Source of the DNA: Pseudonocardia sp. N23
Lineage (GTDB): Bacteria > Actinomycetota > Actinomycetes > Mycobacteriales > Pseudonocardiaceae
NCBI RefSeq assembly: GCF_002583555.1
Contig: NZ_BEGX01000009.1
Span: 1 to 64,000, forward strand
Length of the DNA stretch: 64,000 nt
Direction of reading: 5' to 3'
The notes under the pieces were generated by a model, which was given only the letters and a program-made list of their open reading frames with translations, ran no database searches and was not told the DNA's origin. Both the position numbers and the translations under genes were made by a program. Positions 1 through 64,000 of this stretch are shown here, in pieces (positions within the stretch are counted from its first letter, which is position 1; the number at the start of each line of letters is the position of its first letter).

Positions 1-145
1 ACAGCTCGAACATCCACCGGTCACCTCAAGAGCTTGACGAACCATAGGAGCGTCCCCGGCGGCCTGATCTGATCCCGGCAGCCTGTTCTGGTCCCGGCGG
101 CGATCCGGTGCACGGGGCGACGGGTCCGTCGCGTCCCGTACCGGA

Positions 146-553
146 TCAGGGCTGCCCGCCGGCCCGTGCGGCGATCTCCGCTGCCCGCGCCGCGGCGGCC
201 GGGACACCGGCGATGCCCCAGTCGTCCGGGTCGACCTGCTCGATCCGGACCCGGACCGAGCCCCGCGCCGCACCCAGGACGTCGACGAGCACGTCGGTGA
301 ACGCGGCGATGAGCCGGTGCCGCTGCTCGGCGGGGCGCCCGCGCAGCACCAGCGCCGTCGCGTACGGCGCCTCCGCCCCGGTCACCCCGCCCGCGCTGAC
401 GTGCTCGGCCCGGTGTGCGGTGACGAACCCCCGCACCCGTTCGACAGGTGACTCCAGCACTTCGGCGTAGCGGGCCGACAGCTCCCGCAGCAGCGTGTCG
501 AGGCGCTCGGGCGGGTGCCGGTCCGCCACCACGTGCACCTCGAAGATCGGCAC
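146..553 (-). CDS. Tautomerase-superfamily protein
   Basis: A 135-residue protein starting M-P-I-F, so a Pro is exposed after Met removal, as in 4-oxalocrotonate tautomerase and malonate-semialdehyde decarboxylase relatives where Pro1 is the catalytic base. The length is about twice a 62-residue 4-OT subunit, which suggests a fused two-repeat form. The GTG start at 553 lies one base after the stop of the upstream aldehyde dehydrogenase, so the two are almost certainly co-transcribed. A keto-enol isomerase working with an aldehyde dehydrogenase suggests a ring-cleavage or semialdehyde pathway. The substrate cannot be read from sequence. Confidence 0.7.
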   Translation of the reverse strand: MPIFEVHVVADRHPPERLDTLLRELSARYAEVLESPVERVRGFVTAHRAEHVSAGGVTGAEAPYATALVLRGRPAEQRHRLIAAFTDVLVDVLGAARGSVRVRIEQVDPDDWGIAGVPAAAARAAEIAARAGGQP

Positions 554-554
554 G

Positions 555-1985
555 TCAGCCGCCGTCGATCGCCATCACGACGGCCTTGGGCTCGGTGAAG
601 AACTCGCGGCTGAAGGTGCCGCCCTCACGTCCCCATCCGGAGTCGCCGAACCCGCCGAACGGGGCCCGCAGGTCGCGGACGAAGAAACAGTTCGTCCACA
701 CCGTGCCGGCGCGCAGCCGCGCCGACACGCGGTGCGCCCGCGACAGGTTCTCGGTGAAGACCATGGCGTTGAGCCCGTAGCGGCTGGAGTTCGCGGCGGC
801 GACGGCCTCGTCCTCGGTGTCGAACGGCGTCACCGTGACGACCGGCCCGAAGATCTCCTCACACTGGATCCGCGAGTCCGCCGCGACGTCGACGACGACG
901 GTCGGGTGCACGAACAGCCCGTCGCCGCGGCCGCCGGTGAGGATCGTGCCGCCCGGGTCGTCGACGTAGCCGGTGACCTTCGCGTGGTGGACCTGCGACG
1001 ACAGTGGGCCGATCTGGGTGCCGGTCTCCTTCGGGTCGCCGACGACGAGCTTCTCCGCGGCGGCGACGAAGCGGTCGAGGAACTCGTCGAGCACCGGGCG
1101 CTGCACGTAGAGCCGCGAGCCCGCGAGGCAGACCTGCCCGGCGTTGGTGAAGATCGCCTTGATCGACCAGTCGACGGCGGTGCCGAGGTCGGCGTCGTCG
1201 AAGACGAGGTTGGCGCCCTTACCCCCCAGCTCCAGGCTGACCGGGGTCAGGTTGCGGGCCGCCGCGGCGGTGATGGCCCGCCCGGTGCCGGACTCGCCGG
1301 TGAAGGTGATCCGGTCGACCCGCGGGTCCTCGGTCAGCGCCGAGCCCGCCGAGTCGGTCCCGTAGCCGTGCAGCACGTTGAACACCCCGGGCGGGATCCC
1401 GGCCTCGAGCGCGAGCCGCGCCATCAGCGTCGCCGAGACCGGCGAGTCCTCCGCCGGCTTGAGGACGACGGTGTTGCCCCACGCGAGTGCGGGCGCGAAC
1501 TTCCAGCTCTCCAGCATCATCGGGAAGTTCCACGGCGCGATGGCCGCGACGACACCCGCCGGTTCGTAGCGTGAGTAGGCGTGGTGGCCGGTGTCGGCCG
1601 GGTAGGTCTCGGCCGACGACAGGCGGGCGTGGTCGGCGAAGAACCGGATGTTCTGCGCCGTGCGCGGGACGTCCTTGCTCCTGGCGTCGGCGACCGGCTT
1701 GCCCATGTCGCGGGTGTCGGCCAGGGCGAGCTCGTCGATGTTCGCCTCGATGCGGTCGGCGAAGCGGTGCAGCAGCGCGCCGCGCTCGGCGAAGCCCATC
1801 CGCGGCCACGGGCCCTCGTCGAAAGCCCGCCGCGCCGACGCGACCGCGAGGTCGGCCTCGGGCGCTCCGCCGAGGGCGACCGTGGCCCACGGCTGCTGCG
1901 TGTAGGGGTCGACGGAGTCGAACTCCGCGCCGTCGAGCGACGCGCGCTCCTCACCGTCGATGACGTGCCCGAACCGTTCGCTCAT
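555..1985 (-). CDS. NAD(P)-dependent aldehyde dehydrogenase
   Basis: A 476-residue ALDH-superfamily enzyme oxidising an aldehyde to the acid with NAD(P). Visible signatures are the Rossmann/substrate segment APWNFPMML (about residue 150), the general-base region LELGGKGANLVF (about 250) and the catalytic Cys in FTNAGQVCLAGSRLYV (about 285). The C-terminal EEIFGPVVTV block is also present. Full family length. First gene of a two-gene operon with the tautomerase and divergent from mycothione reductase. It is probably a semialdehyde dehydrogenase such as the HMSD/BADH type, but substrate specificity is inferred only from the neighbour. Confidence 0.9.
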   Translation of the reverse strand: MSERFGHVIDGEERASLDGAEFDSVDPYTQQPWATVALGGAPEADLAVASARRAFDEGPWPRMGFAERGALLHRFADRIEANIDELALADTRDMGKPVADARSKDVPRTAQNIRFFADHARLSSAETYPADTGHHAYSRYEPAGVVAAIAPWNFPMMLESWKFAPALAWGNTVVLKPAEDSPVSATLMARLALEAGIPPGVFNVLHGYGTDSAGSALTEDPRVDRITFTGESGTGRAITAAAARNLTPVSLELGGKGANLVFDDADLGTAVDWSIKAIFTNAGQVCLAGSRLYVQRPVLDEFLDRFVAAAEKLVVGDPKETGTQIGPLSSQVHHAKVTGYVDDPGGTILTGGRGDGLFVHPTVVVDVAADSRIQCEEIFGPVVTVTPFDTEDEAVAAANSSRYGLNAMVFTENLSRAHRVSARLRAGTVWTNCFFVRDLRAPFGGFGDSGWGREGGTFSREFFTEPKAVVMAIDGG

Positions 1986-2094
1986 GGCAGTGACGCTCGC
2001 ACCGGCCCAGGCGCCGTGGGAAGGGACGCGTTCGGATCAGCGGAACGGTCCGCCTCCGGTGGTGGGTGGGCCCGACCGGCCATAGCCTGCCCGG

Positions 2095-3447
2095 ATGAGG
2101 CACCACGATCTCCTCGTCATCGGCGCCGGGTCGGGCAACACCGTCGTCGACGACTCGTTCGCCGACCTCGACGTCGCGATCGTCGAGGAGGGCCGGTTCG
2201 GCGGCACCTGCCTCAACGTCGGCTGCATTCCGACGAAGATGCTGGTCCGCGCGGCCGACCTGGCCGACGACGTCGCCGGCTCCGGACGTCTCGACGTCGA
2301 CGCCGACCTGCGCGGTGTGCGCTGGCGCGATCTGCGTGACCGGGTATTCGGCCGGCTCGACCCTGTCGCCCGCGACGGCAGGGCCGGCCGCGAGGACACC
2401 CCGTGGATCACCGTCTACGACACGCACGCCCGCTTCACCGGCCCCCGCACCCTCGACGTCGGGGGCGCCGCGGTGAGCGCCGACCGGATCGTCGTCGCAG
2501 CCGGGTCCCGCCCGCTGGTGCCCCCGCCCGTCGCCGACTCGGGGCTCCCCTACGAGACGTCCGAGACCGTCATGCGCATCGACGAACCGCCGCGGCGGCT
2601 CGCCGTCCTGGGCGGCGGCTACATCGCCGCGGAGCTCGCGCACGTGTTCGCCGCCGCGGGCAGCGCGATCACGATGATCGACATGGCCGACGCCCTGCTC
2701 GCCGGGCAGGACGTGCTGATCTCCCGCGAGTTCACCGAGCTCGCCTCGAAGGAGTGGGACGTCCGGCTGGGCCGCGAGGTCACGTCGGTGTCCGGCACGC
2801 CGGGGGCGCTGGTGCTCACGCTCGACGACGACACGACCGTCGAGGCCGACATGCTGCTCGTCGCCGTCGGGCGCGTGCCCAACGGCGACGGGCTCGATCT
2901 CGACACCGCCGGCATCGACGTCCACGACGACGGGCGGATCGTCGTCGACGAGCATCAGCGCACCACTGCCGAGGGCGTGTGGGCACTCGGCGACGTCTGC
3001 ACCGCGGTGCCGCTCAAGCACGTCGCCAACCGCGAGGCCGACGTGGTGCGCCACAACCTCCGCCATCCCGACGACCCGCGCTCGACCGGCGACGCCCCCG
3101 TGCCGTCGGCGATCTTCACCAGCCCGCAGATCGCGTCCGTCGGCGCCACCGAGCAGGAGCTCACCGACGCCGGGACGCCGTTCCGGCTCGGGCTGACCCG
3201 CTTCTCCGACGTCGCCTACGGCTGGGCCATGGAGGACACGACGGGCTTCGCCAAGGTCCTCGCCGAGCCGGGCACCGGACGGCTGCTGGGCGCGCACGTC
3301 CTGGGCCCGCAGGCGTCGACGCTGATCCAGCCGCTGGTGCTGGCCATGACCCTGGACCTCGACGCCCGCACCCTCGTCGAGCGCCCGTACTGGATCCACC
3401 CGGCACTCACCGAGGTGGTGCAGCAGGCGTTGGAGGCGGTTCTCTAG
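2095..3447 (+). CDS. mtr: Mycothione reductase
   Basis: A 450-residue class I pyridine-nucleotide disulfide oxidoreductase. It has the N-terminal FAD motif (VIGAGSGNTVVD), the redox-active disulfide in GGTCLNVGCIPTKM (about residues 36-49), an NAD(P)H-binding AVLGGGYIAAELA and the C-terminal HPALTEVV dimer-interface His-Glu. The GSGN in the FAD loop and the overall length fit mycothione reductase, which keeps mycothiol reduced with NADPH, better than lipoamide or glutathione reductase. It is convergent with the sigma factor gene: the TAG stops of both genes share the same CTAG tetranucleotide at 3444-3447. Confidence 0.88.
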   Translation: MRHHDLLVIGAGSGNTVVDDSFADLDVAIVEEGRFGGTCLNVGCIPTKMLVRAADLADDVAGSGRLDVDADLRGVRWRDLRDRVFGRLDPVARDGRAGREDTPWITVYDTHARFTGPRTLDVGGAAVSADRIVVAAGSRPLVPPPVADSGLPYETSETVMRIDEPPRRLAVLGGGYIAAELAHVFAAAGSAITMIDMADALLAGQDVLISREFTELASKEWDVRLGREVTSVSGTPGALVLTLDDDTTVEADMLLVAVGRVPNGDGLDLDTAGIDVHDDGRIVVDEHQRTTAEGVWALGDVCTAVPLKHVANREADVVRHNLRHPDDPRSTGDAPVPSAIFTSPQIASVGATEQELTDAGTPFRLGLTRFSDVAYGWAMEDTTGFAKVLAEPGTGRLLGAHVLGPQASTLIQPLVLAMTLDLDARTLVERPYWIHPALTEVVQQALEAVL

Positions 3448-4268
3448 GGGTCCGCGAGGCCGGTGCGCAGCTGCTGCAGGGTGCGCGTCAGCAGCCGGGA
3501 GACGTGCATCTGCGAGATGCCGACCTCCTCGGCGATCTGGGTCTGGGTCATGTCCTTGAAGAACCGCAGGACCAGGATCGTGCGTTCACGCTCGGGAAGC
3601 GCGTCGAGCAGGGGCCGCAGCGCGTGCCGGTCCTCGACGTGGTCGAGCTCCGCGTCGAGGCTGCCGAGCCGATGTGCCACACCGGTTCCGGGCTCGTTGT
3701 CGACGGGGTCGAGGGTGTCGGCGTGGTGCCCTGCCTTGGCGGTGAGCGCCTCGACGACCTCACCGACGTCGACACCGAGGTGCGTGGCCAGCTCGCTGGG
3801 GCGCGGGGAGCGGCCCAGCTCCTGCGACAGCGGACCGGTCGCCCTGTTGATCGCGACGCTGAGGTCCTTGAGGCGGCGCGGCACCCGGGTCGCCCAGGTC
3901 CGGTCGCGGAAGAACCGCAGCATCTCCCCACGCACGCAGGGCACGAGGTAGCCGAGCAGATCACCGCCGGCGCGGTCGGGGTCCCAGCGGTCGACGGCGC
4001 CGAGCAGGCCGACGCTGCCGACCTGCACCAGCTCCTCGTAGCCCGCGGGATGGCCGGCGGCGTGGCGCTGCGCGATGTGGCGGACCAGCGGGAGCAGGGC
4101 GAGGACTATCTCGTCGCGCAGGACGCGGCGGCGCGGGTCCGAACGCGGGAGCGCGGCCATGCGGCTCATCGGTTCGACCAGGCGCGCGTACTCGCTGGGC
4201 GTCGGCCCGTCGGCCTCCGGCAGCGGTGCGACCTGCGGGGACGGCGTGATCTCGTCGGTGGTGGCCAC
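3444..4268 (-). CDS. SigB/SigF/SigG-family RNA polymerase sigma factor
   Basis: A 274-residue sigma-70-family protein with regions 2, 3 and 4. Region 2 runs about 75-140 (ELVQVGSVGLLGAVDRWDP, then VPCVRGEMLRFFRDRTWATRVPRRLK). Region 4 ends in the helix-turn-helix TQTQIAEEVGISQMHVSRLL near the C-terminus. This architecture, without region 1, is that of actinobacterial SigB/SigF/SigG stress or sporulation sigma factors, usually held by an anti-sigma/anti-anti-sigma pair. No anti-sigma gene is adjacent. The GTG start at 4268 follows a GGGAGG ribosome binding site. Confidence 0.88.
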   Translation of the reverse strand: MATTDEITPSPQVAPLPEADGPTPSEYARLVEPMSRMAALPRSDPRRRVLRDEIVLALLPLVRHIAQRHAAGHPAGYEELVQVGSVGLLGAVDRWDPDRAGGDLLGYLVPCVRGEMLRFFRDRTWATRVPRRLKDLSVAINRATGPLSQELGRSPRPSELATHLGVDVGEVVEALTAKAGHHADTLDPVDNEPGTGVAHRLGSLDAELDHVEDRHALRPLLDALPERERTILVLRFFKDMTQTQIAEEVGISQMHVSRLLTRTLQQLRTGLADP

Positions 4269-4504
4269 GGGCCCTCCCCATCGTCACGGACGTGGGAGGC
4301 GACTGGCTGCACCTCGAGGACGGTGTCGGTTCGTACTGCCCACGACCGTACAAGTGGTGCCGACGGCGCGCCACGCCGACAGGCCTGTCGTGCGCGGGAC
4401 GGTCAGGCGCGCGGCGAACGGCGGACGGCGACGAGTGCCGCGGCGAGTGCGGCGGAGCCGGTCCGAACGGGCCGGTGACGTGACGTCTCCCGTCGTAGCC
4501 TGCG

Positions 4505-5323
4505 GTGATGAGCGAGCGCGTCGACTACGAGACCCTGTTCACCGAGCACGTCGCCGACGGCGTCGTGCTGGTGACCCTCAACCGCCCGGACAGCGCCAAC
4601 GGCGTCGTCCCGGAGCTGGCCCGCGACATGGTGCAGGCGCTCACGGCGCTGGAGGAGGACCTGTCGGTGCGGGCGCTCGTGCTGACCGGCGCCGGGCGGC
4701 AGTTCTGCGCGGGCGCCGACCTCAAGGAGATGAACCGCTACCTCGCCGAGGAGATGCCGCGCACCGGCGAGCCCTACAACGCGCGGGTGATCTTCCCTGT
4801 GATCGAGCGGATCGTCGCGTCGCGGCTGCCGGTGATCGCCGCGGTCAACGGCGGTGCCGCCGCGGGTGGGTTCGACCTGGCGCTGGCCTGCGACATCCGG
4901 GTGGCGTCGACGGCCGCGAAGTTCGGCGAGACCTACATCCGGCTGGGCCTGCCGCCGGGCAACGGTGGCACCTGGTTCCTGCCGCGGCTCGTCGGACCGG
5001 GGCTGGCGGCCGAGCTGGCGCTGACCGGCGACGTCATCGACGCGGCGCGGGCATTGCAGATCGGGCTGGTCAACCGGGTGGTGGAGCCGGAGGCGCTGAT
5101 CGACGACGCGGTGGGCACGGCGTCACGCATCGCTGCGTGGTCGTGGCGCGCGGTGGAGATGACGAAGATGTCGTTGCGCTCGGCGTGGCAGGTCGACCTC
5201 GCGTCGAGCCTGGCGACGAACTACTGGGCGGCGGTCGGGCTGCAGGCCGGGCCCGACGTCAAGGAAGGTGTGGCGGCATTCGTCGAGAAGCGCCCGGCGG
5301 AGTTCAACCGGCAGAACCCCTGA
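4505..5323 (+). CDS. Enoyl-CoA hydratase/isomerase (crotonase) family protein
   Basis: A 272-residue crotonase-fold protein with the oxyanion-hole segments CAGADLKEMNRY (about 70) and NGGAAAGGFDLALACDIRVAS (about 117), and the LGLPPGNGGTWFLPRL block (about 155). In classical hydratase alignment the first catalytic Glu becomes Asp (GGFDLA) and the second becomes Tyr (FGETYIRLG). This is therefore not a standard enoyl-CoA hydratase and may be an isomerase, hydrolase or decarboxylase of the fold. Monocistronic as far as visible, with 181 bp to the upstream divergent 4268 start region and its own upstream space. Confidence 0.8.
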   Translation: MMSERVDYETLFTEHVADGVVLVTLNRPDSANGVVPELARDMVQALTALEEDLSVRALVLTGAGRQFCAGADLKEMNRYLAEEMPRTGEPYNARVIFPVIERIVASRLPVIAAVNGGAAAGGFDLALACDIRVASTAAKFGETYIRLGLPPGNGGTWFLPRLVGPGLAAELALTGDVIDAARALQIGLVNRVVEPEALIDDAVGTASRIAAWSWRAVEMTKMSLRSAWQVDLASSLATNYWAAVGLQAGPDVKEGVAAFVEKRPAEFNRQNP

Positions 5324-5467
5324 GCCCGTGAACCACTCGTGAGGGGCGGGCGGAGCCGCCGGCCCGCTCGCACGGGCGGGGGGCGGACGGGGGCCGCCGG
5401 GCAGGGCGAATACCCTCGGACGGGTGTTGCGAGTGACCACGGCCCCCGTCCGCCCCGGCCGGCCGGC

Positions 5468-6136
5468 GTGAGCGCCCCCGCGGGAGCCCGCCCCGACACG
5501 TCGGGGCCGCAGCCGCGCTGGGGCCGGGTGCCGCTGTCGCGGCGCTCGCGCATCGTCGTGGCCGTGGTCGCGATCGTGACGGCGGTGGTCGCCGCGGTGG
5601 CGACGTTCGTGGCGCTCGGCGCCGCGCGCCCCGCCTACACCGCGTCGGCGACGATCGCGCTGGTCCCGGCGCAGGGCCTGACGGCGCAGCAGGCGTCGGA
5701 CGCGTGGAAGGACATCGGCAACGGGCGCGCGACGGCGGTCGCGATCGTGGTGCTGCGCCAGCAGCAGTGGCTGGTCCCCGCGGCGGCCGCGGCCGGGGTG
5801 GCCCCCGATCGCGTCGAGGTCACGGTCGCGCCCGGGACGGCCGGCGCCACCGGCGCCAACACCGCGCTGATCGACATCTCCTCGACCGCGCCGTCGCCGT
5901 CGGGGGCCGAGGCCGTCGCCGCGACGGTCATCGACAAGGCGGGGCCGGCGATCCGGCTGGCCGCGGGCGCGTATGTGGTGCAGGTGACCAACCCCCCCGA
6001 CGGCTCGGCCGTCGCGGAGGCGAAGCCGCGCACCGAGATCCTCATCATCGTCGCGCTGGCCGGTGGGCTGGCCGGGGGCGGTCTGACGTGGCTGCGGGTC
6101 CGTGGTCGCGAAGAGGAGCGACGCCGCCGGGCCTGA
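5468..6136 (+). CDS. Two-TM membrane protein, Wzz-like arrangement
   Basis: I choose the GTG at 5468 because upstream in-frame sequence is a low-complexity Arg/Gly/Pro run. The 222-residue product has a basic cytoplasmic N-terminus and a membrane helix at about residues 27-53 (IVVAVVAIVTAVVAAVATFVALG). An extracytoplasmic domain with TASATIALVPAQGLTAQQA follows. A second helix near the C-terminus (ILIIVALAGGLAGGG) ends in a basic RGREEERRRR tail. Two flanking helices around an external domain resemble polysaccharide co-polymerases (Wzz/chain-length determinants), but no polysaccharide genes are nearby. Function unassigned. Confidence 0.6.
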   Translation: MSAPAGARPDTSGPQPRWGRVPLSRRSRIVVAVVAIVTAVVAAVATFVALGAARPAYTASATIALVPAQGLTAQQASDAWKDIGNGRATAVAIVVLRQQQWLVPAAAAAGVAPDRVEVTVAPGTAGATGANTALIDISSTAPSPSGAEAVAATVIDKAGPAIRLAAGAYVVQVTNPPDGSAVAEAKPRTEILIIVALAGGLAGGGLTWLRVRGREEERRRRA

Positions 6137-6246
6137 CCGCCTCGCCGCTCCGACCGTTCGCCGCATCCGGATCCCGATCTGCGGCGCGGACTTAGGCCGT
6201 CGTTCCGCATCCGCGTTCTTGCGCCGCGGAGTGGGCGATCGATGTC

Positions 6247-6274
6247 TTGACCCCGGTCCTCGATTATCGATAAT
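6247..6274 (+). promoter_or_regulatory. Predicted promoter of the GntR gene
   Basis: TTGACC at 6247-6252, a 16-bp spacer, then GATAAT at 6269-6274. This is a good housekeeping-type promoter for a high-GC genome. The -10 lies wholly inside the 20-bp palindrome listed next, so a repressor bound there would block polymerase. Confidence 0.6.
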
Positions 6275-6278
6275 CGAG
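6259..6278. promoter_or_regulatory. Perfect 20-bp palindrome, likely GntR operator
   Basis: The arm CTCGATTATC is followed directly by its exact reverse complement. It is strikingly AT-rich for this genome, overlaps the predicted -10 and sits 39 bp upstream of the GntR start. FCD-type GntR repressors bind short palindromes and often autoregulate, so this is the best operator candidate for the regulator and the operon behind it. Confidence 0.65.
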
Positions 6279-6316
6279 CACGGACGTGACGGCGCGCACA
6301 CTTCCGGGGAGGCAGG

Positions 6317-7024
6317 GTGGCCGACGGTACCGGTGGACTGGCTCGCGCGGTACTGCGCGAGCAGCTCCGGGAGCGCCTGCTCGCCCGCATCCTCGACGGG
6401 GAGTTCGCCCCCGGTGAGCGCATCGTCGAGAGCCACGTCATGAAGGAGTACGGGGTCAGCCAGGCCCCGGTCCGCGAGGCTCTCCGCGACCTGGAGGCCA
6501 TGCGGTTCGTCGAGAGCTTCCCGCACCGCGGGGTCCGGGTCAGGCTCATCTCCGAGCGCGAGCTCGCCGAGATGTACCCGGTGCGGGCCGCGCTGGAAGA
6601 GGTCGCGGGCCGGGCGGCGGCACCGCTGGTCGGCGACGAGACGCTGGCGCTGCTCGACGACGAGATCGAGGCGATGCGGGCCGCGACCCGCGACGACGAC
6701 GTGCACGCGGTGCTGGTGCACGACGCCCGCTTCCACGAGCTCGTCTTCGAGGCCGCCGACAACGCCCTGCTGCTCGACGTGTGGCGCTCGCTGCACGCCG
6801 AGATCCGCGCGCTCGTCACCTACACCCGTGTCCGGGTGGGGCTCACCGACATCGTCGAGTCCCATGTGCCGATCCTGCAGGCACTGCGCCAGCACGACCC
6901 CGCCCTCGCGGGCAAGGAGATGCGCCACCACATCGAGCACTTCGGCGCGCTGGCCTTCGCGGAGAAGACCCGGACCGAGCACGACGACCCCGAGAAGATC
7001 GAGAAGACAGCACGTCCCGACTGA
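6317..7024 (+). CDS. GntR-family (FCD) transcriptional regulator
   Basis: A 235-residue regulator. The N-terminal winged helix-turn-helix (about 10-75) reads LLARILDGEFAPGERIVES then YGVSQAPVREALRDLE. It is followed by an all-helical FCD ligand-binding domain with conserved His/Asp (LVHDARFHELVF, VESHVPILQAL) that usually holds a metal and a carboxylate effector. It heads a run of six catabolic genes 51 bp downstream and carries a palindrome over its own promoter. It therefore probably represses this cluster until a substrate or intermediate acid binds. Confidence 0.88.
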   Translation: MADGTGGLARAVLREQLRERLLARILDGEFAPGERIVESHVMKEYGVSQAPVREALRDLEAMRFVESFPHRGVRVRLISERELAEMYPVRAALEEVAGRAAAPLVGDETLALLDDEIEAMRAATRDDDVHAVLVHDARFHELVFEAADNALLLDVWRSLHAEIRALVTYTRVRVGLTDIVESHVPILQALRQHDPALAGKEMRHHIEHFGALAFAEKTRTEHDDPEKIEKTARPD

Positions 7025-7074
7025 CCGGACTCACCCCCGGTCGCCATGCAGTTCCCCGCACAAGGAGGTGTGGA

Positions 7075-7962
7075 GTGAAGCCTGCGGCGTTCGCCTACCT
7101 GGCACCGCGCGACCTCGACGAGGCACTCGACCAGCTCGCCGAACACGGCGCCGACGCGCGCGTGCTCGCCGGCGGCCAGAGCCTCGTCCGACTCATGAAC
7201 GCACGACTGGCCAGCCCCGCGGTCGTCGTCGACATCAACCGGGTACCCGGCCTCGACTCGCTCGCCGTGACCAACGGCTCGGGTCCCGCGACACTGCGGC
7301 TGGGCGCGACGGTGCGCCAGCGCACCAGCGAGCTCTCCCCCGACGTCGCGGCGCACGCCCCGCTGCTCGTCGAGGCCGGCGCCCACGTCGCGCACGCACC
7401 GGTGCGCAGCCGTGGGACGGTCGTCGGCAGCGTCGCGTTCGCCGACCCGTCGGCCGAGCTGCCGACGGCGTTGCTCGCCCTCGACGGCCGCGTCGTCGTC
7501 CGCAGCCGCGCGGGCGAACGGACCATCGAGGCCGACGACTTCTTCACCGGCGCCTTCACCAACGCCCTCGACGCCGGCGAGATGGTCGTCGCGATCGAGG
7601 TCCCCGGCTCCCCACCGGGCACGGGCAGCGCGTTCGTCGAGGTGGCACGCCGCCACGGCGACCTGCCGGTGTGCGGCGTCGCCGCCGTCGTGACTCGCAG
7701 CGACGACGGGCGCGTGAGCAGCGCGCGGATCGCGCTGTGCGGCGCCGACGAGCGGCCCGTGCGCGCCCGCGCCGCCGAGGACGCCCTGACCGGTTCCGAC
7801 GGTGGCGCCGACGCGGTCGCCGAGGCGGCGGCCCGGGCCGCGGACGGCCTGTCCCCCCGCGGGGACTGCCACGGCTCGCCCGACTTCCGGCGCCATCTCG
7901 CACGCATCCTCACCGGCCGTGCTGTGAGCACCGCCGTCCACCGAGCGGCCGGGGAGGCCTGA
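7075..7962 (+). CDS. Molybdenum hydroxylase FAD-binding (medium, CoxM-like) subunit
   Basis: The GTG start at 7075 is fixed by a perfect AAGGAGG six bases upstream (7062-7068). The 295-residue protein has the PCMH-type FAD domain of xanthine dehydrogenase/CO dehydrogenase medium subunits. Signatures are AGGQSLVRLMNARL (about 28) and RGTVVGSVAFADPSAELP (about 115), followed by the C-terminal clamp domain. It passes electrons from the 2Fe-2S subunit to FAD and an external acceptor. Operon order is M-S-L, as in the cox genes. Confidence 0.9.
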   Translation: MKPAAFAYLAPRDLDEALDQLAEHGADARVLAGGQSLVRLMNARLASPAVVVDINRVPGLDSLAVTNGSGPATLRLGATVRQRTSELSPDVAAHAPLLVEAGAHVAHAPVRSRGTVVGSVAFADPSAELPTALLALDGRVVVRSRAGERTIEADDFFTGAFTNALDAGEMVVAIEVPGSPPGTGSAFVEVARRHGDLPVCGVAAVVTRSDDGRVSSARIALCGADERPVRARAAEDALTGSDGGADAVAEAAARAADGLSPRGDCHGSPDFRRHLARILTGRAVSTAVHRAAGEA

Positions 7963-7963
7963 C

Positions 7964-8524
7964 ATGGGCGAGACGACCGCCCCCGAGAAGATCCGTATCG
8001 GGCTCACCGTCAACGACGTCCGCCACGACCTGCTCGTCGAGCCACGGACGCTGCTGGCCGACCTGCTGCGCGGCGACCTCGAGCTCACCGGCACCCACAT
8101 CGGCTGTGAGCAGGGCGTGTGTGGGGCGTGCACCGTGCTCGTCGACGGCACCGCCACCCGCTCGTGCCTGGTCTTCGCCGCGCAGCTCGACGGTGCGGCG
8201 GTGCGGACCGTCGAGTCGCTGGCCGGCGCCGACGGCACCCTGCACCCGATCCAGCAGGCGTTCCACGAGAACCACGGCCTGCAGTGCGGCTTCTGCACCC
8301 CCGGGATGCTGATGGGTGCCTGCGAGCTGCTCGAACGCACGGCCGAACCGGATCCCGACGAGGTCCGGGAGGCGTTGGGCGGCAACCTGTGCCGTTGCAC
8401 CGGCTACCAGAACATCGTCCGGTCGGTGTGCGCGGCGGGCCGGACCATGACCGCCGACAGGAACTCCACCGCGACGACCACCGCGACGACCACCGCGACG
8501 ACGACGAACGGGGCACAGGCATGA
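7964..8524 (+). CDS. Molybdenum hydroxylase 2Fe-2S (small, CoxS-like) subunit
   Basis: A 186-residue two-cluster ferredoxin subunit. The plant-type cluster ligands are in CEQGVCGACTVLVDG plus a distal Cys (about 47-68). The second cluster ligands are in QCGFCTPGML and CRCTGYQNIV (about 107-145). It starts one base after the medium subunit stop and overlaps the large subunit start by ATGA. The extreme C-terminus is a low-complexity Thr/Ala tail from a 12-bp tandem repeat, absent from typical homologues. Confidence 0.92.
   Translation: MGETTAPEKIRIGLTVNDVRHDLLVEPRTLLADLLRGDLELTGTHIGCEQGVCGACTVLVDGTATRSCLVFAAQLDGAAVRTVESLAGADGTLHPIQQAFHENHGLQCGFCTPGMLMGACELLERTAEPDPDEVREALGGNLCRCTGYQNIVRSVCAAGRTMTADRNSTATTTATTTATTTNGAQA
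8471..8506 (+). repeat. 12-bp tandem repeat in the CoxS 3' end
   Basis: GCGACGACCACC occurs twice in exact tandem and a third time with two changes. It encodes an Ala-Thr-Thr-Thr repeat that forms the C-terminal tail of the 2Fe-2S subunit. Being in frame it is probably a harmless slippage product. Confidence 0.7.
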
Positions 8525-10974
8525 GCACCGTCGAGGACCGTCCCACGACCGACACCACCGGCTCCCCCCGCGAGAACGGCGGCCGCCGCTGGGTCGGGCG
8601 CAGCGTCCTGCGCAAGGAGGACCCGAAGCTGCTGGCCGGGCGCGCCGTCTACGTCGGCGACGTCGCGCTGCCGGGGATGCTGCACGGCGCGGTGCTGCGC
8701 AGCCCCCACGCCCACGCCCGCATCGTCTCCATCGACACGAGCGCCGCCGAGGCGATCCCCGGTGTCGCCGCGGTGCTCACCGGGGCGCAGGCCGCCGAGC
8801 TGGTCAACCCGATGCCGGCGTTCTGCGCCGAACCGGTTCCGCAGACCGCGATCGCGATCGAACGGGTGCGCTATCCCGGCGAGGCGGTCGCGATCGTCGC
8901 CGCGACCGACCGCTACGTCGCCGAGGACGCGTGCGCGGCGATCAAGGTCGAGTACGAGGTGCTGCCCGCGGTCGTCGACCCCGAGGCCGCGATGGCGCCG
9001 GACGCGACGCGCATCCACGAGACGCTCGACTCCAACGTCGCGTTCCACCGCACCCTCGACTTCGGTGACGTCGACGCCGACGTGGCCCGCGCACACACCG
9101 TCGTGCGGACCCGGGCGCGCTGGCACCGGATGGGTGCGCAGCCGATGGAGACCGCGGGCGCGGTGGCGTCGTGGAACCCGTTCGACCAGTCGATGACCGT
9201 GTACTCGAACTCGAACTTCCACAACTTCCTGCCGTGGGCGTTCGCCGGGATGCTCGGGGTGTCGACGAACCGGCTGCGGATGATCCCCTGCGCGGTCGGC
9301 GGCAGCTTCGGCAGCAAGCACTTCATCACCAAGGTGCTCGCGATCGCCGGGGCGCTGACGAAGGCGACGGGCCGACCCGTGCAGTACCTGGAGGACCGCG
9401 TCGACAACATCTCGGCCAACGACAACGTCGGCTGCGACCGCATCTACGATGCCGAGCTCGCCCTCACCGAGGACGGCGAGATGATCTCGCTGACACTGCG
9501 GATCATCGACGACTACGGTGCGTACTTCCAGTTCGCCCACGGCCAGCACGGCAACGCCATGGCCCAGCCCACCGGCCCGTACCGGATCGGCAGCCTGCGC
9601 TACGACGTGTCGTGCGTGCTCACCAACAAGGTGCAACAGGGCTTCTTCCGCGGCGCCGGTGCCGACCCGGGCAACTTCGTGCTGGAGCGGCTCGTCGACA
9701 AGGCGTCCGAGGAGCTGGGCATCGACCGGGCCGAGATCCGGCGACGCAACTTCATCGCGCCCGAGCAGTTCCCGTTCAAGACCCCGCCGGGCAACGTCTA
9801 CGACTCCGGCGACTACGCCGCGGTCCTCGACCGGGCGCTGGAGATCGCGGGCATCGACAAGTGGCGGGCCGAGCAGGAACGGCTGCGCGCCGAGGGCCGC
9901 TACCTGGGCATCGGGCTCGCGACCTGCCAGGAACGCACCGGCTACAACGCGTCGGAGTGGTGGTTCCTCTACGACAACCCGCCGCTGCCCGCGACGAGCA
10001 CGCCCGAGAGCGTCAAGCTCGACGTCGACGCCATGGGCGGGGTGCGGGTCGAGATCGGCTGCCCGTTGTGGGGCAACAGCCCCGAGACCGTCGTCAGCCA
10101 GGTCGTCGCCGAGGAGTTCGGCATCGACCCCGCCGACGTCTCGGTCACCTACGCCGACTCCACGACCGGGGCGATGTCGGCCGGGCCGGGCGGCAGCCGG
10201 CTCACGATCATGCTGTCCGGCGCAACCCGCGGGGCGTCGCGCACCATCCGGGACAAGATGATCCGGATCGCCGCGCACGCCATGGAGATGGACCCCGACG
10301 ACGTCGAGTGCGTCGACGGGACGTTCCGCGCCAAGGGTGCCCCGAGTACCTCGATGTCGATGGCCGAGATCGGGATGCGGGCGCACCTGTTCTTCCACGA
10401 CACCCCCGAGGAGGAGTCGAGCGGCCTGGTCGCGGTGCATACCTACGACCACCCCTACTCGACACCCCCGTCGGCCGACCGCAAGGACATGGGCGCCTTC
10501 TACCCGATGGTGTCCCACGCCTGCCACATCCCGATCGTCGAGGTCGATCCGGAGACGGGTGTGGTGACGCTGCGCGCCTACTACGCCGTCAACGACTGCG
10601 GCACCCTCATGAACCCGACGCTGGTCGAGGGGCAGATCGTCGGCGGGATCGTCCAGGGAATCGGGGCGGCGCTCATGGAGGAGTACCGCTACGGCGAGGA
10701 CGGGTCGCTCGACACCCCGACGTTCCGCGAGTATCTGATGCCGAGCATGCACGAGGTGCCCGAGATCGTCGTCGAGCACCTGGAGACGCCGTCGCCGTTC
10801 ACCGAGTACGGCGTGAAGGGTGCGGGCGAGGGCGGCCGGCTGGTGGCCCCGACCGCCATTGCGAGCGCCGTCGACGACGCGCTCAAGCCGCTCGGGGTGT
10901 GGGTGGACGAGCTGCCGATGACGCCCGAGCGTGTCGTCGGCATGGTCGCGGGCGCGCGGGAGGGCCGCCCGTGA
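8521..10974 (+). CDS. Molybdenum hydroxylase molybdopterin (large, CoxL-like) subunit
   Basis: I take the ATG at 8521, overlapping the CoxS stop. The 817-residue protein has the xanthine dehydrogenase a/b hammerhead domain (about 28-140) and the molybdopterin-binding domains. The active-site loop reads GFFRGAGADPG (about 372-382). This is close to the form II AYRGAGR motif and unlike form I AYXCSFR, so it is not a true aerobic CO dehydrogenase. The catalytic Glu is in GVKGAGEGG (about 765). The enzyme hydroxylates a C-H bond, typically of an N-heterocycle, aldehyde or purine; the substrate is unknown. Confidence 0.9.
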   Translation: MSTVEDRPTTDTTGSPRENGGRRWVGRSVLRKEDPKLLAGRAVYVGDVALPGMLHGAVLRSPHAHARIVSIDTSAAEAIPGVAAVLTGAQAAELVNPMPAFCAEPVPQTAIAIERVRYPGEAVAIVAATDRYVAEDACAAIKVEYEVLPAVVDPEAAMAPDATRIHETLDSNVAFHRTLDFGDVDADVARAHTVVRTRARWHRMGAQPMETAGAVASWNPFDQSMTVYSNSNFHNFLPWAFAGMLGVSTNRLRMIPCAVGGSFGSKHFITKVLAIAGALTKATGRPVQYLEDRVDNISANDNVGCDRIYDAELALTEDGEMISLTLRIIDDYGAYFQFAHGQHGNAMAQPTGPYRIGSLRYDVSCVLTNKVQQGFFRGAGADPGNFVLERLVDKASEELGIDRAEIRRRNFIAPEQFPFKTPPGNVYDSGDYAAVLDRALEIAGIDKWRAEQERLRAEGRYLGIGLATCQERTGYNASEWWFLYDNPPLPATSTPESVKLDVDAMGGVRVEIGCPLWGNSPETVVSQVVAEEFGIDPADVSVTYADSTTGAMSAGPGGSRLTIMLSGATRGASRTIRDKMIRIAAHAMEMDPDDVECVDGTFRAKGAPSTSMSMAEIGMRAHLFFHDTPEEESSGLVAVHTYDHPYSTPPSADRKDMGAFYPMVSHACHIPIVEVDPETGVVTLRAYYAVNDCGTLMNPTLVEGQIVGGIVQGIGAALMEEYRYGEDGSLDTPTFREYLMPSMHEVPEIVVEHLETPSPFTEYGVKGAGEGGRLVAPTAIASAVDDALKPLGVWVDELPMTPERVVGMVAGAREGRP

Positions 10975-11870
10975 CCACCACCCGCCCGCCCGCTGCCGGG
11001 CCCGCCGCCGACGTCCCCGACGCGGTGCGGGCCCGGGCGGCGGGCCTGGCCCGCACCGGCCGGTCGTTCTCGCTCGCCGCGACCCGGTTCCCGGGGATGC
11101 CGCTGTTCCCGGGGCACCCGCAGTTCCAGGTGACGACCTACCGGACGCCGCAAGGGTTGCGCTCGGCCGGACAGAACCTGTGGGCGCCCCACCCCAACGA
11201 GGTCGGCCTGGGCTGCATGACCGAGATCGTGTCGGGGACCGTGCACTCCGGCGCCCACGTCGACGCGCTGGCGCACATCACGATCGGCGACGAGAACCGC
11301 TGGTACGGCGGCGCCAACGCCACCGAGCACCTGGGTGACTTCGGCCCGACCGTCGGCGACGCGTCCAGCATGCCGGCGATGTTCACCCGCGGTGTGCTGC
11401 TCGACCTGGCGGCGCACCGCGGCGTCGACGCGCTGCCCGCCGGAGCGGCCGTCGACGCCGCGGAGGTGCAGGACATCTGCGCCGCCCAGGGCGTGACGAT
11501 CGAGCAGTGGGACGTCGTGCTGTTCCGCACCGGCTACATGGGCAAGTGGCCCGACGAGGCGCGGATGGCCGAACACCGCACCGCGGGGCCGGACATCTCC
11601 GTGGCGCGGATGCTCACCGAGCGCGGGGTCATCGCCGCGGGCAGCGACACCGAGACCTTCGAGGTCCAGCCCGCACCCGACCCCGGCTCGCCCGCGAACC
11701 CCCAGCCGGTGCACGTGCACCTGCTGGTGGACAACGGCGTCTACATCATGGAGAGCCTCGACCTGGAGGAGCTCGCGGCAGCACGGGTGTACGAGTTCCT
11801 GTTCGTCGCGCTCCCGCTGAAGATCGCCGGCGCGACCGGCTCGATGGTCGACCCGCTCGCGGTCGTCTGA
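10971..11870 (+). CDS. Cyclase-family (kynurenine formamidase-like) hydrolase
   Basis: The GTG start at 10971 overlaps the previous stop (GTGA). The 299-residue protein carries the family metal site SGTVHSGAHVDALAHI (about 86-101), a variant of HxGTHxDxPxH, and a later VHVHLLVDNG. Cyclase/AFMID-type enzymes are Zn or Mn hydrolases acting on amides, lactones or formamides. In this operon it is placed to open a ring or hydrolyse an amide after hydroxylation by the molybdenum enzyme. That role is inferred from position. Confidence 0.8.
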   Translation: MTTTRPPAAGPAADVPDAVRARAAGLARTGRSFSLAATRFPGMPLFPGHPQFQVTTYRTPQGLRSAGQNLWAPHPNEVGLGCMTEIVSGTVHSGAHVDALAHITIGDENRWYGGANATEHLGDFGPTVGDASSMPAMFTRGVLLDLAAHRGVDALPAGAAVDAAEVQDICAAQGVTIEQWDVVLFRTGYMGKWPDEARMAEHRTAGPDISVARMLTERGVIAAGSDTETFEVQPAPDPGSPANPQPVHVHLLVDNGVYIMESLDLEELAAARVYEFLFVALPLKIAGATGSMVDPLAVV

Positions 11871-11883
11871 GAAGGGGGTTGCG

Positions 11884-12801
11884 ATGGACTCCGGCAAGGT
11901 CATCGTCACGTGCGCGCTCACCGGGGGCATGACCGTCCCGGCGCAGAGCCCGGCCATCCCGATCACGGTGGCCCAGATCGTCGAGGAGGGCGTCGCCGCG
12001 GCCGAAGCGGGGGCGGCGGTGCTGCACCTGCACGTCCGGGAGGAGGCGACGGGACGCCCGGTGCAGGACGTCGAGCTGTTCACCCGGGTCGTCGCCGGGC
12101 TGCGGGAACGCACCGACGCCGTCCTGCAGCCGACGACGGGCGGCGGGCGCGGCATGACCATCACCGAGCGGGCAGCCGTGGTGCCCGCGCTGGAACCGGA
12201 GATGGCGACGTTCAACGCCGGCAGCTTCAACTTCGGGCTCTACCCCGTGGCCCGCCGCGACCTGGACCTGCAGGACTGGGAGCGCGAGTACCTGGAGGGC
12301 ACCCGCGACTACGTCTTCCGCAACACGTTCTCCGACATGGAGTACCTGGCGGGGTTGATGAAGGCGGCGCGGACCCGGCCGGAGATCGAGATCTACGACG
12401 TCGGCCAGCTCTACAACGTCCGGCGGCTGGTGGCCGACGGCATCCTGGAGGCGCCGTTCAACCTGCAGTTCGTGCTGGGGGTGCTGGGCGCCAACGCCGT
12501 CGAGGCCGACCAGCTCGTGCACATGGTGCGCACCGCGGAGCGGCTGTTCGGGGTCGGCGGGTTCACGTGGTCGGCGGCCGGCATCGGCTATCCGGGGCAG
12601 TACCAGGTGGCGGCGCTGGCGCTGGTCATGGGCGGGAACCTGCGGGTCGGGCTGGAGGACAACCTCCGGGTCCGCCGCGGGGAGCAGGCGAAGTCCAACT
12701 CCGACCTCGTCACCAAGGTCGTCGACCTGGCGGCGCTGTTCGACCGCACCCCGGCCTCCCCCGCCGAGGCACGCGAATACCTGGGGCTGAGAGGAGCGTA
12801 A
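11884..12801 (+). CDS. BKACE (3-keto-5-aminohexanoate cleavage/DUF849) enzyme
   Basis: A 305-residue TIM-barrel protein with the Zn-binding LHLHVREEATGRP (about 45-57) and the downstream ATFNAGSFNFG and YDVGQLYNV blocks of the family. BKACE enzymes condense a beta-keto acid with acetyl-CoA to give acetoacetate and a new CoA ester. It lies 13 bp after the cyclase, preceded by a GAAGGGG ribosome binding site. The presence of BKACE implies that the pathway produces a beta-keto acid. Which member of this promiscuous family is not decidable here. Confidence 0.88.
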   Translation: MDSGKVIVTCALTGGMTVPAQSPAIPITVAQIVEEGVAAAEAGAAVLHLHVREEATGRPVQDVELFTRVVAGLRERTDAVLQPTTGGGRGMTITERAAVVPALEPEMATFNAGSFNFGLYPVARRDLDLQDWEREYLEGTRDYVFRNTFSDMEYLAGLMKAARTRPEIEIYDVGQLYNVRRLVADGILEAPFNLQFVLGVLGANAVEADQLVHMVRTAERLFGVGGFTWSAAGIGYPGQYQVAALALVMGGNLRVGLEDNLRVRRGEQAKSNSDLVTKVVDLAALFDRTPASPAEAREYLGLRGA

Positions 12802-12815
12802 GTAGGGTCGGCGAC

Positions 12816-14255
12816 GTGAGTCGATCCGGTGCCGTCGCCGCTGCCCACCCTCTCGCCGCCGCGGCAGCGCGTGACGTCGCGCGGCGCGGCGGCAACGCCG
12901 TCGACGCCGCGATCGCCGCCCAGTCGGTGATCTGCGTGGCGATGCCGAACGCGGCAGGCGTCGGCGGGGACGTGCTGGCCCTGGTTCGCGCCCCCGACGG
13001 CACGGTGTCGGCGGTCAACGGGACCGGCCGCTCCCCCGCGCAGTGGCCGACGCTCGGCGGGCCCGGCGTCGGCAACTCCGTCACGGTCCCCGGCGCGCTC
13101 GCCGGCTGGGCCGACCTGAACGAGCGGCACGGCGTGCTGCCCTTGCGCGAGGTCCTCGAACCGGCGACCCGCCTCGCCCGCGACGGAATGGTCGTCGGCG
13201 AGGCGCTGGTCTCGGCCCTGACGCTGCACGGCGCGCGGCTCGCCGCGGTGTCGCCCGGCTGCCCGGTGCTCCACGTCGCCCTCGGCGACCGGTGGACCCA
13301 GGCCGCCCTCGCCGACCTCCTCGACCGGGCGTCGCAGACGGGGCCCGGCGCGTTGTACCAGGGCGAGGCCGCCGATGCCGTGTCCCGGGCCGTCGTCGCC
13401 GCGGGAGGCTCGCTCGCACCCGCCGACCTGCACGACCACGCCTCGATGCTCGTCGACCCCGTCGCCGTGGCCTGGGACGGCGCGACCGTCCACGTGCAGC
13501 CGCCGGCCAGCCAGGGCGTGCTGCTCGCGATGGCGCTGCAGTGGCTCGACGGCCGCTGGGAGGACATCGACGGCGATCTCCGCGACCACGTCATGGTCGA
13601 GGTCATCGGCGAGGTCTTCGCCCATCGCGACGACTGCGCCGCCCGTGGCGCCGAGCTGCTCGGTGAGGCCCTCGACGTCGACACCGAGCGCGCGGCCGTG
13701 CACCCGGGCGGGCCACGCTCCTACCTGCACACCGCGGGCGTCGCCACCGCCGACGCCGACGGCTGGGTCGTGTCGTCGCTGGTCTCGGTGTTCGACGGCT
13801 TCGGTTCCGGCGTGTACGTCCCGGAGCTGGGGATCTTCCTCAACAACCGGGCCGACGGCTTCACCGGCGGCGCCAACGCCCCGCGACCCGGCACCCGGCC
13901 GGTGCACACGCTCGCCCCGAGCCTCACCACCCGTCCCGACGGGTCGGCGCTGGCGCTGTCCACCCCAGGGGCCGACGGCCAGGTCCAGACCCTGCTGCAG
14001 GTCCTCGCCCGGCTCCGGGCCGGCCGCGCGCTGGACGACGCGCTCGCCGCGCACCGCTGGCGCAGCGAGGACGGCAACCTGCTCGTCGAGGCGGGCCATC
14101 CCCTCGGCAACGCGCTGGCCCGCCGCGGCCACCAGCTCGTCGCCCGGCCCTACGCCTCCGACGTGTTCGGCTCGATGGTCGCCGCGGGCATCGGGGACGG
14201 CGGCACCGTCGCCGCGGCCGACCCGCGCCGGGAGTCGGTGTCCCTGACCTGGTGA
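12816..14255 (+). CDS. Gamma-glutamyltransferase-family N-terminal nucleophile hydrolase
   Basis: The GTG start at 12816 gives 479 residues beginning SRSGAVAAAHPLAAAAARDV, the usual GGT start. The large-subunit hallmark GGNAVDAAIAAQSV is present. The autoprocessing region reads LHTAGVATADADG where classical GGT has TTHxSVVDxxG: the nucleophilic Thr is kept but the next Thr-His is Ala-Gly. FGSGVYVPELGIFLNNR matches the small-subunit oxyanion region. Such variants often act on amides other than glutathione. As the last gene of the catabolic operon it may hydrolyse a gamma-amide or lactam-derived intermediate. Confidence 0.82.
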   Translation: MSRSGAVAAAHPLAAAAARDVARRGGNAVDAAIAAQSVICVAMPNAAGVGGDVLALVRAPDGTVSAVNGTGRSPAQWPTLGGPGVGNSVTVPGALAGWADLNERHGVLPLREVLEPATRLARDGMVVGEALVSALTLHGARLAAVSPGCPVLHVALGDRWTQAALADLLDRASQTGPGALYQGEAADAVSRAVVAAGGSLAPADLHDHASMLVDPVAVAWDGATVHVQPPASQGVLLAMALQWLDGRWEDIDGDLRDHVMVEVIGEVFAHRDDCAARGAELLGEALDVDTERAAVHPGGPRSYLHTAGVATADADGWVVSSLVSVFDGFGSGVYVPELGIFLNNRADGFTGGANAPRPGTRPVHTLAPSLTTRPDGSALALSTPGADGQVQTLLQVLARLRAGRALDDALAAHRWRSEDGNLLVEAGHPLGNALARRGHQLVARPYASDVFGSMVAAGIGDGGTVAAADPRRESVSLTW

Positions 14256-14382
14256 CCCCCTGCGCCATCCGCCGTCGCCGTCGCCGTCAGAGCCGAACGG
14301 TGTAACGCCGGACGTGACTGCCGACGAAGTACGTCCCACACGCCACCATCACGAAGGCCTCGGGAAACACGGGACATCAACC

Positions 14383-14577
14383 ATGTCGGTCCAGCTCGTC
14401 GTGCTCGGCGCAGGCGTCGTCGTTCTGCTCGCCGTCCTGCTCAGCGCGTTCCGGCGGCGCGCCCGCCACGCCCCCGGCCGCGCGCGCCGTGGTCACATCG
14501 CGCTCGCGCTGGTCGACCGAGGGGTGGAGCGCCGACGCCACGGGCACGCCCGGCAGGCGTGGCCGCGAGGCGGCTGA
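14383..14577 (+). CDS. Small single-TM basic protein (hypothetical)
   Basis: A 64-residue reading frame from ATG 14383: hydrophobic helix LVVLGAGVVVLLAVLLSAF followed by an Arg-rich tail (RRRARHAPGRARRG). The start has only a weak GGGA upstream. Composition agrees with a small membrane protein but there is no recognisable family, and it sits alone between two stronger genes. It may be a chance frame. Confidence 0.4.
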   Translation: MSVQLVVLGAGVVVLLAVLLSAFRRRARHAPGRARRGHIALALVDRGVERRRHGHARQAWPRGG

Positions 14578-14631
14578 CGGCTCCCAGGACATGGCGGCGG
14601 ATGTCGGAACCCCGAGACCCGAGGCTGCGGC

Positions 14632-15270
14632 TCAGCCTCCCGCCATCGTGTGGGACTGCTCGACCGCGAGCGCGTCGACGAGATCGTTCATCTCGTCGCC
14701 GGAGTGGCCCTTCACCCAGCGGAACGAGACGTCGCCGCGCTCGTTCACGAGCGTGATCAGCGGCTCCCAGAGGTCCCTGCTGATGACGGGCTTACGCGCG
14801 CTGGTCACCCAGCCACGCGCGATCCAGCCCTTCCACCACTGGTCGCGGAAGCAGTTCACGACGTAGGTCGAGTCGCTGACGACGACGAGCGGGCCGTCGA
14901 GGGCCCGCACGGCCTCGAGGGCGGCGCGGATCTCCATGCGCTGGTTGGTGGAGGGGTTCTCTCCCCCGCTGTCGCGGCGCCCGTCGCGGGTGGCCCAGGC
15001 CCAGCCGCCGGGGCCGGGGTTGCCGGAGCAGGCGCCGTCGGTCCAGACCTCGAGCGCGCCGTCGGGTGCGGGCATGTCGGGCCGGACGGGCCGGGTCCGC
15101 TTGGCGGGCACCGGCTTCGACGCGCCGGCCGCGGCCGGCTGGGCTGCCTCGCTGCTGCCCGCGCAGGCCACGTGCGCCCACCGTTCGCCGGAGCGGGCGA
15201 TCTGCTCGCCGGGTGAGATGGCGGAGGAGCACACGCCGCACGAGGTGGCGTACTTCGCGGTCATCGGCAC
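14632..15270 (-). CDS. rnhA: Ribonuclease HI with N-terminal Cys motif
   Basis: The C-terminal about 150 residues are RNase HI, which removes RNA from RNA-DNA hybrids. Signatures are VWTDGACSGNPGPGGWAW (first Asp), MEIRAALEAVRAL (Glu), VVSDSTYVV (second Asp) and FRWVKGHSGDEMNDLVD (His and last Asp). The N-terminal 50 residues carry ATSCGVCSSAISPGEQIARS and WAHVAC, a possible zinc-finger-like CxxC...HxxC segment that standard RNase HI lacks. Translation may begin at the third codon, ATG at 15264. Convergent with the small upstream gene. Confidence 0.88.
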   Translation of the reverse strand: MPMTAKYATSCGVCSSAISPGEQIARSGERWAHVACAGSSEAAQPAAAGASKPVPAKRTRPVRPDMPAPDGALEVWTDGACSGNPGPGGWAWATRDGRRDSGGENPSTNQRMEIRAALEAVRALDGPLVVVSDSTYVVNCFRDQWWKGWIARGWVTSARKPVISRDLWEPLITLVNERGDVSFRWVKGHSGDEMNDLVDALAVEQSHTMAGG

Positions 15271-15437
15271 CCGTCCACCCTAGGAGGCGGCCGGCTCGCC
15301 CCCGCTCGCGGTGGGTGCGCATCCTCGCGTGCCCACACGCGTCCGTCTTTGGCCGGCGAGGGCGAAACCGGCGGTGCCGGTCATCACCGCGCACAACATG
15401 CGTTGACAGACCCGCGGCGCCGCCCGACGATCCGGGC

Positions 15438-16364
15438 GTGGACGCGACGCCGCCTGTCCTGCACCGGCTCCCGCCGCTCACGGCGCTGCGCAGCTTCGAG
15501 GCCGCCGGCCGGCTGCAGAGCGTCCGCGGTGCGGCCGCGGAGCTCGACGTCACCCCGAGCGCGGTGAGCCGGAAGCTGCGTCAGCTCGAGTCGTCGCTGG
15601 GAGTGGCGCTGTTCGTCCACGCAGCCCGCTCGATCCGGCTCACCCCGGAGGGCAGCCGCTACCTCGACGCCGTCACCGAGCACCTGCACGGCCTCGTCGC
15701 GGCCACCGACCAGCTCACCTGCCCGCGCCGCAACGAGACGATCCTGACCGTCCGCGCCGACGCCCTCGTCGCCAACTGGCTGGTGGCGCGGCTGGGCTGG
15801 TTCCACCGCGGGCAGCCGTGGGTCGCGCTGCGGCTCACCACGTCGAGCAGTCCCGCCGACTTCGGCCGCCACGACGTCGACGCCGAGATCCGTCCCGGCA
15901 GCGCACCCGTCCCCGGCTACGACGACGTGCTGCTGATCGCCGAGCCGCTCGTCTGCGTGTGCAGCCCCGGCTACCTCACCCGGCACCCGCTGACCGCGCC
16001 CGCCGACCTGCGCGGGCACGACCTCCTGCGCAGCTTCGACGCGACCGGCGTGTGGGAGCGCTGGCTCGTCGCGACCGGGCTTCCCGACCTCACCGCACGC
16101 AGCGGCCCGGCCTACGGCGACGCGGCGCTGGCGTGCCGGGCCGCCGTGTCGGGGCAGGGTGTGGCGCTGCTGCCGGCGACGCTCGTCGAACCCGAGCTGG
16201 CGACGGGGCGGCTGGTGCAGCCCTTCGGCGCGGTCCGCGTCCCGGCCGGCCCGGTCGCCGAGTTCTCGCTGTACTCGCCGTCGCAACGGGCGGACCGTCG
16301 TGCACTGCAGGCGTTCCGGCGGTGGCTGGGCGCCGAGGTCGCGACGGCGGCGCGGACGGGCTGA
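15438..16364 (+). CDS. LysR-family transcriptional regulator
   Basis: The GTG at 15438 gives 308 residues. The N-terminal winged HTH (about 10-70) reads LRSFEAAGRLQSVRGAAAEL then TPSAVSRKLRQLESSLGVALF. A periplasmic-binding-like effector domain follows. The protein resembles the GcvA/AmpR branch of LysR regulators. No divergently transcribed metabolic target is next to it (RNase HI lies upstream on the other strand), so its regulon is unclear. Confidence 0.85.
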   Translation: MDATPPVLHRLPPLTALRSFEAAGRLQSVRGAAAELDVTPSAVSRKLRQLESSLGVALFVHAARSIRLTPEGSRYLDAVTEHLHGLVAATDQLTCPRRNETILTVRADALVANWLVARLGWFHRGQPWVALRLTTSSSPADFGRHDVDAEIRPGSAPVPGYDDVLLIAEPLVCVCSPGYLTRHPLTAPADLRGHDLLRSFDATGVWERWLVATGLPDLTARSGPAYGDAALACRAAVSGQGVALLPATLVEPELATGRLVQPFGAVRVPAGPVAEFSLYSPSQRADRRALQAFRRWLGAEVATAARTG

Positions 16365-16378
16365 CCCCGCCCGCGCGG

Positions 16379-16816
16379 CTACTCGCGGCTCATCGACACC
16401 TGGGTGCCGCCCACGGTGCCGCCCTTCACCTCGTCGAGCTCGATGATCACGGCGACGCCCGCCTGCTCGGGGTCGTGGTCGCGCTCGAACTCCGGGGAGG
16501 CGTCGAAGACGGTCTTACGGGTCTCGTCGTCGGACGCGACCGAGGCACGCCCTGAGAACACGTAGGTGGTGCGTTCCTCCGAGTCGCGGTAGAGCAGGCC
16601 CACGGCGGGGTTGCGGGCGATCGCGTCGACGATCCCGCCGCTCGCGTGGCGCACCCAGATCGCGAGCTGGTCGGGGCCGTGGACGTGGGTCGAGCCGCGC
16701 AGCGACATGTGGGGGCGGTCGTCGAGGCCCACGTAGCTGACGGTGATCGGCTTGCGGCCGACCTGCGCACCGTCGACACGCTCGATGATCTCGTCGGTCA
16801 GCTCGATTCCCGCCAC
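16379..16816 (-). CDS. Pyridoxamine 5'-phosphate oxidase-like flavin/F420-binding protein
   Basis: A 145-residue split-barrel protein. RPHMSLRGSTHVHGPDQLAIWV and a central IARNPAVGLLYRDSEERTTYVFSGRASV match the PPOX/FDOR superfamily, which binds FMN, F420 or haem. The size fits single-domain actinobacterial FDOR-B proteins. Convergent with the LysR gene 14 bp away. Cofactor and substrate cannot be assigned. Confidence 0.72.
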   Translation of the reverse strand: MAGIELTDEIIERVDGAQVGRKPITVSYVGLDDRPHMSLRGSTHVHGPDQLAIWVRHASGGIVDAIARNPAVGLLYRDSEERTTYVFSGRASVASDDETRKTVFDASPEFERDHDPEQAGVAVIIELDEVKGGTVGGTQVSMSRE

Positions 16817-17006
16817 CGGTGGTCCTCCCCGTCGAGTGGGCGGTGCCGCACGGAACCGCCGGTTCCGACGCTATCCGCGCCCCGGCAGCGCGGAGATAGA
16901 TGTTTCGCGACGCACTGTGCCGCCACGGGCAACAGCCCGGATGGCGACCCCCGGCTCATCGGTTCTGCACAGCCGGCTCCCAGGATCCGGGCCGATCCTC
17001 GGAGCC

Positions 17007-17324
17007 ATGACGAACGACCCGAACACGACCGGCGGCATCGATCGAGCAGCCCGCCGTGACCGGGTGCTGCGGCGGGTCCGGCGGACGACGGCGTGGACGG
17101 GGGTGTCCGCGACGGCGTTGTCCGCGGTCGCGGCCGCCGTCTTCGCGACGAGCGCGGCGGCCGACACCTCCGCGTCGGCCACCACGGGCACCACCGGTAC
17201 GAGCACCACCGACTCCGGCACGTCGACCGACGACGGGACGGCGACCAGCGACGGCTTCGGATCCGCCCAGGCACCCGGCACCAGCAGCGGCGACAGCTCT
17301 CACACGCGGTCGGGTGCGTCGTGA
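17007..17324 (+). CDS. Small exported Thr/Ser-rich protein of the ApbE/ferric-reductase locus
   Basis: 105 residues: a basic N-terminus, one hydrophobic segment (TAWTGVSATALSAVAAAVFATSAAADT, about 27-53) that could be a signal or anchor, and a Thr/Ser/Gly-rich low-complexity tail. Small proteins of this kind precede apbE and ferric-reductase-like membrane genes in actinobacteria. GTGA-type coupling to the next frame (GTG at 17321) supports a shared transcript. No enzymatic function is visible. Confidence 0.6.
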   Translation: MTNDPNTTGGIDRAARRDRVLRRVRRTTAWTGVSATALSAVAAAVFATSAAADTSASATTGTTGTSTTDSGTSTDDGTATSDGFGSAQAPGTSSGDSSHTRSGAS

Positions 17325-17683
17325 CCGCCGCCCTCGCGCCGCCTGCCGCCGACGCCTTCCCCGCACTGGGGACGACCGCACGAGTCGTCGTCACCGACGC
17401 TGCCGCGCTGCGGACCGCGACGGCACGGCTGCACGCCGACCCCTGGACCGGCACCGGCACACCCGGACCGGCACCCGGCTGGTGGCGGCTGCGGTGGGAC
17501 CCGTCGCGCCGCGTGGTCGTCGCCGCGAACTGCCTGGAGGCCAACACCGCCGCCACAGCGGCGATGGTTCTCGGTGCCGACGCGCCGGCCCGGCTCACCG
17601 CCCGCGGCCTGCCCGCCCGCCTCACCGACGACGCCGGCCGGGTGCGTGTCGTCGCCGGCTGGCCCGCCGATCGGACCGTCTGA
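17321..17683 (+). pseudogene. Internally deleted ApbE (FAD:protein FMN transferase) remnant
   Basis: The frame is open (120 codons), but the product joins an ApbE N-terminus (AFPALGTTARVVV, the usual xxMGTxxxV start) directly to ApbE C-terminal sequence. The C-terminal part is DPWTGT, corresponding to the DPxTG motif, then CLEANTAATAAMVLGADAP and GRVRVVAGWPAD. Intact ApbE is about 270-330 residues, so about 150 central residues including most of the FAD/Mg site are missing. The in-frame deletion leaves a translatable but surely inactive product. It overlaps both neighbours by start-stop coupling. Confidence 0.75.
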
Positions 17684-17886
17684 TGTGGACGTGGTACGTC
17701 GCCAGGGCGACCGGTCTCGTCGCCCTCGTACTGGTGACCGGGACCCTGCTGCTCGGCATCGCCGGGGTGACGCGTCGGGTGCGTGCCCGCTGGCCCCGGT
17801 TCGCTCTCGGCCGGCTGCACCGCGACGGCTCGCTGCTCGCCGTCGCGTTCCTCGTCCCGACCCCGGCGACAGGGGCCCGTCCATGA
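17683..17886 (+). pseudogene. Truncated ferric-reductase-like transmembrane protein
   Basis: MWTWYVARATGLVALVLVTGTLLLG is the standard first helix of actinobacterial ferric-reductase-like transmembrane proteins (about 200 residues, several haem-bearing helices). GRLHRDGSLLAVAFLV begins the second helix. The sequence then leaves homology and stops at 67 residues, so the remaining helices and haem ligands are lost. Together with the deleted ApbE upstream this is a decaying flavin/haem membrane reductase locus. Confidence 0.7.
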
Positions 17887-17961
17887 CCGCCGTGCTGACC
17901 CCGCGTGATCGGGGCGGCGGGCGCACGGCCGTGAGGGTGCGCCCGGTGCGACGGTGCCGGG

Positions 17962-18627
17962 TCAGCGGGCCGGTGTCACCGGGGCCAGCCAGATGCCGGT
18001 CACGGCGTCGACGAGCCCGGTGGCAGCCTCGTGCCACGTCGCCCGTGGGGTCGTGACGCCCTCCGCGAGCGCGCGTTCACGTTCGGCCGGGACGTGCATC
18101 ATCAGCTGACGGACCATCGAGCCGCGCTCGGCGCGGACGGCGGCGGGCATCGTCGGCAGACACGTTTCCAGCCCGTCGAGGGCCTGCCGCAACGACGCCG
18201 ACCCGAGGGACTCCCCGGCGACGGTCTCCCGCAGCACGGGGTCGGTCATGACCTGCGCCGCGAAGCGGGCGAACCAGGTGGGGCTGCCGAGCGCGTCGAG
18301 ATGCTCGGTCATCGGGCGGACCAGGCACGCGACCCAGTCGCGGACGTCGTGCGACCCGGCGACCGTGGCGACGCGTTCCTCCCGCAGCCGGTCGACCTCG
18401 GCGCTGTGCCTGCGGACGATGGCGCGCACCAGGTCCTCCTTGGTCCCGAAGTGGTAGCCGACGGCCGCGGTGTTGCCCTGGCCCGCGGCCTCGCTGATCC
18501 GACGGTTCGACACCGCGCCGACGCCGTGCTCGGCGAAGAGGCGTTCAGCGGTGGCCAGGATGGCCTCGCGGGTCGCCTCGGCACGGCTGGTCCGGGCGGG
18601 CGTCCGGCCCTGCACCTTCGCCGTCAT
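17962..18627 (-). CDS. TetR-family transcriptional regulator
   Basis: I use ATG 18627, preceded by GGAGGTG; the longer frame has no family sequence ahead of it. 221 residues with an N-terminal TetR HTH (AILATAERLFAEHGVGAVSNRRISEAAGQGNTAAVGYHFGTKEDLVRAIV condensed over about 20-70). The C-terminal ligand-binding domain is divergent. Upstream DNA holds TGAT/ATCA repeats that may be its operators. The adjacent genes are only ferric-reductase remnants and a divergent GntR, so its target is unclear. Confidence 0.85.
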   Translation of the reverse strand: MTAKVQGRTPARTSRAEATREAILATAERLFAEHGVGAVSNRRISEAAGQGNTAAVGYHFGTKEDLVRAIVRRHSAEVDRLREERVATVAGSHDVRDWVACLVRPMTEHLDALGSPTWFARFAAQVMTDPVLRETVAGESLGSASLRQALDGLETCLPTMPAAVRAERGSMVRQLMMHVPAERERALAEGVTTPRATWHEAATGLVDAVTGIWLAPVTPAR

Positions 18628-18684
18628 GATCACCTCCACGTCACGGTCCAGTGAACCCGCGCCGTGACGGCATGAGTCAACCGA

Positions 18685-18750
18685 GTGATTGAGATCATCA
18701 GGCGCTGACAGGGCCCTGCCCCGATGCCGGCCTCGTCTCAATCACGTGAT
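18685..18750. promoter_or_regulatory. Inverted repeats between TetR and GntR genes
   Basis: GTGATTGAGA (18685-18694) recurs inverted as TCTCAATCAC (18736-18745). The second copy runs into ATCACGTGAT (18741-18750), a perfect 10-bp palindrome. These lie 58-123 bp upstream of the TetR start in the divergent intergenic region and are good operator candidates. Apart from them I see nothing but low-complexity GC in 18628-18929. Confidence 0.45.
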
Positions 18751-18929
18751 CGAACTGCCGCCGCCCCCGAGCACGCGGCTACCGAGCCTGCTGAACGCGT
18801 CGAGCGCCGACACACCCACGAGGACCCCGCGGACCCGACCCTCACCCGACCCGGCGCCGTCGCAGCGGCACCGGTGCCGCTGCGGAAACGTCGCCGGACC
18901 CGGTGCCCGGGGTGAAGTACCGTGAGGCC

Positions 18930-19646
18930 ATGAGCCCTGCCGGCCTGCCCGCCGACGTGCTGGGCCCGGTCGGCGGACGGCGCATCGCCGCGCCGTTGCG
19001 GGAGCAGATCACCGACGCCCTGCGGCGCGCGATCCTGGAGTTCCGCTTCGCCCCTGAGCAGCGGCTGGTCGAGCGTGAGCTCATGGAGGTCACCGGGGTC
19101 TCGCGGGCGACGATCCGCGAGGTGCTGCGCAGCCTGGAGGGCGAGGGTCTGGTGCGGATCGTCCCGCAGCGCGGCGCAGTCGTCGACGTGCCGGGGCCGG
19201 CTGAGGCCGCGGAGCTCTACGAGGTGCGGGCCACGCTGGAGAGCCTCGCGGCGCGCCGGTTCATCGTGCACGCCTCACCAGCCGACCACGCCGCCCTCGC
19301 GGCGTCGCACCACGCCTTCGCCGAGGCCGCGCGGGACCGGCCCGACGACATCCTGGACCTGTTGCGCGCCAAGGACGTCTTCTACGCGGCGCTGCTCGAC
19401 GGGGCCGGCAGCTCGACGATTCGCACCCTGCTGGGGCAGTTGCAGGCGCGGATCCGGCTGCTGCGGGCACGGTCGCTGTCGCAGCCCGGGCGGCCCGCGG
19501 AGTCGGCTGCCGAGCTCGCTGAGCTGGTCACGGCACTGGCCGCGGGCGACGCCGCCGCGGCGGGCGCCGTGTGCGAGCGCCACATCGACAACGCCGCGTC
19601 CTCCGGACGCACGGTCGGGGCAGGCGAGAGCGAGGTCGGCCGATGA
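18930..19646 (+). CDS. GntR-family (FCD) transcriptional regulator
   Basis: I prefer ATG 18930 (238 residues); GTG 18903 and 18912 are in frame. The N-terminal HTH reads LRRAILEFRFAPEQRLVE then VTGVSRATIREVLRSLEGEGLVR. An FCD domain with the usual His-containing helices follows (KDVFYAALLD, ERHIDNA). The stop overlaps the ATG of the deaminase gene (ATGA at 19643-19646), so regulator and enzyme are translationally coupled and the deaminase is the likely target. Confidence 0.87.
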   Translation: MSPAGLPADVLGPVGGRRIAAPLREQITDALRRAILEFRFAPEQRLVERELMEVTGVSRATIREVLRSLEGEGLVRIVPQRGAVVDVPGPAEAAELYEVRATLESLAARRFIVHASPADHAALAASHHAFAEAARDRPDDILDLLRAKDVFYAALLDGAGSSTIRTLLGQLQARIRLLRARSLSQPGRPAESAAELAELVTALAAGDAAAAGAVCERHIDNAASSGRTVGAGESEVGR

Positions 19647-20680
19647 CCGCCGCGGACTTCGTCGCGGCGCTGCCCAAGACGGAGCTGCACGTCCACCTCG
19701 AGGGCACCCTCGAGCCCGAGGACCTGGTGCGGTTCGCGGCCCGCAACGGTGTGGAACTGCCGTGGCGCTCCCCGGACGAGGTGCGCGCCGCCTACTCCTA
19801 CACCGGGCTCGACGAGTTCCTGCGCCTGTACTACCTGGGCTGCACGGTGTTGCACACCCGCGCCGACTTCCACGAGCTCACCGCCGCCTACCTGCGCCGG
19901 GCGGCCGCGGACGGGGTGCGCCGGGCGGAGATGTTCGTCAGCCCGCAGTCGTTCCTCGGCCGGGTCGCGGTCGCCGACGTCCTCGGCGGTGTGCTCGACG
20001 CGATCGCCGACGCCCGCACCGACCTCGGCGTCGACGGCGCGGTGCTCGTGATCGCGCAGCGGCACCGCACAGAGGCCGAGGCACTGGAGCTGCTCGACGC
20101 GGTGGCCCCGTGGCAGGACTCCCTGCTGGGTGTCGGGCTCGGCGGCGCCGAGCTGGGCAACCCGCCGTCACGGTTCGCCCGGTTCTTCGCCGACGCCCGC
20201 CGCCGCGGGTACCGGCTGACCTGCCACGCCGGTGAGGAGGGCCCGGCCGGGTACGTGCGTGAGGCGCTGGACTGCGGCGTCGAACGGATCGACCACGGGA
20301 TCGCCGCGGCAGACGACCCCGCGCTCGTGGCCCGGCTACGCGACGAGGGCGTGCCGCTCACGATGTGCCCGCTGTCGAACCTGCGGCTGCGCGTCGTCGA
20401 CGACCTGGCCGGCTACCCGATCATGGCGCTGCACGACGCAGGGGTCGTCGTCTCGGTCAACTCCGACGACCCGCCCTACTTCGGCGGCTACGTCGCCGAC
20501 AACCACCGCGCGCTCGCCGAGCACCTCGGACTGTCGACGGCACAGCTCGCAGCGTTGGCGCGCAGCGGTTTCCGGGCGTCGTTCGCGCCCGCCGACGAGA
20601 TCGCGGCCGGGGTCGCCGCGGTGGAGGACCACGAGGCCCGCGCCGCGGGGTCTCAGCCGAACGTCGCCGACGCTCCCTGA
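19643..20680 (+). CDS. Adenosine deaminase-family purine deaminase
   Basis: 345 residues with all metal-site motifs of the family. These are PKTELHVHLEGTLEP (His-x-His), CHAGEE (about 195, third His and catalytic Glu), ERIDHGIAA (His) and VNSDDPPYFGG (paired Asp). Enzymes of this type deaminate adenosine, adenine or aminodeoxyfutalosine using Zn. The adenine-deaminase and aminodeoxyfutalosine groups are as likely as adenosine. Its 3' end overlaps the convergent amidase gene by 28 bp. Confidence 0.85.
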   Translation: MTAADFVAALPKTELHVHLEGTLEPEDLVRFAARNGVELPWRSPDEVRAAYSYTGLDEFLRLYYLGCTVLHTRADFHELTAAYLRRAAADGVRRAEMFVSPQSFLGRVAVADVLGGVLDAIADARTDLGVDGAVLVIAQRHRTEAEALELLDAVAPWQDSLLGVGLGGAELGNPPSRFARFFADARRRGYRLTCHAGEEGPAGYVREALDCGVERIDHGIAAADDPALVARLRDEGVPLTMCPLSNLRLRVVDDLAGYPIMALHDAGVVVSVNSDDPPYFGGYVADNHRALAEHLGLSTAQLAALARSGFRASFAPADEIAAGVAAVEDHEARAAGSQPNVADAP

Positions 20681-21468
20681 CGCGCGTCCCGGGCGTTGGC
20701 GAGCACACCGGTGGCGGTGCGCGTCGGTACCGCGGCGTCGAGGTCGATGTCGACGACGAGCAGCCCCGGCTCCGCGCCCAGCGCCCCGGCGACCGCGCCG
20801 GTCGGCCCGGCCACGAGGCTGTGCCCGACCCCGGTGGGCGCTTTGCCGCGCTCCAGCCCGGCGGTCGTCGGGTCGGCCTGGTCGCACGCCGCGACGAACG
20901 TGCCGGAGTCGAGCGCCCGGGCACGCACGAGCAGCTCCCACTGCGCGACCTTGCCCTCCCCCGCACCCCAGGACGCCGGGAGGACCACCGCGTCGGCGCC
21001 TGCTGCCGCGAGCCGCTGGAACAGTGCAGGGAACCGGACGTCGTAGCAGGTGGCGACGCCGATCGTGCGGCCGTCGACGGACACGGTCACCGGGGTGTCG
21101 CCGGGGGCGACGATGTCGGACTCCGCGAACCCGAACGCGTCATAGAGGTGGATCTTGTCGTAGGACGCCTCGACCCCGCCGCCCGTGACGAGCAACGTGT
21201 TGCGGACGCGACCGTCGGCGGGGGTGAACATGCCGGCGACGACCGTGATCGCGGCAGCCTCGGCCGACTCGCGGACCGCGGTGGCCCACGGGCCGTCGAG
21301 CTTCTCGGCGACCGGGCCGAGCGCCACCCCGAAGCGGCACATCGTGGCCTCCGGGAACGCGACGATCCGTGCGCCGGCGTCGGCGGCGCGGCGAACTCCG
21401 TCGCGGACGAGGTCGAGGTTGGCCGTCGGGTCGGTGGTCGCGGCGATCTGGGCGAGGGCGATGCGCAT
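20653..21468 (-). CDS. Carbon-nitrogen hydrolase (nitrilase superfamily)
   Basis: ATG 21468 gives the canonical start MRIALAQIAAT. The 271-residue protein has the Glu-Lys-Cys triad in VAFPEATM (Glu, about 41), YDKIHLYD (Lys, about 111) and GVATCYDVRFP (Cys, about 145). This class covers omega-amidases and deaminated-glutathione amidases, and the length and KIHLYD/CYDVRFP wording fit that branch best. Probably a housekeeping metabolite-repair amidase. Confidence 0.87.
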   Translation of the reverse strand: MRIALAQIAATTDPTANLDLVRDGVRRAADAGARIVAFPEATMCRFGVALGPVAEKLDGPWATAVRESAEAAAITVVAGMFTPADGRVRNTLLVTGGGVEASYDKIHLYDAFGFAESDIVAPGDTPVTVSVDGRTIGVATCYDVRFPALFQRLAAAGADAVVLPASWGAGEGKVAQWELLVRARALDSGTFVAACDQADPTTAGLERGKAPTGVGHSLVAGPTGAVAGALGAEPGLLVVDIDLDAAVPTRTATGVLANARDARQGASATFG

Positions 21469-21505
21469 CGCCGACGAGCGTAACCCGCACCGCACGGGAC
21501 CGGTC

Positions 21506-22372
21506 TCAGCCGCCGAGCATGCCGAGGACCGCGGCGGCGACGTCGTCGGGACGCTCCTCGGGCAGGTGGTGCCCGCACGGCAGGACGACACCGTGCGCGG
21601 CAGGCGCCCAGCGTCGCCACGCGACCATGACGTCGGCGTACCGGCGCAGCGCGCCGTGCTCGCCCCACATCACCAGCGTCGGGCAGCCGATCGTGCGCAC
21701 GCCACGGTCGGCCCGGTCGATCTCGACGTCGACGTCCCAGCCCGCTCGGTAGTCCTGACACATGCCGTGGCGCACCTCGGGACGCGACCACGCCGCGCGG
21801 TACGCGGCGAGCGCCTCCGGTGCGCAGACGTCGAGGCCCCGGCCCAGCGTCGCGTCGGGTTCCGCCGCGAGGAGGCGTTCGGGCAGGTCGGGAGGCCGGG
21901 CGAGGAGGAACCAGTGCCAGGCCGCGCGGGCGAACGCGGCGTCGACGCGCTCGGCGACGTCGAGGGTCGGCAGCACGTCGAGCACCGCGAGCGCGGCGAC
22001 GCGGTCCGGGTGGTCGAGCGCGAGCCGGTAGCCGACGCGGGCGCCGCGGTCGTGACCGACGACCGAGAACCTCCGGTGCCCCAGCTCGCTCATGGCCGCG
22101 ACGAGGTCGTCGGCCATCGCGCGCTTGCCCGAGGCGGCCACGCCGGCGCCGGGCGGCAGCATGCTGTCGCCGTAGCCGGGCAGGTCGGCCGCCACCACGG
22201 TCCGCGTCCTGGCGAGCAGCGGCGCGACGAGGTGCCAGACCGCCGACGTCTGCGGCCAGCCGTGCAGGAGCAGCACCGGCGTCGCGGTGCCGTCCGCGGG
22301 CCCGAGCGTCCAGGTGCGGACGCGACCACCGGACGGGGTGGCGACGTCCCGGACAGCCGCGCCGGCGATCAC
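21506..22372 (-). CDS. Alpha/beta hydrolase of the haloacetate (fluoroacetate) dehalogenase type
   Basis: 288 residues with HGWPQTSAVWHLV (oxyanion loop) and nucleophile elbow VVGHDRGARVGYRLAL (about 103-118). The set Asp-Arg-x-x-Arg, the HW pair in AWHWFLLARP (about 150) and CQDYRAG (about 205) are the residues known in fluoroacetate dehalogenase for nucleophile, carboxylate binding, halide pocket and Tyr. The base His lies in LPCGHHLPEERP. Haloacetate dehalogenase is therefore well supported by motif, though epoxide hydrolases share much of the frame. It overlaps the following amidohydrolase start by ATGA. Confidence 0.75.
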   Translation of the reverse strand: MIAGAAVRDVATPSGGRVRTWTLGPADGTATPVLLLHGWPQTSAVWHLVAPLLARTRTVVAADLPGYGDSMLPPGAGVAASGKRAMADDLVAAMSELGHRRFSVVGHDRGARVGYRLALDHPDRVAALAVLDVLPTLDVAERVDAAFARAAWHWFLLARPPDLPERLLAAEPDATLGRGLDVCAPEALAAYRAAWSRPEVRHGMCQDYRAGWDVDVEIDRADRGVRTIGCPTLVMWGEHGALRRYADVMVAWRRWAPAAHGVVLPCGHHLPEERPDDVAAAVLGMLGG

Positions 22373-23388
22373 CCGATGCCGTACCAGTGCGCGGCGGTGC
22401 CACCCATGACCGCGGCGCGCTCGTCGTCGGTGAGGACCGCAGCGAGCCGGTCGGCGCCGTCACCGTGGTCGTGCGGATGGTCGCTGGCGTGCATGAGCAG
22501 TGCCGGGTCGAGCAGGTCGAGGGCCTCACGGGCGGCGGCGGGGTCGGGCGGCAGGTGGATCGGTGCCGTCGTGAACCGGACGTGCTCGCGGACGATCTCC
22601 GACGGCGGCCGCTCGATCCACGGCACCTCCCGCCAGGTGCCCTTCCAGTCCTTGTCGAAGCGCCACAGCATCGTCGCCAGCCACGTGGAGCCGCACTCGG
22701 CGAGGGTCACCCGCAGGTCGGGCAGCGCCGCGAACACCCCCTCGACGACCAGGCTGGTGAGCTGCCCCTGCGCGATGAGCTGCGAGTTCGCGAGGTAGTC
22801 CTCCAGGTAGCTGTGCGTCATCCCGCTGGAGTTGGGCGCGTTGCCCGCCCTGCCCCACGCGTGCAGCGTCACGACGAGCCCGTGCTCGGCGGCGGCGCGC
22901 AGCACGGCCCGGTTGCCGACGGTCCCCCAGCGGGTCTCGTTGCGGACCGGGAGCAGGACCGCGACAACGGCCGGGTGCGCGCCGAGCCGCGCGATCTCCT
23001 CGACCGCCGCCTCGACGTGCAGGGTGGGGACGACCATCGCGACGCGCAGCCGACGGTCGCGGGCGTGCCAGCGCTCCAGCAGCCAGTCGTTGACGGCGCG
23101 GCACAGCGCGGCCTCGAAGTACGGGTTGCGGTTGGACTGGAACGTCGACGTGCAGGTGAGGACGGCGGCGTCGGCGTCGACCGGCAGCTCGTCGACCGCA
23201 TGGGCGGGCTCCCCACCGGGCCGGATGCGCGGCGGGTAGGCGCCGCCCTGGTTCGCGGAGAGCCCGATCCCGGCCTCGAGGACGTAGGTCCGCCAGTAGG
23301 GGTGCATGTGCGCCGACAGGTCGTCGAGCGACGCCGGAGCGCAGTGGACGTCGGTGTCGACGACGCGGGTCGTCACCGGCGCGCTCAT
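22369..23388 (-). CDS. Amidohydrolase-2 family metal-dependent hydrolase/decarboxylase
   Basis: 339 residues from ATG 23388. Metal motifs: VVDTDVHCAP (Asp-x-His, about 9-14), LHAWGRAG (His, about 167) and MHASDHPHDHG (Asp, about 300). This is the ACMSD/gamma-resorcylate decarboxylase branch of the amidohydrolases, which decarboxylate or hydrolyse aromatic and ring-cleaved acids. It is paralogous to the next gene and overlaps it by 4 bp. Confidence 0.85.
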   Translation of the reverse strand: MSAPVTTRVVDTDVHCAPASLDDLSAHMHPYWRTYVLEAGIGLSANQGGAYPPRIRPGGEPAHAVDELPVDADAAVLTCTSTFQSNRNPYFEAALCRAVNDWLLERWHARDRRLRVAMVVPTLHVEAAVEEIARLGAHPAVVAVLLPVRNETRWGTVGNRAVLRAAAEHGLVVTLHAWGRAGNAPNSSGMTHSYLEDYLANSQLIAQGQLTSLVVEGVFAALPDLRVTLAECGSTWLATMLWRFDKDWKGTWREVPWIERPPSEIVREHVRFTTAPIHLPPDPAAAREALDLLDPALLMHASDHPHDHGDGADRLAAVLTDDERAAVMGGTAAHWYGIG

Positions 23389-24485
23389 GCCGGCACCCGC
23401 AGCGGCAGGCCGTAGAGGCGGCAGGCGTTGGCGCCCATGATCGGCTCCCGGGCCTGCGCCGGGAAGAGGCGCGGCGTGTGCTGCGGCGAGTCGAAGTCCC
23501 AGTGGGGATAGTCCGAGGCGAACATGATCCGGTCGTCCATCCCGAGGTGGCGCAGCACCGTCGCGAGCTCGGCGGGGTCGGCAGGCTCCTCGATGGGCTG
23601 GGTGGTGAACCACAGCCGCTCCCGCAGCACCTCCGACGGAGGTCGTGTCAGGTGCGGGACGTCGTCGCGCAGCAGGGCCCAGCCGTCGTCGAGCGCCCAG
23701 AACAGCGCGGGCGCCCACGCGATGCCGCCCTCGACGCACACCAGCTGCAGCTCCGGCAGGTGCGCGAACACGCCCTCGGTGAGGAAGCTGGTGATGAGCG
23801 CGCCCATCATGTTGCCGTTCCAGACGTGCTCCTCGAGGTAGAACGAGGGCCATCCGGCGCCGCGGTGCTGTTCGAGCCCGCCGGTGTGCGCGCCGATCGG
23901 CAGGCCCGCGTCCACCGCGGCCTCGTAGATCGGCCAGTAACGACGCCGCCCGAAACCGGACTCGCCACCCGTCGCCAGCAGGACCTGCACGAACCGGGGG
24001 TCGCCCGCCCACCGCCGGATCTCCTCGACGGCCAGGTCCGGCGACTCGTAGGGCACCGCCAGCGACCCGCGCAGCCGCGGCTCACGGTCCAGCCACTCCT
24101 CGGCCATGCAGTCGTTGAGCGCCCGGCACAGCTCCGCCGAGTACGCCGGTTCCTCGGCGCCCCACTGGTGGCCCTGCAGCGGGATCAGCACGCCGTGGTC
24201 GACGTCGAAGGAGTCGAGGAGCTGGTCGCGCACGAGCTGCAGGTCGCTGCCGGGCGGCCCGGACTCCGGCCAGGAGTCGAGGCGGAACCCGGAGTTGCGC
24301 ACCCGCGGGTAGATCTCCGGCGGCGCGGGCACCCGGCTGCCGAGTGTCTCGAACCGCCTCCGGGCACCGGTCGAGAGCCGCGCCAGGATGCTCGCCGCGG
24401 TGGCGACGGGATGGATGTCGGTGTCGACGATCGTGTAGGCGGTCCGGCGCGCGGGCCGGGCCGACGCGTCGAGGGTCTGGGTCAT
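23385..24485 (-). CDS. Amidohydrolase-2 family metal-dependent hydrolase/decarboxylase
   Basis: 366 residues from ATG 24485. Motifs: IVDTDIHPVA (about 21-28), IGAHTGGLEQHRG (about 198) and FASDYPHWDFDSP (about 318). Same ACMSD-like branch as its neighbour but clearly diverged, so the two may be subunits or consecutive enzymes. All four minus-strand genes from the Rieske protein to the dehalogenase-like hydrolase overlap by start-stop coupling. Confidence 0.85.
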   Translation of the reverse strand: MTQTLDASARPARRTAYTIVDTDIHPVATAASILARLSTGARRRFETLGSRVPAPPEIYPRVRNSGFRLDSWPESGPPGSDLQLVRDQLLDSFDVDHGVLIPLQGHQWGAEEPAYSAELCRALNDCMAEEWLDREPRLRGSLAVPYESPDLAVEEIRRWAGDPRFVQVLLATGGESGFGRRRYWPIYEAAVDAGLPIGAHTGGLEQHRGAGWPSFYLEEHVWNGNMMGALITSFLTEGVFAHLPELQLVCVEGGIAWAPALFWALDDGWALLRDDVPHLTRPPSEVLRERLWFTTQPIEEPADPAELATVLRHLGMDDRIMFASDYPHWDFDSPQHTPRLFPAQAREPIMGANACRLYGLPLRVPA

Positions 24486-25018
24486 CGCGGTTCTCCGGTG
24501 ACGGTGGCGGCAGGACCGGCCGCGGCGGTGGTGACGGCGGCGGCGGACCGCGCGGGAGCCTGCGCTCCGCCGGGCCGGGCACCGGTGTCGACGACGACGT
24601 GCGCATCGGCACCGAGCTGCTCGATCGCGACCTCGAAGGTCTCGGCGACGTAGGGCCCGGGCCGGCGCCCCGGCGGGTCCGTCTCCTCGGCCGCCTCGAC
24701 GCTCACCTCGTACGTGCGCACCGGCTTCTCCTCCGGCCCGAACCACGACTGCCCGGTGGCCAGGTCGTACTCCCAGCCGTGCCACGGACAGGCCAGCAGC
24801 GTCGGACCGTCGTCGAGGTCGTAGTGCCCGGGTCCCGACGACCGCAGCTGCGACTGGGTCCGGCCCTCGCACAACGGCCCGCCCAGGTGCGGGCAGTGGT
24901 TGTTGACCGCGAAGAAGCGGTCACCGACCCGGAAGACACCGATCGACCGCCTGCCCTCGGTGACGATCCGGCGGGTTCCGGGCGGGAAGTCGTCGAGTCG
25001 CGACACCACGATCCGCAT
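24482..25018 (-). CDS. Stand-alone Rieske 2Fe-2S protein
   Basis: 178 residues from ATG 25018. One Rieske domain with NNHCPHLGGPLCEG (Cys-x-His, about 49) and LLACPWHGWEYDL (Cys-x-x-His, about 87). The domain is longer between the two motifs than in small ferredoxins. The C-terminal 40 residues are Ala/Gly/Pro-rich and probably disordered. There is no oxygenase catalytic domain. It may supply electrons to a partner oxygenase encoded elsewhere. First gene of the amidohydrolase operon, divergent from LysR. Confidence 0.85.
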   Translation of the reverse strand: MRIVVSRLDDFPPGTRRIVTEGRRSIGVFRVGDRFFAVNNHCPHLGGPLCEGRTQSQLRSSGPGHYDLDDGPTLLACPWHGWEYDLATGQSWFGPEEKPVRTYEVSVEAAEETDPPGRRPGPYVAETFEVAIEQLGADAHVVVDTGARPGGAQAPARSAAAVTTAAAGPAATVTGEPR

Positions 25019-25064
25019 GTCGGGGACGGTAGGCCGGACCCTGCGCCGCACGGAAAGCAAACTT

Positions 25065-25096
25065 CGGCATGACGAGTATCAGGGGCGTCTATGCCG
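25065..25096. promoter_or_regulatory. Putative LysR-regulated divergent control region
   Basis: CGGCAT (25065-25070) and ATGCCG (25091-25096) form an inverted repeat in the 124-bp gap between the divergent Rieske/amidohydrolase operon and the LysR gene. The spacing is wider than a single T-N11-A box, so this may be two half-sites of a LysR regulatory region. Weak evidence from sequence alone. Confidence 0.3.
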
Positions 25097-25142
25097 CCGC
25101 GCCTAAGCTCGGATCGGTACCGGACGATGCGACGGAGCGGGG

Positions 25143-26141
25143 GTGGCCGTGGTGGGACGACGCACTGTCGCCTCGCTCGCCAACATCGACCTGAACCTGT
25201 TGGTCGTGCTGCGTGAGCTGCTGCGGGAGCAGAACGTCACCCGCGCCGCCGAGCGGGTGGGCGTGACCCAGCCCGCCGCGAGTGCCGCACTGGCCCGGTT
25301 GCGCCGCCACTTCGGCGACGACCTGCTGGAACGCAACCGCAACGGCTATCTGCTGACCCCGCTCGGCCAGCAGCTCGCGGCACAGATCGAGCCGCTCGCG
25401 CTCGGCCTGGAACGGCTCTTCTCCCCCGACCCCGCGTTCCGCCCCGAGGCGTCCGACCGCGAGTTCGTCCTGATGACCACCGACTACGTGCTCGCCGTGA
25501 TCGGTGAGCAGCTGTCGCGGGCGATGTACGCGGCGTCGCCGTCGGTCCGGCTCTACGTCGACGTCGTGACGGGTGCGCTGCCCAGCGACCTGCCCGACAC
25601 GCTGCGCCGCGTCGACGCCATCGTGTCGGCCCCGAAGGCCGAGTTCAAGGCGTCCGAACTGCGCGGGACGGAATTGTTCCGGGACCACTGGGTGTGTGTC
25701 GTCGATTCCGAAAACGACATTACCGACGAAATCACCGTGAACGACCTCGAAAGAATGTCCTGGGTCATTCCCAACCATCCCGACGGCGAGTATCCCGCGA
25801 GCTCCCCGCTCGGCCCGGTCCTCGCCGGGCTGCGGCGTCGCCCGGCCGTCGCCGTGCGCGTCGACAACTACCACGCCACCCCGTACTTCGTGGCCGGCAC
25901 CGACCGGGTCGCCATCATGCAGCACCGCCTGGCCAGGCAGTTCGCCGACCGACCCGACCTGCGGATCCTCGACTGCCCGATCGACGTCCCGCCCCTGACC
26001 GAGATCCTCTGGTGGCACCAGCGCAACGACGACGACCCCGGGCACCGCTGGCTGCGGACCCTCCTCGGCATCGTCTCCGCGCCTCTCAGGGAGTCGCCCC
26101 ATCCCATTCACGGCGGTGATGCCGAGCATTCCGAGTCATGA
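25143..26141 (+). CDS. LysR-family regulator (NodD/PcpR-like branch)
   Basis: 332 residues. N-terminal HTH (about 12-75): IDLNLLVVLRELLREQNVTRAAERVGVTQPAASAALARLR, then FGDDLLERNRNGYLLTPLG. The wording ANIDLNLLVVLRELL and the long effector domain place it with NodD, PcpR and LinR, which respond to aromatic compounds. GTG 25143 is used, with in-frame GTGs 6 and 9 bases later as alternatives. It controls most plausibly the divergent amidohydrolase operon and the downstream aromatic-acid transporter. Around 25700-25780 codon use is noticeably less GC-rich than the rest. Confidence 0.85.
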   Translation: MAVVGRRTVASLANIDLNLLVVLRELLREQNVTRAAERVGVTQPAASAALARLRRHFGDDLLERNRNGYLLTPLGQQLAAQIEPLALGLERLFSPDPAFRPEASDREFVLMTTDYVLAVIGEQLSRAMYAASPSVRLYVDVVTGALPSDLPDTLRRVDAIVSAPKAEFKASELRGTELFRDHWVCVVDSENDITDEITVNDLERMSWVIPNHPDGEYPASSPLGPVLAGLRRRPAVAVRVDNYHATPYFVAGTDRVAIMQHRLARQFADRPDLRILDCPIDVPPLTEILWWHQRNDDDPGHRWLRTLLGIVSAPLRESPHPIHGGDAEHSES

Positions 26142-26230
26142 TTTCCGGCGCGCGTCACACCCGCCGTAGCCTCCGGATTCGACTCGACCGGTGACGCGTT
26201 CCCGGTCCCGGAGCGCACGAGGGAGTGTGC

Positions 26231-27661
26231 ATGTCGGATTCCCTGTCGCCGTCACGGCCGGACCGTCCCGTGTTCGACGTCGTCCCGGTCATCGAGAACC
26301 AGCGCATCGGCCGGTTCTGGATCGGCCTGTTCGCCGTCGCCTGGCTCGTCACCTTCCTCGACGGCTTCGACCTCCAGATCATCTCCTTCGCCGGCCGCTA
26401 CCTGCAGAAGGACTTCGCGCTGAGCAACACCCAGCTGGGGACGCTCGGCACCGTCGGCGTCGTCGGCACGCTGATCGGCGGCATCGCGATGGCGTGGTTC
26501 GGCGACCGGTGGGGCCGCAAACCGTCGATCGCCGTGTCCGTCGCAGGCTTCGGCGTCTTCATGGTCCTGTTCGCCCTCGCGGCGAACTACACCGAGCTGA
26601 TGCTCCTGCGGCTGCTCACCGGCCTGTTCATCGGCGGCGCGCTGCCGCTGGTGTGGGCGCTGGTCAGCGAGTTCGCGCCCGCTCGGCTGCGGTCGACGTC
26701 GATCGTCATCGTGATGGTCGGCTACAGCCTCGGCAGCGCGACCGGTGGACCGGTGTCCAACGCCCTGATCCCGGAGCACGGCTGGGAGTCGGTGTTCCTC
26801 GCGGGCGGGGTGGCCTCGCTCGTCGTCCTGGCCCTCGTGCTGATGTTCCTGCCGGAGTCGATCAAGTTCCTCGCCCAGCGAGACGTGGCCGCGGACCGCA
26901 TCCCGCCGATCCTGCGCCGCGTCGCCCCCGACGTCCCCGTGCCGCCGGACGCGCAGTTCGTCGTCGGCACCCAGGCGGTCGACCGCACCCCGTTCACCCC
27001 GGCGTCGCTGTTCCGCGGCAACCGCCTCGCGCTCATCACCCCGCTGATCTGGGTGGCCTACTTCTGCTCCGCGGCGATCGTGTTCTACCTGACGTTCTGG
27101 AGCCCGATCCTCAACGAGCGCATCGGGTTCAGCGTCTCCGCCGCCGCGCTGCTCGCGGCGTGCACGTCGGTCGCGGGTGCGGTCGGCCAGATCCTGATCA
27201 GCCGGTTCATCGACAAGCGCGGCGCCGGCACCATCGCCTGGATGCCGCTGCTCGCCGTGCCGTGCCTGCTCGTCATCGGGTTCGCGCCGCTCGGCCCCGC
27301 CGGCTACATCGTCGTCCTGGTGCTCGCCAACATCTTCATCATCGGCGGGCACGGCGGCGTCATCAGCATCTCGAGCATCTTCTACCGGCCGGCGATCCGC
27401 GCGAGCGGCGGCGGCTGGGCGACGTCGGTGTCCAAGCTCGGCGCGATGCTCGGCCCCTGGCTCGCCGGGGTCCTGCTCGACGGCGGGCTCTCGGCGCAGG
27501 GCACGTTCTACGTCTTCGCGATCTTCCCGGTGCTGATGGTCGTGCTCCTGGTGTTCCTCGGCCGGGTGCAGCGCACCCTGCCCGCGGGTACCGACGGCGG
27601 CCTCCACGCCCTGCCCGAGCCGGGGTCCTCGGCGGTCCCGGCGGAGCGCCCCGCCGCCTGA
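26231..27661 (+). CDS. MFS transporter, aromatic acid:H+ symporter type
   Basis: 476 residues from ATG 26231. Twelve predicted helices with the AAHS signatures WLVTFLDGFDLQIISFAG (helix 1, Asp-Gly-x-Asp) and WFGDRWGRKPSIAV (loop 2-3, the MFS GxxxDrxGRR motif). LLTGLFIGGALPLVWAL and a helix 11 GWATSVSKLGAMLGPWLAG follow. This family imports protocatechuate, 4-hydroxybenzoate, vanillate and similar acids with protons. The context (LysR, ACMSD-like enzymes, a methoxyaromatic region nearby) agrees. Confidence 0.88.
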   Translation: MSDSLSPSRPDRPVFDVVPVIENQRIGRFWIGLFAVAWLVTFLDGFDLQIISFAGRYLQKDFALSNTQLGTLGTVGVVGTLIGGIAMAWFGDRWGRKPSIAVSVAGFGVFMVLFALAANYTELMLLRLLTGLFIGGALPLVWALVSEFAPARLRSTSIVIVMVGYSLGSATGGPVSNALIPEHGWESVFLAGGVASLVVLALVLMFLPESIKFLAQRDVAADRIPPILRRVAPDVPVPPDAQFVVGTQAVDRTPFTPASLFRGNRLALITPLIWVAYFCSAAIVFYLTFWSPILNERIGFSVSAAALLAACTSVAGAVGQILISRFIDKRGAGTIAWMPLLAVPCLLVIGFAPLGPAGYIVVLVLANIFIIGGHGGVISISSIFYRPAIRASGGGWATSVSKLGAMLGPWLAGVLLDGGLSAQGTFYVFAIFPVLMVVLLVFLGRVQRTLPAGTDGGLHALPEPGSSAVPAERPAA

Positions 27662-27704
27662 GCGCCGGGCCCCTGCCCGGCCACCCCGAACTGCAGGAAC
27701 GGTC

Positions 27705-27744
27705 GTGAGTGGCGATGGTCGCTGGAGCGACCATCGCCACTCAC
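27705..27744. repeat. 40-bp palindromic repeat, copy 1 (perfect)
   Basis: Arm GTGAGTGGCGATGGTCGCT, two-base centre GG, then the exact reverse complement. It lies between the convergent MFS and response-regulator genes and supplies the TGA stop (27741-27743) of the latter. It should fold into a 19-bp hairpin on either strand and act as a bidirectional terminator without a U-tract. Three more copies occur at 31886, 41294 and 57866. Confidence 0.9.
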
Positions 27745-28415
27745 AGGGGCTGTGTCGGCGGGGTGATGACGCCTTCGCGGATCGCGTAGAGCGCCGCCTG
27801 GGTGCGGGAGGTCAGCTGCAGCTTGGCCAGCACGTTGCTGACGTGGGTGCGGGCGGTCCGTTCGCTGATCACCAGCCGGCGCGCGATCTCGCGATTGCCG
27901 TGCCCCTGCGCGACGAGCGCGAGGACCTCACGCTCGCGCGGGGTGAGCGAGCCCATGCCGGTGTGCGGGGCCGTCATCCGCCGCGTCAGCTCGCGGGCGA
28001 CGCCCGCGTCGAGGTGCACCTCCCCCGCCGCGGCGGCGCGGATCGCGGCCGCGACCTCCTCGGGTTCGGCGTCCTTGAGCAGGTAGCCGGCCGCCCCGGC
28101 GGCGAGCGCGGCGTGCACCCGCTCGACCTCGCCGAAGCTGGTGAGCACCACGACCTTCACCTCCGGATGGGCGGCGGCGATCGCGGCGGTGGCGGCGACC
28201 CCGTCCATGCGGGGCATGAGCAGGTCCATGAGGACGACGTCGGGCAGCGGCTCGCCGAGGGTCGCCCGCTCGCGCAGCAGCGCGACGGCGGCCTCGCCGT
28301 CCTCGGCCTCGCCGACGATCTCCAGGTCGGGTTCGGTCTCGGCGAAGGCGCGCAGCCCGCGGCGGACGACGGCGTGGTCGTCGACGAGCACGACCCGGAT
28401 CCGGGGCGCCGTCAC
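27741..28415 (-). CDS. NarL/LuxR-family response regulator
   Basis: The GTG at 28415 overlaps the kinase stop (GTGA). 224 residues: receiver domain with VVLVDDHAVVRRGL (acidic pair), phospho-acceptor Asp in DVVLMDLLMPRMDG (about 63) and LLKDAEPEEV (Lys, about 115). A LuxR HTH follows: LTPREREVLALVAQGHGNREIARRLVISERTARTHVSNVLAKL. Partner of the adjacent GAF histidine kinase. The stop codon is inside the palindromic repeat. Confidence 0.93.
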   Translation of the reverse strand: MTAPRIRVVLVDDHAVVRRGLRAFAETEPDLEIVGEAEDGEAAVALLRERATLGEPLPDVVLMDLLMPRMDGVAATAAIAAAHPEVKVVVLTSFGEVERVHAALAAGAAGYLLKDAEPEEVAAAIRAAAAGEVHLDAGVARELTRRMTAPHTGMGSLTPREREVLALVAQGHGNREIARRLVISERTARTHVSNVLAKLQLTSRTQAALYAIREGVITPPTQPL

Positions 28416-29881
28416 CGTCGCGCCTCGACGTGGCCGGGCAGCGGGACCGCGACCCGCACGGTCCAGCCCCCGCCGGGGCGAGGGCCGGCCGCGAACCGTC
28501 CACCCCAGCGTTCGGTGCGTTCGCGCATCGACACCAGCCCCAGGCCGCCGCTCCCGCCCGGCCCGGTACCGGCGCCGTCGTCGGCGACCTCCACGACGAG
28601 GTCCCCGTCGTCGACGGCGATGCCGATCTCCGCCGTCGCCGCTCCCGCGTGCTTCACCACGTTGTGCACCGCCTCCGAGACGATCCGGTACACATCCTCC
28701 TGCAGGTCCAGGACGCCCTCGACACGGTCCCGGTCGGCGTGCACGTCGACGGTGAGCCCGGTGCGCGCCTGCACGCCCGCGGCCTGACCCCGGATGGCCT
28801 CGACGAGGCCACGTTCCTCCAGCTCCAGAGGACGCAGCTCGAAGACGAGCTGACGCAGGTCGGCCAGCGCGGTCGAGCTCAGCGACGCCAGCTCCTCGGC
28901 GGCGAGGCGCAGCCGGCCCGGGTCGACGTCGTCGGCGTCGCGGTCGAGCTGGTTGCGCAGCACCCTGGCCTGCATCCGCATGGAGAACAGCTGCTGGACG
29001 ACGGAGTCGTGCAGGTCCCGGGAGAGGCGGCGGCGTTCGTCGGATCGGGCGCGGGTGCGGGTCTGGGCGAGCAGCCCGGCGGTGTCGACGGCGATCGCGG
29101 CGTGGTCGGCCATCGCCTCCAGGAAGGACAGCGGCCCGGGTTCCGCGCCCGGGACGTAGTAGGCGTTGACGACACCGAGGGTGCGGCCGCGGACGGTCAT
29201 CGGGGTCGCGACGAACCCGTCCCAGTCGGGGCGGTCCATGATCTCGCGCAACGGCGCCCACAGGGGGTCGGCCATGATCGCGGCCTTGCGGTGCGCGACG
29301 ACGACGCGGTGGCCGGCGCCGAACGCGTCGAGGAAGCGGACGTCGGCACCGAGGCGTCGGCACTCGGCGAACCGTTCGACGAAGTCCGGGGCCGACCCGA
29401 ACCCGGCCATGCCGAGAATGCGCAGGTCCTCGGCGGGGTCGTCGATGGCGAGGATCTGGACGGCGGCGATGGTGGCGGTCGCGACGATCTCGCGGGCGAC
29501 GGCGTCCAGGGTCTGGGGCAGTGACGCGGACTCGGTGACGCCGGCGGCGACGCGGGCGATGGCGGTGAGCCGTTCCTGCTGGTGGAGGGCGTCGGTGACA
29601 TCGCGGAACCACACGACGTGCCCGCCGGTGCCCGGGGCGATCCGGTACTGCAGGTCGCGGACCCTGCCGCCGGGCGGGGCCCAGGCGACGGTGGCGCCGT
29701 CGTCGGCGGGGGTGAGCGGGAACGGGCCGGGGGTCCCGGCCAGCGTGGCGGCGGGCAGGCCCAGCACGTGCGCGGCGGCATCGTTGACGAACGTGAAGCG
29801 CCCGTGGGCGTCGAGGACGGCGAGCCCGTCGGCGGAGACGTCGACGAGTGCCCGCGCGGCACGCGCGTCCGGATCGGCCAC
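28412..29881 (-). CDS. PAS/GAF sensor histidine kinase (HisKA_3, NarX/DegS type)
   Basis: GTG 29881 is chosen because GGAGGA lies seven bases upstream; 489 residues. A PAS domain (about 1-115; VDVSADGLAVLDAHGRFTFVN) is followed by a GAF domain (about 130-285). The HisKA_3 phosphoacceptor is in RRRLSRDLHDSVVQQLFSM (His, about 302). The HATPase domain has IVSEAVHNVVKHAGA (N box) and GGLGLVSMRERTERWGG (G box). There are no transmembrane segments, so it is a cytosolic sensor. The GAF domain could bind haem or a small molecule; no ligand can be assigned. Confidence 0.92.
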   Translation of the reverse strand: MADPDARAARALVDVSADGLAVLDAHGRFTFVNDAAAHVLGLPAATLAGTPGPFPLTPADDGATVAWAPPGGRVRDLQYRIAPGTGGHVVWFRDVTDALHQQERLTAIARVAAGVTESASLPQTLDAVAREIVATATIAAVQILAIDDPAEDLRILGMAGFGSAPDFVERFAECRRLGADVRFLDAFGAGHRVVVAHRKAAIMADPLWAPLREIMDRPDWDGFVATPMTVRGRTLGVVNAYYVPGAEPGPLSFLEAMADHAAIAVDTAGLLAQTRTRARSDERRRLSRDLHDSVVQQLFSMRMQARVLRNQLDRDADDVDPGRLRLAAEELASLSSTALADLRQLVFELRPLELEERGLVEAIRGQAAGVQARTGLTVDVHADRDRVEGVLDLQEDVYRIVSEAVHNVVKHAGAATAEIGIAVDDGDLVVEVADDGAGTGPGGSGGLGLVSMRERTERWGGRFAAGPRPGGGWTVRVAVPLPGHVEARR

Positions 29882-30002
29882 GACCAGTCCTCCCTGCACG
29901 AACGTCCGCGCTGATCGAAGCAGGTGTGCGGGCCGGCGGCCAACGGGCGGGGGTCGCCGCCGCACTACGTCATTCGTCGCGCGCCGATCATCGTCTCCAT
30001 GG

Positions 30003-30032
30003 TTGACGATGTTTCATGGGTGCGAATACGTT
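30003..30032 (+). promoter_or_regulatory. Predicted promoter of the small HTH gene
   Basis: TTGACG at 30003-30008, an 18-bp spacer and TACGTT at 30027-30032 (TAnnnT type). The expected start near 30039 is 36 bases before ATG 30075. Confidence 0.42.
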
Positions 30033-30074
30033 GTCCCGGACAGAGACGATGTTCGGACGTGGGATCGTGCACGC

Positions 30075-30452
30075 ATGACGCGGCGCTACCTCGGGGTGAC
30101 CGGCGTTGCCGAGACACTCGGGGTGAGCCGGCACGCGGTCCACAAGTGGCGCGCCCGCCACCCGCAGGGATCGACCCATCCCTTCCCGGAACCGGACGTC
30201 GAGATCGACGGGGCTCCCGGCTGGGCGGAGGACAGGGTGGACGAGATCGAGCACTGGCGAGACGGGCTCCCGGGCCGGGGCGCGGGCGGCGGCAGACCCA
30301 CGGCGCTGCAGCGTGAGTACTACGAGACGGCTGCCACCCGCGGGTTCGACCGCGACGATGCGGCACACACCCTCGTCGCCTTCCAGCAGTCGTTCCCGGA
30401 CATGACCGAGGCCGAGGTCTGCACGTGGCTGATTCGCGAGTGGAACACCTGA
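30075..30452 (+). CDS. Small HTH DNA-binding protein (AlpA/MerR-like start)
   Basis: 125 residues. The N-terminal YLGVTGVAETLGVSRHAVHKWRARH is an excision-type/AlpA-like HTH, with PFPEPDVEIDG typical of the wing. The C-terminal half (GGRPTALQREYYETAATRGFDRDDAAHTL...DMTEAEVCTWL) is acidic and helical with no known domain. Such proteins are found alone on actinomycete chromosomes and in mobile islands. It abuts the point where the PurU remnant loses homology, so it may mark the incoming end of a rearrangement. Confidence 0.65.
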   Translation: MTRRYLGVTGVAETLGVSRHAVHKWRARHPQGSTHPFPEPDVEIDGAPGWAEDRVDEIEHWRDGLPGRGAGGGRPTALQREYYETAATRGFDRDDAAHTLVAFQQSFPDMTEAEVCTWLIREWNT

Positions 30453-30454
30453 CA

Positions 30455-30753
30455 GCAAAGCGGCTGACCATGAGGACGGTCCGCAGCCGGCGGTCGGCGT
30501 CCGCGAGATGCCGGCTCATGGCGAACCGGTCGGCAAGGACACCGACCCCGGCGCGGAGCGCAGAGAGGTCGAGCGCGCTGCCATCGACGTGGGCGAACTC
30601 CACGCGCATGAAGAACGTGCCGCTCGCGGCGCTGCCGAACTGCTGGCTCTGCACGATCGTGCAGCGCTCGCGGACGAGTAGCCCGGACACGGCGTGGACG
30701 ATCCCGGGCGCGTCGGGACAGGACGGCAGGAGCACCCGCGCAGCCCGCTCATG
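30455..30753 (-). pseudogene. purU: Truncated formyltetrahydrofolate deformylase (PurU) remnant
   Basis: The frame VLLPSCPDAPGIVHAVSGLLV, TIVQSQQFGSAASGTFFMRVEF, LRTVLMVSRF is the N-terminal ACT domain of PurU, which releases formate from 10-formyl-THF. Homology stops dead after VSRF (about 30466), before the formyl-transferase-type catalytic domain, so about 190 residues are missing. The ATG that overlaps the MetF stop (30751-30753) is out of frame with the ACT domain by one base, a second lesion; an in-frame GTG lies at 30735. Non-functional. Confidence 0.8.
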
Positions 30754-31486
30754 TCAGGCGCGCCAACAGGTTCTGCCGCCACGTCTCGGTCGCGTCGAGG
30801 TCGTTGAACGTGAAGACGTGGATCCCGGCGACGGGCCCCTCGAAGTCGGGCGCGAGCCGGGAGAGCAGCCGGTCCGCGCGGTAGCCGCCGGGCACACCGA
30901 CGTGGACCGGGAGCGCGGTGCTGCGTGCCCAGCGGGTCGTCGCCGCGGCGTCGAAGCACAGCTGGGTGACGACGTGCGTCGCGTGCGGAGCCTTGTCCGC
31001 CAACGCCTGGGCGAGCGCAGCGTCGGGAATCGCGCCGTGTCCCTCGGGGTAGCCGCCGACCCCGACGGTCGTGAAGGGGTGCCCGATGTCGCCCAACGCC
31101 TCCAGCAGCCCGAGCGCGTCGGGGAAGTCACCGACGGGCTCGGCCGCGTCGCCGCCGATGACGAACACCCCGTCGACGCCGCCGTCGCGGAGCCGGTCCA
31201 CGATGTCGACAAGGTGTTCCTTGTCGCGGACCAGCCGCGCCGCGAGGTGCGGCGACACCCGGTACCCGGCGGCACGCAGCCGGACGGCCAGGTCGAGCGT
31301 CGGCTCCAGACCCTTGGCCTCGGTCGTCGTGATGGTCAGTGGTACCTCGCGCGGGACGTGGGCGAGGACCTTGTCGTGCGCGCTGGGGAACGGCAGGACC
31401 TCGTAGCCGGCCCGGCGCAGCGCTCGGGCGAGCCGGTGGCGCGGCGAGGGGGTGTGGGCATCCTGGGGGTCGGTGACCGACGTCAT
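30749..31486 (-). CDS. metF: Methylenetetrahydrofolate reductase-like protein
   Basis: 245 residues from ATG 31486 (GGAG seven bases upstream). A TIM-barrel MTHFR-type protein with LTITTTEAKGLEPTLDLAVRLRAAGYRVSPHLAARLV, VFVIGGDAAEPVG, VGGYPEGHG and THVVTQLCFDAAA. These correspond to the FAD/folate-binding segments of MetF (HLTC, RGD/GGDP, YPExHP, TQFFFD). It is about 40-50 residues shorter than standard MetF. It lies between LigM and PurU remnants, the ligM-metF-purU arrangement that recycles methyl-THF from O-demethylation. It appears intact although both partners are broken. Confidence 0.78.
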   Translation of the reverse strand: MTSVTDPQDAHTPSPRHRLARALRRAGYEVLPFPSAHDKVLAHVPREVPLTITTTEAKGLEPTLDLAVRLRAAGYRVSPHLAARLVRDKEHLVDIVDRLRDGGVDGVFVIGGDAAEPVGDFPDALGLLEALGDIGHPFTTVGVGGYPEGHGAIPDAALAQALADKAPHATHVVTQLCFDAAATTRWARSTALPVHVGVPGGYRADRLLSRLAPDFEGPVAGIHVFTFNDLDATETWRQNLLARLT

Positions 31487-31506
31487 CAACTGCTCCGACA
31501 GCGGGT

Positions 31507-31759
31507 TCAGGCGAACGGGACGTAGGGGGCGGGCGCGACCGTCGCGCGGATCAGGCGTTGCTCGTGGCCCTCCACCTGGGGTTTCGCGGTGACGGGGTGC
31601 TCACCCCAGACGACGGCGACCTCGGTCCGGAGTTCGGCGTCGGCGATGTCGACGGTCGCGATCGAGGGTGGCGCACAGGCACCCTCGACGTTGCCGCAGT
31701 CGAGTGAGACCCCGACGTGGCGCCCGTCGCGCAGCAGCGGCGGCACGGCTCTCGGTCAT
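31507..31759 (-). pseudogene. Internally deleted LigM-type aminomethyltransferase remnant
   Basis: The C-terminal 75 codons (GRHVGVSLDCGNVEGACAP, ATVDIADAELRTEVAVVWGE, VEGHEQRLIRATVAPAPY) align with the end of the intact LigM protein at 33465-34874. The latter has [31 protein letters not shown] and [18 protein letters not shown] at these places. Just upstream is the original-looking start: GGGAGGGACGACG then ATG at 31759 encoding MTES, but one base out of frame with the C-terminus. About 380 residues are missing, so this is an internal deletion that kept both ends. Confidence 0.8.
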
Positions 31760-31885
31760 CGTCGTCCCTCCCCTGTCCGTCCCCGACGCCACGAACGCGG
31801 CGACGCGGGCGGATCACGCGGATGACCGGACCCGGCCGCGACAACTGACGTAGACGTGAGACGGCGGGCACGGGTCGGGACGGTC

Positions 31886-31925
31886 GTGGGCGGCGACGGT
31901 CACTGTGGCGACTGTCGCCACCCAC
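31886..31925. repeat. 40-bp palindromic repeat, copy 4 (diverged)
   Basis: GTGGGCGGCGACGGTCACT, centre GT, GGCGACTGTCGCCACCCAC. Same length and flanks (GGTCGTG... CCCACAGGGG) as copies 1 and 2 but with several arm mismatches. It ends 5 bp from the LigB stop codon. Confidence 0.75.
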
Positions 31926-31930
31926 AGGGG

Positions 31931-32788
31931 TCAGGCGGGCTGGGCCGTGCGGTTGTCGAACAGCGCCAGGCCGGCGGCGGTGTTGGAGGCCGGCACGTGG
32001 TAGGCGCTGTGCACCTTCCGGATCTGCTCGTTCATCGCGCCGCGCATCACCAGCCACATGATCAGCTCGATGCCCTCGGAGCCTGCCTGGCGGATGAAGT
32101 CCTCACGCGACAGCGCCGCCAGCTTCTCGGGGTCGTTCTCGATGGCGTCGAGGAACATGGCGTCGAACTCGGGGTTGATGAACCCCGCGCGGGCGCCCGC
32201 CAGCTGGTGCGACATCCCGCCGGTGCCGAGGATGCCGACGGTCCGCGCACACTCGAACGACGCGATCGCCCTGCCCAGTGCCTTGCCCAGTGCGTAGCAG
32301 CGGGCGGCGGTGGGCTGCGGGTACTGGATGACGTTGACCAGCAACGGGACCACCGGGCAGGGCCAGGCGTCGCCGGGATCGGGCGTCCACACCGAGAGCG
32401 GCACGGTGAACCCGTGGTCGACGTCGAGCTCCTGGAAGACCGTGAGGTCGAAGCCGTCGTCCATCAGGTTCTGCAGCAGGTGGAACGACAGGTCCGGGGA
32501 GCCGACGACGTCGGGCACCGGGCGACGGCCGAAGCCCTCGTCGGCGACCTGGTAGCGCTCGGCCGTGCCGATCGCGAACGTCGGCACGATGTCGAGGTCG
32601 ATGCCGTTGGCGTGGTCGTTGTAGATCAGGATCGCGACGTCGGGGGGGTTGCCGGCGAGCCACTCCCGGGCCGGGGCGTAGCCCTCGAACAGCGGCGCCC
32701 ACACCGGGTCGGCGGTCATGCCACGGTCCATCGCGGCCCCGATCGACGGGACGTGCGACGTCGCCAGACCCCAGATCACCTCAGACAT
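31931..32788 (-). CDS. ligB: Class III extradiol dioxygenase catalytic subunit (LigB-like)
   Basis: 285 residues from ATG 32788. LATSHVPSIGAAM (His, about 12), AILIYNDHANGIDLD (His, about 59) and SEGIELIMWLVMRGA (Glu, about 240) are the Fe(II) ligands of protocatechuate 4,5-dioxygenase beta chains. VDHGFTVPLSVW holds the catalytic His. It opens the ring of protocatechuate, gallate or 3-O-methylgallate between a hydroxyl and the adjacent carbon. Its start overlaps the alpha-subunit stop by 8 bp, giving an A-B operon. Confidence 0.9.
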   Translation of the reverse strand: MSEVIWGLATSHVPSIGAAMDRGMTADPVWAPLFEGYAPAREWLAGNPPDVAILIYNDHANGIDLDIVPTFAIGTAERYQVADEGFGRRPVPDVVGSPDLSFHLLQNLMDDGFDLTVFQELDVDHGFTVPLSVWTPDPGDAWPCPVVPLLVNVIQYPQPTAARCYALGKALGRAIASFECARTVGILGTGGMSHQLAGARAGFINPEFDAMFLDAIENDPEKLAALSREDFIRQAGSEGIELIMWLVMRGAMNEQIRKVHSAYHVPASNTAAGLALFDNRTAQPA

Positions 32789-33140
32789 CGGTACGCCCTC
32801 CCGCGAGCATCGCGGCCTTGAAGTCGGCCTCGGACATGCCCGTGAAGACACCGCCGAGGTACTGCATGGAGTGCCCGTCCATCATCGCGAGCTTGTAGAT
32901 GTAGAAGATGCTGCCGCCTAGGTCGAGCATCGCCTGCCAGTCGCGGTCGAGCACCGCCTTGGTCTGGTCGTCCGTGAGCCCGAACCGGGCGCAGTACCCG
33001 GGCTCGTCGGCGAGGAAGTCGGTGCGGGCCGCCCCGGAGCGCAACGACATGAACAGCTTGTTCATGTGGAGCCCGCGGCGGCTGGTGGGGCCGTCGAACA
33101 CGTAGGTTCCCGGCAGGTCCGGACTGATCCGGCTCGTCAT
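32781..33140 (-). CDS. ligA: Class III extradiol dioxygenase small subunit (LigA-like)
   Basis: 119 residues from ATG 33140. GTYVFDGPTSRRGLHMNKLFMSLRS, CARFGLTDDQTKAVLDRDW and DLGGSIFYIYKLAMMDGHSMQYL are the LigA helical-subunit blocks. It caps the LigB active site and helps bind the substrate carboxylate. Usual size. Upstream is the 324-bp divergent region shared with ligM. Confidence 0.9.
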   Translation of the reverse strand: MTSRISPDLPGTYVFDGPTSRRGLHMNKLFMSLRSGAARTDFLADEPGYCARFGLTDDQTKAVLDRDWQAMLDLGGSIFYIYKLAMMDGHSMQYLGGVFTGMSEADFKAAMLAGGRTDV

Positions 33141-33260
33141 CTGGGCGCTCCCTGGTTCGGGCCGGCGCATCGACATCGACGACGGACACCGGCGACCGTC
33201 CCCCCGACCGTAATTCCCGGCGGTCCCCACGGCCATCACGCACCCGACCCTTGTGCTGCG

Positions 33261-33326
33261 CGACAAATGTCGCGGCCCCGCGCTGGTCGGCCACGTCAAA
33301 GACCCCGGCTACGTCGAATGTCGCGG
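33261..33326. promoter_or_regulatory. Repeated operator-like elements between ligAB and ligM
   Basis: AATGTCGCGG occurs twice (33266-33275 and 33317-33326). The first copy is part of the near-palindrome CGACA-AA-TGTCG (33261-33272). They lie in the 324-bp gap (33141-33464) between the divergent ring-cleavage and demethylase genes, a natural place for a shared aromatic-responsive regulator. The rest of the gap shows nothing I recognise. Confidence 0.4.
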
Positions 33327-33401
33327 GTGCACCGGCCGCCCCGGGACGGCACGGTCCCGCCATCGGGCCGTGCCATCGGTGGCGCCCTGCTCCTAGCGTG
33401 A

Positions 33402-34874
<1,473 letters not shown>

Positions 34875-35084
34875 CCCCCGACCGTCCGGCCGGCGCGCTC
34901 CGGCCGGACAACGGAGCCGCGGCCCCGGCGCTGCCCGCCAGAGCCGTGCCGGGGCCACGGTGCCCTCCTGGAGCCCGGCCGCGTTGACGCCCGCCGGTCA
35001 CGCGGAAACCATGCGAGGGCGGGCGGCGTCGTGGCCACCGCCCGCGGACGACGTCCCGACGGCCACGCCCCGGGGGGATCGACG

Positions 35085-36563
35085 ATGAGCCCGACCGACG
35101 CCCTGCGCAGCGCGCAGTGGTACTCCGGCGACGACCGCAATGCCTACATCCACCGCGCCTGGATGCGCCGGGGCGCACCGGGCGACGCGTTCACCGGGCG
35201 CCCGCAGATCGCGATCGCCAACACCGCCTCGGACCTGACTCCGTGCAACCGGCACCTGACCGAGGTCGCGGCCTCGGTGCGCGACGGCGTGCTCGCCGCG
35301 GGCGGGACGCCGCTGGAGCTGCCGGTGGTGTCGCTCGGCGAGACGCTGGTGCGGCCCACCGCGATGCTGTGGCGCAACATGGCCGCGATGGCGACCGAGG
35401 AGATGTTGCGCGCCAACCCCATCGACGGCGTCGTGCTGCTCGGCGGCTGTGACAAGACGATCCCGTCGCTGCTGATGGCGGCCGCGTCGGTGGACCTGCC
35501 GGCCGTGGTCGTGCCGGGCGGCCCGATGCTGACGGGCACGTTCCAGGGCAAGCCGCTGGGCTGCGGGACCGACGTCTGGCGGCTGTCGGAGGAGGTCCGC
35601 GCGGGGACCCTGTCCACCGGAGACTTCACCCGTTCCGAGTCGTCGATGATCCGCAGCCGCGGGCACTGCAACACGATGGGCACCGCGTCGACGATGGCAC
35701 TGGTCGCCGAGGCCCTCGGAACGGTCGTGCCCGGCGTCGCCGGGACGCCCGCGCCGGACAGCCGGCTGCTGGAGTCCGCGCACATGACGGGCAGGCTCGC
35801 CGTGGAGATGGTGGCGGCCGACCGGCGGCCCAGCATGTTCCTGACGACGGCGTCGTTCCACAACGCGATCGTCGCGCTGGCCGCGATCGGCGGGTCGACC
35901 AACGCCGTCGTCCATCTGCTCGCGATCGCCGGCCGGGCCGGGGTGGAGCTGACCCTCGACGACGTCGACCGCATCGGGTCACGCGTGCCGATGCTCGTCG
36001 ACCTGCAGCCCGCGGGCCGGTTCCTCATGGAGGACCTGCACCGTGCCGGCGGCCTGCGCGCCGTCCTGCGCGAGGTCCGCGACCTCCTCGACCCCACCGC
36101 GCTGACCGTCACCGGCACCCCGCTCGTCGACGGCCTCGACGAGGCCACCATCTGGGACCCCGAGGTGGTGCGGACGCGCGACAACCCGATGGTCGCCGAG
36201 GGCGGGATCGCGGTGCTGCGCGGCAGCCTCGCCCCCGACGGCGCCGTCGTGAAACCGGCCGCGGCGTCGCCGCACCTGCTGCAGCACCGGGGCCGGGCGG
36301 TCGTGTTCGACTCCATCGAGGACTTCAACGCCCGCGTCGACGACCCGGACCTCGACGTCGACGAGGACTCCGTCCTGGTGCTGCGCGGCTGCGGGCCGAA
36401 GGGCTACCCGGGGATGCCGGAGGTGGCGAACCTGCCGTTGCCGCCCAAGCTGCTCGCCCGCGGGGTGCGCGACATGGTGCGGGTGTGCGACGGCCGGATG
36501 AGCGGCACCGCCTACGGCACCGTCGTGCTGCACGTGGCGCCCGAGGCCGCGGCGGGCGGCCCG
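35085..36563 (+). pseudogene. 3'-truncated dihydroxy-acid/sugar-acid dehydratase (IlvD/Edd family)
   Basis: From ATG 35085 the frame is a good IlvD/Edd protein: TPCNRHL (cluster Cys), VLLGGCDKTIPSLLMAAASVDLP, RGHCNTMGTAST, IGGSTNAVVHLLAIAGRAG, GCGPKGYPGMPE and DGRMSGTAYGTVVLHVAPEAAAGGP. Homology ends right there (36563), about 90-100 residues short of the family C-terminus. The frame then runs on, open by GC bias, through the antisense of the acyl-CoA ligase to 38309. The missing C-terminal barrel makes it inactive. The homologues without a branched-chain context are usually sugar-acid dehydratases. Confidence 0.8.
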
Positions 36564-36644
36564 CGCCGGTCATCGATCACACAGGACCGCTGTGAGACAG
36601 CTCGGCCGCACGTGCGATCCTCCGGCGGCCCGACGGCCTCGGCG

Positions 36645-38249
36645 CTACGTCATGGCGTCCGGGTCCCTGGTCAGCACGCCCTTGATGACCCGGTTCATCC
36701 CGTTGCGCGGCAACGACTCCACGAAGTCGACCCGCACCGGGACCTTGTAGTCGGCGAGACTGCGCGCGCACCAGGCGATCAGCTCGTCGGCGGTGGGCAC
36801 GACGCCGGACGCCACGACGACGGCGCGGACGTCGCTGCCCAGGACCTCGTTGGGCAGCGGAACGACGGCGACCTCCGCGACCCCCGGATGCTCCAGCAGC
36901 ACACCCTCCACCTCGACCGACGACACGTTCAGCCCGCCGCGGCGGATCAGCGCGGCGTTGCGGTCGACGAAGTAGACGAACCCCGCGTCGTCGGTCGTCG
37001 CCATGTCACCGGTGCGCAGCCAACCCCCACCGGGCAGTGCCCGCGCCGTCGCACCGGGGTCGGCGACGTAGCGCGACATCGTCGACGGGCCGCGCAGGCA
37101 CAGCTCGCCGACCTCCCCCGGGCCGGCGGGCTCCTGGGAGTCCTGGCGACGCACCTCGACGCCCACCCAGTCCCGGAACCCGGTCCGGCCGATCGACAGC
37201 CCGTTGTCCCCCATGCGGTCGAGAGCCTCGGCGTGATCGTCGTCGACCAGCATGATGCCCGACGTCCCACCCTCGGTGAGCCCGTAGATGTTCACCAGCT
37301 CCGCACCCCAGCGCTCGCCGATCTCCGACCGGATGCGCCGGTAGAACGCCTGGCTGCTGGGCTGCCCGCCGTAGCAGACCCGCTCCAGCGCGGACAGGTC
37401 GTAGGCGGCGAGCTCCGAGGGGGTGCGACGGTCGAGGATCAGGGCGAGGACCGTCGAGATCAGGAACACCGACGTCGTGCGGTGGCGCACCATCCGGTCG
37501 AGGGTGGCGTGCACGTCGAACTCCGGCTCCACGACGTAGGTGCATCCCGCGGCCAGGCAGCCCAGCAGGTTCGTGTGGCTGCCGGTGCTGGTGAAGAACG
37601 GCGCGAACGACTGGTAGACGCTGCCCGGCCGCACCCCCCACGCGCCCACCGCCTGGTAGCCGCACGCCACCGACCCGCGATGGCTCAGCGCCACCGCCTT
37701 CGGACGGCCGGTGGTACCGGACGTGAAGAGCCAGTCGGCGTCGTCGTCACCGGTGAGCGGCGCCTGCCCGACAGTCGGATTCGCACTCTCCAGCAGGCCC
37801 GTCGAGACGTCGAGGAGCACCGCGTCACCGCCGCCCGCCGAGGACAGCAACCCGCCGAACCGCGGCCCGTGCACGATCGCCGCCGGCTCCACGAAACCCA
37901 GGACGTAGGCCAGCTCGCGCGCGACGTAGCGGGTGTTGAGCGGCACGCAGATCGCGCCGAGGCGGTGCGTCGCGTGGTAGGCGACGTGGGCCTCCGCGGC
38001 GCCGTCGTTGTCGACCAGCACGCCGACCCGGTCACCCGGCCCGACCCCGGCGGCCGCCAGCGCCGCGGCGGCGACGGCGGCCCGGTCCGCCAGCTCGCGG
38101 TAGGTCCACGTGACCTCGCCGCCGGTGACGAGACTCGGTGCGATCAACGCCGTCGCGTCACCGACCCTCGCCACCCGCGACGCGAGCAGCTCGGGGACGG
38201 TCTCCTCCGGGCCCGGCGCGTCGGGCCACCAGAAGTCCCGAGCGGTCAC
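36645..38249 (-). CDS. AMP-binding acyl-CoA synthetase
   Basis: 534 residues from GTG 38249. ATP P-loop LFTSGTTGRPKAVALSHRG (about 172), VNIYGLTEGGTSGI (about 318, A5), WLRTGDMATTDDAGFVYFVDR (about 410, A7/A8) and the C-terminal Lys in LPRNGMNRVIKGVL. It activates a carboxylic acid as acyl-AMP and then CoA thioester. The GTG overlaps the stop of the lipocalin-like gene by 4 bp, so they are one operon. The acid is unknown; aromatic or medium-chain acids are plausible from context. Confidence 0.9.
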   Translation of the reverse strand: MTARDFWWPDAPGPEETVPELLASRVARVGDATALIAPSLVTGGEVTWTYRELADRAAVAAAALAAAGVGPGDRVGVLVDNDGAAEAHVAYHATHRLGAICVPLNTRYVARELAYVLGFVEPAAIVHGPRFGGLLSSAGGGDAVLLDVSTGLLESANPTVGQAPLTGDDDADWLFTSGTTGRPKAVALSHRGSVACGYQAVGAWGVRPGSVYQSFAPFFTSTGSHTNLLGCLAAGCTYVVEPEFDVHATLDRMVRHRTTSVFLISTVLALILDRRTPSELAAYDLSALERVCYGGQPSSQAFYRRIRSEIGERWGAELVNIYGLTEGGTSGIMLVDDDHAEALDRMGDNGLSIGRTGFRDWVGVEVRRQDSQEPAGPGEVGELCLRGPSTMSRYVADPGATARALPGGGWLRTGDMATTDDAGFVYFVDRNAALIRRGGLNVSSVEVEGVLLEHPGVAEVAVVPLPNEVLGSDVRAVVVASGVVPTADELIAWCARSLADYKVPVRVDFVESLPRNGMNRVIKGVLTRDPDAMT

Positions 38250-39268
38250 AGCGGGTACCCGACCGCGACGCCGTTCTCGACCCGCTCGATGTACTCCATG
38301 ATCCCGTAGCCGGTACGGCCGTCCCAGGTGTACTCGCTGAACGCCTCCGCGACCCGCGACCGCAGCTCGGTGCCGTCCTCGGCGCGGCGCCGGTTGCGCA
38401 GCGGCGCGAGGGTGAGCGTGCGGGCCTCGATGACCGCGGTGCCCTGCGCGGTCCGGACCCCCAGCCGTGCCGCCGCCGGCTCGTGCTCCTCGGTCCACTC
38501 CGTCCACACGTCGAGGTCGGTGACCTCGTGGTACTCCCCGTCGACGAGCAGTACCCCGCGCCGGCGCGACGTCCCGTCGGCACGGATGTTCTTGAGGATC
38601 ATCAACGCGCGGTCCTCGCCGAAGTTGGCGATGAACAGGCGGTAGGCCCAGATCGCCTGCCAGTACCGCGGTCCCCACGAGTGGTCGCGCCAGCCGTGGC
38701 CGTCGATCGGGAAGTCCTCGTCCCCGACGGAGATGTGGCCGGTCACCGCGGTGTGCTGGTTGAAGTGCCCGCGGGAGAAGTCCAGTCCGTAGTACACGAG
38801 CGGCTCGTGCTCGGGCACCATCGCCTCGCCACCGTGCATCGGCGACACCCCGCGCGCACCGAACCGCACCGATGCCTGCGCCCGAGGCGCCTCGGCGAAC
38901 ATCCGCCTCGGGTCACGCAGCAGCGACGGGTCGTCGAGGACGAACACCTCGCCGTCGTAGGCCATGGTCACGCCCGCGAACGGCTCGTCCACCCGGTAGC
39001 GCAGGCCGCCGGCGTCGAACGCATCGTTGTGGCTGATCGACGGCTTCCCGAACGCGCAGGCCACCCGGCCACCGGGCAGGTACAGGCACACCGACAGCTC
39101 TGCGTAGCCCTCGTTGACGCGGTTGCCCAGGCGCATCCAACCGCCCATCGCCGACGTCGCGTCCCAACCGCTGGCGTAGACGCTCTCGTTGAAGTTCACG
39201 AGGTCGTCCGGCGGGTGCGGGTACTCGTCGCCGTGCTCCAGGCGCAGCCCGCCCGCGGTCGTCGTCAC
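38246..39268 (-). CDS. Uncharacterised lipocalin/CrtC-like protein
   Basis: 340 residues, ATG 39268. Rich in beta-strand-like segments and aromatic residues: FNESVYASGWDATSAMGGWMRLGNR, VYYGLDFSRGHFNQHTAVTG, IDGHGWRDHSWGPRYWQAIWAYRLF and YGIMEYIERVENG. The WRDHSWGxR block is shared with hydroxyneurosporene-synthase/AttH-like proteins and DUF7064-type families found beside acyl-CoA synthetases in actinobacteria. No signal peptide. The invariant His-Asp-His suggests a hydratase or ligand site, but the function is not established. Confidence 0.65.
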   Translation of the reverse strand: MTTTAGGLRLEHGDEYPHPPDDLVNFNESVYASGWDATSAMGGWMRLGNRVNEGYAELSVCLYLPGGRVACAFGKPSISHNDAFDAGGLRYRVDEPFAGVTMAYDGEVFVLDDPSLLRDPRRMFAEAPRAQASVRFGARGVSPMHGGEAMVPEHEPLVYYGLDFSRGHFNQHTAVTGHISVGDEDFPIDGHGWRDHSWGPRYWQAIWAYRLFIANFGEDRALMILKNIRADGTSRRRGVLLVDGEYHEVTDLDVWTEWTEEHEPAAARLGVRTAQGTAVIEARTLTLAPLRNRRRAEDGTELRSRVAEAFSEYTWDGRTGYGIMEYIERVENGVAVGYPL

Positions 39269-39395
39269 GTGGCCCCCTCATCGGTGAGTCGTCGCAGCCG
39301 ACTCGACCCTCACACGCCGGATGCGGGCCGACAAGCATGATCGCCGCCCGACCACCGGTCGGCCGGGATCGGTCGGGCGGCGCGGCTCCGGGCTC

Positions 39396-39419
39396 CTGAG
39401 CGACGCAGGCGTCGCTCAG
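39396..39419. promoter_or_regulatory. 24-bp inverted repeat between divergent operons
   Basis: CTGAGCGACGC, AG, GCGTCGCTCAG: perfect 11-bp arms in the 304-bp gap between the lipocalin-like gene (-) and PucR (+). It may be the PucR operator or a small hairpin repeat. The rest of 39269-39572 shows only GC-rich sequence and the PucR ribosome binding site GGAGG at 39563. Confidence 0.5.
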
Positions 39420-39572
39420 CCGCCTGCACCGGTGATCACCGGCTCGCACGGCGCCGCGGCGCGAGGGCAGGGGCCTGCCCGTGACGCGGTTCGCCCGGTT
39501 CTCCCCGCCGTGGCCGGCGCCGCGCGATACTCGGCTCCTCGTCGATGTCGACGCGACGACGCGGAGGTGGCG

Positions 39573-41297
39573 GTGGCCGACCCGGACGGTTCCCGGACCG
39601 AGTGGCTGCACGCCGCCGCCGACGTGCTGCGCGCCCTCAACGCCGAGGAGTCCCCCGCGACGCTCCTGCGCCGCGTCGCGCGGCACACCTGCACGCTGAC
39701 GGGGGCGGACTCGTGCGCGGTGATGCTGCTCGACGAAACCGGGCAGCGCCTCGTCGTCCGGGCGTCGCACGGGCTCACCGAGGCCTACCGCCACGATCTC
39801 GACACGTTGCGCCCCTTGCTGGTGCACCCGACGGGCAGGGCGTTCGACGTCCCCGCGGCCCAGGCGGTGCGGGAGCGGCGGACGGTGGTGCTCTCCGACG
39901 TCGCGGGCCTGGGCGGGCCGTGGCGCGACGCCGCCGACCGCGAGGGCATCCGGACGATCCTCGCCGTCCCGTTGGAGACCGGTGACGAGTGCCCGGGGGT
40001 GCTGATCGGCTATTCGCGGCGGGCGCACCGCTTCGCGGGCTCGGAGATCGCGCTGGCGGAGCTCATGGCCGAGTACGTGGCCACGGTGCTGCGCACGTCG
40101 CAGGTGAAGGACGTGCAGCGGGCGACGATCGCCGAGCTGGAGAAGACGAACACCGAGCTGACGACGGCCGTCGCGAGCCTGCACCACGAACGGGCGCAAC
40201 GGGAGTGGGCGGAGGCGCAGGACCGGCGCCTGGTGCGGCTGCTGCTCGACGACGCGGGTCTCGACGGTGTCCTCGCCGCGCTGGGTGAGGCGCTCGCGGC
40301 GCGGGTCGTGCTGGAGGCTGCCGACGGGTCGGTGCTGGCGCAGGCGGGCGACGGCCCGGCCCTCGACGTCGCCGACGCCGCCGCACCGGTCCCCGACACG
40401 GCGACGCTGCTGGACCTTCCCGGCGCCCGGGCGTGGGTGCTCCCCCTGGCGGTGGCACACGAGACCGTCGCCCGGCTGTGGGTGCTGCGCGCCGCCGACG
40501 CGGGGTCCGACGCCCCTCCCCTGGCCCGGTCGGTCATCGAGCGCTTCGCGCCGTTGGTCGCGTTGGAGCTGCACAAGCGCGACCATGCCGTCGACACCGC
40601 GCTGCGGTTGACCCGGGACCTGGCCGTCGACCTGGTGACGGGCGCGGGGCGTGACGTCGACCTGCGCGACCGGGCCCGCGCGCTGGGCCACGACCTGAGC
40701 CGGCCGCACACGGTGGTGCTGGTGGCGGGCGACAGCGCCGCCGCGCTGCGCCGCGCGCTGGGCCAGGGGGCGCTCGTCGGCGAGGACACGGGCTCGACGG
40801 TCGCGCTCGTTCCGGACGCGGACCGGGATGTCGTGGTCGCGGCGCTGCACCGGATCGGTGCGGCGGCCGTGATCGGCCGCGTGGTCGTGGACACCGCCGA
40901 CTATCCGGCCGCGTGGCGGGTCCTGCGGACCGCGGTGGCGCTCGCGCGGTCGGGTGTCGTCGACATCGAGGACCTCGGGGTCGCGACGCTGCTGCTGGAG
41001 ACGGGCACTCCCGACGGCCTGCGGCGCCTCGCCGACCGGCGGCTCGGCCGGCTGGAGGCGCACGACGCCCAGCGGTCGACGGAGCTGGTGGCGACGCTGC
41101 GGGCCTGGCTGGACGCGGGCGGGTCGACGGGTGCGGCGGGGCGGGCGCTGCACGTGCATCCGCACACCGTCGGGTACCGGCTGCGCCGCGTCGCCGAGCT
41201 GACGGGGCTGGACCCGCAGCGGGCCGACGACGTGTTCGAGCTGCGGGTCGCGGTGATGGTCCGCGCGGTCCAGGACGCCGCCGCCGGCGGGTCGTGA
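39573..41297 (+). CDS. GAF-domain PucR/CdaR-family transcriptional regulator
   Basis: GTG 39573, five bases after GGAGG, gives 574 residues. The N-terminal GAF domain (about 8-165) reads LLRRVARHTCTLTGADSCAVMLLD... IRTILAVPLE. A middle CdaR GGDEF-like domain follows. The C-terminal PucR HTH is AWLDAGGSTGAAGRALHVHPHTVGYRLRRVAELTG (about 520-555). It regulates catabolic operons in response to ligands. The neighbouring HyuA/HyuB operon 161 bp downstream or the divergent acyl-CoA ligase operon is the likely target. Its TGA lies inside palindromic repeat copy 2. Confidence 0.88.
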   Translation: MADPDGSRTEWLHAAADVLRALNAEESPATLLRRVARHTCTLTGADSCAVMLLDETGQRLVVRASHGLTEAYRHDLDTLRPLLVHPTGRAFDVPAAQAVRERRTVVLSDVAGLGGPWRDAADREGIRTILAVPLETGDECPGVLIGYSRRAHRFAGSEIALAELMAEYVATVLRTSQVKDVQRATIAELEKTNTELTTAVASLHHERAQREWAEAQDRRLVRLLLDDAGLDGVLAALGEALAARVVLEAADGSVLAQAGDGPALDVADAAAPVPDTATLLDLPGARAWVLPLAVAHETVARLWVLRAADAGSDAPPLARSVIERFAPLVALELHKRDHAVDTALRLTRDLAVDLVTGAGRDVDLRDRARALGHDLSRPHTVVLVAGDSAAALRRALGQGALVGEDTGSTVALVPDADRDVVVAALHRIGAAAVIGRVVVDTADYPAAWRVLRTAVALARSGVVDIEDLGVATLLLETGTPDGLRRLADRRLGRLEAHDAQRSTELVATLRAWLDAGGSTGAAGRALHVHPHTVGYRLRRVAELTGLDPQRADDVFELRVAVMVRAVQDAAAGGS

Positions 41298-41333
41298 GTG
41301 GCGATGGTCGCCCCAGCGACGATCGCCACTCAC
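41294..41333. repeat. 40-bp palindromic repeat, copy 2
   Basis: GTGAGTGGCGATGGTCGCC, centre CC, AGCGACGATCGCCACTCAC, with two arm mismatches to perfect symmetry. It contributes the TGA stop of the PucR gene (41295-41297) and separates it from the HyuA operon on the same strand, so it probably works as a terminator. Confidence 0.88.
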
Positions 41334-41458
41334 AGGACGGACGTCGACGGCACAGGAATCCCGGCCCGGATTGGACCCAGGTCCATGGCGCCGGTCACAC
41401 GCGACCCGCGACGATGGTCCGGCGGCCGCGCCGACGCGGCCGGGGACCGGAGGCGCAG

Positions 41459-43501
41459 ATGTACCGGATCGGGATCGACGTCGGCGGCACGTTCACCGAC
41501 TGCGTCGCGGTGGACGAGGACACCGGCGAGGTGCGCACCTGCAAGGTCCCGACCACCCCCGCCGACCAGTCCGACGGGTTCGTCGCGGGCATCGAGGCCC
41601 TGGGCATCCCGATGGCCGAGATCTCGCTGGTCCTGCACGGCTGCACCGTCGGGCTCAACGCGGTGCTGACGCGCACGGGCTGCCGCATCGGCGTCGTCAC
41701 CACCGAGGGCTTCCGCGACGTGCTCGCGATGGGCCGCGGCCAGCGCCCGGGCAGCGACCAGTTCAACCCGCGCTGGCAGCGCGAGTTCGGCGACGCGCGG
41801 CGCCCGTTCGCGCCGCGGCACCTGCGGCGCACGGTGAGCGGCCGGATCGACCGCGACGGCCGCGAGGTCGTCGCGCTCGACGAGGCCGGGCTGGAACGGG
41901 AGGTGCGGTTCCTCGTCGAACAGGGCGTCGAGGCGATCGTGGTCTGCTTCGTCAACGCCTACGCCGACGACAAGCACGAGCGCCAGGCCGCCCGGATCGT
42001 CGCCGACGTCGCACCCGGCCTGCCCTGCTGGACCTCCACGGGCGTGCACCCGTGCTTCAAGGAGTACCCCCGCTTCTCGACGGCGGCGGTGAACACCTAC
42101 GTCGGCCCGCTGGTGCAGCGCTACCTGGACCGGGCGCAGCAGCGGCTGGCCGCGATGGGCTACGCGGGCCCGTTGATGCTGATGCAGTCCAACGGCGGGG
42201 TGCTGCCCGCGACGACGGCTCGCGACCGGCCCGCGTACACGCTGCAGTCGGGCCCGTCCGGCGGGGTGATCTCGGCGCAGCGTGGCGGTGGGCGCATCGA
42301 CGCCGGCAACCTGATCACCCTCGACATCGGCGGGACCAGCGCGGACTGCGCGATCGTCGCCGACGGCACGCCGGTGGTGACCACGGAGCTGGAGCTGGAG
42401 CACGACGTCGTGATCGCGCTGCCGGCGCTCGATGTGCACAGCATCGGCACCGGCGGCGGCTCGATCGCCTGGGTCGACGCGCGGGGTGCGCTCCGGGTGG
42501 GTCCGCACAGCGCGGGCGCCGACCCGGGCCCGGCCTGCTACGGCCGCGGCGGCACCGACGCGACGGTCACCGACGCCCTGGCCGTGCTGGGTGTCCTCGG
42601 CCCGGCGCAGTTCATGGGCGGCGCGGCGACGTTCGACACCGACGCCGCGGCGGCCGCGGTCGCCCCGCTCGGCGCCGCCCTCGGGTTGGACGCACCCGCT
42701 GTGGCGCAAGGGATCGTCGACGTGGCGACGGCGGCGATGGTCGAGGCTGCGCGGGAGGTGTCGGTCTACAACGGCGTCGACCCGCGGCGGTTCGCGCTCT
42801 ACGTCTACGGATCGGCCGGGCCGGTGTTCGGGTCCCGGATCGGGCGGGCGCTGGGCTGCGAGTCGGTGGTGGTGCCACCCCAGCCCGGTGAGGAGTCAGC
42901 GTACGGGCTCGCGCTGGCCGACCTGCGGATGGACGTCGGCGAGCCGGTGGTCAAGGAGCTGGGGGCACTGCCAGCGGGGGCGCTCGACGACGCCTACGGC
43001 CGCCTGTCCGACGACGCGCGACGCACCCTGGGCAGCCGCGACGACGTCGAGGTCACCCGCTGGCTCGACGGCCGCTACCAGGGCCAGACGTGGGAGACCC
43101 CCGGCGTGCCGGTGCCCGAGGGTGACCTGGACGCTCCGGCGATGGCCCGGCTGCGCACCAACTTCGACGACACCCACCGCCGGACCTGGGGCTACGCCGT
43201 CGCGCACGCCGACGTGAAGGCCACGATGGCCCGGGTCACGGCGACGGTCGCGCTCGGCACCCCCGACCCGCCCGACCTCGGAACGACCGGGGACGTCACA
43301 CCGGGCGGAACGGCCCGGATCTTCCGCGACGGCGCGTGGCGCGACATCCCGATCGTCGACCGGTCCGCGCTCGGTGCGGGGGCCCGGGTCACCGGCCCGG
43401 CGCTCGTCGTGCAGCCGACGGCAACGACGGTCCTCGACGACGGCGACACCGCCGAGGTCCGCCCGGCCGGGCACCTCGTGATCACCTGGGGGAACCGATG
43501 A
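41459..43501 (+). CDS. hyuA: Hydantoinase/oxoprolinase A-type subunit (HyuA)
   Basis: 680 residues from ATG 41459. N-terminal ATP-binding hydantoinase A domain RIGIDVGGTFTDCVAVDE (about 3-20), LVLHGCTVGLNAVLTRTG, LQSGPSGGVISAQR and TLDIGGTSADCAIV (about 283). A C-terminal swivelling domain follows. This is the ATPase/kinase-like subunit of N-methylhydantoinases, 5-oxoprolinases and acetone/acetophenone carboxylases. It overlaps HyuB by ATGA. The third small zinc-ribbon gene in the operon favours a carboxylase-type complex over a simple hydantoinase. Confidence 0.9.
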   Translation: MYRIGIDVGGTFTDCVAVDEDTGEVRTCKVPTTPADQSDGFVAGIEALGIPMAEISLVLHGCTVGLNAVLTRTGCRIGVVTTEGFRDVLAMGRGQRPGSDQFNPRWQREFGDARRPFAPRHLRRTVSGRIDRDGREVVALDEAGLEREVRFLVEQGVEAIVVCFVNAYADDKHERQAARIVADVAPGLPCWTSTGVHPCFKEYPRFSTAAVNTYVGPLVQRYLDRAQQRLAAMGYAGPLMLMQSNGGVLPATTARDRPAYTLQSGPSGGVISAQRGGGRIDAGNLITLDIGGTSADCAIVADGTPVVTTELELEHDVVIALPALDVHSIGTGGGSIAWVDARGALRVGPHSAGADPGPACYGRGGTDATVTDALAVLGVLGPAQFMGGAATFDTDAAAAAVAPLGAALGLDAPAVAQGIVDVATAAMVEAAREVSVYNGVDPRRFALYVYGSAGPVFGSRIGRALGCESVVVPPQPGEESAYGLALADLRMDVGEPVVKELGALPAGALDDAYGRLSDDARRTLGSRDDVEVTRWLDGRYQGQTWETPGVPVPEGDLDAPAMARLRTNFDDTHRRTWGYAVAHADVKATMARVTATVALGTPDPPDLGTTGDVTPGGTARIFRDGAWRDIPIVDRSALGAGARVTGPALVVQPTATTVLDDGDTAEVRPAGHLVITWGNR

Positions 43502-45513
43502 CCGACGAGGCGAGCAGCAACGTCGAGCTGGAGATCGTCCGCAACGCCTTCTACGCGACGGTCCGCCAGGCCGGGCGGATCATCCTGCGGTCGAGCTTCT
43601 CCCCCATCATCCGCGATGCGTTCGACTTCTGCGTGACGCTCGTCGGCCCCATCGCGCCGCCGCGGCTGGACCTCGACATCGTCGCGATGAACGAGAGCCT
43701 CGCGCACTTCTCCGGCGTGATGCCGTACATGGTCCGCAACCTGGTGTGGGAGTACGGCGCCGAGAACCTCCGCCCCGGCGACCTCATCGCCTACAACAAC
43801 CCCTTCAAGGGCGGCAACCACGTCTACGACAACGGGTTCTTCCGGCCTGTGTTCGTCGGCGACGAGATGATCGGCGGGGTCGCGGTGAAGGCGCACCTCG
43901 TCGACATGGGCGGGGTCACCGCGGGCGGTTACTCGGTGCGCAAGCGCAGCGTGTTCGAGGAGGGCGTCGTCATCTCCGGGGTGCAGGTGTACCGCGACGA
44001 CAAACCGTTCGTGCCCGGCTTCAACCTGTACTTCGACAACTCGCGGCTGCCGCAGAACATGCTCGCGGACCTGCAGGCGCTGCACAGTGCGGCGTCGTTC
44101 GCCGAGCAGCGGCTGCTGGCGCTGGCCGCGCAGCACGGTGTGGATACGGTCCACGACGCGATGGCCTACACCCTCGACTACGCCGACCGCTCCACCCGCG
44201 ACGGTCTGCGGGCGCTGCCCGACGGCGACTTCGTCGGCGAGGACGGCATCGACGCCGACGCCTACAACGACGAGCCGTACGTCATCCGCACGACGGTCCG
44301 CAAGCGTGGCGACGAGGTGGAGGTCGACTTCAGCGGCACGAGCCGGGAGGCGGCGTCGTCGGTCAACTGCTCGGTGTTCGACGCCATCAACGGCGTGTTC
44401 ACCGCGGTGAAGTTCCTGTGCGACCCGGGGAACCCGAACAACTCGGGGGCGTTCCGCTGCGTGAGCGTCGTGATCCCGGAGGGCACGTTCGTCAGTGCCC
44501 GCCCGCCGGCGGCGACGACGATGTACTTCGACGCGGCCGAGGCCGTGTTCAACGCGGTGACGAAGGCGTTCCTGTCGGGGGCGCCACCGGAGGCCGGGTT
44601 CGGCGGGCACTTCGGCACGAACATGGGGCTGCTCATCACCGGCTCGGTCGGCACCGGACCGGCCGGTCCGCGGCGCGGCCTGCCGCCCGCGGTCGCCGAG
44701 CAGCTGGCGGCGGCGACGCAGTCGATCCCCGCGATCGTCGACGATCCCGACGCGGCCGGGCGGCGGCTGTTCGTCGCGCCGCTGTTCGCCCTCGGCGGGT
44801 TCGGCGCCTCGGCCGAGGGCGACGGCGAGAACTTCGTGTCGATGAGCCAGCAGAACCTGATGGAGATGTCCGCGGAGGCCATCGAGGAGGACCACCCGGT
44901 CATGGTGCTGCGCAAGGAGTTCGCGGCCGACTCCGGCGGTCCGGGCGAGCACCGCGGCGGCGCGGCGGTGGTCTACGACCGGATGGTCGTCTCCGATGCC
45001 GACATCTACCCGCTGCTGCTGCACCTGCGGGTGCTGCCGTGGGGGACCCAGGGCGGGCAGCCGGGCCGGCCGGGCGCGGCGTGGGTCGGCCGGTCACCCG
45101 ACGCGGGGCCCGACGACCCGGCCCCGGGCACGGCGGTCGCCCGGACGTGGCTCGCGGGCAACGGCGACACCCCACCGATGCAACCGATGGGCGGCTACTT
45201 CGACGACGACGGCGCGGGCACCGACCGGGAGTCCGGGACCTGGGTGAACGGCCTCGGTGACATCGCGGCGACCCCCGGCACGCTGGTCAGGGTGCGCACG
45301 CCCGGCGGAGGTGGCTGGGGCGCGCCGCTGCGCCGCGACCCGGCCGCGGTGCTGCGCGACGTCCGCGACGGCTACGTCACCGTCGACGGGGCGCGTCGCG
45401 ACTACGGTGTCGTCGTCACCGGGGATCCGGGTACGGCGCCGCAGGAGCTGGCCGTCGACGAGAGCGCCACGAACGCCCTACGGGGGACGGCACTGCGAGA
45501 GGGAACGCGATGA
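43498..45513 (+). CDS. hyuB: Hydantoinase B-type subunit (HyuB)
   Basis: 671 residues from ATG 43498, longer than the common 550-600 HyuB. ELEIVRNAFYATVRQAGRIILRSSFSPIIRDAFDF, YNNPFKGGNHVYDNGFFRPVF and the C-terminal DSGGPGEHRGGAAVVYDRMV and TPGGGGWGAPLRRDPAAVLRDV are the family blocks. It holds the amide-hydrolysing or carboxylating site acting on the phosphorylated substrate made by HyuA. It overlaps the next small gene by ATGA (45510). Confidence 0.9.
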   Translation: MTDEASSNVELEIVRNAFYATVRQAGRIILRSSFSPIIRDAFDFCVTLVGPIAPPRLDLDIVAMNESLAHFSGVMPYMVRNLVWEYGAENLRPGDLIAYNNPFKGGNHVYDNGFFRPVFVGDEMIGGVAVKAHLVDMGGVTAGGYSVRKRSVFEEGVVISGVQVYRDDKPFVPGFNLYFDNSRLPQNMLADLQALHSAASFAEQRLLALAAQHGVDTVHDAMAYTLDYADRSTRDGLRALPDGDFVGEDGIDADAYNDEPYVIRTTVRKRGDEVEVDFSGTSREAASSVNCSVFDAINGVFTAVKFLCDPGNPNNSGAFRCVSVVIPEGTFVSARPPAATTMYFDAAEAVFNAVTKAFLSGAPPEAGFGGHFGTNMGLLITGSVGTGPAGPRRGLPPAVAEQLAAATQSIPAIVDDPDAAGRRLFVAPLFALGGFGASAEGDGENFVSMSQQNLMEMSAEAIEEDHPVMVLRKEFAADSGGPGEHRGGAAVVYDRMVVSDADIYPLLLHLRVLPWGTQGGQPGRPGAAWVGRSPDAGPDDPAPGTAVARTWLAGNGDTPPMQPMGGYFDDDGAGTDRESGTWVNGLGDIAATPGTLVRVRTPGGGGWGAPLRRDPAAVLRDVRDGYVTVDGARRDYGVVVTGDPGTAPQELAVDESATNALRGTALREGTR

Positions 45514-45755
45514 CGATGCTGTTCGGCCGGCCCGAGGAACCGACACTCTCGGTCACCCGGACCGCGCTGCACGAGACCTGCCCGCAGTGCGGCGGCGCCG
45601 GCGTCGATGGCTACCCGATGCTCGACCTGCGCGGATGGTGCCTGGTCGCGCGGTGCCCGGACTGTCTGCACGTGCTGCGCCGCGAGCCGAGCCCGACACC
45701 GTTCGGGTTCACCTACGTGCCGTTCAGCGCGCACCTCCGGGACACCGATGGCTGA
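45510..45755 (+). CDS. 81-residue zinc-ribbon third subunit of the HyuAB operon
   Basis: MTMLFGRPEEPTL then a CPQCGGAG... ARCPDCLHVLRREP pair of CxxC motifs (about 24-54), a four-Cys zinc ribbon. It is start-stop coupled to HyuB upstream and overlaps the SDR gene by 8 bp. Acetone carboxylase has a zinc-containing gamma subunit beside its HyuA/HyuB-like subunits. This looks like a reduced counterpart and probably completes a three-part complex. No sequence family is recognised with confidence. Confidence 0.65.
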   Translation: MTMLFGRPEEPTLSVTRTALHETCPQCGGAGVDGYPMLDLRGWCLVARCPDCLHVLRREPSPTPFGFTYVPFSAHLRDTDG

Positions 45756-46518
45756 CCGCGTCGCCGTCGTCACCGGCGCGACCCGCGGGATCGGGCAGGC
45801 GACGGCGTACGCGCTGGCCCGCGACGGGTTCGCCGTCGTCGTCACGGCGCGCGAGGTCGACCGGCTCGCCGCGACGGTCGACGGGCTGCGCGGCCTGGGC
45901 GCCACGATGGAGGCGGTGGCCTGCGAGGTGTCCGACGAGGCCTCGGTCGCCGCGCTGGCCACGGTCGCGGACGGGCTCGGGCAGGTGCACACCGTCGTCG
46001 CCAACGCGGGGGTGCCCGGCCCGGTCGCGCCGCTGCGCGACGTCACGCTCGCGCAGTGGCGGGACTGCCTCGCGACGAACCTCGACGGCGTGTTCCTGAC
46101 CTTCCGGGCGTTCCTCCCAGGGCTGACGGCGCGCCGGGCGGGGTCGTTGATCGCCGTGGGGTCGATGACGGGCAAGCGCCCGATGGCCGACCGTGGGCCG
46201 TACGCGGCGTCGAAGCTCGGGCTGATCGGGCTGGTCCGCACCCTCGCGACCGAGCTCGGCCCGTCGGGGGTGCGGGCGAACTGTGTGTGCCCCGGGCCGG
46301 TCGAGAGCGAGCGGCTCGACACCCTGGCGCGGCGCAACGCCGAGCGCGACGGCATCTCGCAGGAGCAGGCCCGGGCGGCGTTCACGGGGCTGTCGCCGAT
46401 GGGCCGGGCGGTGACCGCCGACGAGGTCGCCGCGATGTGCGCGTTCCTCGCCTCCGACGCAGCGGCCGGCATCACGGGTGAGGACGTCAACGTGAGCGCC
46501 GGCGCGGTCATGTACTGA
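45748..46518 (+). CDS. Short-chain dehydrogenase/reductase
   Basis: 256 residues, classical SDR. TGATRGIGQATA (TGxxxGxG, about 9-20), VVANAGVPG (NAG, about 82), the catalytic Ser in AVGSMTGKRP, and YAASKLGLIG (Tyr-x-x-x-Lys, about 152). NAD(H) or NADP(H)-dependent alcohol/ketone interconversion. In acetophenone/1-phenylethanol catabolism an SDR makes the ketone that a HyuAB-like carboxylase then carboxylates, so a secondary-alcohol dehydrogenase role fits the operon. Confidence 0.88.
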   Translation: MADRVAVVTGATRGIGQATAYALARDGFAVVVTAREVDRLAATVDGLRGLGATMEAVACEVSDEASVAALATVADGLGQVHTVVANAGVPGPVAPLRDVTLAQWRDCLATNLDGVFLTFRAFLPGLTARRAGSLIAVGSMTGKRPMADRGPYAASKLGLIGLVRTLATELGPSGVRANCVCPGPVESERLDTLARRNAERDGISQEQARAAFTGLSPMGRAVTADEVAAMCAFLASDAAAGITGEDVNVSAGAVMY

Positions 46519-46557
46519 CCCGGCTGCCGCCGAGCTCGACACAGCTGGCCGGACCGG

Positions 46558-46734
46558 ATGCGCGACGAATGGGGCGACGACAGGGGCGTCGCCGCCGCGG
46601 CCGGGCACCGCGCCGCGCTCGTCGACAACCTGGACCTGGAGTGGTCCGAGCTGGTCGAGTCCGACGTGTTCAACTCGAACAAGTGCTTCGCCGTCTACGC
46701 CGACGGCGCGGCCGCACCGGGAGGCGTCGCATGA
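46558..46734 (+). CDS. Hypothetical 58-residue protein or gene remnant
   Basis: Frame from ATG 46558: MRDEWGDDRGVAAAAGHRAALVDN... WSELVESDVFNSNKCFAVYADG. The composition is protein-like and its TGA overlaps the ATG of the broken dioxygenase (ATGA at 46731). I do not recognise the family. It may be the C-terminal end of a deleted gene, since the next gene is also decayed. Confidence 0.35.
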   Translation: MRDEWGDDRGVAAAAGHRAALVDNLDLEWSELVESDVFNSNKCFAVYADGAAAPGGVA

Positions 46735-47278
46735 GCCGGTCCGCAGTTCGCGTCTCCAAGCTCGGCTACGACGCCGCTGCGCCCGACCAAGCTCGGCCAC
46801 GTGGCCGCCTACGCCCCCGAGCTCGCCCCGATGCAGTCCATCTACCAGGACCTTCTCGGGTTCCGCTGGTCCGACACCGTCGGCGACTTCTTCGTCTTCC
46901 TGCGTTGCAACGCCGACCACCACGCCGCGAACTTCATGGCCAGCGCGAAGTTCTCCGGCATGCACCACGTCGCCTACGAGATGCGCGACCCGAACCACCT
47001 CATCGGCATGCTCGACCACCTGGCCAAGCACGGGTACCGGCTGCACTGGGGCCCGGGCCGGCACGGGCCGGGCCACAACCTCGTCACCTACCACCGCGAC
47101 CCCGACGGCAACGTCGTCGAGCTGTTCACCCAGATCGACGTCGTCCACGACGAGGCGAAGGGCTACGGGGAGCCGCGGCCGTGGCACGAGGAGTACCCGA
47201 TGTACCCGAGGACGTGAGGTCGACCTCGCCACCGTCAACCAGTGGGGCCCGATCGACCCGCCCTCGCTCGACCACTGA
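46731..47278 (+). pseudogene. Broken vicinal-oxygen-chelate extradiol dioxygenase
   Basis: ATG 46731 opens with VRVSKLGYDAA, the usual start of a two-domain catechol 2,3-dioxygenase-like protein. After 10 codons the frame changes to RPTKLGHVAAYAPELAPMQSIYQDLLGF (46777 on), the start of the second domain. That domain then reads well, with HHVAYEMRDPNHL and HNLVTYHRDPDGNVVELF holding metal ligands. Near 47215 the frame breaks again: the expected tail VDLATVNQWGPIDPPSLDH follows in another frame. So nearly all of domain 1 is deleted and two frameshifts are present. A start at GTG 46801 would give a lone 138-residue domain. Confidence 0.72.
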
Positions 47279-47290
47279 CCCCTGTGAGTG

Positions 47291-47308
47291 GGAGCGCGAC
47301 GCTCCTTT
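47291..47308 (+). terminator. Hairpin with short T-run after the broken dioxygenase
   Basis: GGAGCG, CGA loop, CGCTCC (47291-47305), then TTT. It is preceded by CCTGTGAGTGG, which matches the flank of the 40-bp palindromic repeats, so it may be a relative of that family. Confidence 0.45.
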
Positions 47309-47409
47309 GACACGTCCGGCGCGCCGTGCGCTCCCCGGCGGGCGCTTCCGGCGCGGTCCTCGCACGGGTGCACCGGCCGTTCCTCGGTGGTCCGGACACC
47401 CCGTCGGAC

Positions 47410-47437
47410 CCGTCCGAATGACCGGTCATTCGGACGG
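47410..47437. promoter_or_regulatory. Perfect 28-bp palindrome upstream of the sulfur operon
   Basis: Arm CCGTCCGAATGACC followed by its exact reverse complement. It ends 42 bp before a TTGACA at 47480, the best promoter in the region. The core AATGACCGGTCATT has the shape of a TetR-family operator. No regulator gene is adjacent, so the protein is unknown. The hairpin potential is also high. Confidence 0.6.
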
Positions 47438-47479
47438 TCCCGAACGGCTGCGGCGCAGGCCACATCGTCGCTGATCGTC

Positions 47480-47509
47480 TTGACACGGCCGCCTCCCGGC
47501 GCGTTCAGT
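47480..47509 (+). promoter_or_regulatory. Predicted promoter of the riboswitch/SolA operon
   Basis: Consensus TTGACA at 47480-47485, an 18-bp spacer and TTCAGT at 47504-47509. The -10 is weak, but the predicted start, about 47516, coincides with the first base of the riboswitch P1 helix. Confidence 0.45.
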
Positions 47510-47513
47510 TGAA

Positions 47514-47606
47514 CCGTCCATCCAGAGCGGCCGAGAGACCGGGCTCGTCGACGCCGCAGCAACCACGCGTTCCACGCGGGGTGCTACCGCCCGGATCGAT
47601 GGGAGA
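47514..47606 (+). ncRNA. SAM-I-superfamily riboswitch (S-box-like)
   Basis: Conserved S-box landmarks occur in order: ATCCAGAGCGG (47521-), GAGAGAC, CGACGCCGCAGCAACC (47550-) and GGGTGCTA (47579-). P1 is TCCATC (47517-47522) with GATGGG (47598-47603). P2 is GCGGC with GCCGC. P3 is a CGCG/CGCG hairpin (ACGCGTTCCACGCG). CCGGG in the P2 loop can pair with CCCGG (47590-47594), the expected pseudoknot. A P4 helix seems absent, so it may be a SAM-IV or SAM-I/IV-like form. It senses S-adenosylmethionine and represses when bound. The P1 3' strand overlaps the GGGAG used by the leader peptide. Confidence 0.8.
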
Positions 47607-47611
47607 CCGTG

Positions 47612-47728
47612 GTGCACCGAGCGTGCCTGCCCGCTGCCGGGCCCGAACGCGGCCATTGGAACGGCGGCCACTGGACCAAGCGTCGTCATCTCGACCTGGG
47701 CCGGCTGCACGCCACCCTCTGTCGCTGA
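47612..47728 (+). CDS. Short leader peptide of the sulfur operon
   Basis: 38 residues from GTG 47612, ending WTKRRHLDLGRLHATLCR. The pattern RRH-(L/V)-DL-x-R-(L/V)-x-(A/S)-x-LCR is that of actinobacterial leader peptides found before sulfur-assimilation genes, where ribosome stalling on the Cys codon controls the downstream operon. GGGAG (47601-47605), the ribosome binding site, lies inside the riboswitch P1 helix. A hairpin follows at 47787-47810. A role as attenuator is inferred from the family. Confidence 0.7.
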   Translation: MHRACLPAAGPERGHWNGGHWTKRRHLDLGRLHATLCR

Positions 47729-47786
47729 CCGACCCCGCCCGGCCCTCCCGCACACGCCCGAACCGGTCCCGCCCCGCACCGCTCCC

Positions 47787-47810
47787 CCCGCCGGGCACGG
47801 TCCCGGTGGG
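47787..47810 (+). terminator. Attenuator-type hairpin before solA
   Basis: CCCGCCGGG, loop CACGGT, CCCGGTGGG: nine pairs including one G-U. It lies 58 bases after the leader stop and 70 before the SolA start. There is no U-tract. It could be the structure released or formed by ribosome stalling in the leader peptide. Confidence 0.45.
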
Positions 47811-47880
47811 CGCACCTGCGCACGGACCCGCGCGACCGCATGTCCGGAAAGCACCCGTCGGCCCACGTCCCGGAGGCACC

Positions 47881-49062
47881 ATGTCCCGCACCGGTCCCAT
47901 CCCCGTTCCACGCCGGCCCGTCGGCGGACCGCGATCCGGGTGGCCGTCGTCGGAGGTCGACGTGGTCGTCGTCGGCGGCGGGGTCGTCGGGGCCGCCGCG
48001 GCGTGGCAGCTCGCCGCCCGCGGCCGCGAGGTCCTGCTGCTCGACCGCTTCGGCCCCGGGCACACCCATGGCGCCTCGCACGGCACGAGCCGTATCTACC
48101 GCCAGACCTACACCGCGGAGCCCTACGTCCGGCTCGCCGTCGAGGCCTACGACCTGTGGCGATGTCTCGAGGACGTCACCGGTGCATCGTTGCTGCAGAT
48201 CACCGGCGGCGTCGACCACGGCGACCGGACGTCGACGACCGCGCTCGCCGCGGCGCTCACCGCGCACGGCATCGCCCACTCCTGGCTCGACCCGCGGGAG
48301 GCGGAGACCCGATGGCCGGGGATGCGGTTCACCGGCCCGGTGCTGCTGCAGCCCGACCGGTCGGGCCGGCTGCACGCCGACCAGGCCGTCGCCGCCCTGA
48401 CCGCGGCCGCCGCCGGGCACGGCGCGGTCCTGCGCCACCACAACCGGGTCGAGCGGCTGGTCGTCCGCGGCGACGACCGCGTCGACGTCGAGTCCGCCGG
48501 CGGCCGCATCCGGGCGCGGCGCGTCGTCGTCGCCGCGGGGGCCTGGTCGGCGGGTCTGCTCGCCGGGCTGGTCGAGCTGCCGCCATTGCGGGTCACCCAG
48601 GAGCAGCCCGCGCACTTCCCGCTGCTCGGCTCCGACCCGTGCCGGCCCGCCGACCCCGGCTGGCCGACGTTCGTCCACCACACTCCACCCGGGGACGGAT
48701 GGCCGTCCGGCGTGTACGGCCTCCCGGCACCGGGGCGGGGCGTGAAGGTCGGGTTCCACGGGGTGGGAGCCGAGTGCGATCCCGACCGCCGAACGTACGC
48801 CGCCGACCCAGTGCAGCTCGCCCGGCTCCAGGACTACGTCGCCAGGCACCTGCCGGGTCTCGACGCCGCCCGGCCCGACCCCGTGAGCTGCACCTACACC
48901 ACGACCCCGGACTCCGGGTTCTTCCTGCACACCCGCGGCCCGCTCGTCGTGGCCGCCGGCTTGTCGGGCCACGGCTTCAAGTTCGCCCCCGCGCTGGGCC
49001 GGGTGCTCACCGACCTCGCCGTCGGTGCCACCACCGGATCACCGCTCGCCGTCGCGGGCTGA
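47881..49062 (+). CDS. solA: SolA/MTOX-like FAD-dependent amine oxidase
   Basis: 393 residues from ATG 47881 (GGAGG five bases upstream). The FAD fold VDVVVVGGGVVGAAAAWQLAARG (about 22-44) is followed by GPGHTHGASHGTSRIYRQTYTAEPYVRLA, typical of monomeric sarcosine and N-methyltryptophan oxidases (covalent-flavin family). The C-terminus has CTYTTTPDSGFFLHTRGPLVVAAGLSGHGFKFAPALG; the usual covalent Cys position is CTYTTT. It oxidises an N-methyl or secondary amino acid to an imine and H2O2. In this operon the amine substrate is probably sulfur-containing. Confidence 0.85.
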   Translation: MSRTGPIPVPRRPVGGPRSGWPSSEVDVVVVGGGVVGAAAAWQLAARGREVLLLDRFGPGHTHGASHGTSRIYRQTYTAEPYVRLAVEAYDLWRCLEDVTGASLLQITGGVDHGDRTSTTALAAALTAHGIAHSWLDPREAETRWPGMRFTGPVLLQPDRSGRLHADQAVAALTAAAAGHGAVLRHHNRVERLVVRGDDRVDVESAGGRIRARRVVVAAGAWSAGLLAGLVELPPLRVTQEQPAHFPLLGSDPCRPADPGWPTFVHHTPPGDGWPSGVYGLPAPGRGVKVGFHGVGAECDPDRRTYAADPVQLARLQDYVARHLPGLDAARPDPVSCTYTTTPDSGFFLHTRGPLVVAAGLSGHGFKFAPALGRVLTDLAVGATTGSPLAVAG

Positions 49063-49090
49063 CCCCCACCACCACCCGAAGGACCGCCCG

Positions 49091-50182
49091 ATGCCCTCCC
49101 GACCCCTGCACCTCGCCGTCGACCTCGACGGCGACGGCGCCCACCCCGCATCCTGGCGCCGTGCCCGGCACGCACCCGACGCGCTGCTCACCGCGGCGCG
49201 CGTCGGACGTGTCGTCCGCGTCGCCGAGAACGCCGGGTTCACGCTGGCGACGTTCGAGGACTCCCCCGCCCCACCCGGCCGCGGGCCCGACCCGGCCGGA
49301 CGCATCGGCGCTGTGGAACGCGCCGCGTTCGCCGCGCCTCTGACCAGCGTCATCGCCCTCGCACCGGTGGTCTCGACGACGTACTCCGAGCCGTTCCACG
49401 TGGCCTCGCAGTTGGCGTCGCTCGACTTCGCGGCGGCGGGCCGGGCGGGCTGGGTGGTGTCGGCGACCGACGATGCCGCCGTCGCCGTCGCACTCGGCCG
49501 CCCGTTCGTCGCCGGCGGGGAGGACCTGCGCCGGGAGGCCCGCGACGCGGTCGCCGTCAACCGGGCGCTGTGGGACTCGTGGGAGGACGACGCCGTGGTC
49601 CGCGACGTCGCCACGGGCCGCTACCTCGACGTCGACAAGCTCCACCACCTCGACTTCGTCGGCGAGACGTACTCGGTGAAGGGCCCGGCGATCGTGCCGC
49701 GCCCGCCACAGGGCCAGCTCGTCGTGGTCGCACCGGAGGGGCTCGTTCCACCCGACCTGGTCGACGTCACGCTGGTCGCCGACCCGACCGTCGACGGTGT
49801 CGCCACCGCCGCGCGCCGGGTCGCGACGCCACGCGTGTTCGCCGAGGTCGAGGTCGTCCTCGACACCGCCGACGGCGACGCGGTCGACCGGCTCGCGGGC
49901 CTCGACGCCGCGACACCGTGGCCGCGGACCGAGCGGCTGCGCCACGTCGGCTCCGCCACCGCGCTCGTCGGCCTGCTCACCGACCTGGCACGCGTCGTCG
50001 ACGGGGTCCGGCTGCTCCCCCTCGTCCTCGACGAGGAGCTGCCGGTCCTGTCGGCCCACGTGCTGCCGGCCCTGTTCCACGCCGGCGTCGCGACCAGGCC
50101 CGTCGCCGGGTCGGCGCTGCGCACGACACTCGGGCTGCCCCGCCCGGCCAACCGTTTCGCCACCCAGGAGGTTCCGGCGTGA
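49091..50182 (+). CDS. Luciferase-like flavin monooxygenase (LLM)
   Basis: 363 residues from ATG 49091. A bacterial-luciferase TIM barrel with LLTAARVGRVVRVAENAGFTLATFED, PLTSVIALAPVVSTTYSEPFHVASQLASLDFAAAGRAGWVVSA and VGETYSVKGPAIVPRPPQG. These correspond to the FMN-binding blocks of NtaA/SnaA-type monooxygenases, though the barrel is shorter. It uses FMNH2 made by a separate reductase to oxygenate or cleave a C-S or C-N bond. It is coupled by GTGA to the next gene, a longer LLM. Confidence 0.82.
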   Translation: MPSRPLHLAVDLDGDGAHPASWRRARHAPDALLTAARVGRVVRVAENAGFTLATFEDSPAPPGRGPDPAGRIGAVERAAFAAPLTSVIALAPVVSTTYSEPFHVASQLASLDFAAAGRAGWVVSATDDAAVAVALGRPFVAGGEDLRREARDAVAVNRALWDSWEDDAVVRDVATGRYLDVDKLHHLDFVGETYSVKGPAIVPRPPQGQLVVVAPEGLVPPDLVDVTLVADPTVDGVATAARRVATPRVFAEVEVVLDTADGDAVDRLAGLDAATPWPRTERLRHVGSATALVGLLTDLARVVDGVRLLPLVLDEELPVLSAHVLPALFHAGVATRPVAGSALRTTLGLPRPANRFATQEVPA

Positions 50183-51561
50183 GTGCCCCCGCAGACGTCC
50201 CGTTCCCCGATGCGCAGGTCCATCTCGGGGTGTTCTTCCAGGGGGTGAACCACTGGACGATCTGGTCGGAACCCGAGAGCGGATCGCAGATCGACTTCGC
50301 GTCGTTCCGCCGGATGGTCACCACCGCCGAACGTGGGCTGTTCGACGCGTTCTTCCTCGGTGAGGGGCTCCGGCTGCGCGAGTCGCGCGGACGCATCCAC
50401 GACCTGGACATCGCCGGACGGCCGGACGCGATCACCCAGCTCGCCGCGCTCGCGGCGCTCACGAGCCGGATCGGGCTCGTCGCCACCCAGAACACGACCT
50501 ACAACGAGCCCGCCGACCTGGCGCGGCGGCTCTCGGGCCTCGACCTGCTCTCGGGCGGGCGTGCGGGCTGGAACGTCGTGACCACCGACAACGCGTGGAC
50601 CGGGGAGAACTTCCGCCGCGGCGGCTACCTCGACCACGCCGACCGCTACGTCCGCGCCGAGCAGTTCCTGCACGTCGCGCGCGGGCTGTGGGACGGCTGG
50701 GACGACGGCGCCGCCGCATCCTCGGCCGACGCTCCCTCGTGGTCGCGCCCGGACTCGATCACCCCGGTCCTGGCGCGGACCTCGCAGTTCGCCGTCGACG
50801 CCGTCCCGCTGCTGCCCCGCAGCCCGCAGGGCCATCCGGTGATCTTCCAGGCCGGGGACTCCTCCGAGGGCCGCGACTTCGCCGCCCGCAACGCCGACGT
50901 GATCTTCTCGGCGCACGGTTCGGACTTCGACGATGCGCTCGCGTTCGCCACCGACGTCCGGGCGCGGCTGCGTGCGGCGGGCCGTCCGGACGGCGACGTC
51001 CGCATCCTGCCCGGCACCACGATCGTCATCGGCGACACGGGCTCCGACGCCGAGGAGAAGGCCCGCTGGCTCGCGCACCGGCAGGTCACCCCGGCGACGG
51101 CACTCGCGATCGCAAGCCAGGTGTGGGGGTTCGACCTGTCCGGCCGCGACCCCGACGGCCCGTTGCCGGCGGAGGACCCGGTCGTCGCCGAGTCGACCGG
51201 CGAGATGGGGTCGCGACGGTGGACCGACAAGCACGCGATCGTGGCCCGCTGGCGCGACGTCGCGGCCGCACAGAAGCTGTCGCTGCGCGAGACGGTGATC
51301 GAGCTGGAGCCGCGCCGCGGGCACGTCGGTACCGCAGCAGGGCTGGCCGAGAAGTTCGCCCGCTGGGTGCGCCACGGCGCCGTCGACGGGTTCAACGTCT
51401 CCCCGTACTTCACTCCCGACGGGCTCGACGACATCGTCGACGAGCTGGTCCCACAGCTACAGGAACGCGGTGTGTACCGCCACGCCTACGAGGGGGCGAC
51501 GCTGCGCGAGCACCTCGGGTTGCGGGCGCCGCTGACCCGACGGGACCGACGGCCGGCCTGA
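50179..51561 (+). CDS. NtaA/SnaA/DszA/YxeK-type FMNH2-dependent monooxygenase
   Basis: 460 residues, GTG 50179 with AGGAGG nearby. LGVFFQGVNHWTIWSEPESGSQIDFASF, RIGLVATQNTTYNEPADLARRLSGLDLLSGGRAGWNVVTT and GHPVIFQAGDSSEGRDFAARNADVIFSAH are signatures of the NtaA/DszA branch. That branch cleaves C-S bonds in dibenzothiophene sulfone and S-modified cysteines, or C-N bonds in nitrilotriacetate. It shares the operon with SolA under the SAM riboswitch. No flavin reductase gene is in the window. Confidence 0.87.
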   Translation: MSAPADVPFPDAQVHLGVFFQGVNHWTIWSEPESGSQIDFASFRRMVTTAERGLFDAFFLGEGLRLRESRGRIHDLDIAGRPDAITQLAALAALTSRIGLVATQNTTYNEPADLARRLSGLDLLSGGRAGWNVVTTDNAWTGENFRRGGYLDHADRYVRAEQFLHVARGLWDGWDDGAAASSADAPSWSRPDSITPVLARTSQFAVDAVPLLPRSPQGHPVIFQAGDSSEGRDFAARNADVIFSAHGSDFDDALAFATDVRARLRAAGRPDGDVRILPGTTIVIGDTGSDAEEKARWLAHRQVTPATALAIASQVWGFDLSGRDPDGPLPAEDPVVAESTGEMGSRRWTDKHAIVARWRDVAAAQKLSLRETVIELEPRRGHVGTAAGLAEKFARWVRHGAVDGFNVSPYFTPDGLDDIVDELVPQLQERGVYRHAYEGATLREHLGLRAPLTRRDRRPA

Positions 51562-51629
51562 ATGGTCCGAACAATTCCAGTGCATTTCTCGGAATCGGCG
51601 CCCGGGCGGGACGGGAGCCCTCTGCAACA

Positions 51630-51658
51630 TTGACACGAAGACGTCACGGAATTAGCGT
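51630..51658 (+). promoter_or_regulatory. Predicted promoter of the ABC/GNAT/LLM operon
   Basis: Consensus TTGACA (51630-51635), a 17-bp spacer and TAGCGT (51653-51658, TAnnnT). The predicted start, about 51665, gives a leader of about 320 nt before the permease, holding the leader peptide and a hairpin. Confidence 0.55.
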
Positions 51659-51750
51659 TCACACATACGAGTGACGTGACCGCGACAATGTGGGACCTTC
51701 TCGACTCGATGCCCCGGACACCGGGGCCGGACCAGGACGACGGTGACCCG

Positions 51751-51879
51751 ATGACTACTCCGAACTGCGCGAACGTGCAGTGGCGGCGTGTCGGTCGTGT
51801 CGTCCGGCGCAGCCGCAGGCACGTCGACCTCCACCGGGTCGACAGCGCGCTCTGTCGCCTCCCGCAACAGTCCCGCTGA
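51751..51879 (+). CDS. Cysteine-type attenuation leader peptide
   Basis: 42 residues from ATG 51751: MTTPNCANVQWRR, then RRSRRHVDLHRVDSALCRLPQQSR. The core RRHVDLHRVDSALCR is the recurrent motif of actinobacterial sulfur leader peptides. It closely parallels the one before solA. An alternative longer start is GTG 51676. Cys codons at two places would make it sensitive to charged tRNA-Cys supply. Confidence 0.72.
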   Translation: MTTPNCANVQWRRVGRVVRRSRRHVDLHRVDSALCRLPQQSR

Positions 51880-51928
51880 CCGGCCGGCAATTCGCCCGGC
51901 CGAACCACGTCCCGACAGCACGCTGATT

Positions 51929-51949
51929 CCCGGGAATTGCATTCCCGGG
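51929..51949 (+). terminator. Attenuator hairpin after the leader peptide
   Basis: CCCGGGAAT, loop TGC, ATTCCCGGG: a perfect nine-pair stem 50 bases after the leader stop and 36 before the permease ATG. A second hairpin, CGGCCGG with CCGGCCG, lies just upstream (51881-51902). Together they make a plausible terminator/antiterminator region. Apart from the promoter, leader and these hairpins the 423-bp gap shows nothing. Confidence 0.6.
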
Positions 51950-51984
51950 TCTCCGCGCGCCCATTTCCCTGGAGTCCACCGCCC

Positions 51985-52983
51985 ATGGGCGACACCGACG
52001 AAACCTCCCGCCCGGGGGTCACCCTCGTGCGCGCCGACGAGCCCGTCACTCCTCCCGGCGGGCCACGGCCCGACGCGGCAGAACGCGTCGTCCCGCTGCG
52101 CCGTCCCGGCCGGTGGATCGCGACCGTCGTGGTCCTGGTCGTGTTCGCCCAGATCGTGCACGGGCTGATCACCAACCCGTTCTTCCAGTGGGACCGGTTC
52201 GGCTACTGGTTCGTGCGCCCGGTCGTCCTCGAGGGCCTGCTCATCACGCTGAAGGTCACGGCCCTCGCCGGGGTGTTCGGCCTGCTCGGCGGGGTCGTCC
52301 TCGCGCTGTGCCGGCTCTCGCGCAGCCCCGTCCTGCAGTCGATGAGCTGGATCTACATCTGGCTGTTCCGGTCGGTCCCGCTGATCGTGCTGCTGCTGTT
52401 CCTCTACAACTTCAGTGCGCTCTACCCGACGCTGGGCCTCGGGATCCCGTTCGGCCCGACGTTCGTCGAGTTCAACGAGTCGGCCCTGGCCACCGAGATC
52501 GTCATCGCGGTCGTCGGGCTCGGTCTCAACGAGTCCGCCTACGCCGCCGAGGTCGTCCGCGGCGGGATCCTGTCGGTCGACCACGGCCAGCACGAGGCGG
52601 CCGCGGCGCTGGGCCTGCCGCGCCGTTACCAGTTCCGGCGCATCGTCGCGCCACAGGCTCTGAGATCGATCGTGCCCAACTACGTCAACCAGCTGATCAA
52701 CCTGATCAAGGCGACCTCGCTCGTGTTCTACGTGTCGCTGCTCGACCTGTTCGGGCAGGTGCAGAGCCTCGGCAGCACCTACCCCGGCGACATCGTCCCG
52801 CTGCTGATCGTCGCGACCGTCTGGTACGTGATCCTCACCAGCCTCGTCTCGGTCGTGCAGTACTACGTCGAGCGCTACTTCGCGCGCGGCGCGGTCCGGA
52901 CGATGCCGCTCACCCCCCTCCAGAAGCTGCGGGCCGGCATCGCCGAGCTGCGCGGCCGGATCGCCGCAGGAGCCGTGCGATGA
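51985..52983 (+). CDS. Polar amino acid ABC transporter permease
   Basis: 332 residues from ATG 51985. A His/Glu/Gln-type permease (TcyB/YxeN-like) with a helix at about 40-60 and LEGLLITLKVTALAGVFGLLGGVVLALCRLS. The EAA loop is EAAAALGLPRRYQFRRIVAPQALRSIVPNYVNQLINLIKATSL. It has an unusually long basic N-terminal extension. A single permease suggests a homodimer. Overlaps the ATPase by ATGA. Confidence 0.9.
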   Translation: MGDTDETSRPGVTLVRADEPVTPPGGPRPDAAERVVPLRRPGRWIATVVVLVVFAQIVHGLITNPFFQWDRFGYWFVRPVVLEGLLITLKVTALAGVFGLLGGVVLALCRLSRSPVLQSMSWIYIWLFRSVPLIVLLLFLYNFSALYPTLGLGIPFGPTFVEFNESALATEIVIAVVGLGLNESAYAAEVVRGGILSVDHGQHEAAAALGLPRRYQFRRIVAPQALRSIVPNYVNQLINLIKATSLVFYVSLLDLFGQVQSLGSTYPGDIVPLLIVATVWYVILTSLVSVVQYYVERYFARGAVRTMPLTPLQKLRAGIAELRGRIAAGAVR

Positions 52984-53834
52984 CCACCGATGCGAGCCCC
53001 GACTCCACCACCGGCGCGCGGGGTGGGACCTCGCCATCGTCCGGGGACGCCTTCGACCTCCTGGCGGACGTACGGCCCGCCGCCGTCGAGGTCCACGGCG
53101 CGCACAAGTGGTTCGGCACGAACCACGTCCTCGCCGGGATCGACCTCACCGTGCGGCCGGGCCAGGTCGCCGTGGTCCTCGGGCCCTCCGGTTCGGGCAA
53201 GTCGACGCTGCTGCGCACTGTCAACCACCTGGAGAAGCTCGACCGGGGCCACGTCAGCATCAACGGCGAGCTGATCGGTGTGCGCCGCCACGGCACTCGG
53301 CTCAAGGAGCTCGGCGCGCGCGCGATCCTGCGCCAGCGGGCCGGGATCGGGTTCGTCTTCCAGAACTTCAACCTGTTCCCGCACCTCACCGCACTGGAGA
53401 ACGTCGCGGCTGCACCCGTCGCGACCGGCAGGGCGGGCCGGGCAGAGGCCCGCGCCCTCGCCGCGACGCTGCTGGAGCGGGTCGGCCTGGCCGACAAGGA
53501 GGACGCCTTCCCTCGCCAGCTCTCCGGCGGGCAGCAGCAGCGCGTCGCGATCGCGCGGGCGCTCGCGCTGCGCCCCGGCGTCATCCTCTTCGACGAGCCG
53601 ACGTCCGCCCTCGACCCCGAACTGGTCGGCGAGGTCCTCGGCGTCATCGAGGACCTCGCCAGCACCGGCACCACCCTGGTCGTCGTCACCCACGAGATCG
53701 GGTTCGCCCGCAAGGTCGCCGACCTCGTCGTCTTCCTCGACCACGGCGTCGTCGTCGAGCAGGGCACCCCCACCGAGGTCCTCGACCACCCCCGACACCC
53801 CCGCACCCGCGAGTTCCTCGCCAAGGTGCTCTGA
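52980..53834 (+). CDS. Polar amino acid ABC transporter ATP-binding protein
   Basis: 284 residues. Walker [14 protein letters not shown] (about 64-76), Q-loop GFVFQNFNLFPHLTALEN, signature [17 protein letters not shown] (about 180), Walker [14 protein letters not shown] and the H-loop THEIG. GlnQ/TcyC type. An approximately 40-residue N-terminal low-complexity extension precedes the nucleotide-binding domain. Confidence 0.93.
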   Translation: MTTDASPDSTTGARGGTSPSSGDAFDLLADVRPAAVEVHGAHKWFGTNHVLAGIDLTVRPGQVAVVLGPSGSGKSTLLRTVNHLEKLDRGHVSINGELIGVRRHGTRLKELGARAILRQRAGIGFVFQNFNLFPHLTALENVAAAPVATGRAGRAEARALAATLLERVGLADKEDAFPRQLSGGQQQRVAIARALALRPGVILFDEPTSALDPELVGEVLGVIEDLASTGTTLVVVTHEIGFARKVADLVVFLDHGVVVEQGTPTEVLDHPRHPRTREFLAKVL

Positions 53835-53852
53835 ACCATCCCAGGAGAGAAC

Positions 53853-54881
53853 GTGTCCGGAGTCAGATCCCGTTTCATGACGCGGTGGGCGCGCGTCGCC
53901 ACCGCGGGCGTCGTCACCGTCCTGCTCGGGGCCACGGCGGCCGCCTGTGGCGACGCCGACGCCGCCGGCGGCGGCGGGTCCGGTGGGACCACCGACGTCA
54001 CGATCGGAGCGGTGTCCAACGGCGCCGCCAAGGAGACCGTGGTGAAGGTCGACCCCGTCGAGTCGATCCGCAACGAGGTGCCCAAGGAGATCCTCGACAA
54101 GGGCCGGCTCGTCATCGGGTCCGGCTTCCTGCCGACCGGCGCCGCGCCGCTGGGCTTCGTCGGCACCGACCAGAAGACCCTGACCGGCTCCGAGCCCGAC
54201 CTCGGCCGCCTGGTCGCGGCGGTGCTCGGCCTCGAGCCGGTGAACAACAACGCCACGTGGGAGAACCTGTTCGTCGGTATCGACAGCGGGCGCACCGACG
54301 TCGGCTTCTCCAACATCACCGACACCGAGCAGCGCAAGCAGAAGTACGACTTCGCCTGCTACCGCCAGGACAACCTCGGTTTCGAGGCGCTCGCGAGCAA
54401 CCCGTTCACGTTCGACGGCACCGCGAAGAGTCTTGCGGGCAGGACGTTCTCGGTCGGCAAGGGCACGAACCAGGAGAAGATCCTGCTGCAGTGGCAGACC
54501 GAGCTGCAGGCATCGGGCCAGAACCTCGACATCAAGTACTACCCGGACGTCAACAGCACCTACCTGGCGCTGACCTCGGGCAAGATCGACGCGTACTTCA
54601 CCCCGAACCCGAGCATCTCCTACCACGTCACCCAGACCGCGACCTCTCCGCAGCCGACCAGGAGCGCGGGCACCTACTCCGGCGCGGGCGCGTCGTTGCA
54701 GGGCCTGATCTGCGCGACGACGAAGAAGGACAGCGGGCTCGCGAAGCCGCTGGCCGACGCCGTCAACCACCTGATCCAAACGGGCCGCTACAAGCAGTGG
54801 CTCGACACCTGGAACCTGGCCAACGAGGCGATCCCCACGTCGGAAATCAACCCGCCCGGCCTGCCGTTGACCAATTCGTGA
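53853..54881 (+). CDS. ABC transporter substrate-binding lipoprotein (SBP family 3)
   Basis: 342 residues from GTG 53853 (AGGAGA upstream). Signal and lipobox VVTVLLGATAAACGD (Cys about 32). Family 3 polar amino acid binding domain: RLVIGSGFLPTGAAPLGFVG, SEPDLGRLVAAVLGLEPVNNNATWENLFVGIDSGRTDVGFSN and a TYLALTSGKIDAYFTPN hinge region. It presents an amino acid or amino-acid-like ligand to the transporter. The cluster suggests cysteine-derived or S-substituted amino acids. Confidence 0.9.
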   Translation: MSGVRSRFMTRWARVATAGVVTVLLGATAAACGDADAAGGGGSGGTTDVTIGAVSNGAAKETVVKVDPVESIRNEVPKEILDKGRLVIGSGFLPTGAAPLGFVGTDQKTLTGSEPDLGRLVAAVLGLEPVNNNATWENLFVGIDSGRTDVGFSNITDTEQRKQKYDFACYRQDNLGFEALASNPFTFDGTAKSLAGRTFSVGKGTNQEKILLQWQTELQASGQNLDIKYYPDVNSTYLALTSGKIDAYFTPNPSISYHVTQTATSPQPTRSAGTYSGAGASLQGLICATTKKDSGLAKPLADAVNHLIQTGRYKQWLDTWNLANEAIPTSEINPPGLPLTNS

Positions 54882-54913
54882 GCTGTACGGACACGACTTC
54901 CGGAGGGAGCGGG

Positions 54914-55654
54914 ATGACGGTCCCGTCCGACGTACGACCCGGCCCCGCGGCGGAGCCCGCTGCGGAACGGGTGCTCGACAACGCCGCCTACACCTCGCTC
55001 GCCGGCCCGCACCGCGGGTTCGCCGAGGCCTACGGGACGGCGCTGCGTTACCGGCCCGACGTGTCCGTGTTCGCCGCGCTGCCGAGCGCGGCGAACCCGG
55101 ACGACTGGGCCGACCTCGCGGTCCTCGCCGGACCCGGGGCGATGCTCGCGGTGTCCGGCCAGGCCGCCGACGGCGTCCCCGCCGGCTGGGAGGTGCTCGA
55201 GACGGGCCAGGGCGTCCAGCTCGTCGACGACGGGCTCGTCACCGGACCCGACGAGGAGGCCGTCCGGCTCGGGGCGGCCGACGTCGAGGAGATGCTCGCC
55301 CTGGTGGCGCTGACCAAGCCGGGACCGTTCGCGGCCCGGACGGTCGAGCTGGGCACGTACCTGGGCATCCGGCGCGGAGGGGCGCTCGTCGCGATGGCGG
55401 GTGAGCGCCTGCACCCACCGGGGTGGACGGAGATCAGCGCCGTGTGCACCCACCCCGACCACCGCGGCCAGGGGCTGGCGACCCGGCTGGTGCGGGCCGT
55501 CGGACACGGGATCCACGACCGCGGGGAGACGCCGCTGATGCACGCGGCGGCGTCGAACACGAACGCGATCCGGCTCTACCTGTCCATCGGGTTCCGGCTG
55601 CGCCGGCAGACGACGTTCATGGCCGTCCGCGTCCCGGACGTCGCAGGCCGATGA
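54914..55654 (+). CDS. GNAT-family N-acetyltransferase
   Basis: 246 residues from ATG 54914 (GGAGGGAG upstream). The C-terminal half is a GNAT domain (about 135-235): WTEISAVCTHPDHRGQGLATRLVRAVG (acetyl-CoA-binding RxxGxG/A loop) and LMHAAASNTNAIRLYLSIGFRLR. The N-terminal half is the family's divergent second lobe. In the Bacillus yxe/snaA systems an N-acetyltransferase modifies S-substituted cysteine before C-S cleavage by an LLM monooxygenase; the order here fits that scheme. Confidence 0.87.
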   Translation: MTVPSDVRPGPAAEPAAERVLDNAAYTSLAGPHRGFAEAYGTALRYRPDVSVFAALPSAANPDDWADLAVLAGPGAMLAVSGQAADGVPAGWEVLETGQGVQLVDDGLVTGPDEEAVRLGAADVEEMLALVALTKPGPFAARTVELGTYLGIRRGGALVAMAGERLHPPGWTEISAVCTHPDHRGQGLATRLVRAVGHGIHDRGETPLMHAAASNTNAIRLYLSIGFRLRRQTTFMAVRVPDVAGR

Positions 55655-56784
55655 CGACACCCGGCCCGGTGTTCCACTGGTTCCTGCCCACGGGCGGGGA
55701 CTCGCGGACCCTCGGGCCGGGCAGCCACGGAGTCAGGATCGGAGCAGCCGCCGGCGGCGCCGCTTCCGCCGCGGGCCGCCCGCCCACGCTCGGCTACCTC
55801 ACCCGGCTGGCGACGGCGGTCGAGTCGCTCGGGTTCACCGGCATGCTGACCCCGACGGGCGCGCACTGCGAGGACGCCTGGCTGACCACCGCCGCGCTGC
55901 TGCCCGCGACCCGCACCCTGCGGTTCATGGTCGCGTTCCGGTCCGGGCTGGTCGCGCCCGTGCTCGCCGCCCAGATGGCGTCGACCTACCAACGGCTCTC
56001 CGGCGGTCGGCTGCTGCTCAACCTCGTCGCCGGCAGCAGCGACGCCGAGCTGCGCGCCTACGGCGACGGGCTCGCCCACGACGAGCGCTACGACCGCGCG
56101 CAGGAGTACCTCGATGTCGTCGACAAGTCGTTGTCCGGCAGGCGTTTCGACCACGACGGCCGGTACTACCGCGTCGAGGGCGGGCACGTCCCCGACCCGG
56201 CCCGGCCGCGCCCGCCGCTGTACTTCGGCGGCTCGTCACAGGCCGCGGTACGCGTCGCCGCCCGCTGGGCCGACGTCTACCTGACCTGGGGCGAACCGGT
56301 CGAGCAGGTCGCCGAGAAGATAGCCACCGCCCGGACAGCAGCGGCCGGGCACGGCCGCGAGCCCCGGTTCGGGCTGCGCGTGCACGTCGTCACCCGGGAG
56401 ACCGCCGACGAGGCGTGGGCCGCCGCGGAGCGGCTGATCGCCGGGGTCGACGACGACATGATCGCGGTCCGCCGACGAGAGCTCGCGGCGCTGGAATCGG
56501 TGGGCCAGTCACGGATGCTCGCGCTGCACGGTGGCGACCGCGACCGGCTCGTCGTCGCCCCCAACCTGTGGGCCGGGATCGGGCTGGTCCGCGGTGGCGC
56601 CGGCACCGCGCTCGTGGGCAGCCACGACGAGGTCGCCGCCCGGATCGAGGAGTACCGCGCCGCGGGCGTCGACGAGTTCGTGCTGTCCGGCTATCCGCAT
56701 CTCGAGGAGGCCTACCACGTCGGCGAGGGCGTCCTGCCCCGCTTCGGTGTGGGGCCCACCGCTACAGAAGGAGCAGTCCCGTGA
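55651..56784 (+). CDS. SsuD-like alkanesulfonate/organosulfur FMNH2 monooxygenase
   Basis: 377 residues, overlapping the GNAT stop by ATGA. VFHWFLPTGGDSR (start), YLTRLATAVESLGFTGMLTPTGAHCEDAWLTTAAL, RFMVAFRSGLVAPVLAAQMASTYQRLSGGRLLLNLVAGSS and DGRYYRVEGG match the SsuD/alkanesulfonate monooxygenase branch. That branch cleaves R-SO3 to aldehyde and sulfite. Substrate unproven. Coupled by GTGA to another LLM. Confidence 0.87.
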   Translation: MTTPGPVFHWFLPTGGDSRTLGPGSHGVRIGAAAGGAASAAGRPPTLGYLTRLATAVESLGFTGMLTPTGAHCEDAWLTTAALLPATRTLRFMVAFRSGLVAPVLAAQMASTYQRLSGGRLLLNLVAGSSDAELRAYGDGLAHDERYDRAQEYLDVVDKSLSGRRFDHDGRYYRVEGGHVPDPARPRPPLYFGGSSQAAVRVAARWADVYLTWGEPVEQVAEKIATARTAAAGHGREPRFGLRVHVVTRETADEAWAAAERLIAGVDDDMIAVRRRELAALESVGQSRMLALHGGDRDRLVVAPNLWAGIGLVRGGAGTALVGSHDEVAARIEEYRAAGVDEFVLSGYPHLEEAYHVGEGVLPRFGVGPTATEGAVP

Positions 56785-57869
56785 GGTTCCAGGTCCTCGA
56801 CATCGTCCCCCACACCCCGCACCCCGTGACCGGGGAGATCATCTCCGTCCACGAGCGGCTGGCCCGCGTCGTCGACACCGCGGTGCTCGCCGAGAAGGTC
56901 GGGTTCGACTCCTACGCGGTCGGGGAGCGGCACGCGGGCGAGTTCGTGTCGTCGGCACCGACGGTGCTGCTCGGTGCGCTGGCCCAGGCCACCGACCGCA
57001 TCCTGCTGTCGACGGGGGTGACGGTGCTGTCGCTGCTCGACCCCGTCCGCGTCGCCGAGGACTACGCGACGATCGACCAGCTCTCCGGCGGCCGGCTCGA
57101 GATCGTGATCGGCAAGGGCAACGAGGACAAGCACTTCCCGCTGTTCGGCCTCGAGCTCGCGAAGCAGTACGAGTACCTCACCGAGAACTACGAGCTGCTG
57201 CGCCGGCTGCTGCGTGAGGAGGGGGTGTCCTGGCAGGGCACCCACCACGCCGACCTCGACTCCGTCACGACGTTCCCGCGCCCCTTCGACGGCCCGTTCC
57301 GCATCTGGCACGGTTCGGCGACCTCCACCGCCGCGGTCGACCTGGCGGCGGAGTGGGGTGATCCGATCTTCTCGGCGAACGCGTTCCAGCCCCGGGAGAA
57401 CTACCTGGTCCTGATCGACCGCTACCGCGAGCAGCTGGAGGCCAACGGCCACGACCCGGCGGTCGGCTACGTCGGCTCCGGATCGGGCGGGCTGTTCCTC
57501 GCCGACACCGACGAGGAGGCCGTCGCCCAGTACCGGCCGATCTACGAAGGCTTCGTCGCCAAGCTGACGGCGCTGCACGCGGGGGACGACCGGCCCGGCA
57601 AGACCACGTCGTTCGCGACGATCGAGGAGGCCGTCGCACATGGTCCCGCGCTGGTCGGGACCCCGCAGCGGGTCGCGGAGAAGATCGTCGAGTACCACAA
57701 GTCCTACCGCCACGACGTGCAGTCGGTGTCGGTGAACCCGGTGCTGCCCTACGCCCAGCAGCACGAGGTGCTGACGCGGTTCGCCGAGGAGGTCGTCCCG
57801 CTCGTGCGCCGCGAGGTGTCGACGACGCTGTGGACCGAGGCGGACCCGGGCCGCGCACGAGGCCTGTGA
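56781..57869 (+). CDS. Luciferase-like flavin monooxygenase
   Basis: 362 residues from GTG 56781 (AGAAGGAG upstream). FQVLDIVPHTPHPVTGEIISVHERLARVV, FDSYAVGERHAGEFVSSAPTVLLGALAQATDRILLSTGVTVLSLLDPVRVAEDYATIDQLSGGRLEIVIGKGNE and a long C-terminal barrel place it in a separate LLM branch (CE1758/YhbW-like). Last gene of the ABC/GNAT/LLM operon; its TGA is part of palindromic repeat copy 3. Confidence 0.87.
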   Translation: MRFQVLDIVPHTPHPVTGEIISVHERLARVVDTAVLAEKVGFDSYAVGERHAGEFVSSAPTVLLGALAQATDRILLSTGVTVLSLLDPVRVAEDYATIDQLSGGRLEIVIGKGNEDKHFPLFGLELAKQYEYLTENYELLRRLLREEGVSWQGTHHADLDSVTTFPRPFDGPFRIWHGSATSTAAVDLAAEWGDPIFSANAFQPRENYLVLIDRYREQLEANGHDPAVGYVGSGSGGLFLADTDEEAVAQYRPIYEGFVAKLTALHAGDDRPGKTTSFATIEEAVAHGPALVGTPQRVAEKIVEYHKSYRHDVQSVSVNPVLPYAQQHEVLTRFAEEVVPLVRREVSTTLWTEADPGRARGL

Positions 57870-57905
57870 GTGGCGATGGTCGCTGCAGCGACCATCGCCA
57901 CTCCC
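57866..57905. repeat. 40-bp palindromic repeat, copy 3
   Basis: GTGAGTGGCGATGGTCGCT, centre GC, then AGCGACCATCGCCACTC with one mismatch at the end. Opposite orientation to copies 1 and 2, judged by the CCTGTGAG flank. It lies between convergent genes, and its TGA (57867-57869) ends the LLM gene. Confidence 0.88.
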
Positions 57906-57909
57906 GAGC

Positions 57910-58707
57910 TCAGGCCAGGTCGGGGCGCGGCGGGGTCTTCTCGCCCGCCTCGACCGGGGCGGTCACGACGTTCCCGGCGGGTGGGAGCGGGCACGTCGCG
58001 TGGGAGGTGAACGCGCACGGCAGGTTCGACGCGCGGTTGAGGTCGACCGTCACCGAGCCGTCCGCGGCGGGATCGGCGTTCAGCACCGCCCGGCCGCCGC
58101 CGTAGGTCGAGTCCCCGGACGAACCGTCGCGGAAGTGCACCGACAGCCCGGCGAGCGCGACGAGCCGCTGCTCAGCACCGTCGAGGTCGAACACGACCTC
58201 GCCCATGGCCTCGAACCGGTGCATGAGTCCCTCGACGACGGCACCGACCGTGATGGGCCGCGGCGCGGGGTAGGGCTCGAAGCGGCCGGGCCGCACCCAG
58301 CGCTGCTCCACCGGGAAGGCGGGGACTCCCGCGAACGCGGTGCGCGTCACGGCCCGCGGGTCGCGCACCCGCAGCGCGTAGGAGTCGGTGCGGCGGATGA
58401 CCTCCACCCGCCGCTCCCGCACCGCGACGAGCACACCGGGCTTGCCGTCGACGGGATCGACCCGGACCGTGCCGGCCACGGGTGTGCCGTCGACGGACAC
58501 GGCGGCGTCCGCGTCGACGACGAGCTCGACGCCGCCGTCACCGGTCGCCCGCCACGTCCCCGGCAGGTCCGGGTAGGCGGCCGGCGCCTCGTCGAGCCAG
58601 TGCAGGCCGGTCAGCGACAGCCAGCCGTGCGGGGTCGCCAGCAGGTCCTCCCGGTCGCGGTGCCAGGTCTCCCAGTCGGCGACGAGAGCGCTCTCGGTGG
58701 TGGTCAT
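57910..58707 (-). CDS. DUF1684 protein
   Basis: 265 residues from ATG 58707. [16 protein letters not shown] (about 27) and the C-terminal [20 protein letters not shown] are the conserved blocks of DUF1684, a family without assigned activity. It is coupled by 4 bp to the preceding LLM gene in the peptide-ABC operon, which suggests it handles the same substrates. Confidence 0.82.
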
Positions 58708-59867
58708 GCGGAGGTCCTCCGTAGTGCGCCGGCGCCGCGGTGTGCCCACTCCGCGGCCAGCAGCTCGTGGCTCGCGACGCGGTCGGCGTGGTCGGTGGTG
58801 ATGGTCGTGACCAGCAGCTCGTCGGCGCCCGTGACCCGCACGAGCGTCTCCAGCCCGGCGGCGACCGTGCCCGGGGAGCCGACGAACTGGGTGTCGACGC
58901 GGTCGGTGACCGCGGCCCGTTCGGCGTCGGTCCAGGCCCTGGCCCTGGCCTGCGCGGGCGTCGGGTAGGGCTGGGCGCCGCGGCCCGCGCGGATGTCGAG
59001 AACCCATCCGCCGTAGGGGGCGGCGAGGTCGCGGGCACGCTCGTCGGTCTCGGCGACGACCACGTCGGCGGACACCATGACGTGCGGCCGGGCCAGCCGC
59101 GCCGACGGGCGGAACGCCGCCCGGTACGCGGCGACCGTCTCCAGGACGGTGTGCGGCACCGTGTGGTAGCTCGCCGCGAAGGGCAGTCCGAGCGCCCCGG
59201 CCACGTCCGCGCTGGTACCGGCGCTGGAGCCGAGAACCCAGACGTCGAGGTCGGCGCCCTCGGCGGGCAGCACCGTCAGCGGCCGGCCGTCGGCGTCGGT
59301 TGCCGTCCCCTCCACATAGGACAGGACGTCGGCGACCTGGCGGTGGTAGTCCTGCGGCGGGGAGTCCGGGGAGATGCCCAGCAGCCCCGCGAGCGCCACG
59401 AACTGCGACAGGTCACCGATGAACCCGGCCTGCCGCGGGATCAGCAGCCCGCCGACGACCCGCGCCGGGGCAGGCTCGCCGCCGGGTCCGGCCGGGCCCG
59501 CGCCCCGCGCGGCGATGGCGAGGATCTTCTGGAGGTCGAAGCGGCCGAGCCCGAGGTCGACGCGGCCCGGGTACAGGGCGGCCGTGGTGCCGAACTGCTC
59601 GGCTATCTGGATCGGCGCGGTGTGCGGGAGCTGGACCGCCCCGGACCCGACGCGGATCGTGGTCGTCGCGGCGGCGAGGTGGGCCACCAGCACCGACGTC
59701 GACGACGACGCGACGCCCGGCACGAGGTGGTGCTCGGCGACCCAGTAGCGCAGGTAGCCGGCGCGCTCGGCGGCGCGCGCGAGGTCGAGGGTGTGGTGCA
59801 GGGCGTCGGCGGGCGTGCCACCGGCCGGGACCGGGGACAGATCGAGTACCGACAACGGAACGGTCAT
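58704..59867 (-). CDS. MsnO8-type luciferase-like monooxygenase
   Basis: 387 residues, ATG 59867. Starts [44 protein letters not shown], followed by VRVGSG-type [37 protein letters not shown]. This is the typical MsnO8 family opening ([15 protein letters not shown]). The enzyme oxygenates an unknown substrate with FMNH2 or F420H2. Overlaps the ABC ATPase gene by 4 bp. Confidence 0.87.
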
Positions 59868-61525
59868 GACGCGGCCTCCACCTTCCGGGTCCTGCTGCCG
59901 GCGACGGCGGCCAGCAGCTCACGGGTGTAGTCCTCGCGCGGCGCCGCGAACAGCTCCTCGGTGGGCGCGAGCTCCAGCAGCTTCCCGTCGCGCATCACGC
60001 CGACGCGGTGGGCGATGCGACGCACGACGGCGAGGTCGTGGGAGATGAACAGGTAGGCCAGCCGCTGCTCGGCCTGCAGCTCGGCGAGCAGGTCGAGGAC
60101 CTGGGCCTGCACCGACACGTCGAGCGCGGACACGGGTTCGTCGCACACCACGAGATCGGGTTCCAGCGCGAGGGCCCGGGCGATCGCGACGCGCTGGCGC
60201 TGGCCGCCGGAGAGCTCCGCCGGCCGGCGGTCGAGTACCGACACCGGCAGCGCCACCCGGTCGACGAGGTCGGCCGCCCGGGACCGTTGCTGGGCCGCCG
60301 TGCCGACCGTGAAGGCGCGTAGCGGTTCCGCGATCACCTCGGTGACGGTGAAGCGTGGGTCGAGCGAGGCGTAGGGATTCTGGTAGACGAGCTGGGCCCG
60401 GCGCCGCAGCGCCCGCCACGCCTCGCCCCGCAGCCTCGTGACGTCGGTCCCGTCGAACGTGACCGTGCCCGCGGTGGGGTCGGCGAGGCGCAGCACGAGC
60501 CGCGCGGTCGTCGACTTCCCGGAGCCGGACTCGCCGACGAGGGCGAGCGTCTCACCGCGCCAGATGTCGAAGGAGACGTCGTCGACGGCGCGCTGGGTCG
60601 CGTCGCGCCCGGCCGAGCGCGGCAACGGGAAGTCCTTGACCAGGCCCTGCACCGACACCAACGGAGGGGCCGTCGGGTCGACGTCCTCGGTGGGCGCGCG
60701 GCGCGCCGGCACCACGACCCGCGCGGGTGCTCCGGTCAGGCCGGGCGCGGCCGCGAGCAGCTTGCGCGTGTACGGGTCGGTGGGCGCGGCGAGGATCCGG
60801 GCCGTCGGTCCCTGCTCGACGAGCAGCCCGCCGGACATGACCGCGATCCGGTCGGCCCGGTCCGCGGCCACGCCCAGGTCGTGGGTGACGAGCAGGACCG
60901 CGGTCCCGGTCTCGCGGGTCAGCTCTTCGAGGTGGTCGAGGATGCGCTTCTGGACGGTCGCGTCCAGCGCGCTCGTGGGCTCGTCGGCGATCAGCAGCGC
61001 GGGCCCGGCGGCGATCGCGATCGCGATGAGGACACGCTGGCGCATCCCGCCGGACAGCTCGTGCGGGTACTGCCCCGCCCGCACGTGCGGCTCGGGCAGC
61101 CCGGCACGTCCGAGCAGGTCGATCGCGGCGAGCCGGGCACCGCGCCGGGAGGCGAGGCCGTGCACGCGCAGCGCCTCGGCGACCTGGCGGCCGACGCGCT
61201 GCACCGGGTTGAGCGACACCGTCGGGTCCTGCGGGACCAGCCCGATGCGGCGGCCGCGGATCGGGCGCAGCGCCCGCTCGGAGCGCCCGAGCAGCTCGTC
61301 CCTGCCGAGCACGACGCTGCCGGCCCCCACGGAGGCGTTGGGCGCCAACAGCCCGACGACCGCGTGCGCGAGCGTGGACTTGCCGGACCCCGACTCGCCG
61401 ACGACGGCGACGACCTCGCCGGGTGCGATGTCGAGCGACACCCCGCGCAGCGCGGGCACCTCGGTCCCACCGGTGCGGTAGGTGACCTCCAGGTCCCGGA
61501 CCTGCAACAACGGCTGGTCCGTCAT
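59864..61525 (-). CDS. Fused dipeptide/oligopeptide ABC transporter ATPase (DppD-DppF type)
   Basis: 553 residues with two nucleotide-binding domains. NBD1 (about 5-260) has [14 protein letters not shown] and [16 protein letters not shown] with [15 protein letters not shown]2 (about 290-540) has [46 protein letters not shown]. Each has the DppD/F-type C-terminal ADRI... YTRKLLAA / YTRELLAA end. One polypeptide replaces the usual two. Start-stop overlaps with both neighbours. Confidence 0.93.
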
Positions 61526-62424
61526 CGCGCCGCCGCCCACTCGCCGTCGAGCGCCCGGGAGATGCGGTTGACCGACAGCACGGTCGCGGCGATCGTCAGG
61601 CCGGGCATGGCGCACAGCCACCACGACGTCGCGAGGTAGTTGCGGCCCTCGGCGATCAGCGAGCCCCACTCGGGCGCGGGTGGTGGAGCCCCGAAGCCGA
61701 GGAAGCTCAGCGACGAGATCGCGAGGATCGCCAGCCCGAACTCCAGCACGGCCAGCACGGCGATCGGTCCGGCCGCGTTCGGCAGCACGTGCCGGCGCAG
61801 CGTCACGTACCAGCGGGTCCCGACGGCGCGCGCCGCCTCCACGTACACCGACTGCCGGATGCGCAGCGTCTCCGACCGCATGACGCGGGCGAAGTTCGCG
61901 ACGCTCGCCACGCCGACGGCGATCGCGACGTTGAGCGTGCCGTAGCCGAGTGCGGTGATCAGGGCGAGCGAGAGCAGGATCGCCGGGATCGCCATCAGGA
62001 CGTCGACGATGCGCATCAGGGCCTCGTCGACCCAGCCGCGGACGAACCCGGCCAGCAGCCCCACCAGCCCGCCCGCGACGAGCGCGACCGCGACGGCGAC
62101 CACCGTGGCCTGCAACGACAGTGCCGCGCCGTGCACGACCCGGGTCCAGATGTCGCGGCCGAGGTAGTCGGTGCCGAACCAGTGTCCGGGAGCCGGTGGG
62201 CGCAGCTTCTGCGCGGGCAGGCCGGCCGACGGGTCCCCCGGCGCGAGCACGTGCGGCGCGAACGCTGCGACCAGCACGGTGAGGACGACCAGCACGGCGA
62301 CGACGAGCCCGGGCCGGTGCAGCAGGAACCGGCCGAGCCGGCGCCACCGCCCACCCGGGTGCGGCACCGGGACCGGTGGCGCCCCGGTCCCGGTGGCGAT
62401 CTCCCGCACGAGCAGTTCGGTCAC
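61522..62424 (-). CDS. Dipeptide/nickel-type ABC permease (DppC-like)
   Basis: 300 residues from GTG 62424. A helix at about 34-54 (FLLHRPGLVVAVLVVLTVLVAAFAP), then HWFGTDYLGRDIWTRVVHGAALSL (DppC signature). The EAA loop region is AARAVGTRWYVTLRRHVLPNAAGPI. Pairs with DppB to form the channel. Confidence 0.92.
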   Translation of the reverse strand: MTELLVREIATGTGAPPVPVPHPGGRWRRLGRFLLHRPGLVVAVLVVLTVLVAAFAPHVLAPGDPSAGLPAQKLRPPAPGHWFGTDYLGRDIWTRVVHGAALSLQATVVAVAVALVAGGLVGLLAGFVRGWVDEALMRIVDVLMAIPAILLSLALITALGYGTLNVAIAVGVASVANFARVMRSETLRIRQSVYVEAARAVGTRWYVTLRRHVLPNAAGPIAVLAVLEFGLAILAISSLSFLGFGAPPPAPEWGSLIAEGRNYLATSWWLCAMPGLTIAATVLSVNRISRALDGEWAAAR

Positions 62425-63380
62425 GCGTACACCCCCGTCGCGATCCTCGGGTCGAGCAGCGGGTGGACCAGGTCGACCACCAGGTTGACCACGACGAACA
62501 CCAGCGCCGCGAACACGACGATCCCCTGCACCAGCGGGATGTCCTGGGCCCCGACCGCGGTCACGGTGAGCCGGCCCAGCCCGGGCCGGGTGAACACCGT
62601 CTCGACGACGACCGTGCCCGCCAGCAGGTTGCCGGTGACGTAGCCGAGCACCGTCAGCGCGGGCACCGCCGCGTTGGGCAGCGCGTGGCGCAGGTGCACC
62701 GCGACCGGGTCGGCACCCTTCGCGCGTGCGGTCGTCGTGTACGGCTGGTCGAGCGCCTGGCTCAGGCTCTTGGCCAGCACCTGCGCGACGAGCGCCCCAG
62801 TGGTCAGCCCCAGCGTGACCGCGGGAAGGATCGCCGACGCCGGGCCCGCGACCCCGCCCGACGGCAGCAGCCGCCAGCCGAACGCCACGATCTGCACGAG
62901 CATCAGCCCGACCCAGAACACCGGCAGCGACACCGCGAGCGACGGCAGCGCCAGCAGGGACTGCCGCAGCCAGCGCGCCCGCGTGTACGTCGCCAGCAGC
63001 GCGAGCGCGCCGCCGAAGACGATCGCGAACCCGAGGCCGAGCACCGCGATCTCCAGCGTCGGCGGCAACGTCTGTGCCACCGCGACGCCGACGTCCTGCC
63101 CGTTCTGGATCGAGGCCCCGAAGTCGCCGGTCAGGGCGGCACCGAGGCGGTGCAGGTACTGCACGGCGAACGGCTCGTCGAGCCCGTAGCGGGCGCGCAG
63201 CTCCGCGAGCTGCGCCGGGCTCACCGGCTCGCCGTCGAGCCCGCCGCTCGCCATCGTCGCGACCGGGTCGCCCGGCAGCAGGTAGAGCACGACGAACGAC
63301 ACCGTGAACGCCGCCCACAGCACCCCGGCCGCCAGCACGACTCGCCGGAGGAGGTAGCGGGCCAGCGGCGGAACCGTCAC
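62421..63380 (-). CDS. Dipeptide/nickel-type ABC permease (DppB-like)
   Basis: 319 residues from GTG 63380. YLLRRVVLAAGVLWAAFTVSFVVLYLLPGDPV (DppB start), RYGLDEPFAVQYLHRLGAALTGDFG and TTTARAKGADPVAVHLRHALPNAAVPALTVLG (EAA loop). The classical RYLLRR...LPGDP opening defines the family. Overlaps the binding protein gene by GTGA. Confidence 0.93.
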   Translation of the reverse strand: MTVPPLARYLLRRVVLAAGVLWAAFTVSFVVLYLLPGDPVATMASGGLDGEPVSPAQLAELRARYGLDEPFAVQYLHRLGAALTGDFGASIQNGQDVGVAVAQTLPPTLEIAVLGLGFAIVFGGALALLATYTRARWLRQSLLALPSLAVSLPVFWVGLMLVQIVAFGWRLLPSGGVAGPASAILPAVTLGLTTGALVAQVLAKSLSQALDQPYTTTARAKGADPVAVHLRHALPNAAVPALTVLGYVTGNLLAGTVVVETVFTRPGLGRLTVTAVGAQDIPLVQGIVVFAALVFVVVNLVVDLVHPLLDPRIATGVYA

Positions 63381-64000
63381 TGCGACTTCCAGGCGTCGTG
63401 GAGCTGGATGCGCGACGACGCGTCGAACGTGACACCGTGCGTGGTGGACGCCAGCGCCAGGACCGTCGTCAGCTCGACGACGGGGACGACGTAGTACTGG
63501 GCCAGCAGGTTGCGCTGGGCGTCGGCGACCAGCGTGCTGCGCGTCGCCGGGTCGGCCGCCGAGGCCTGCGCGGTCAGCGGCTGGTCGAGCGGGCTCGGCG
63601 GGAACCGCAGGATGTTGACCCCGCCGCTCCAGTACTGGCTGCGCAGGATGTCGGGGTCGGCCCGGGTGAGGTTGAACCACAGGCCGGAGAAGTCGCCGCT
63701 CTGCTGGATCGCCGCGACGTCGGAGATCTGTTTCTCGTCGAGCTGAAGGTCGATACCCGCCGCTGCGGCCTGCTGCTGCAGCAGCTCCAGGGTCGGCTTC
63801 ACGCTGCCCAGGTTGTTCGCGTAGACCACCGGGATCGTCAGGCGCTGCCCGTCCTTGGCGCGGATGCCGTCCGGTCCGCGGGCCCAGCCTGCGCTGTCGA
63901 GGGTCTGCTGCGCCTTCGCGAGGTCGAACCCGAGCTGCGCCGACTGGTCGGTGTAGTCCGGGGTGCTCGACGCGAGCGCGCTCGTCGCCGGCTTGGTCTG
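63377..64000 (-). CDS. ABC substrate-binding protein family 5, C-terminal part
   Basis: Partial: the reading frame is open from the window end (207 residues plus stop visible), so the N-terminus lies beyond. DYTDQSAQLGFDLAKAQQTLDSAGWARGPDGIRAKDGQRLTIPVVYANNL and the C-terminal YYVVPVVELTTVLALASTTHGVTFD follow the family 5 (DppA/OppA) pattern of lobes and a final hydrophobic strand. First gene of the peptide-type ABC/LLM/DUF1684 operon. Ligand not known. Confidence 0.85.
   Translation of the reverse strand, partial: QTKPATSALASSTPDYTDQSAQLGFDLAKAQQTLDSAGWARGPDGIRAKDGQRLTIPVVYANNLGSVKPTLELLQQQAAAAGIDLQLDEKQISDVAAIQQSGDFSGLWFNLTRADPDILRSQYWSGGVNILRFPPSPLDQPLTAQASAADPATRSTLVADAQRNLLAQYYVVPVVELTTVLALASTTHGVTFDASSRIQLHDAWKSQ

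Follow-up and report, generated by a model that had tools for sequence, protein, structure and literature searches.

Which gene does a SAM riboswitch control when the first open frame behind it encodes a short, cysteine-containing leader peptide? The question is raised by one locus in a 64,000-nucleotide stretch of the genome of Pseudonocardia sp. N23 (hereafter 'the window'), where a sequence-only reading had seen an S-box-like aptamer at 47514-47606 with a P1 helix overlapping the only ribosome binding site (RBS) of a leader peptide. Coordinates of all features discussed are collected in Table 1.

A short SAM-I aptamer with a ribosome binding site in P1

Scanned against Rfam, the 64 kb window has a single match that exceeds its gathering score. 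It was obtained with RF00162 (SAM-I) on the forward strand, at 58.1 bits (E 1.5e-12, gathering score 44.4), and spans the full length of the model from 47515 to 47605. The proposed aptamer thus stands, and the comparison with Rfam SAM models that had been suggested as its check came out in its favour. The SAM-I/IV model RF01725 did not match the locus, which rules out this classification; genome-wide it found only a long-type locus on contig C114, at 19.1 bits, below 41.1, with E allowed up to 10. As in other SAM-I aptamers, helices P1, P2 and P3 and the pseudoknot between L2 and J3/4 are present, while P4 is strongly reduced, with 2 nt in place of 18 model positions in the RF00162 alignment.

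P1 is formed by pairing of 47515-47522 (CGTCCATC) with 47598-47605 (GATGGGAG). The Shine-Dalgarno (SD) sequence GGGAG makes up positions 4 to 8 of the 3' strand and is the only SD of the leader; the overlap first read from the letters was confirmed. The distance from this SD to the start codon is 3 nt (GTG 47609) or 6 nt (GTG 47612). A P1 3' strand that carries an SD at initiation distance from a start codon is what characterizes SAM-I switches acting directly on an RBS; here, however, the sequestered SD serves a leader peptide and not an enzyme or transporter gene. Free energy folding of 47515-47640 alone did not recover the SAM-I fold (MFE z +1.21), which is not unexpected for an aptamer stabilized by its ligand and a pseudoknot, yet provides no independent support.

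Alignment A1 was made of the 63 loci of the genus at which a leader is present (see below). In it, the P1 core CCATC/GATGG is almost invariant, and the 3' strand is of the GATGRRRG type, with the SD inside. When pairs were counted over 60 distinct genus sequences, 93.3% of the cells of the SAM-I structure were paired, compared to 92.7% in shuffles and 31 to 54% in versions slid along the alignment. The middle pair of the pseudoknot was CG in 34 sequences, UG in 16, UA in 6, GC in 3 and other in 1, and one pseudoknot pair changes on both sides in 9 sequences. No covariation was detected in P1 within the genus set, where the core is near-invariant and the outer positions pair poorly (78% of the helix is paired), and the whole-structure covariation score (0.053) was matched by partners slid by -3 (0.056). 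The argument is therefore carried by the Rfam match and the SD overlap, and not by covariation. Given that the RNAalifold consensus of A1 lacked the known P1 and P3 of SAM-I, helices were placed by hand in the covariance model R2, built from the 63 aptamers and used for the searches (R1 was left unused).

A -35/-10-like pair ends 5 nt before the aptamer, and the transcript would therefore begin with the riboswitch; a transcript start downstream of 47606 appears unlikely from this arrangement. Of the 71 short-type loci of the genus, 60 have the pattern TTGMYN-N16-19-TWNNNT ahead of the riboswitch (59 of these within 28 nt), compared to 1% of shuffled upstream regions. A stricter scan, which demanded A at position 2 of the -10 element, detected no promoter at the window locus. 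In the 71 loci, two main spacings separate the -10 element from the aptamer, one of about 4-9 nt and one of about 20-28 nt.

The leader peptide

The leader has 38 or 39 codons, depending on the start, and its C-terminal end is RRHLDLGRLHATLCR, as had been claimed; for the start, placed earlier at 47612, both GTG 47609 and GTG 47612 are candidates. Over the last 16 codons and the stop, comparison with the ortholog revealed five synonymous changes and no amino-acid change. The peptide contains two separated cysteines, has an SD and carries one fixed UGU codon; the run of Cys codons that typifies poly-Cys leaderless short ORFs is missing. A short ORF with Cys near its C-terminus ahead of sulfur genes corresponds to the type described by NCBIfam NF042933 and NF042934. 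The window leader scores 17.5 against a cut-off of 45 for NF042933 and remains under the cut-offs of the NCBIfam leader models; in the same genome, a relative linked to a riboswitch (G000:C4:83988-84035) reaches 27.5 against the NF042934 cut-off of 27.

Table 1. Features of the SAM-I/leader locus and of the genes behind it (positions in the window)
Feature	Position	Strand	Basis
Putative promoter: -35 TTGACA 47480-47485, 18-nt spacer, -10-like TTCAGT 47504-47509	47480..47509	+	Sequence
SAM-I (S-box) riboswitch aptamer, short type, P4 much reduced	47515..47605	+	RF00162 match; pair counts in 60 distinct genus sequences
P1 helix, 5' strand CGTCCATC	47515..47522	+	cmscan alignment; alignment A1
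Pseudoknot, L2 side (CCGGG)	47539..47543	+	Pairs with 47590-47594
Pseudoknot, J3/4 side (CCCGG)	47590..47594	+	Pair counts in 60 distinct genus sequences
P1 helix, 3' strand GATGGGAG, carrying leader SD GGGAG 47601-47605	47598..47605	+	cmscan alignment
Cysteine leader peptide, start GTG 47609 or GTG 47612, stop TGA 47726-47728, ...KRRHLDLGRLHATLCR	47609..47728	+	Sequence; ortholog comparison
Terminal Cys codon UGU, proposed stall codon	47720..47722	+	UGU in 91/93 leaders with Cys there
C-rich, G-poor, weakly structured spacer; candidate Rho-utilisation region	47729..47880	+	Base composition; fold z +1.96
SD of solA (GGAGG)	47872..47876	+	Sequence; conserved in ortholog
solA-like FAD amine oxidase, first gene after leader	47881..49062	+	PF01266; NF008425 246.7 bits, just under cut-off 257
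Luciferase-like FMN monooxygenase (start approximate)	49085..50182	+	PF00296; TIGR03860 149.7, below cut-off 279.7
NtaA/DmoA family FMN monooxygenase, overlapping preceding stop	50179..51561	+	TIGR03860 376.4, above cut-off 279.7

Recurrence of the module in the genome and the genus

Five SAM-I riboswitches were found in the genome of strain N23. One is of a long type and lies directly on a gene read as threonine synthase from its translation. The other four are of the short type. In each of them the SD lies in P1 and a leader comes next: RRHLDLGRLHATLCR in the window, and RLHVDLLRVTSAACPA, RRHVDLCRTQGALCR and RRHVDYGRTGAALCR elsewhere. Leaders also stand alone: among 11 ORFs with the motif that were examined in detail, 2 had a riboswitch upstream and 9, one of them in the window, did not.

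The search with RF00162 was extended to 60 genomes of the genus, 59 of which had a match. The 71 lowest-scoring matches (60.9 bits or less, some of them below the gathering score; 67 from other genomes and 4 from N23) were designated 'short type'. Under 'long type' we placed 30 of the best-scoring matches, of which the 29 that a script was able to orient entered the count; only the one in N23 was read as threonine synthase. A leader was present at 63 of the 71 short-type loci, with its start codon 2 to 11 nt after P1. In 57 of the 63 this distance was 4-7 nt, the spacing to be expected for an SD in use. The controls, searched with a motif slightly looser than the definition behind the 63, contained a leader at none of the 29 long-type loci and at 28 of 35,747 random anchors. 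In all 63 aligned loci the SD is inside the P1 3' strand, and the leader peptide is conserved. The nesting of aptamer and leader, earlier noticed at one locus, is thus upheld, and that locus is one copy of a recurrent module.

Eight short-type loci lacked a leader (L040, L041, L045, L046, L054, L058, L066 and L099). As judged from translations, the riboswitch lies directly on a monooxygenase-like ORF at L041 and on a solA-like ORF at L046 and L054. At L066 (G056:C25), the riboswitch is kept and the first eight codons of the leader (VRPSTADA) are fused in frame to the downstream ORF; compared to the relatives L103 and L072, the motif, the Cys codon, the remaining leader and the spacer are gone. 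The arrangements at L041, L046, L054 and L066 are consistent with a leader inserted between switch and gene, and support the start codon assigned to the leader.

A fixed motif and a fixed UGU codon

For the analysis of leader content we used a set of 96 leaders, consisting of the 63 from the genus and 33 others (28 Pseudonocardiaceae, 5 from other families); five further Pseudonocardiaceae leaders (L125, L130-L132 and L153) are outside this set. Their conserved motif is R-x-[HV]-[VI]-D. Numbering from [HV], R at -2 and D at +2 were found in 96 of 96 leaders, R at +5 in 92, and Cys at +11, that is, exactly 11 residues past [HV], in 93. This Cys mostly precedes the stop by one to a few codons. 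The fixed R is encoded by CGC (43), CGG (28), CGT (16), CGA (7) and AGG (2), and the fixed D by GAC (58) and GAT (38); such a mixture of synonymous codons argues for selection on the peptide. At an E value of 0.01 or better, 56 of the 96 leaders matched NF042934, 33 matched NF042936 and 33 matched NF042933.

The codon of the +11 Cys was UGU in 91 of 93 leaders. The internal Cys at +4 was UGC in 42 of 45, the other leader cysteines were UGC (31) or UGU (12), and the background, counted in the genes of the window and in downstream genes, was 75 UGC and 10 UGU. Two deviant codons at the UGU site, GGT and AGT, are each one base from TGT and are uninformative. As for a pairing constraint on the RNA as the reason for UGU, an inspection by eye found no partner. 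The constant spacing between motif and Cys points to a nascent peptide of the arrest type; simple descent without indels could also yield it. Stand-alone leaders of the N23 genome had UGU in 8 of 8 cases with Cys at the +11 position. In genomes with a preference for UGC, the terminal Cys codon is UGU almost without exception, whether or not a riboswitch precedes the leader.

Spread beyond the genus

Within the Pseudonocardiaceae, R2 matched in 287 of 297 genomes and 44 of 44 genera. Here and at order level, these counts include weak matches, long-type riboswitches among them. A leader was found at 33 of 33 loci from 29 other genera of the family (matches exist in 43 other genera, of which these are 29; the loci are mostly the best-scoring match listed per genus and not a random sample), with a sequence that is mostly RRVVDQxRRTxxxCR-like. 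In 21 of the 28 of these family loci that were followed further, the start of the next ORF resembles that of one ABC ATPase (VITVENLxKSF or similar); in the other 7 the script did not settle the start.

At order level, matches at 1e-5 were obtained in 188 of 298 genomes, many of them weak. Leaders were read at 12 strong loci from families f3, f7 and f14, above the weak matches of about 42-55 bits. They were present at 10 of the 12, the misses being L156 and L157 (degenerate or cut). Family f14 is probably the Geodermatophilaceae, judging from a named Blastococcus contig (L268) that shares its leader with L163. At class level, R2 matched at 1e-12 in 14 of 296 genomes. The leader counts do not cover the repeat genus copies L105-L118, L122, L124 and L126, the family loci L165-L170 and L172-L175, or the class-level loci L324 and L326-L339.

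At least 126 places, one of which is a class-level locus, came from a pattern scan across named genomes. Among the matches listed, 31 had the leader, 57 had the riboswitch directly on a long ORF, 14 had another small ORF and 24 were unsettled. The 31 leader places listed consisted of 26 in Pseudonocardiaceae, 2 in Kineosporiaceae, 1 in Geodermatophilaceae and 2 less resolved; the 57 direct places listed comprised 21 in Micrococcaceae, 12 in Cellulomonadaceae, 2 in Pseudonocardiaceae and the rest in others. Outside the Pseudonocardiaceae, most of the places among the matches listed had no such leader. As far as this pattern goes, the nested arrangement prevails in Pseudonocardiaceae (26 of 29 places among the matches listed), and the direct one is common elsewhere. 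At eight loci (L206, L226, L244, L252, L277, L289, L313 and L317, from Actinomyces, Cellulomonas-type and other genomes), unrelated small Cys ORFs directly follow the same aptamer. These are possibly independent leader types, or chance.

The spacer between leader and solA

A hairpin had been proposed between the leader and solA. This did not survive: the predicted fold of 47729-47880 is weaker than those of its shuffles (z +1.96), of which 199 of 200 were at least as stable, a terminator scan of 47200-48000 found no intrinsic terminator, nor the U-run of a classical transcription attenuator, and a 41-nt part of the stretch is absent from the ortholog. A hairpin or terminator at this place was therefore rejected.

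Past the leader stop, the sequence gains C and loses G. In the first 60 nt after the leader stop, C minus G was 0.45 in the window, with a mean of 0.19 for the genus and 0.03 for downstream-DNA windows; the value exceeded 0.2 in 27 of the 63 genus loci (36 did not reach this level), compared to 4% of downstream-DNA windows. In the first 30 nt, the genus had C 0.53 and G 0.25, and the family set C 0.47, G 0.18 and T 0.24. The distance from the leader stop to the next gene is 152 nt here, and 65-175 nt in family loci with a start resolved within 200 nt. Alignment A2 (20 loci) was too gappy from the leader to the metN start for conserved structure to be called. A gene for Rho is present in the genome.

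A possible two-input leader and its alternatives

Sequence and comparison establish the aptamer, the SD in P1, the leader, its conservation at the peptide level and the fixed UGU cysteine, together with a search in which no terminator hairpin was found. The reading that we favour, with a probability of roughly two in three, is a nested 5' leader with two inputs, in which the SAM-I switch would gate the cysteine leader and the genes would be on only when both SAM and cysteine are low. Transcription would begin at or just before the aptamer. Abundant SAM would stabilize P1, the 3' strand of which holds the leader SD, and the leader would stay untranslated; at low SAM, P1 would open and ribosomes would translate the leader. 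If cysteine, and hence Cys-tRNA, is short, the ribosome would stall at the UGU near the stop and shield the adjoining C-rich spacer, so that transcription would run on into the sulfur-scavenging genes. With plentiful cysteine, the ribosome would be released, leaving the spacer free to load Rho, and transcription would end. With SAM bound, no ribosome would protect the leader, and the outcome would likewise be OFF. In this scheme we infer SAM binding at the window aptamer, the stalling, Rho as the effector and the direction in which the leader acts; since SAM is kept as an OFF signal, leader translation would have to help expression at low cysteine.

Rho-dependent attenuation blocked by a stalled ribosome is known from the tna operon. 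We prefer it with moderate confidence over translation attenuation, because no terminator was found, the spacer is C-rich and weakly structured, a Rho gene is present, and a simulated stall did not expose the downstream SD; the Rho step itself is argued from base composition. A stronger version of the scheme is somewhat short of an even bet. It holds that the system is an old hierarchical gate, in which SAM-I controls ribosome access to a cysteine-responsive arrest peptide whose motif and UGU cause the stall that blocks Rho. It would then be a conserved two-metabolite AND gate built of nothing but RNA and a peptide of some 20-60 residues. It would occur in all Pseudonocardiaceae genera examined and in other actinobacterial families, and would have multiplied before many sulfur-acquisition operons in Pseudonocardia.

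Among the alternatives, those that keep the cysteine leader, or at least its translation, carry more weight than the rest. A ribosome stalled in the leader might free a downstream SD that the end of the leader or the spacer otherwise keeps hidden, without involving Rho. Translation attenuation is reported to have been shown for several cysteine biosynthetic genes in M. smegmatis (PMC13236596, citing Canestrari 2020). For this reading, 59 loci were assembled and the footprint of a stalled ribosome was masked; 53 loci were scored and six were unscorable. The mean probability of the downstream SD being unpaired went from 0.271 to 0.242 in 23 family loci (control mask 0.274) and from 0.323 to 0.354 in 30 genus loci (control mask 0.370). 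Release of the SD found no support, there being no net change across the 53 loci, although equilibrium folding ignores cotranscriptional effects and is weak evidence. All in all, we consider translation attenuation unlikely here. Less credit still goes to a leader that is a mere conduit, through which the riboswitch controls the main gene by reinitiation or coupling, with no sensing of cysteine. There is a precedent in M. tuberculosis ppe2, for which reinitiation behind a uORF under riboswitch control was demonstrated (PMC11260477). At our loci, however, the stop-to-gene distances given above are too long for direct coupling, and a conduit would need neither the fixed UGU cysteine nor the peptide motif, both of which are shared by stand-alone leaders.

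The two remaining explanations dispense with the leader. SAM-I riboswitches of Firmicutes classically work through terminators, and the switch might terminate transcription of the downstream genes in this way, the leader being incidental. This is very improbable in view of a region, 47200-48000, with no terminator-like element, of a leader conserved at the peptide level in 96 loci, and of an SD that is part of P1. Finally, the short ORF could be a coincidental frame beside a real riboswitch, as the window has 69-76% GC and many chance frames. Such a coincidence is barely conceivable against the difference between 63 of 71 short-type loci and the two controls, and against the purely synonymous divergence from the ortholog in the conserved part of the leader.

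Relation to known systems

The components of this locus are known. The comparisons below rest on the parts consulted of the cited papers, and similarities and differences hold for those parts. An RBS in the 3' side of P1 of a SAM-I riboswitch was described earlier (Barrick and Breaker 2007, PMC2258182); there it is the RBS of the downstream gene, whereas here it is that of a cysteine leader peptide. For a Sinorhizobium SAM-II switch, translation starting downstream of its SD was shown (PMC9373788). Cysteine leader peptides are also known from actinobacteria (PMC1262725; PMC13236596). In Streptomyces lividans, a leader with Cys and Met precedes metNIQ, with no SAM riboswitch in the part of the table covered (PMC8079986).

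Other close systems have a riboswitch, or a candidate for one, at a uORF. In M. tuberculosis, the B12 riboswitch of uPPE2-ppe2 (Kipkorir 2024, PMC11260477) is a translational OFF switch whose first target is likewise a relaying uORF. It differs in its ligand, in a uORF that overlaps the main gene, and in acting by termination-reinitiation, with no amino-acid sensing in the parts examined. The odc1 motif (uORF-25-1), a riboswitch candidate from alpha-proteobacteria (PMC8632094), resembles our locus in that its RBS is predicted to lie in the right shoulder of P1, adjacent to the start codon of a conserved uORF. It differs in having no known ligand and in an RBS that serves two overlapping starts, those of an 11-residue uORF and of the main gene; amino-acid sensing was not proposed in the part consulted.

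On the side of the leader, the NCBIfam families NF042934 (cis_reg_atten), NF042933 (Ms5788A) and NF042936 (Ms4527A) are also actinobacterial leaders with Cys near the C-terminus; the window leader differs in falling below their cut-offs, and its stand-alone relatives in the same genome have no riboswitch. Cys codons in a short upstream ORF have been proposed to sense cysteine in the poly-cysteine leaderless attenuators of mycobacteria (Canestrari 2020), and similarly in the cysS attenuator uORFC-8-2 of Rhodobacterales (PMC8632094). Both use runs or tandems of Cys codons, whereas here we have an SD, one fixed UGU, a conserved motif and no terminator found; in uORFC-8-2, moreover, UGC dominates and an intrinsic terminator is present (PMC8632094). 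Two signals in one leader are also received by the tandem attenuators of Salmonella mgtCBR and by the tandem SAM and B12 riboswitches of B. clausii metE (PMC3641672). The sensors in these two cases are described as independent; here, one would decide whether ribosomes reach the other.

In the open-access literature searched, no account was found of a cysteine leader peptide under the control of a SAM riboswitch. The sequence-only reading knew of no described example of such nesting, and this holds to the following extent: the parts are known, and their hierarchy, conserved across genera, was not found described there. If the proposed gate is real, it would be a natural circuit, conserved widely, by which one sensor of a metabolite decides whether a second is switched on, and it would link SAM and cysteine, two end products of sulfur assimilation, in one RNA. 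The natural variants (riboswitch with leader, riboswitch alone, leader alone and the leader-deleted fusion) could serve for testing how the gate evolved, and the fixed UGU and peptide motif make a large, little-characterized family of actinobacterial leaders directly testable. The arrangement is also a warning, since the true first target of a riboswitch can be missed where annotation connects the switch directly with the annotated gene behind it.

Downstream genes and neighbouring leaders

The SolA-like oxidase and the two luciferase-like FMN monooxygenases behind the leader (Table 1) point to organosulfur scavenging. Downstream genes were sulfur-related where tested: a MetN-like ATPase (2 tested), and in the genus FMN monooxygenases and peptide-type importers. 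At the two ATPase loci that were scanned, L128 from the Pseudonocardiaceae and L155 from family f14, MetN (TIGR02314) was the best NCBIfam match, at a score below the cut-off.

Two further leaders were noticed near the locus. The first, RRHVDLHRVDSALCRLPQQSR (51676-51879, or 51751-51879 when starting at ATG), is a second Cys leader without a riboswitch. It lies shortly before a cystine-type ABC permease (51937-52983) and is preceded by the promoter-like elements TTGACA (51630) and TAGCGT (51653). The other lies just past the end of the window (G000:C9:65198-65292, reverse strand; L003/L102), where a SAM-I riboswitch and a leader stand ahead of an oligopeptide/nickel-type substrate-binding protein.
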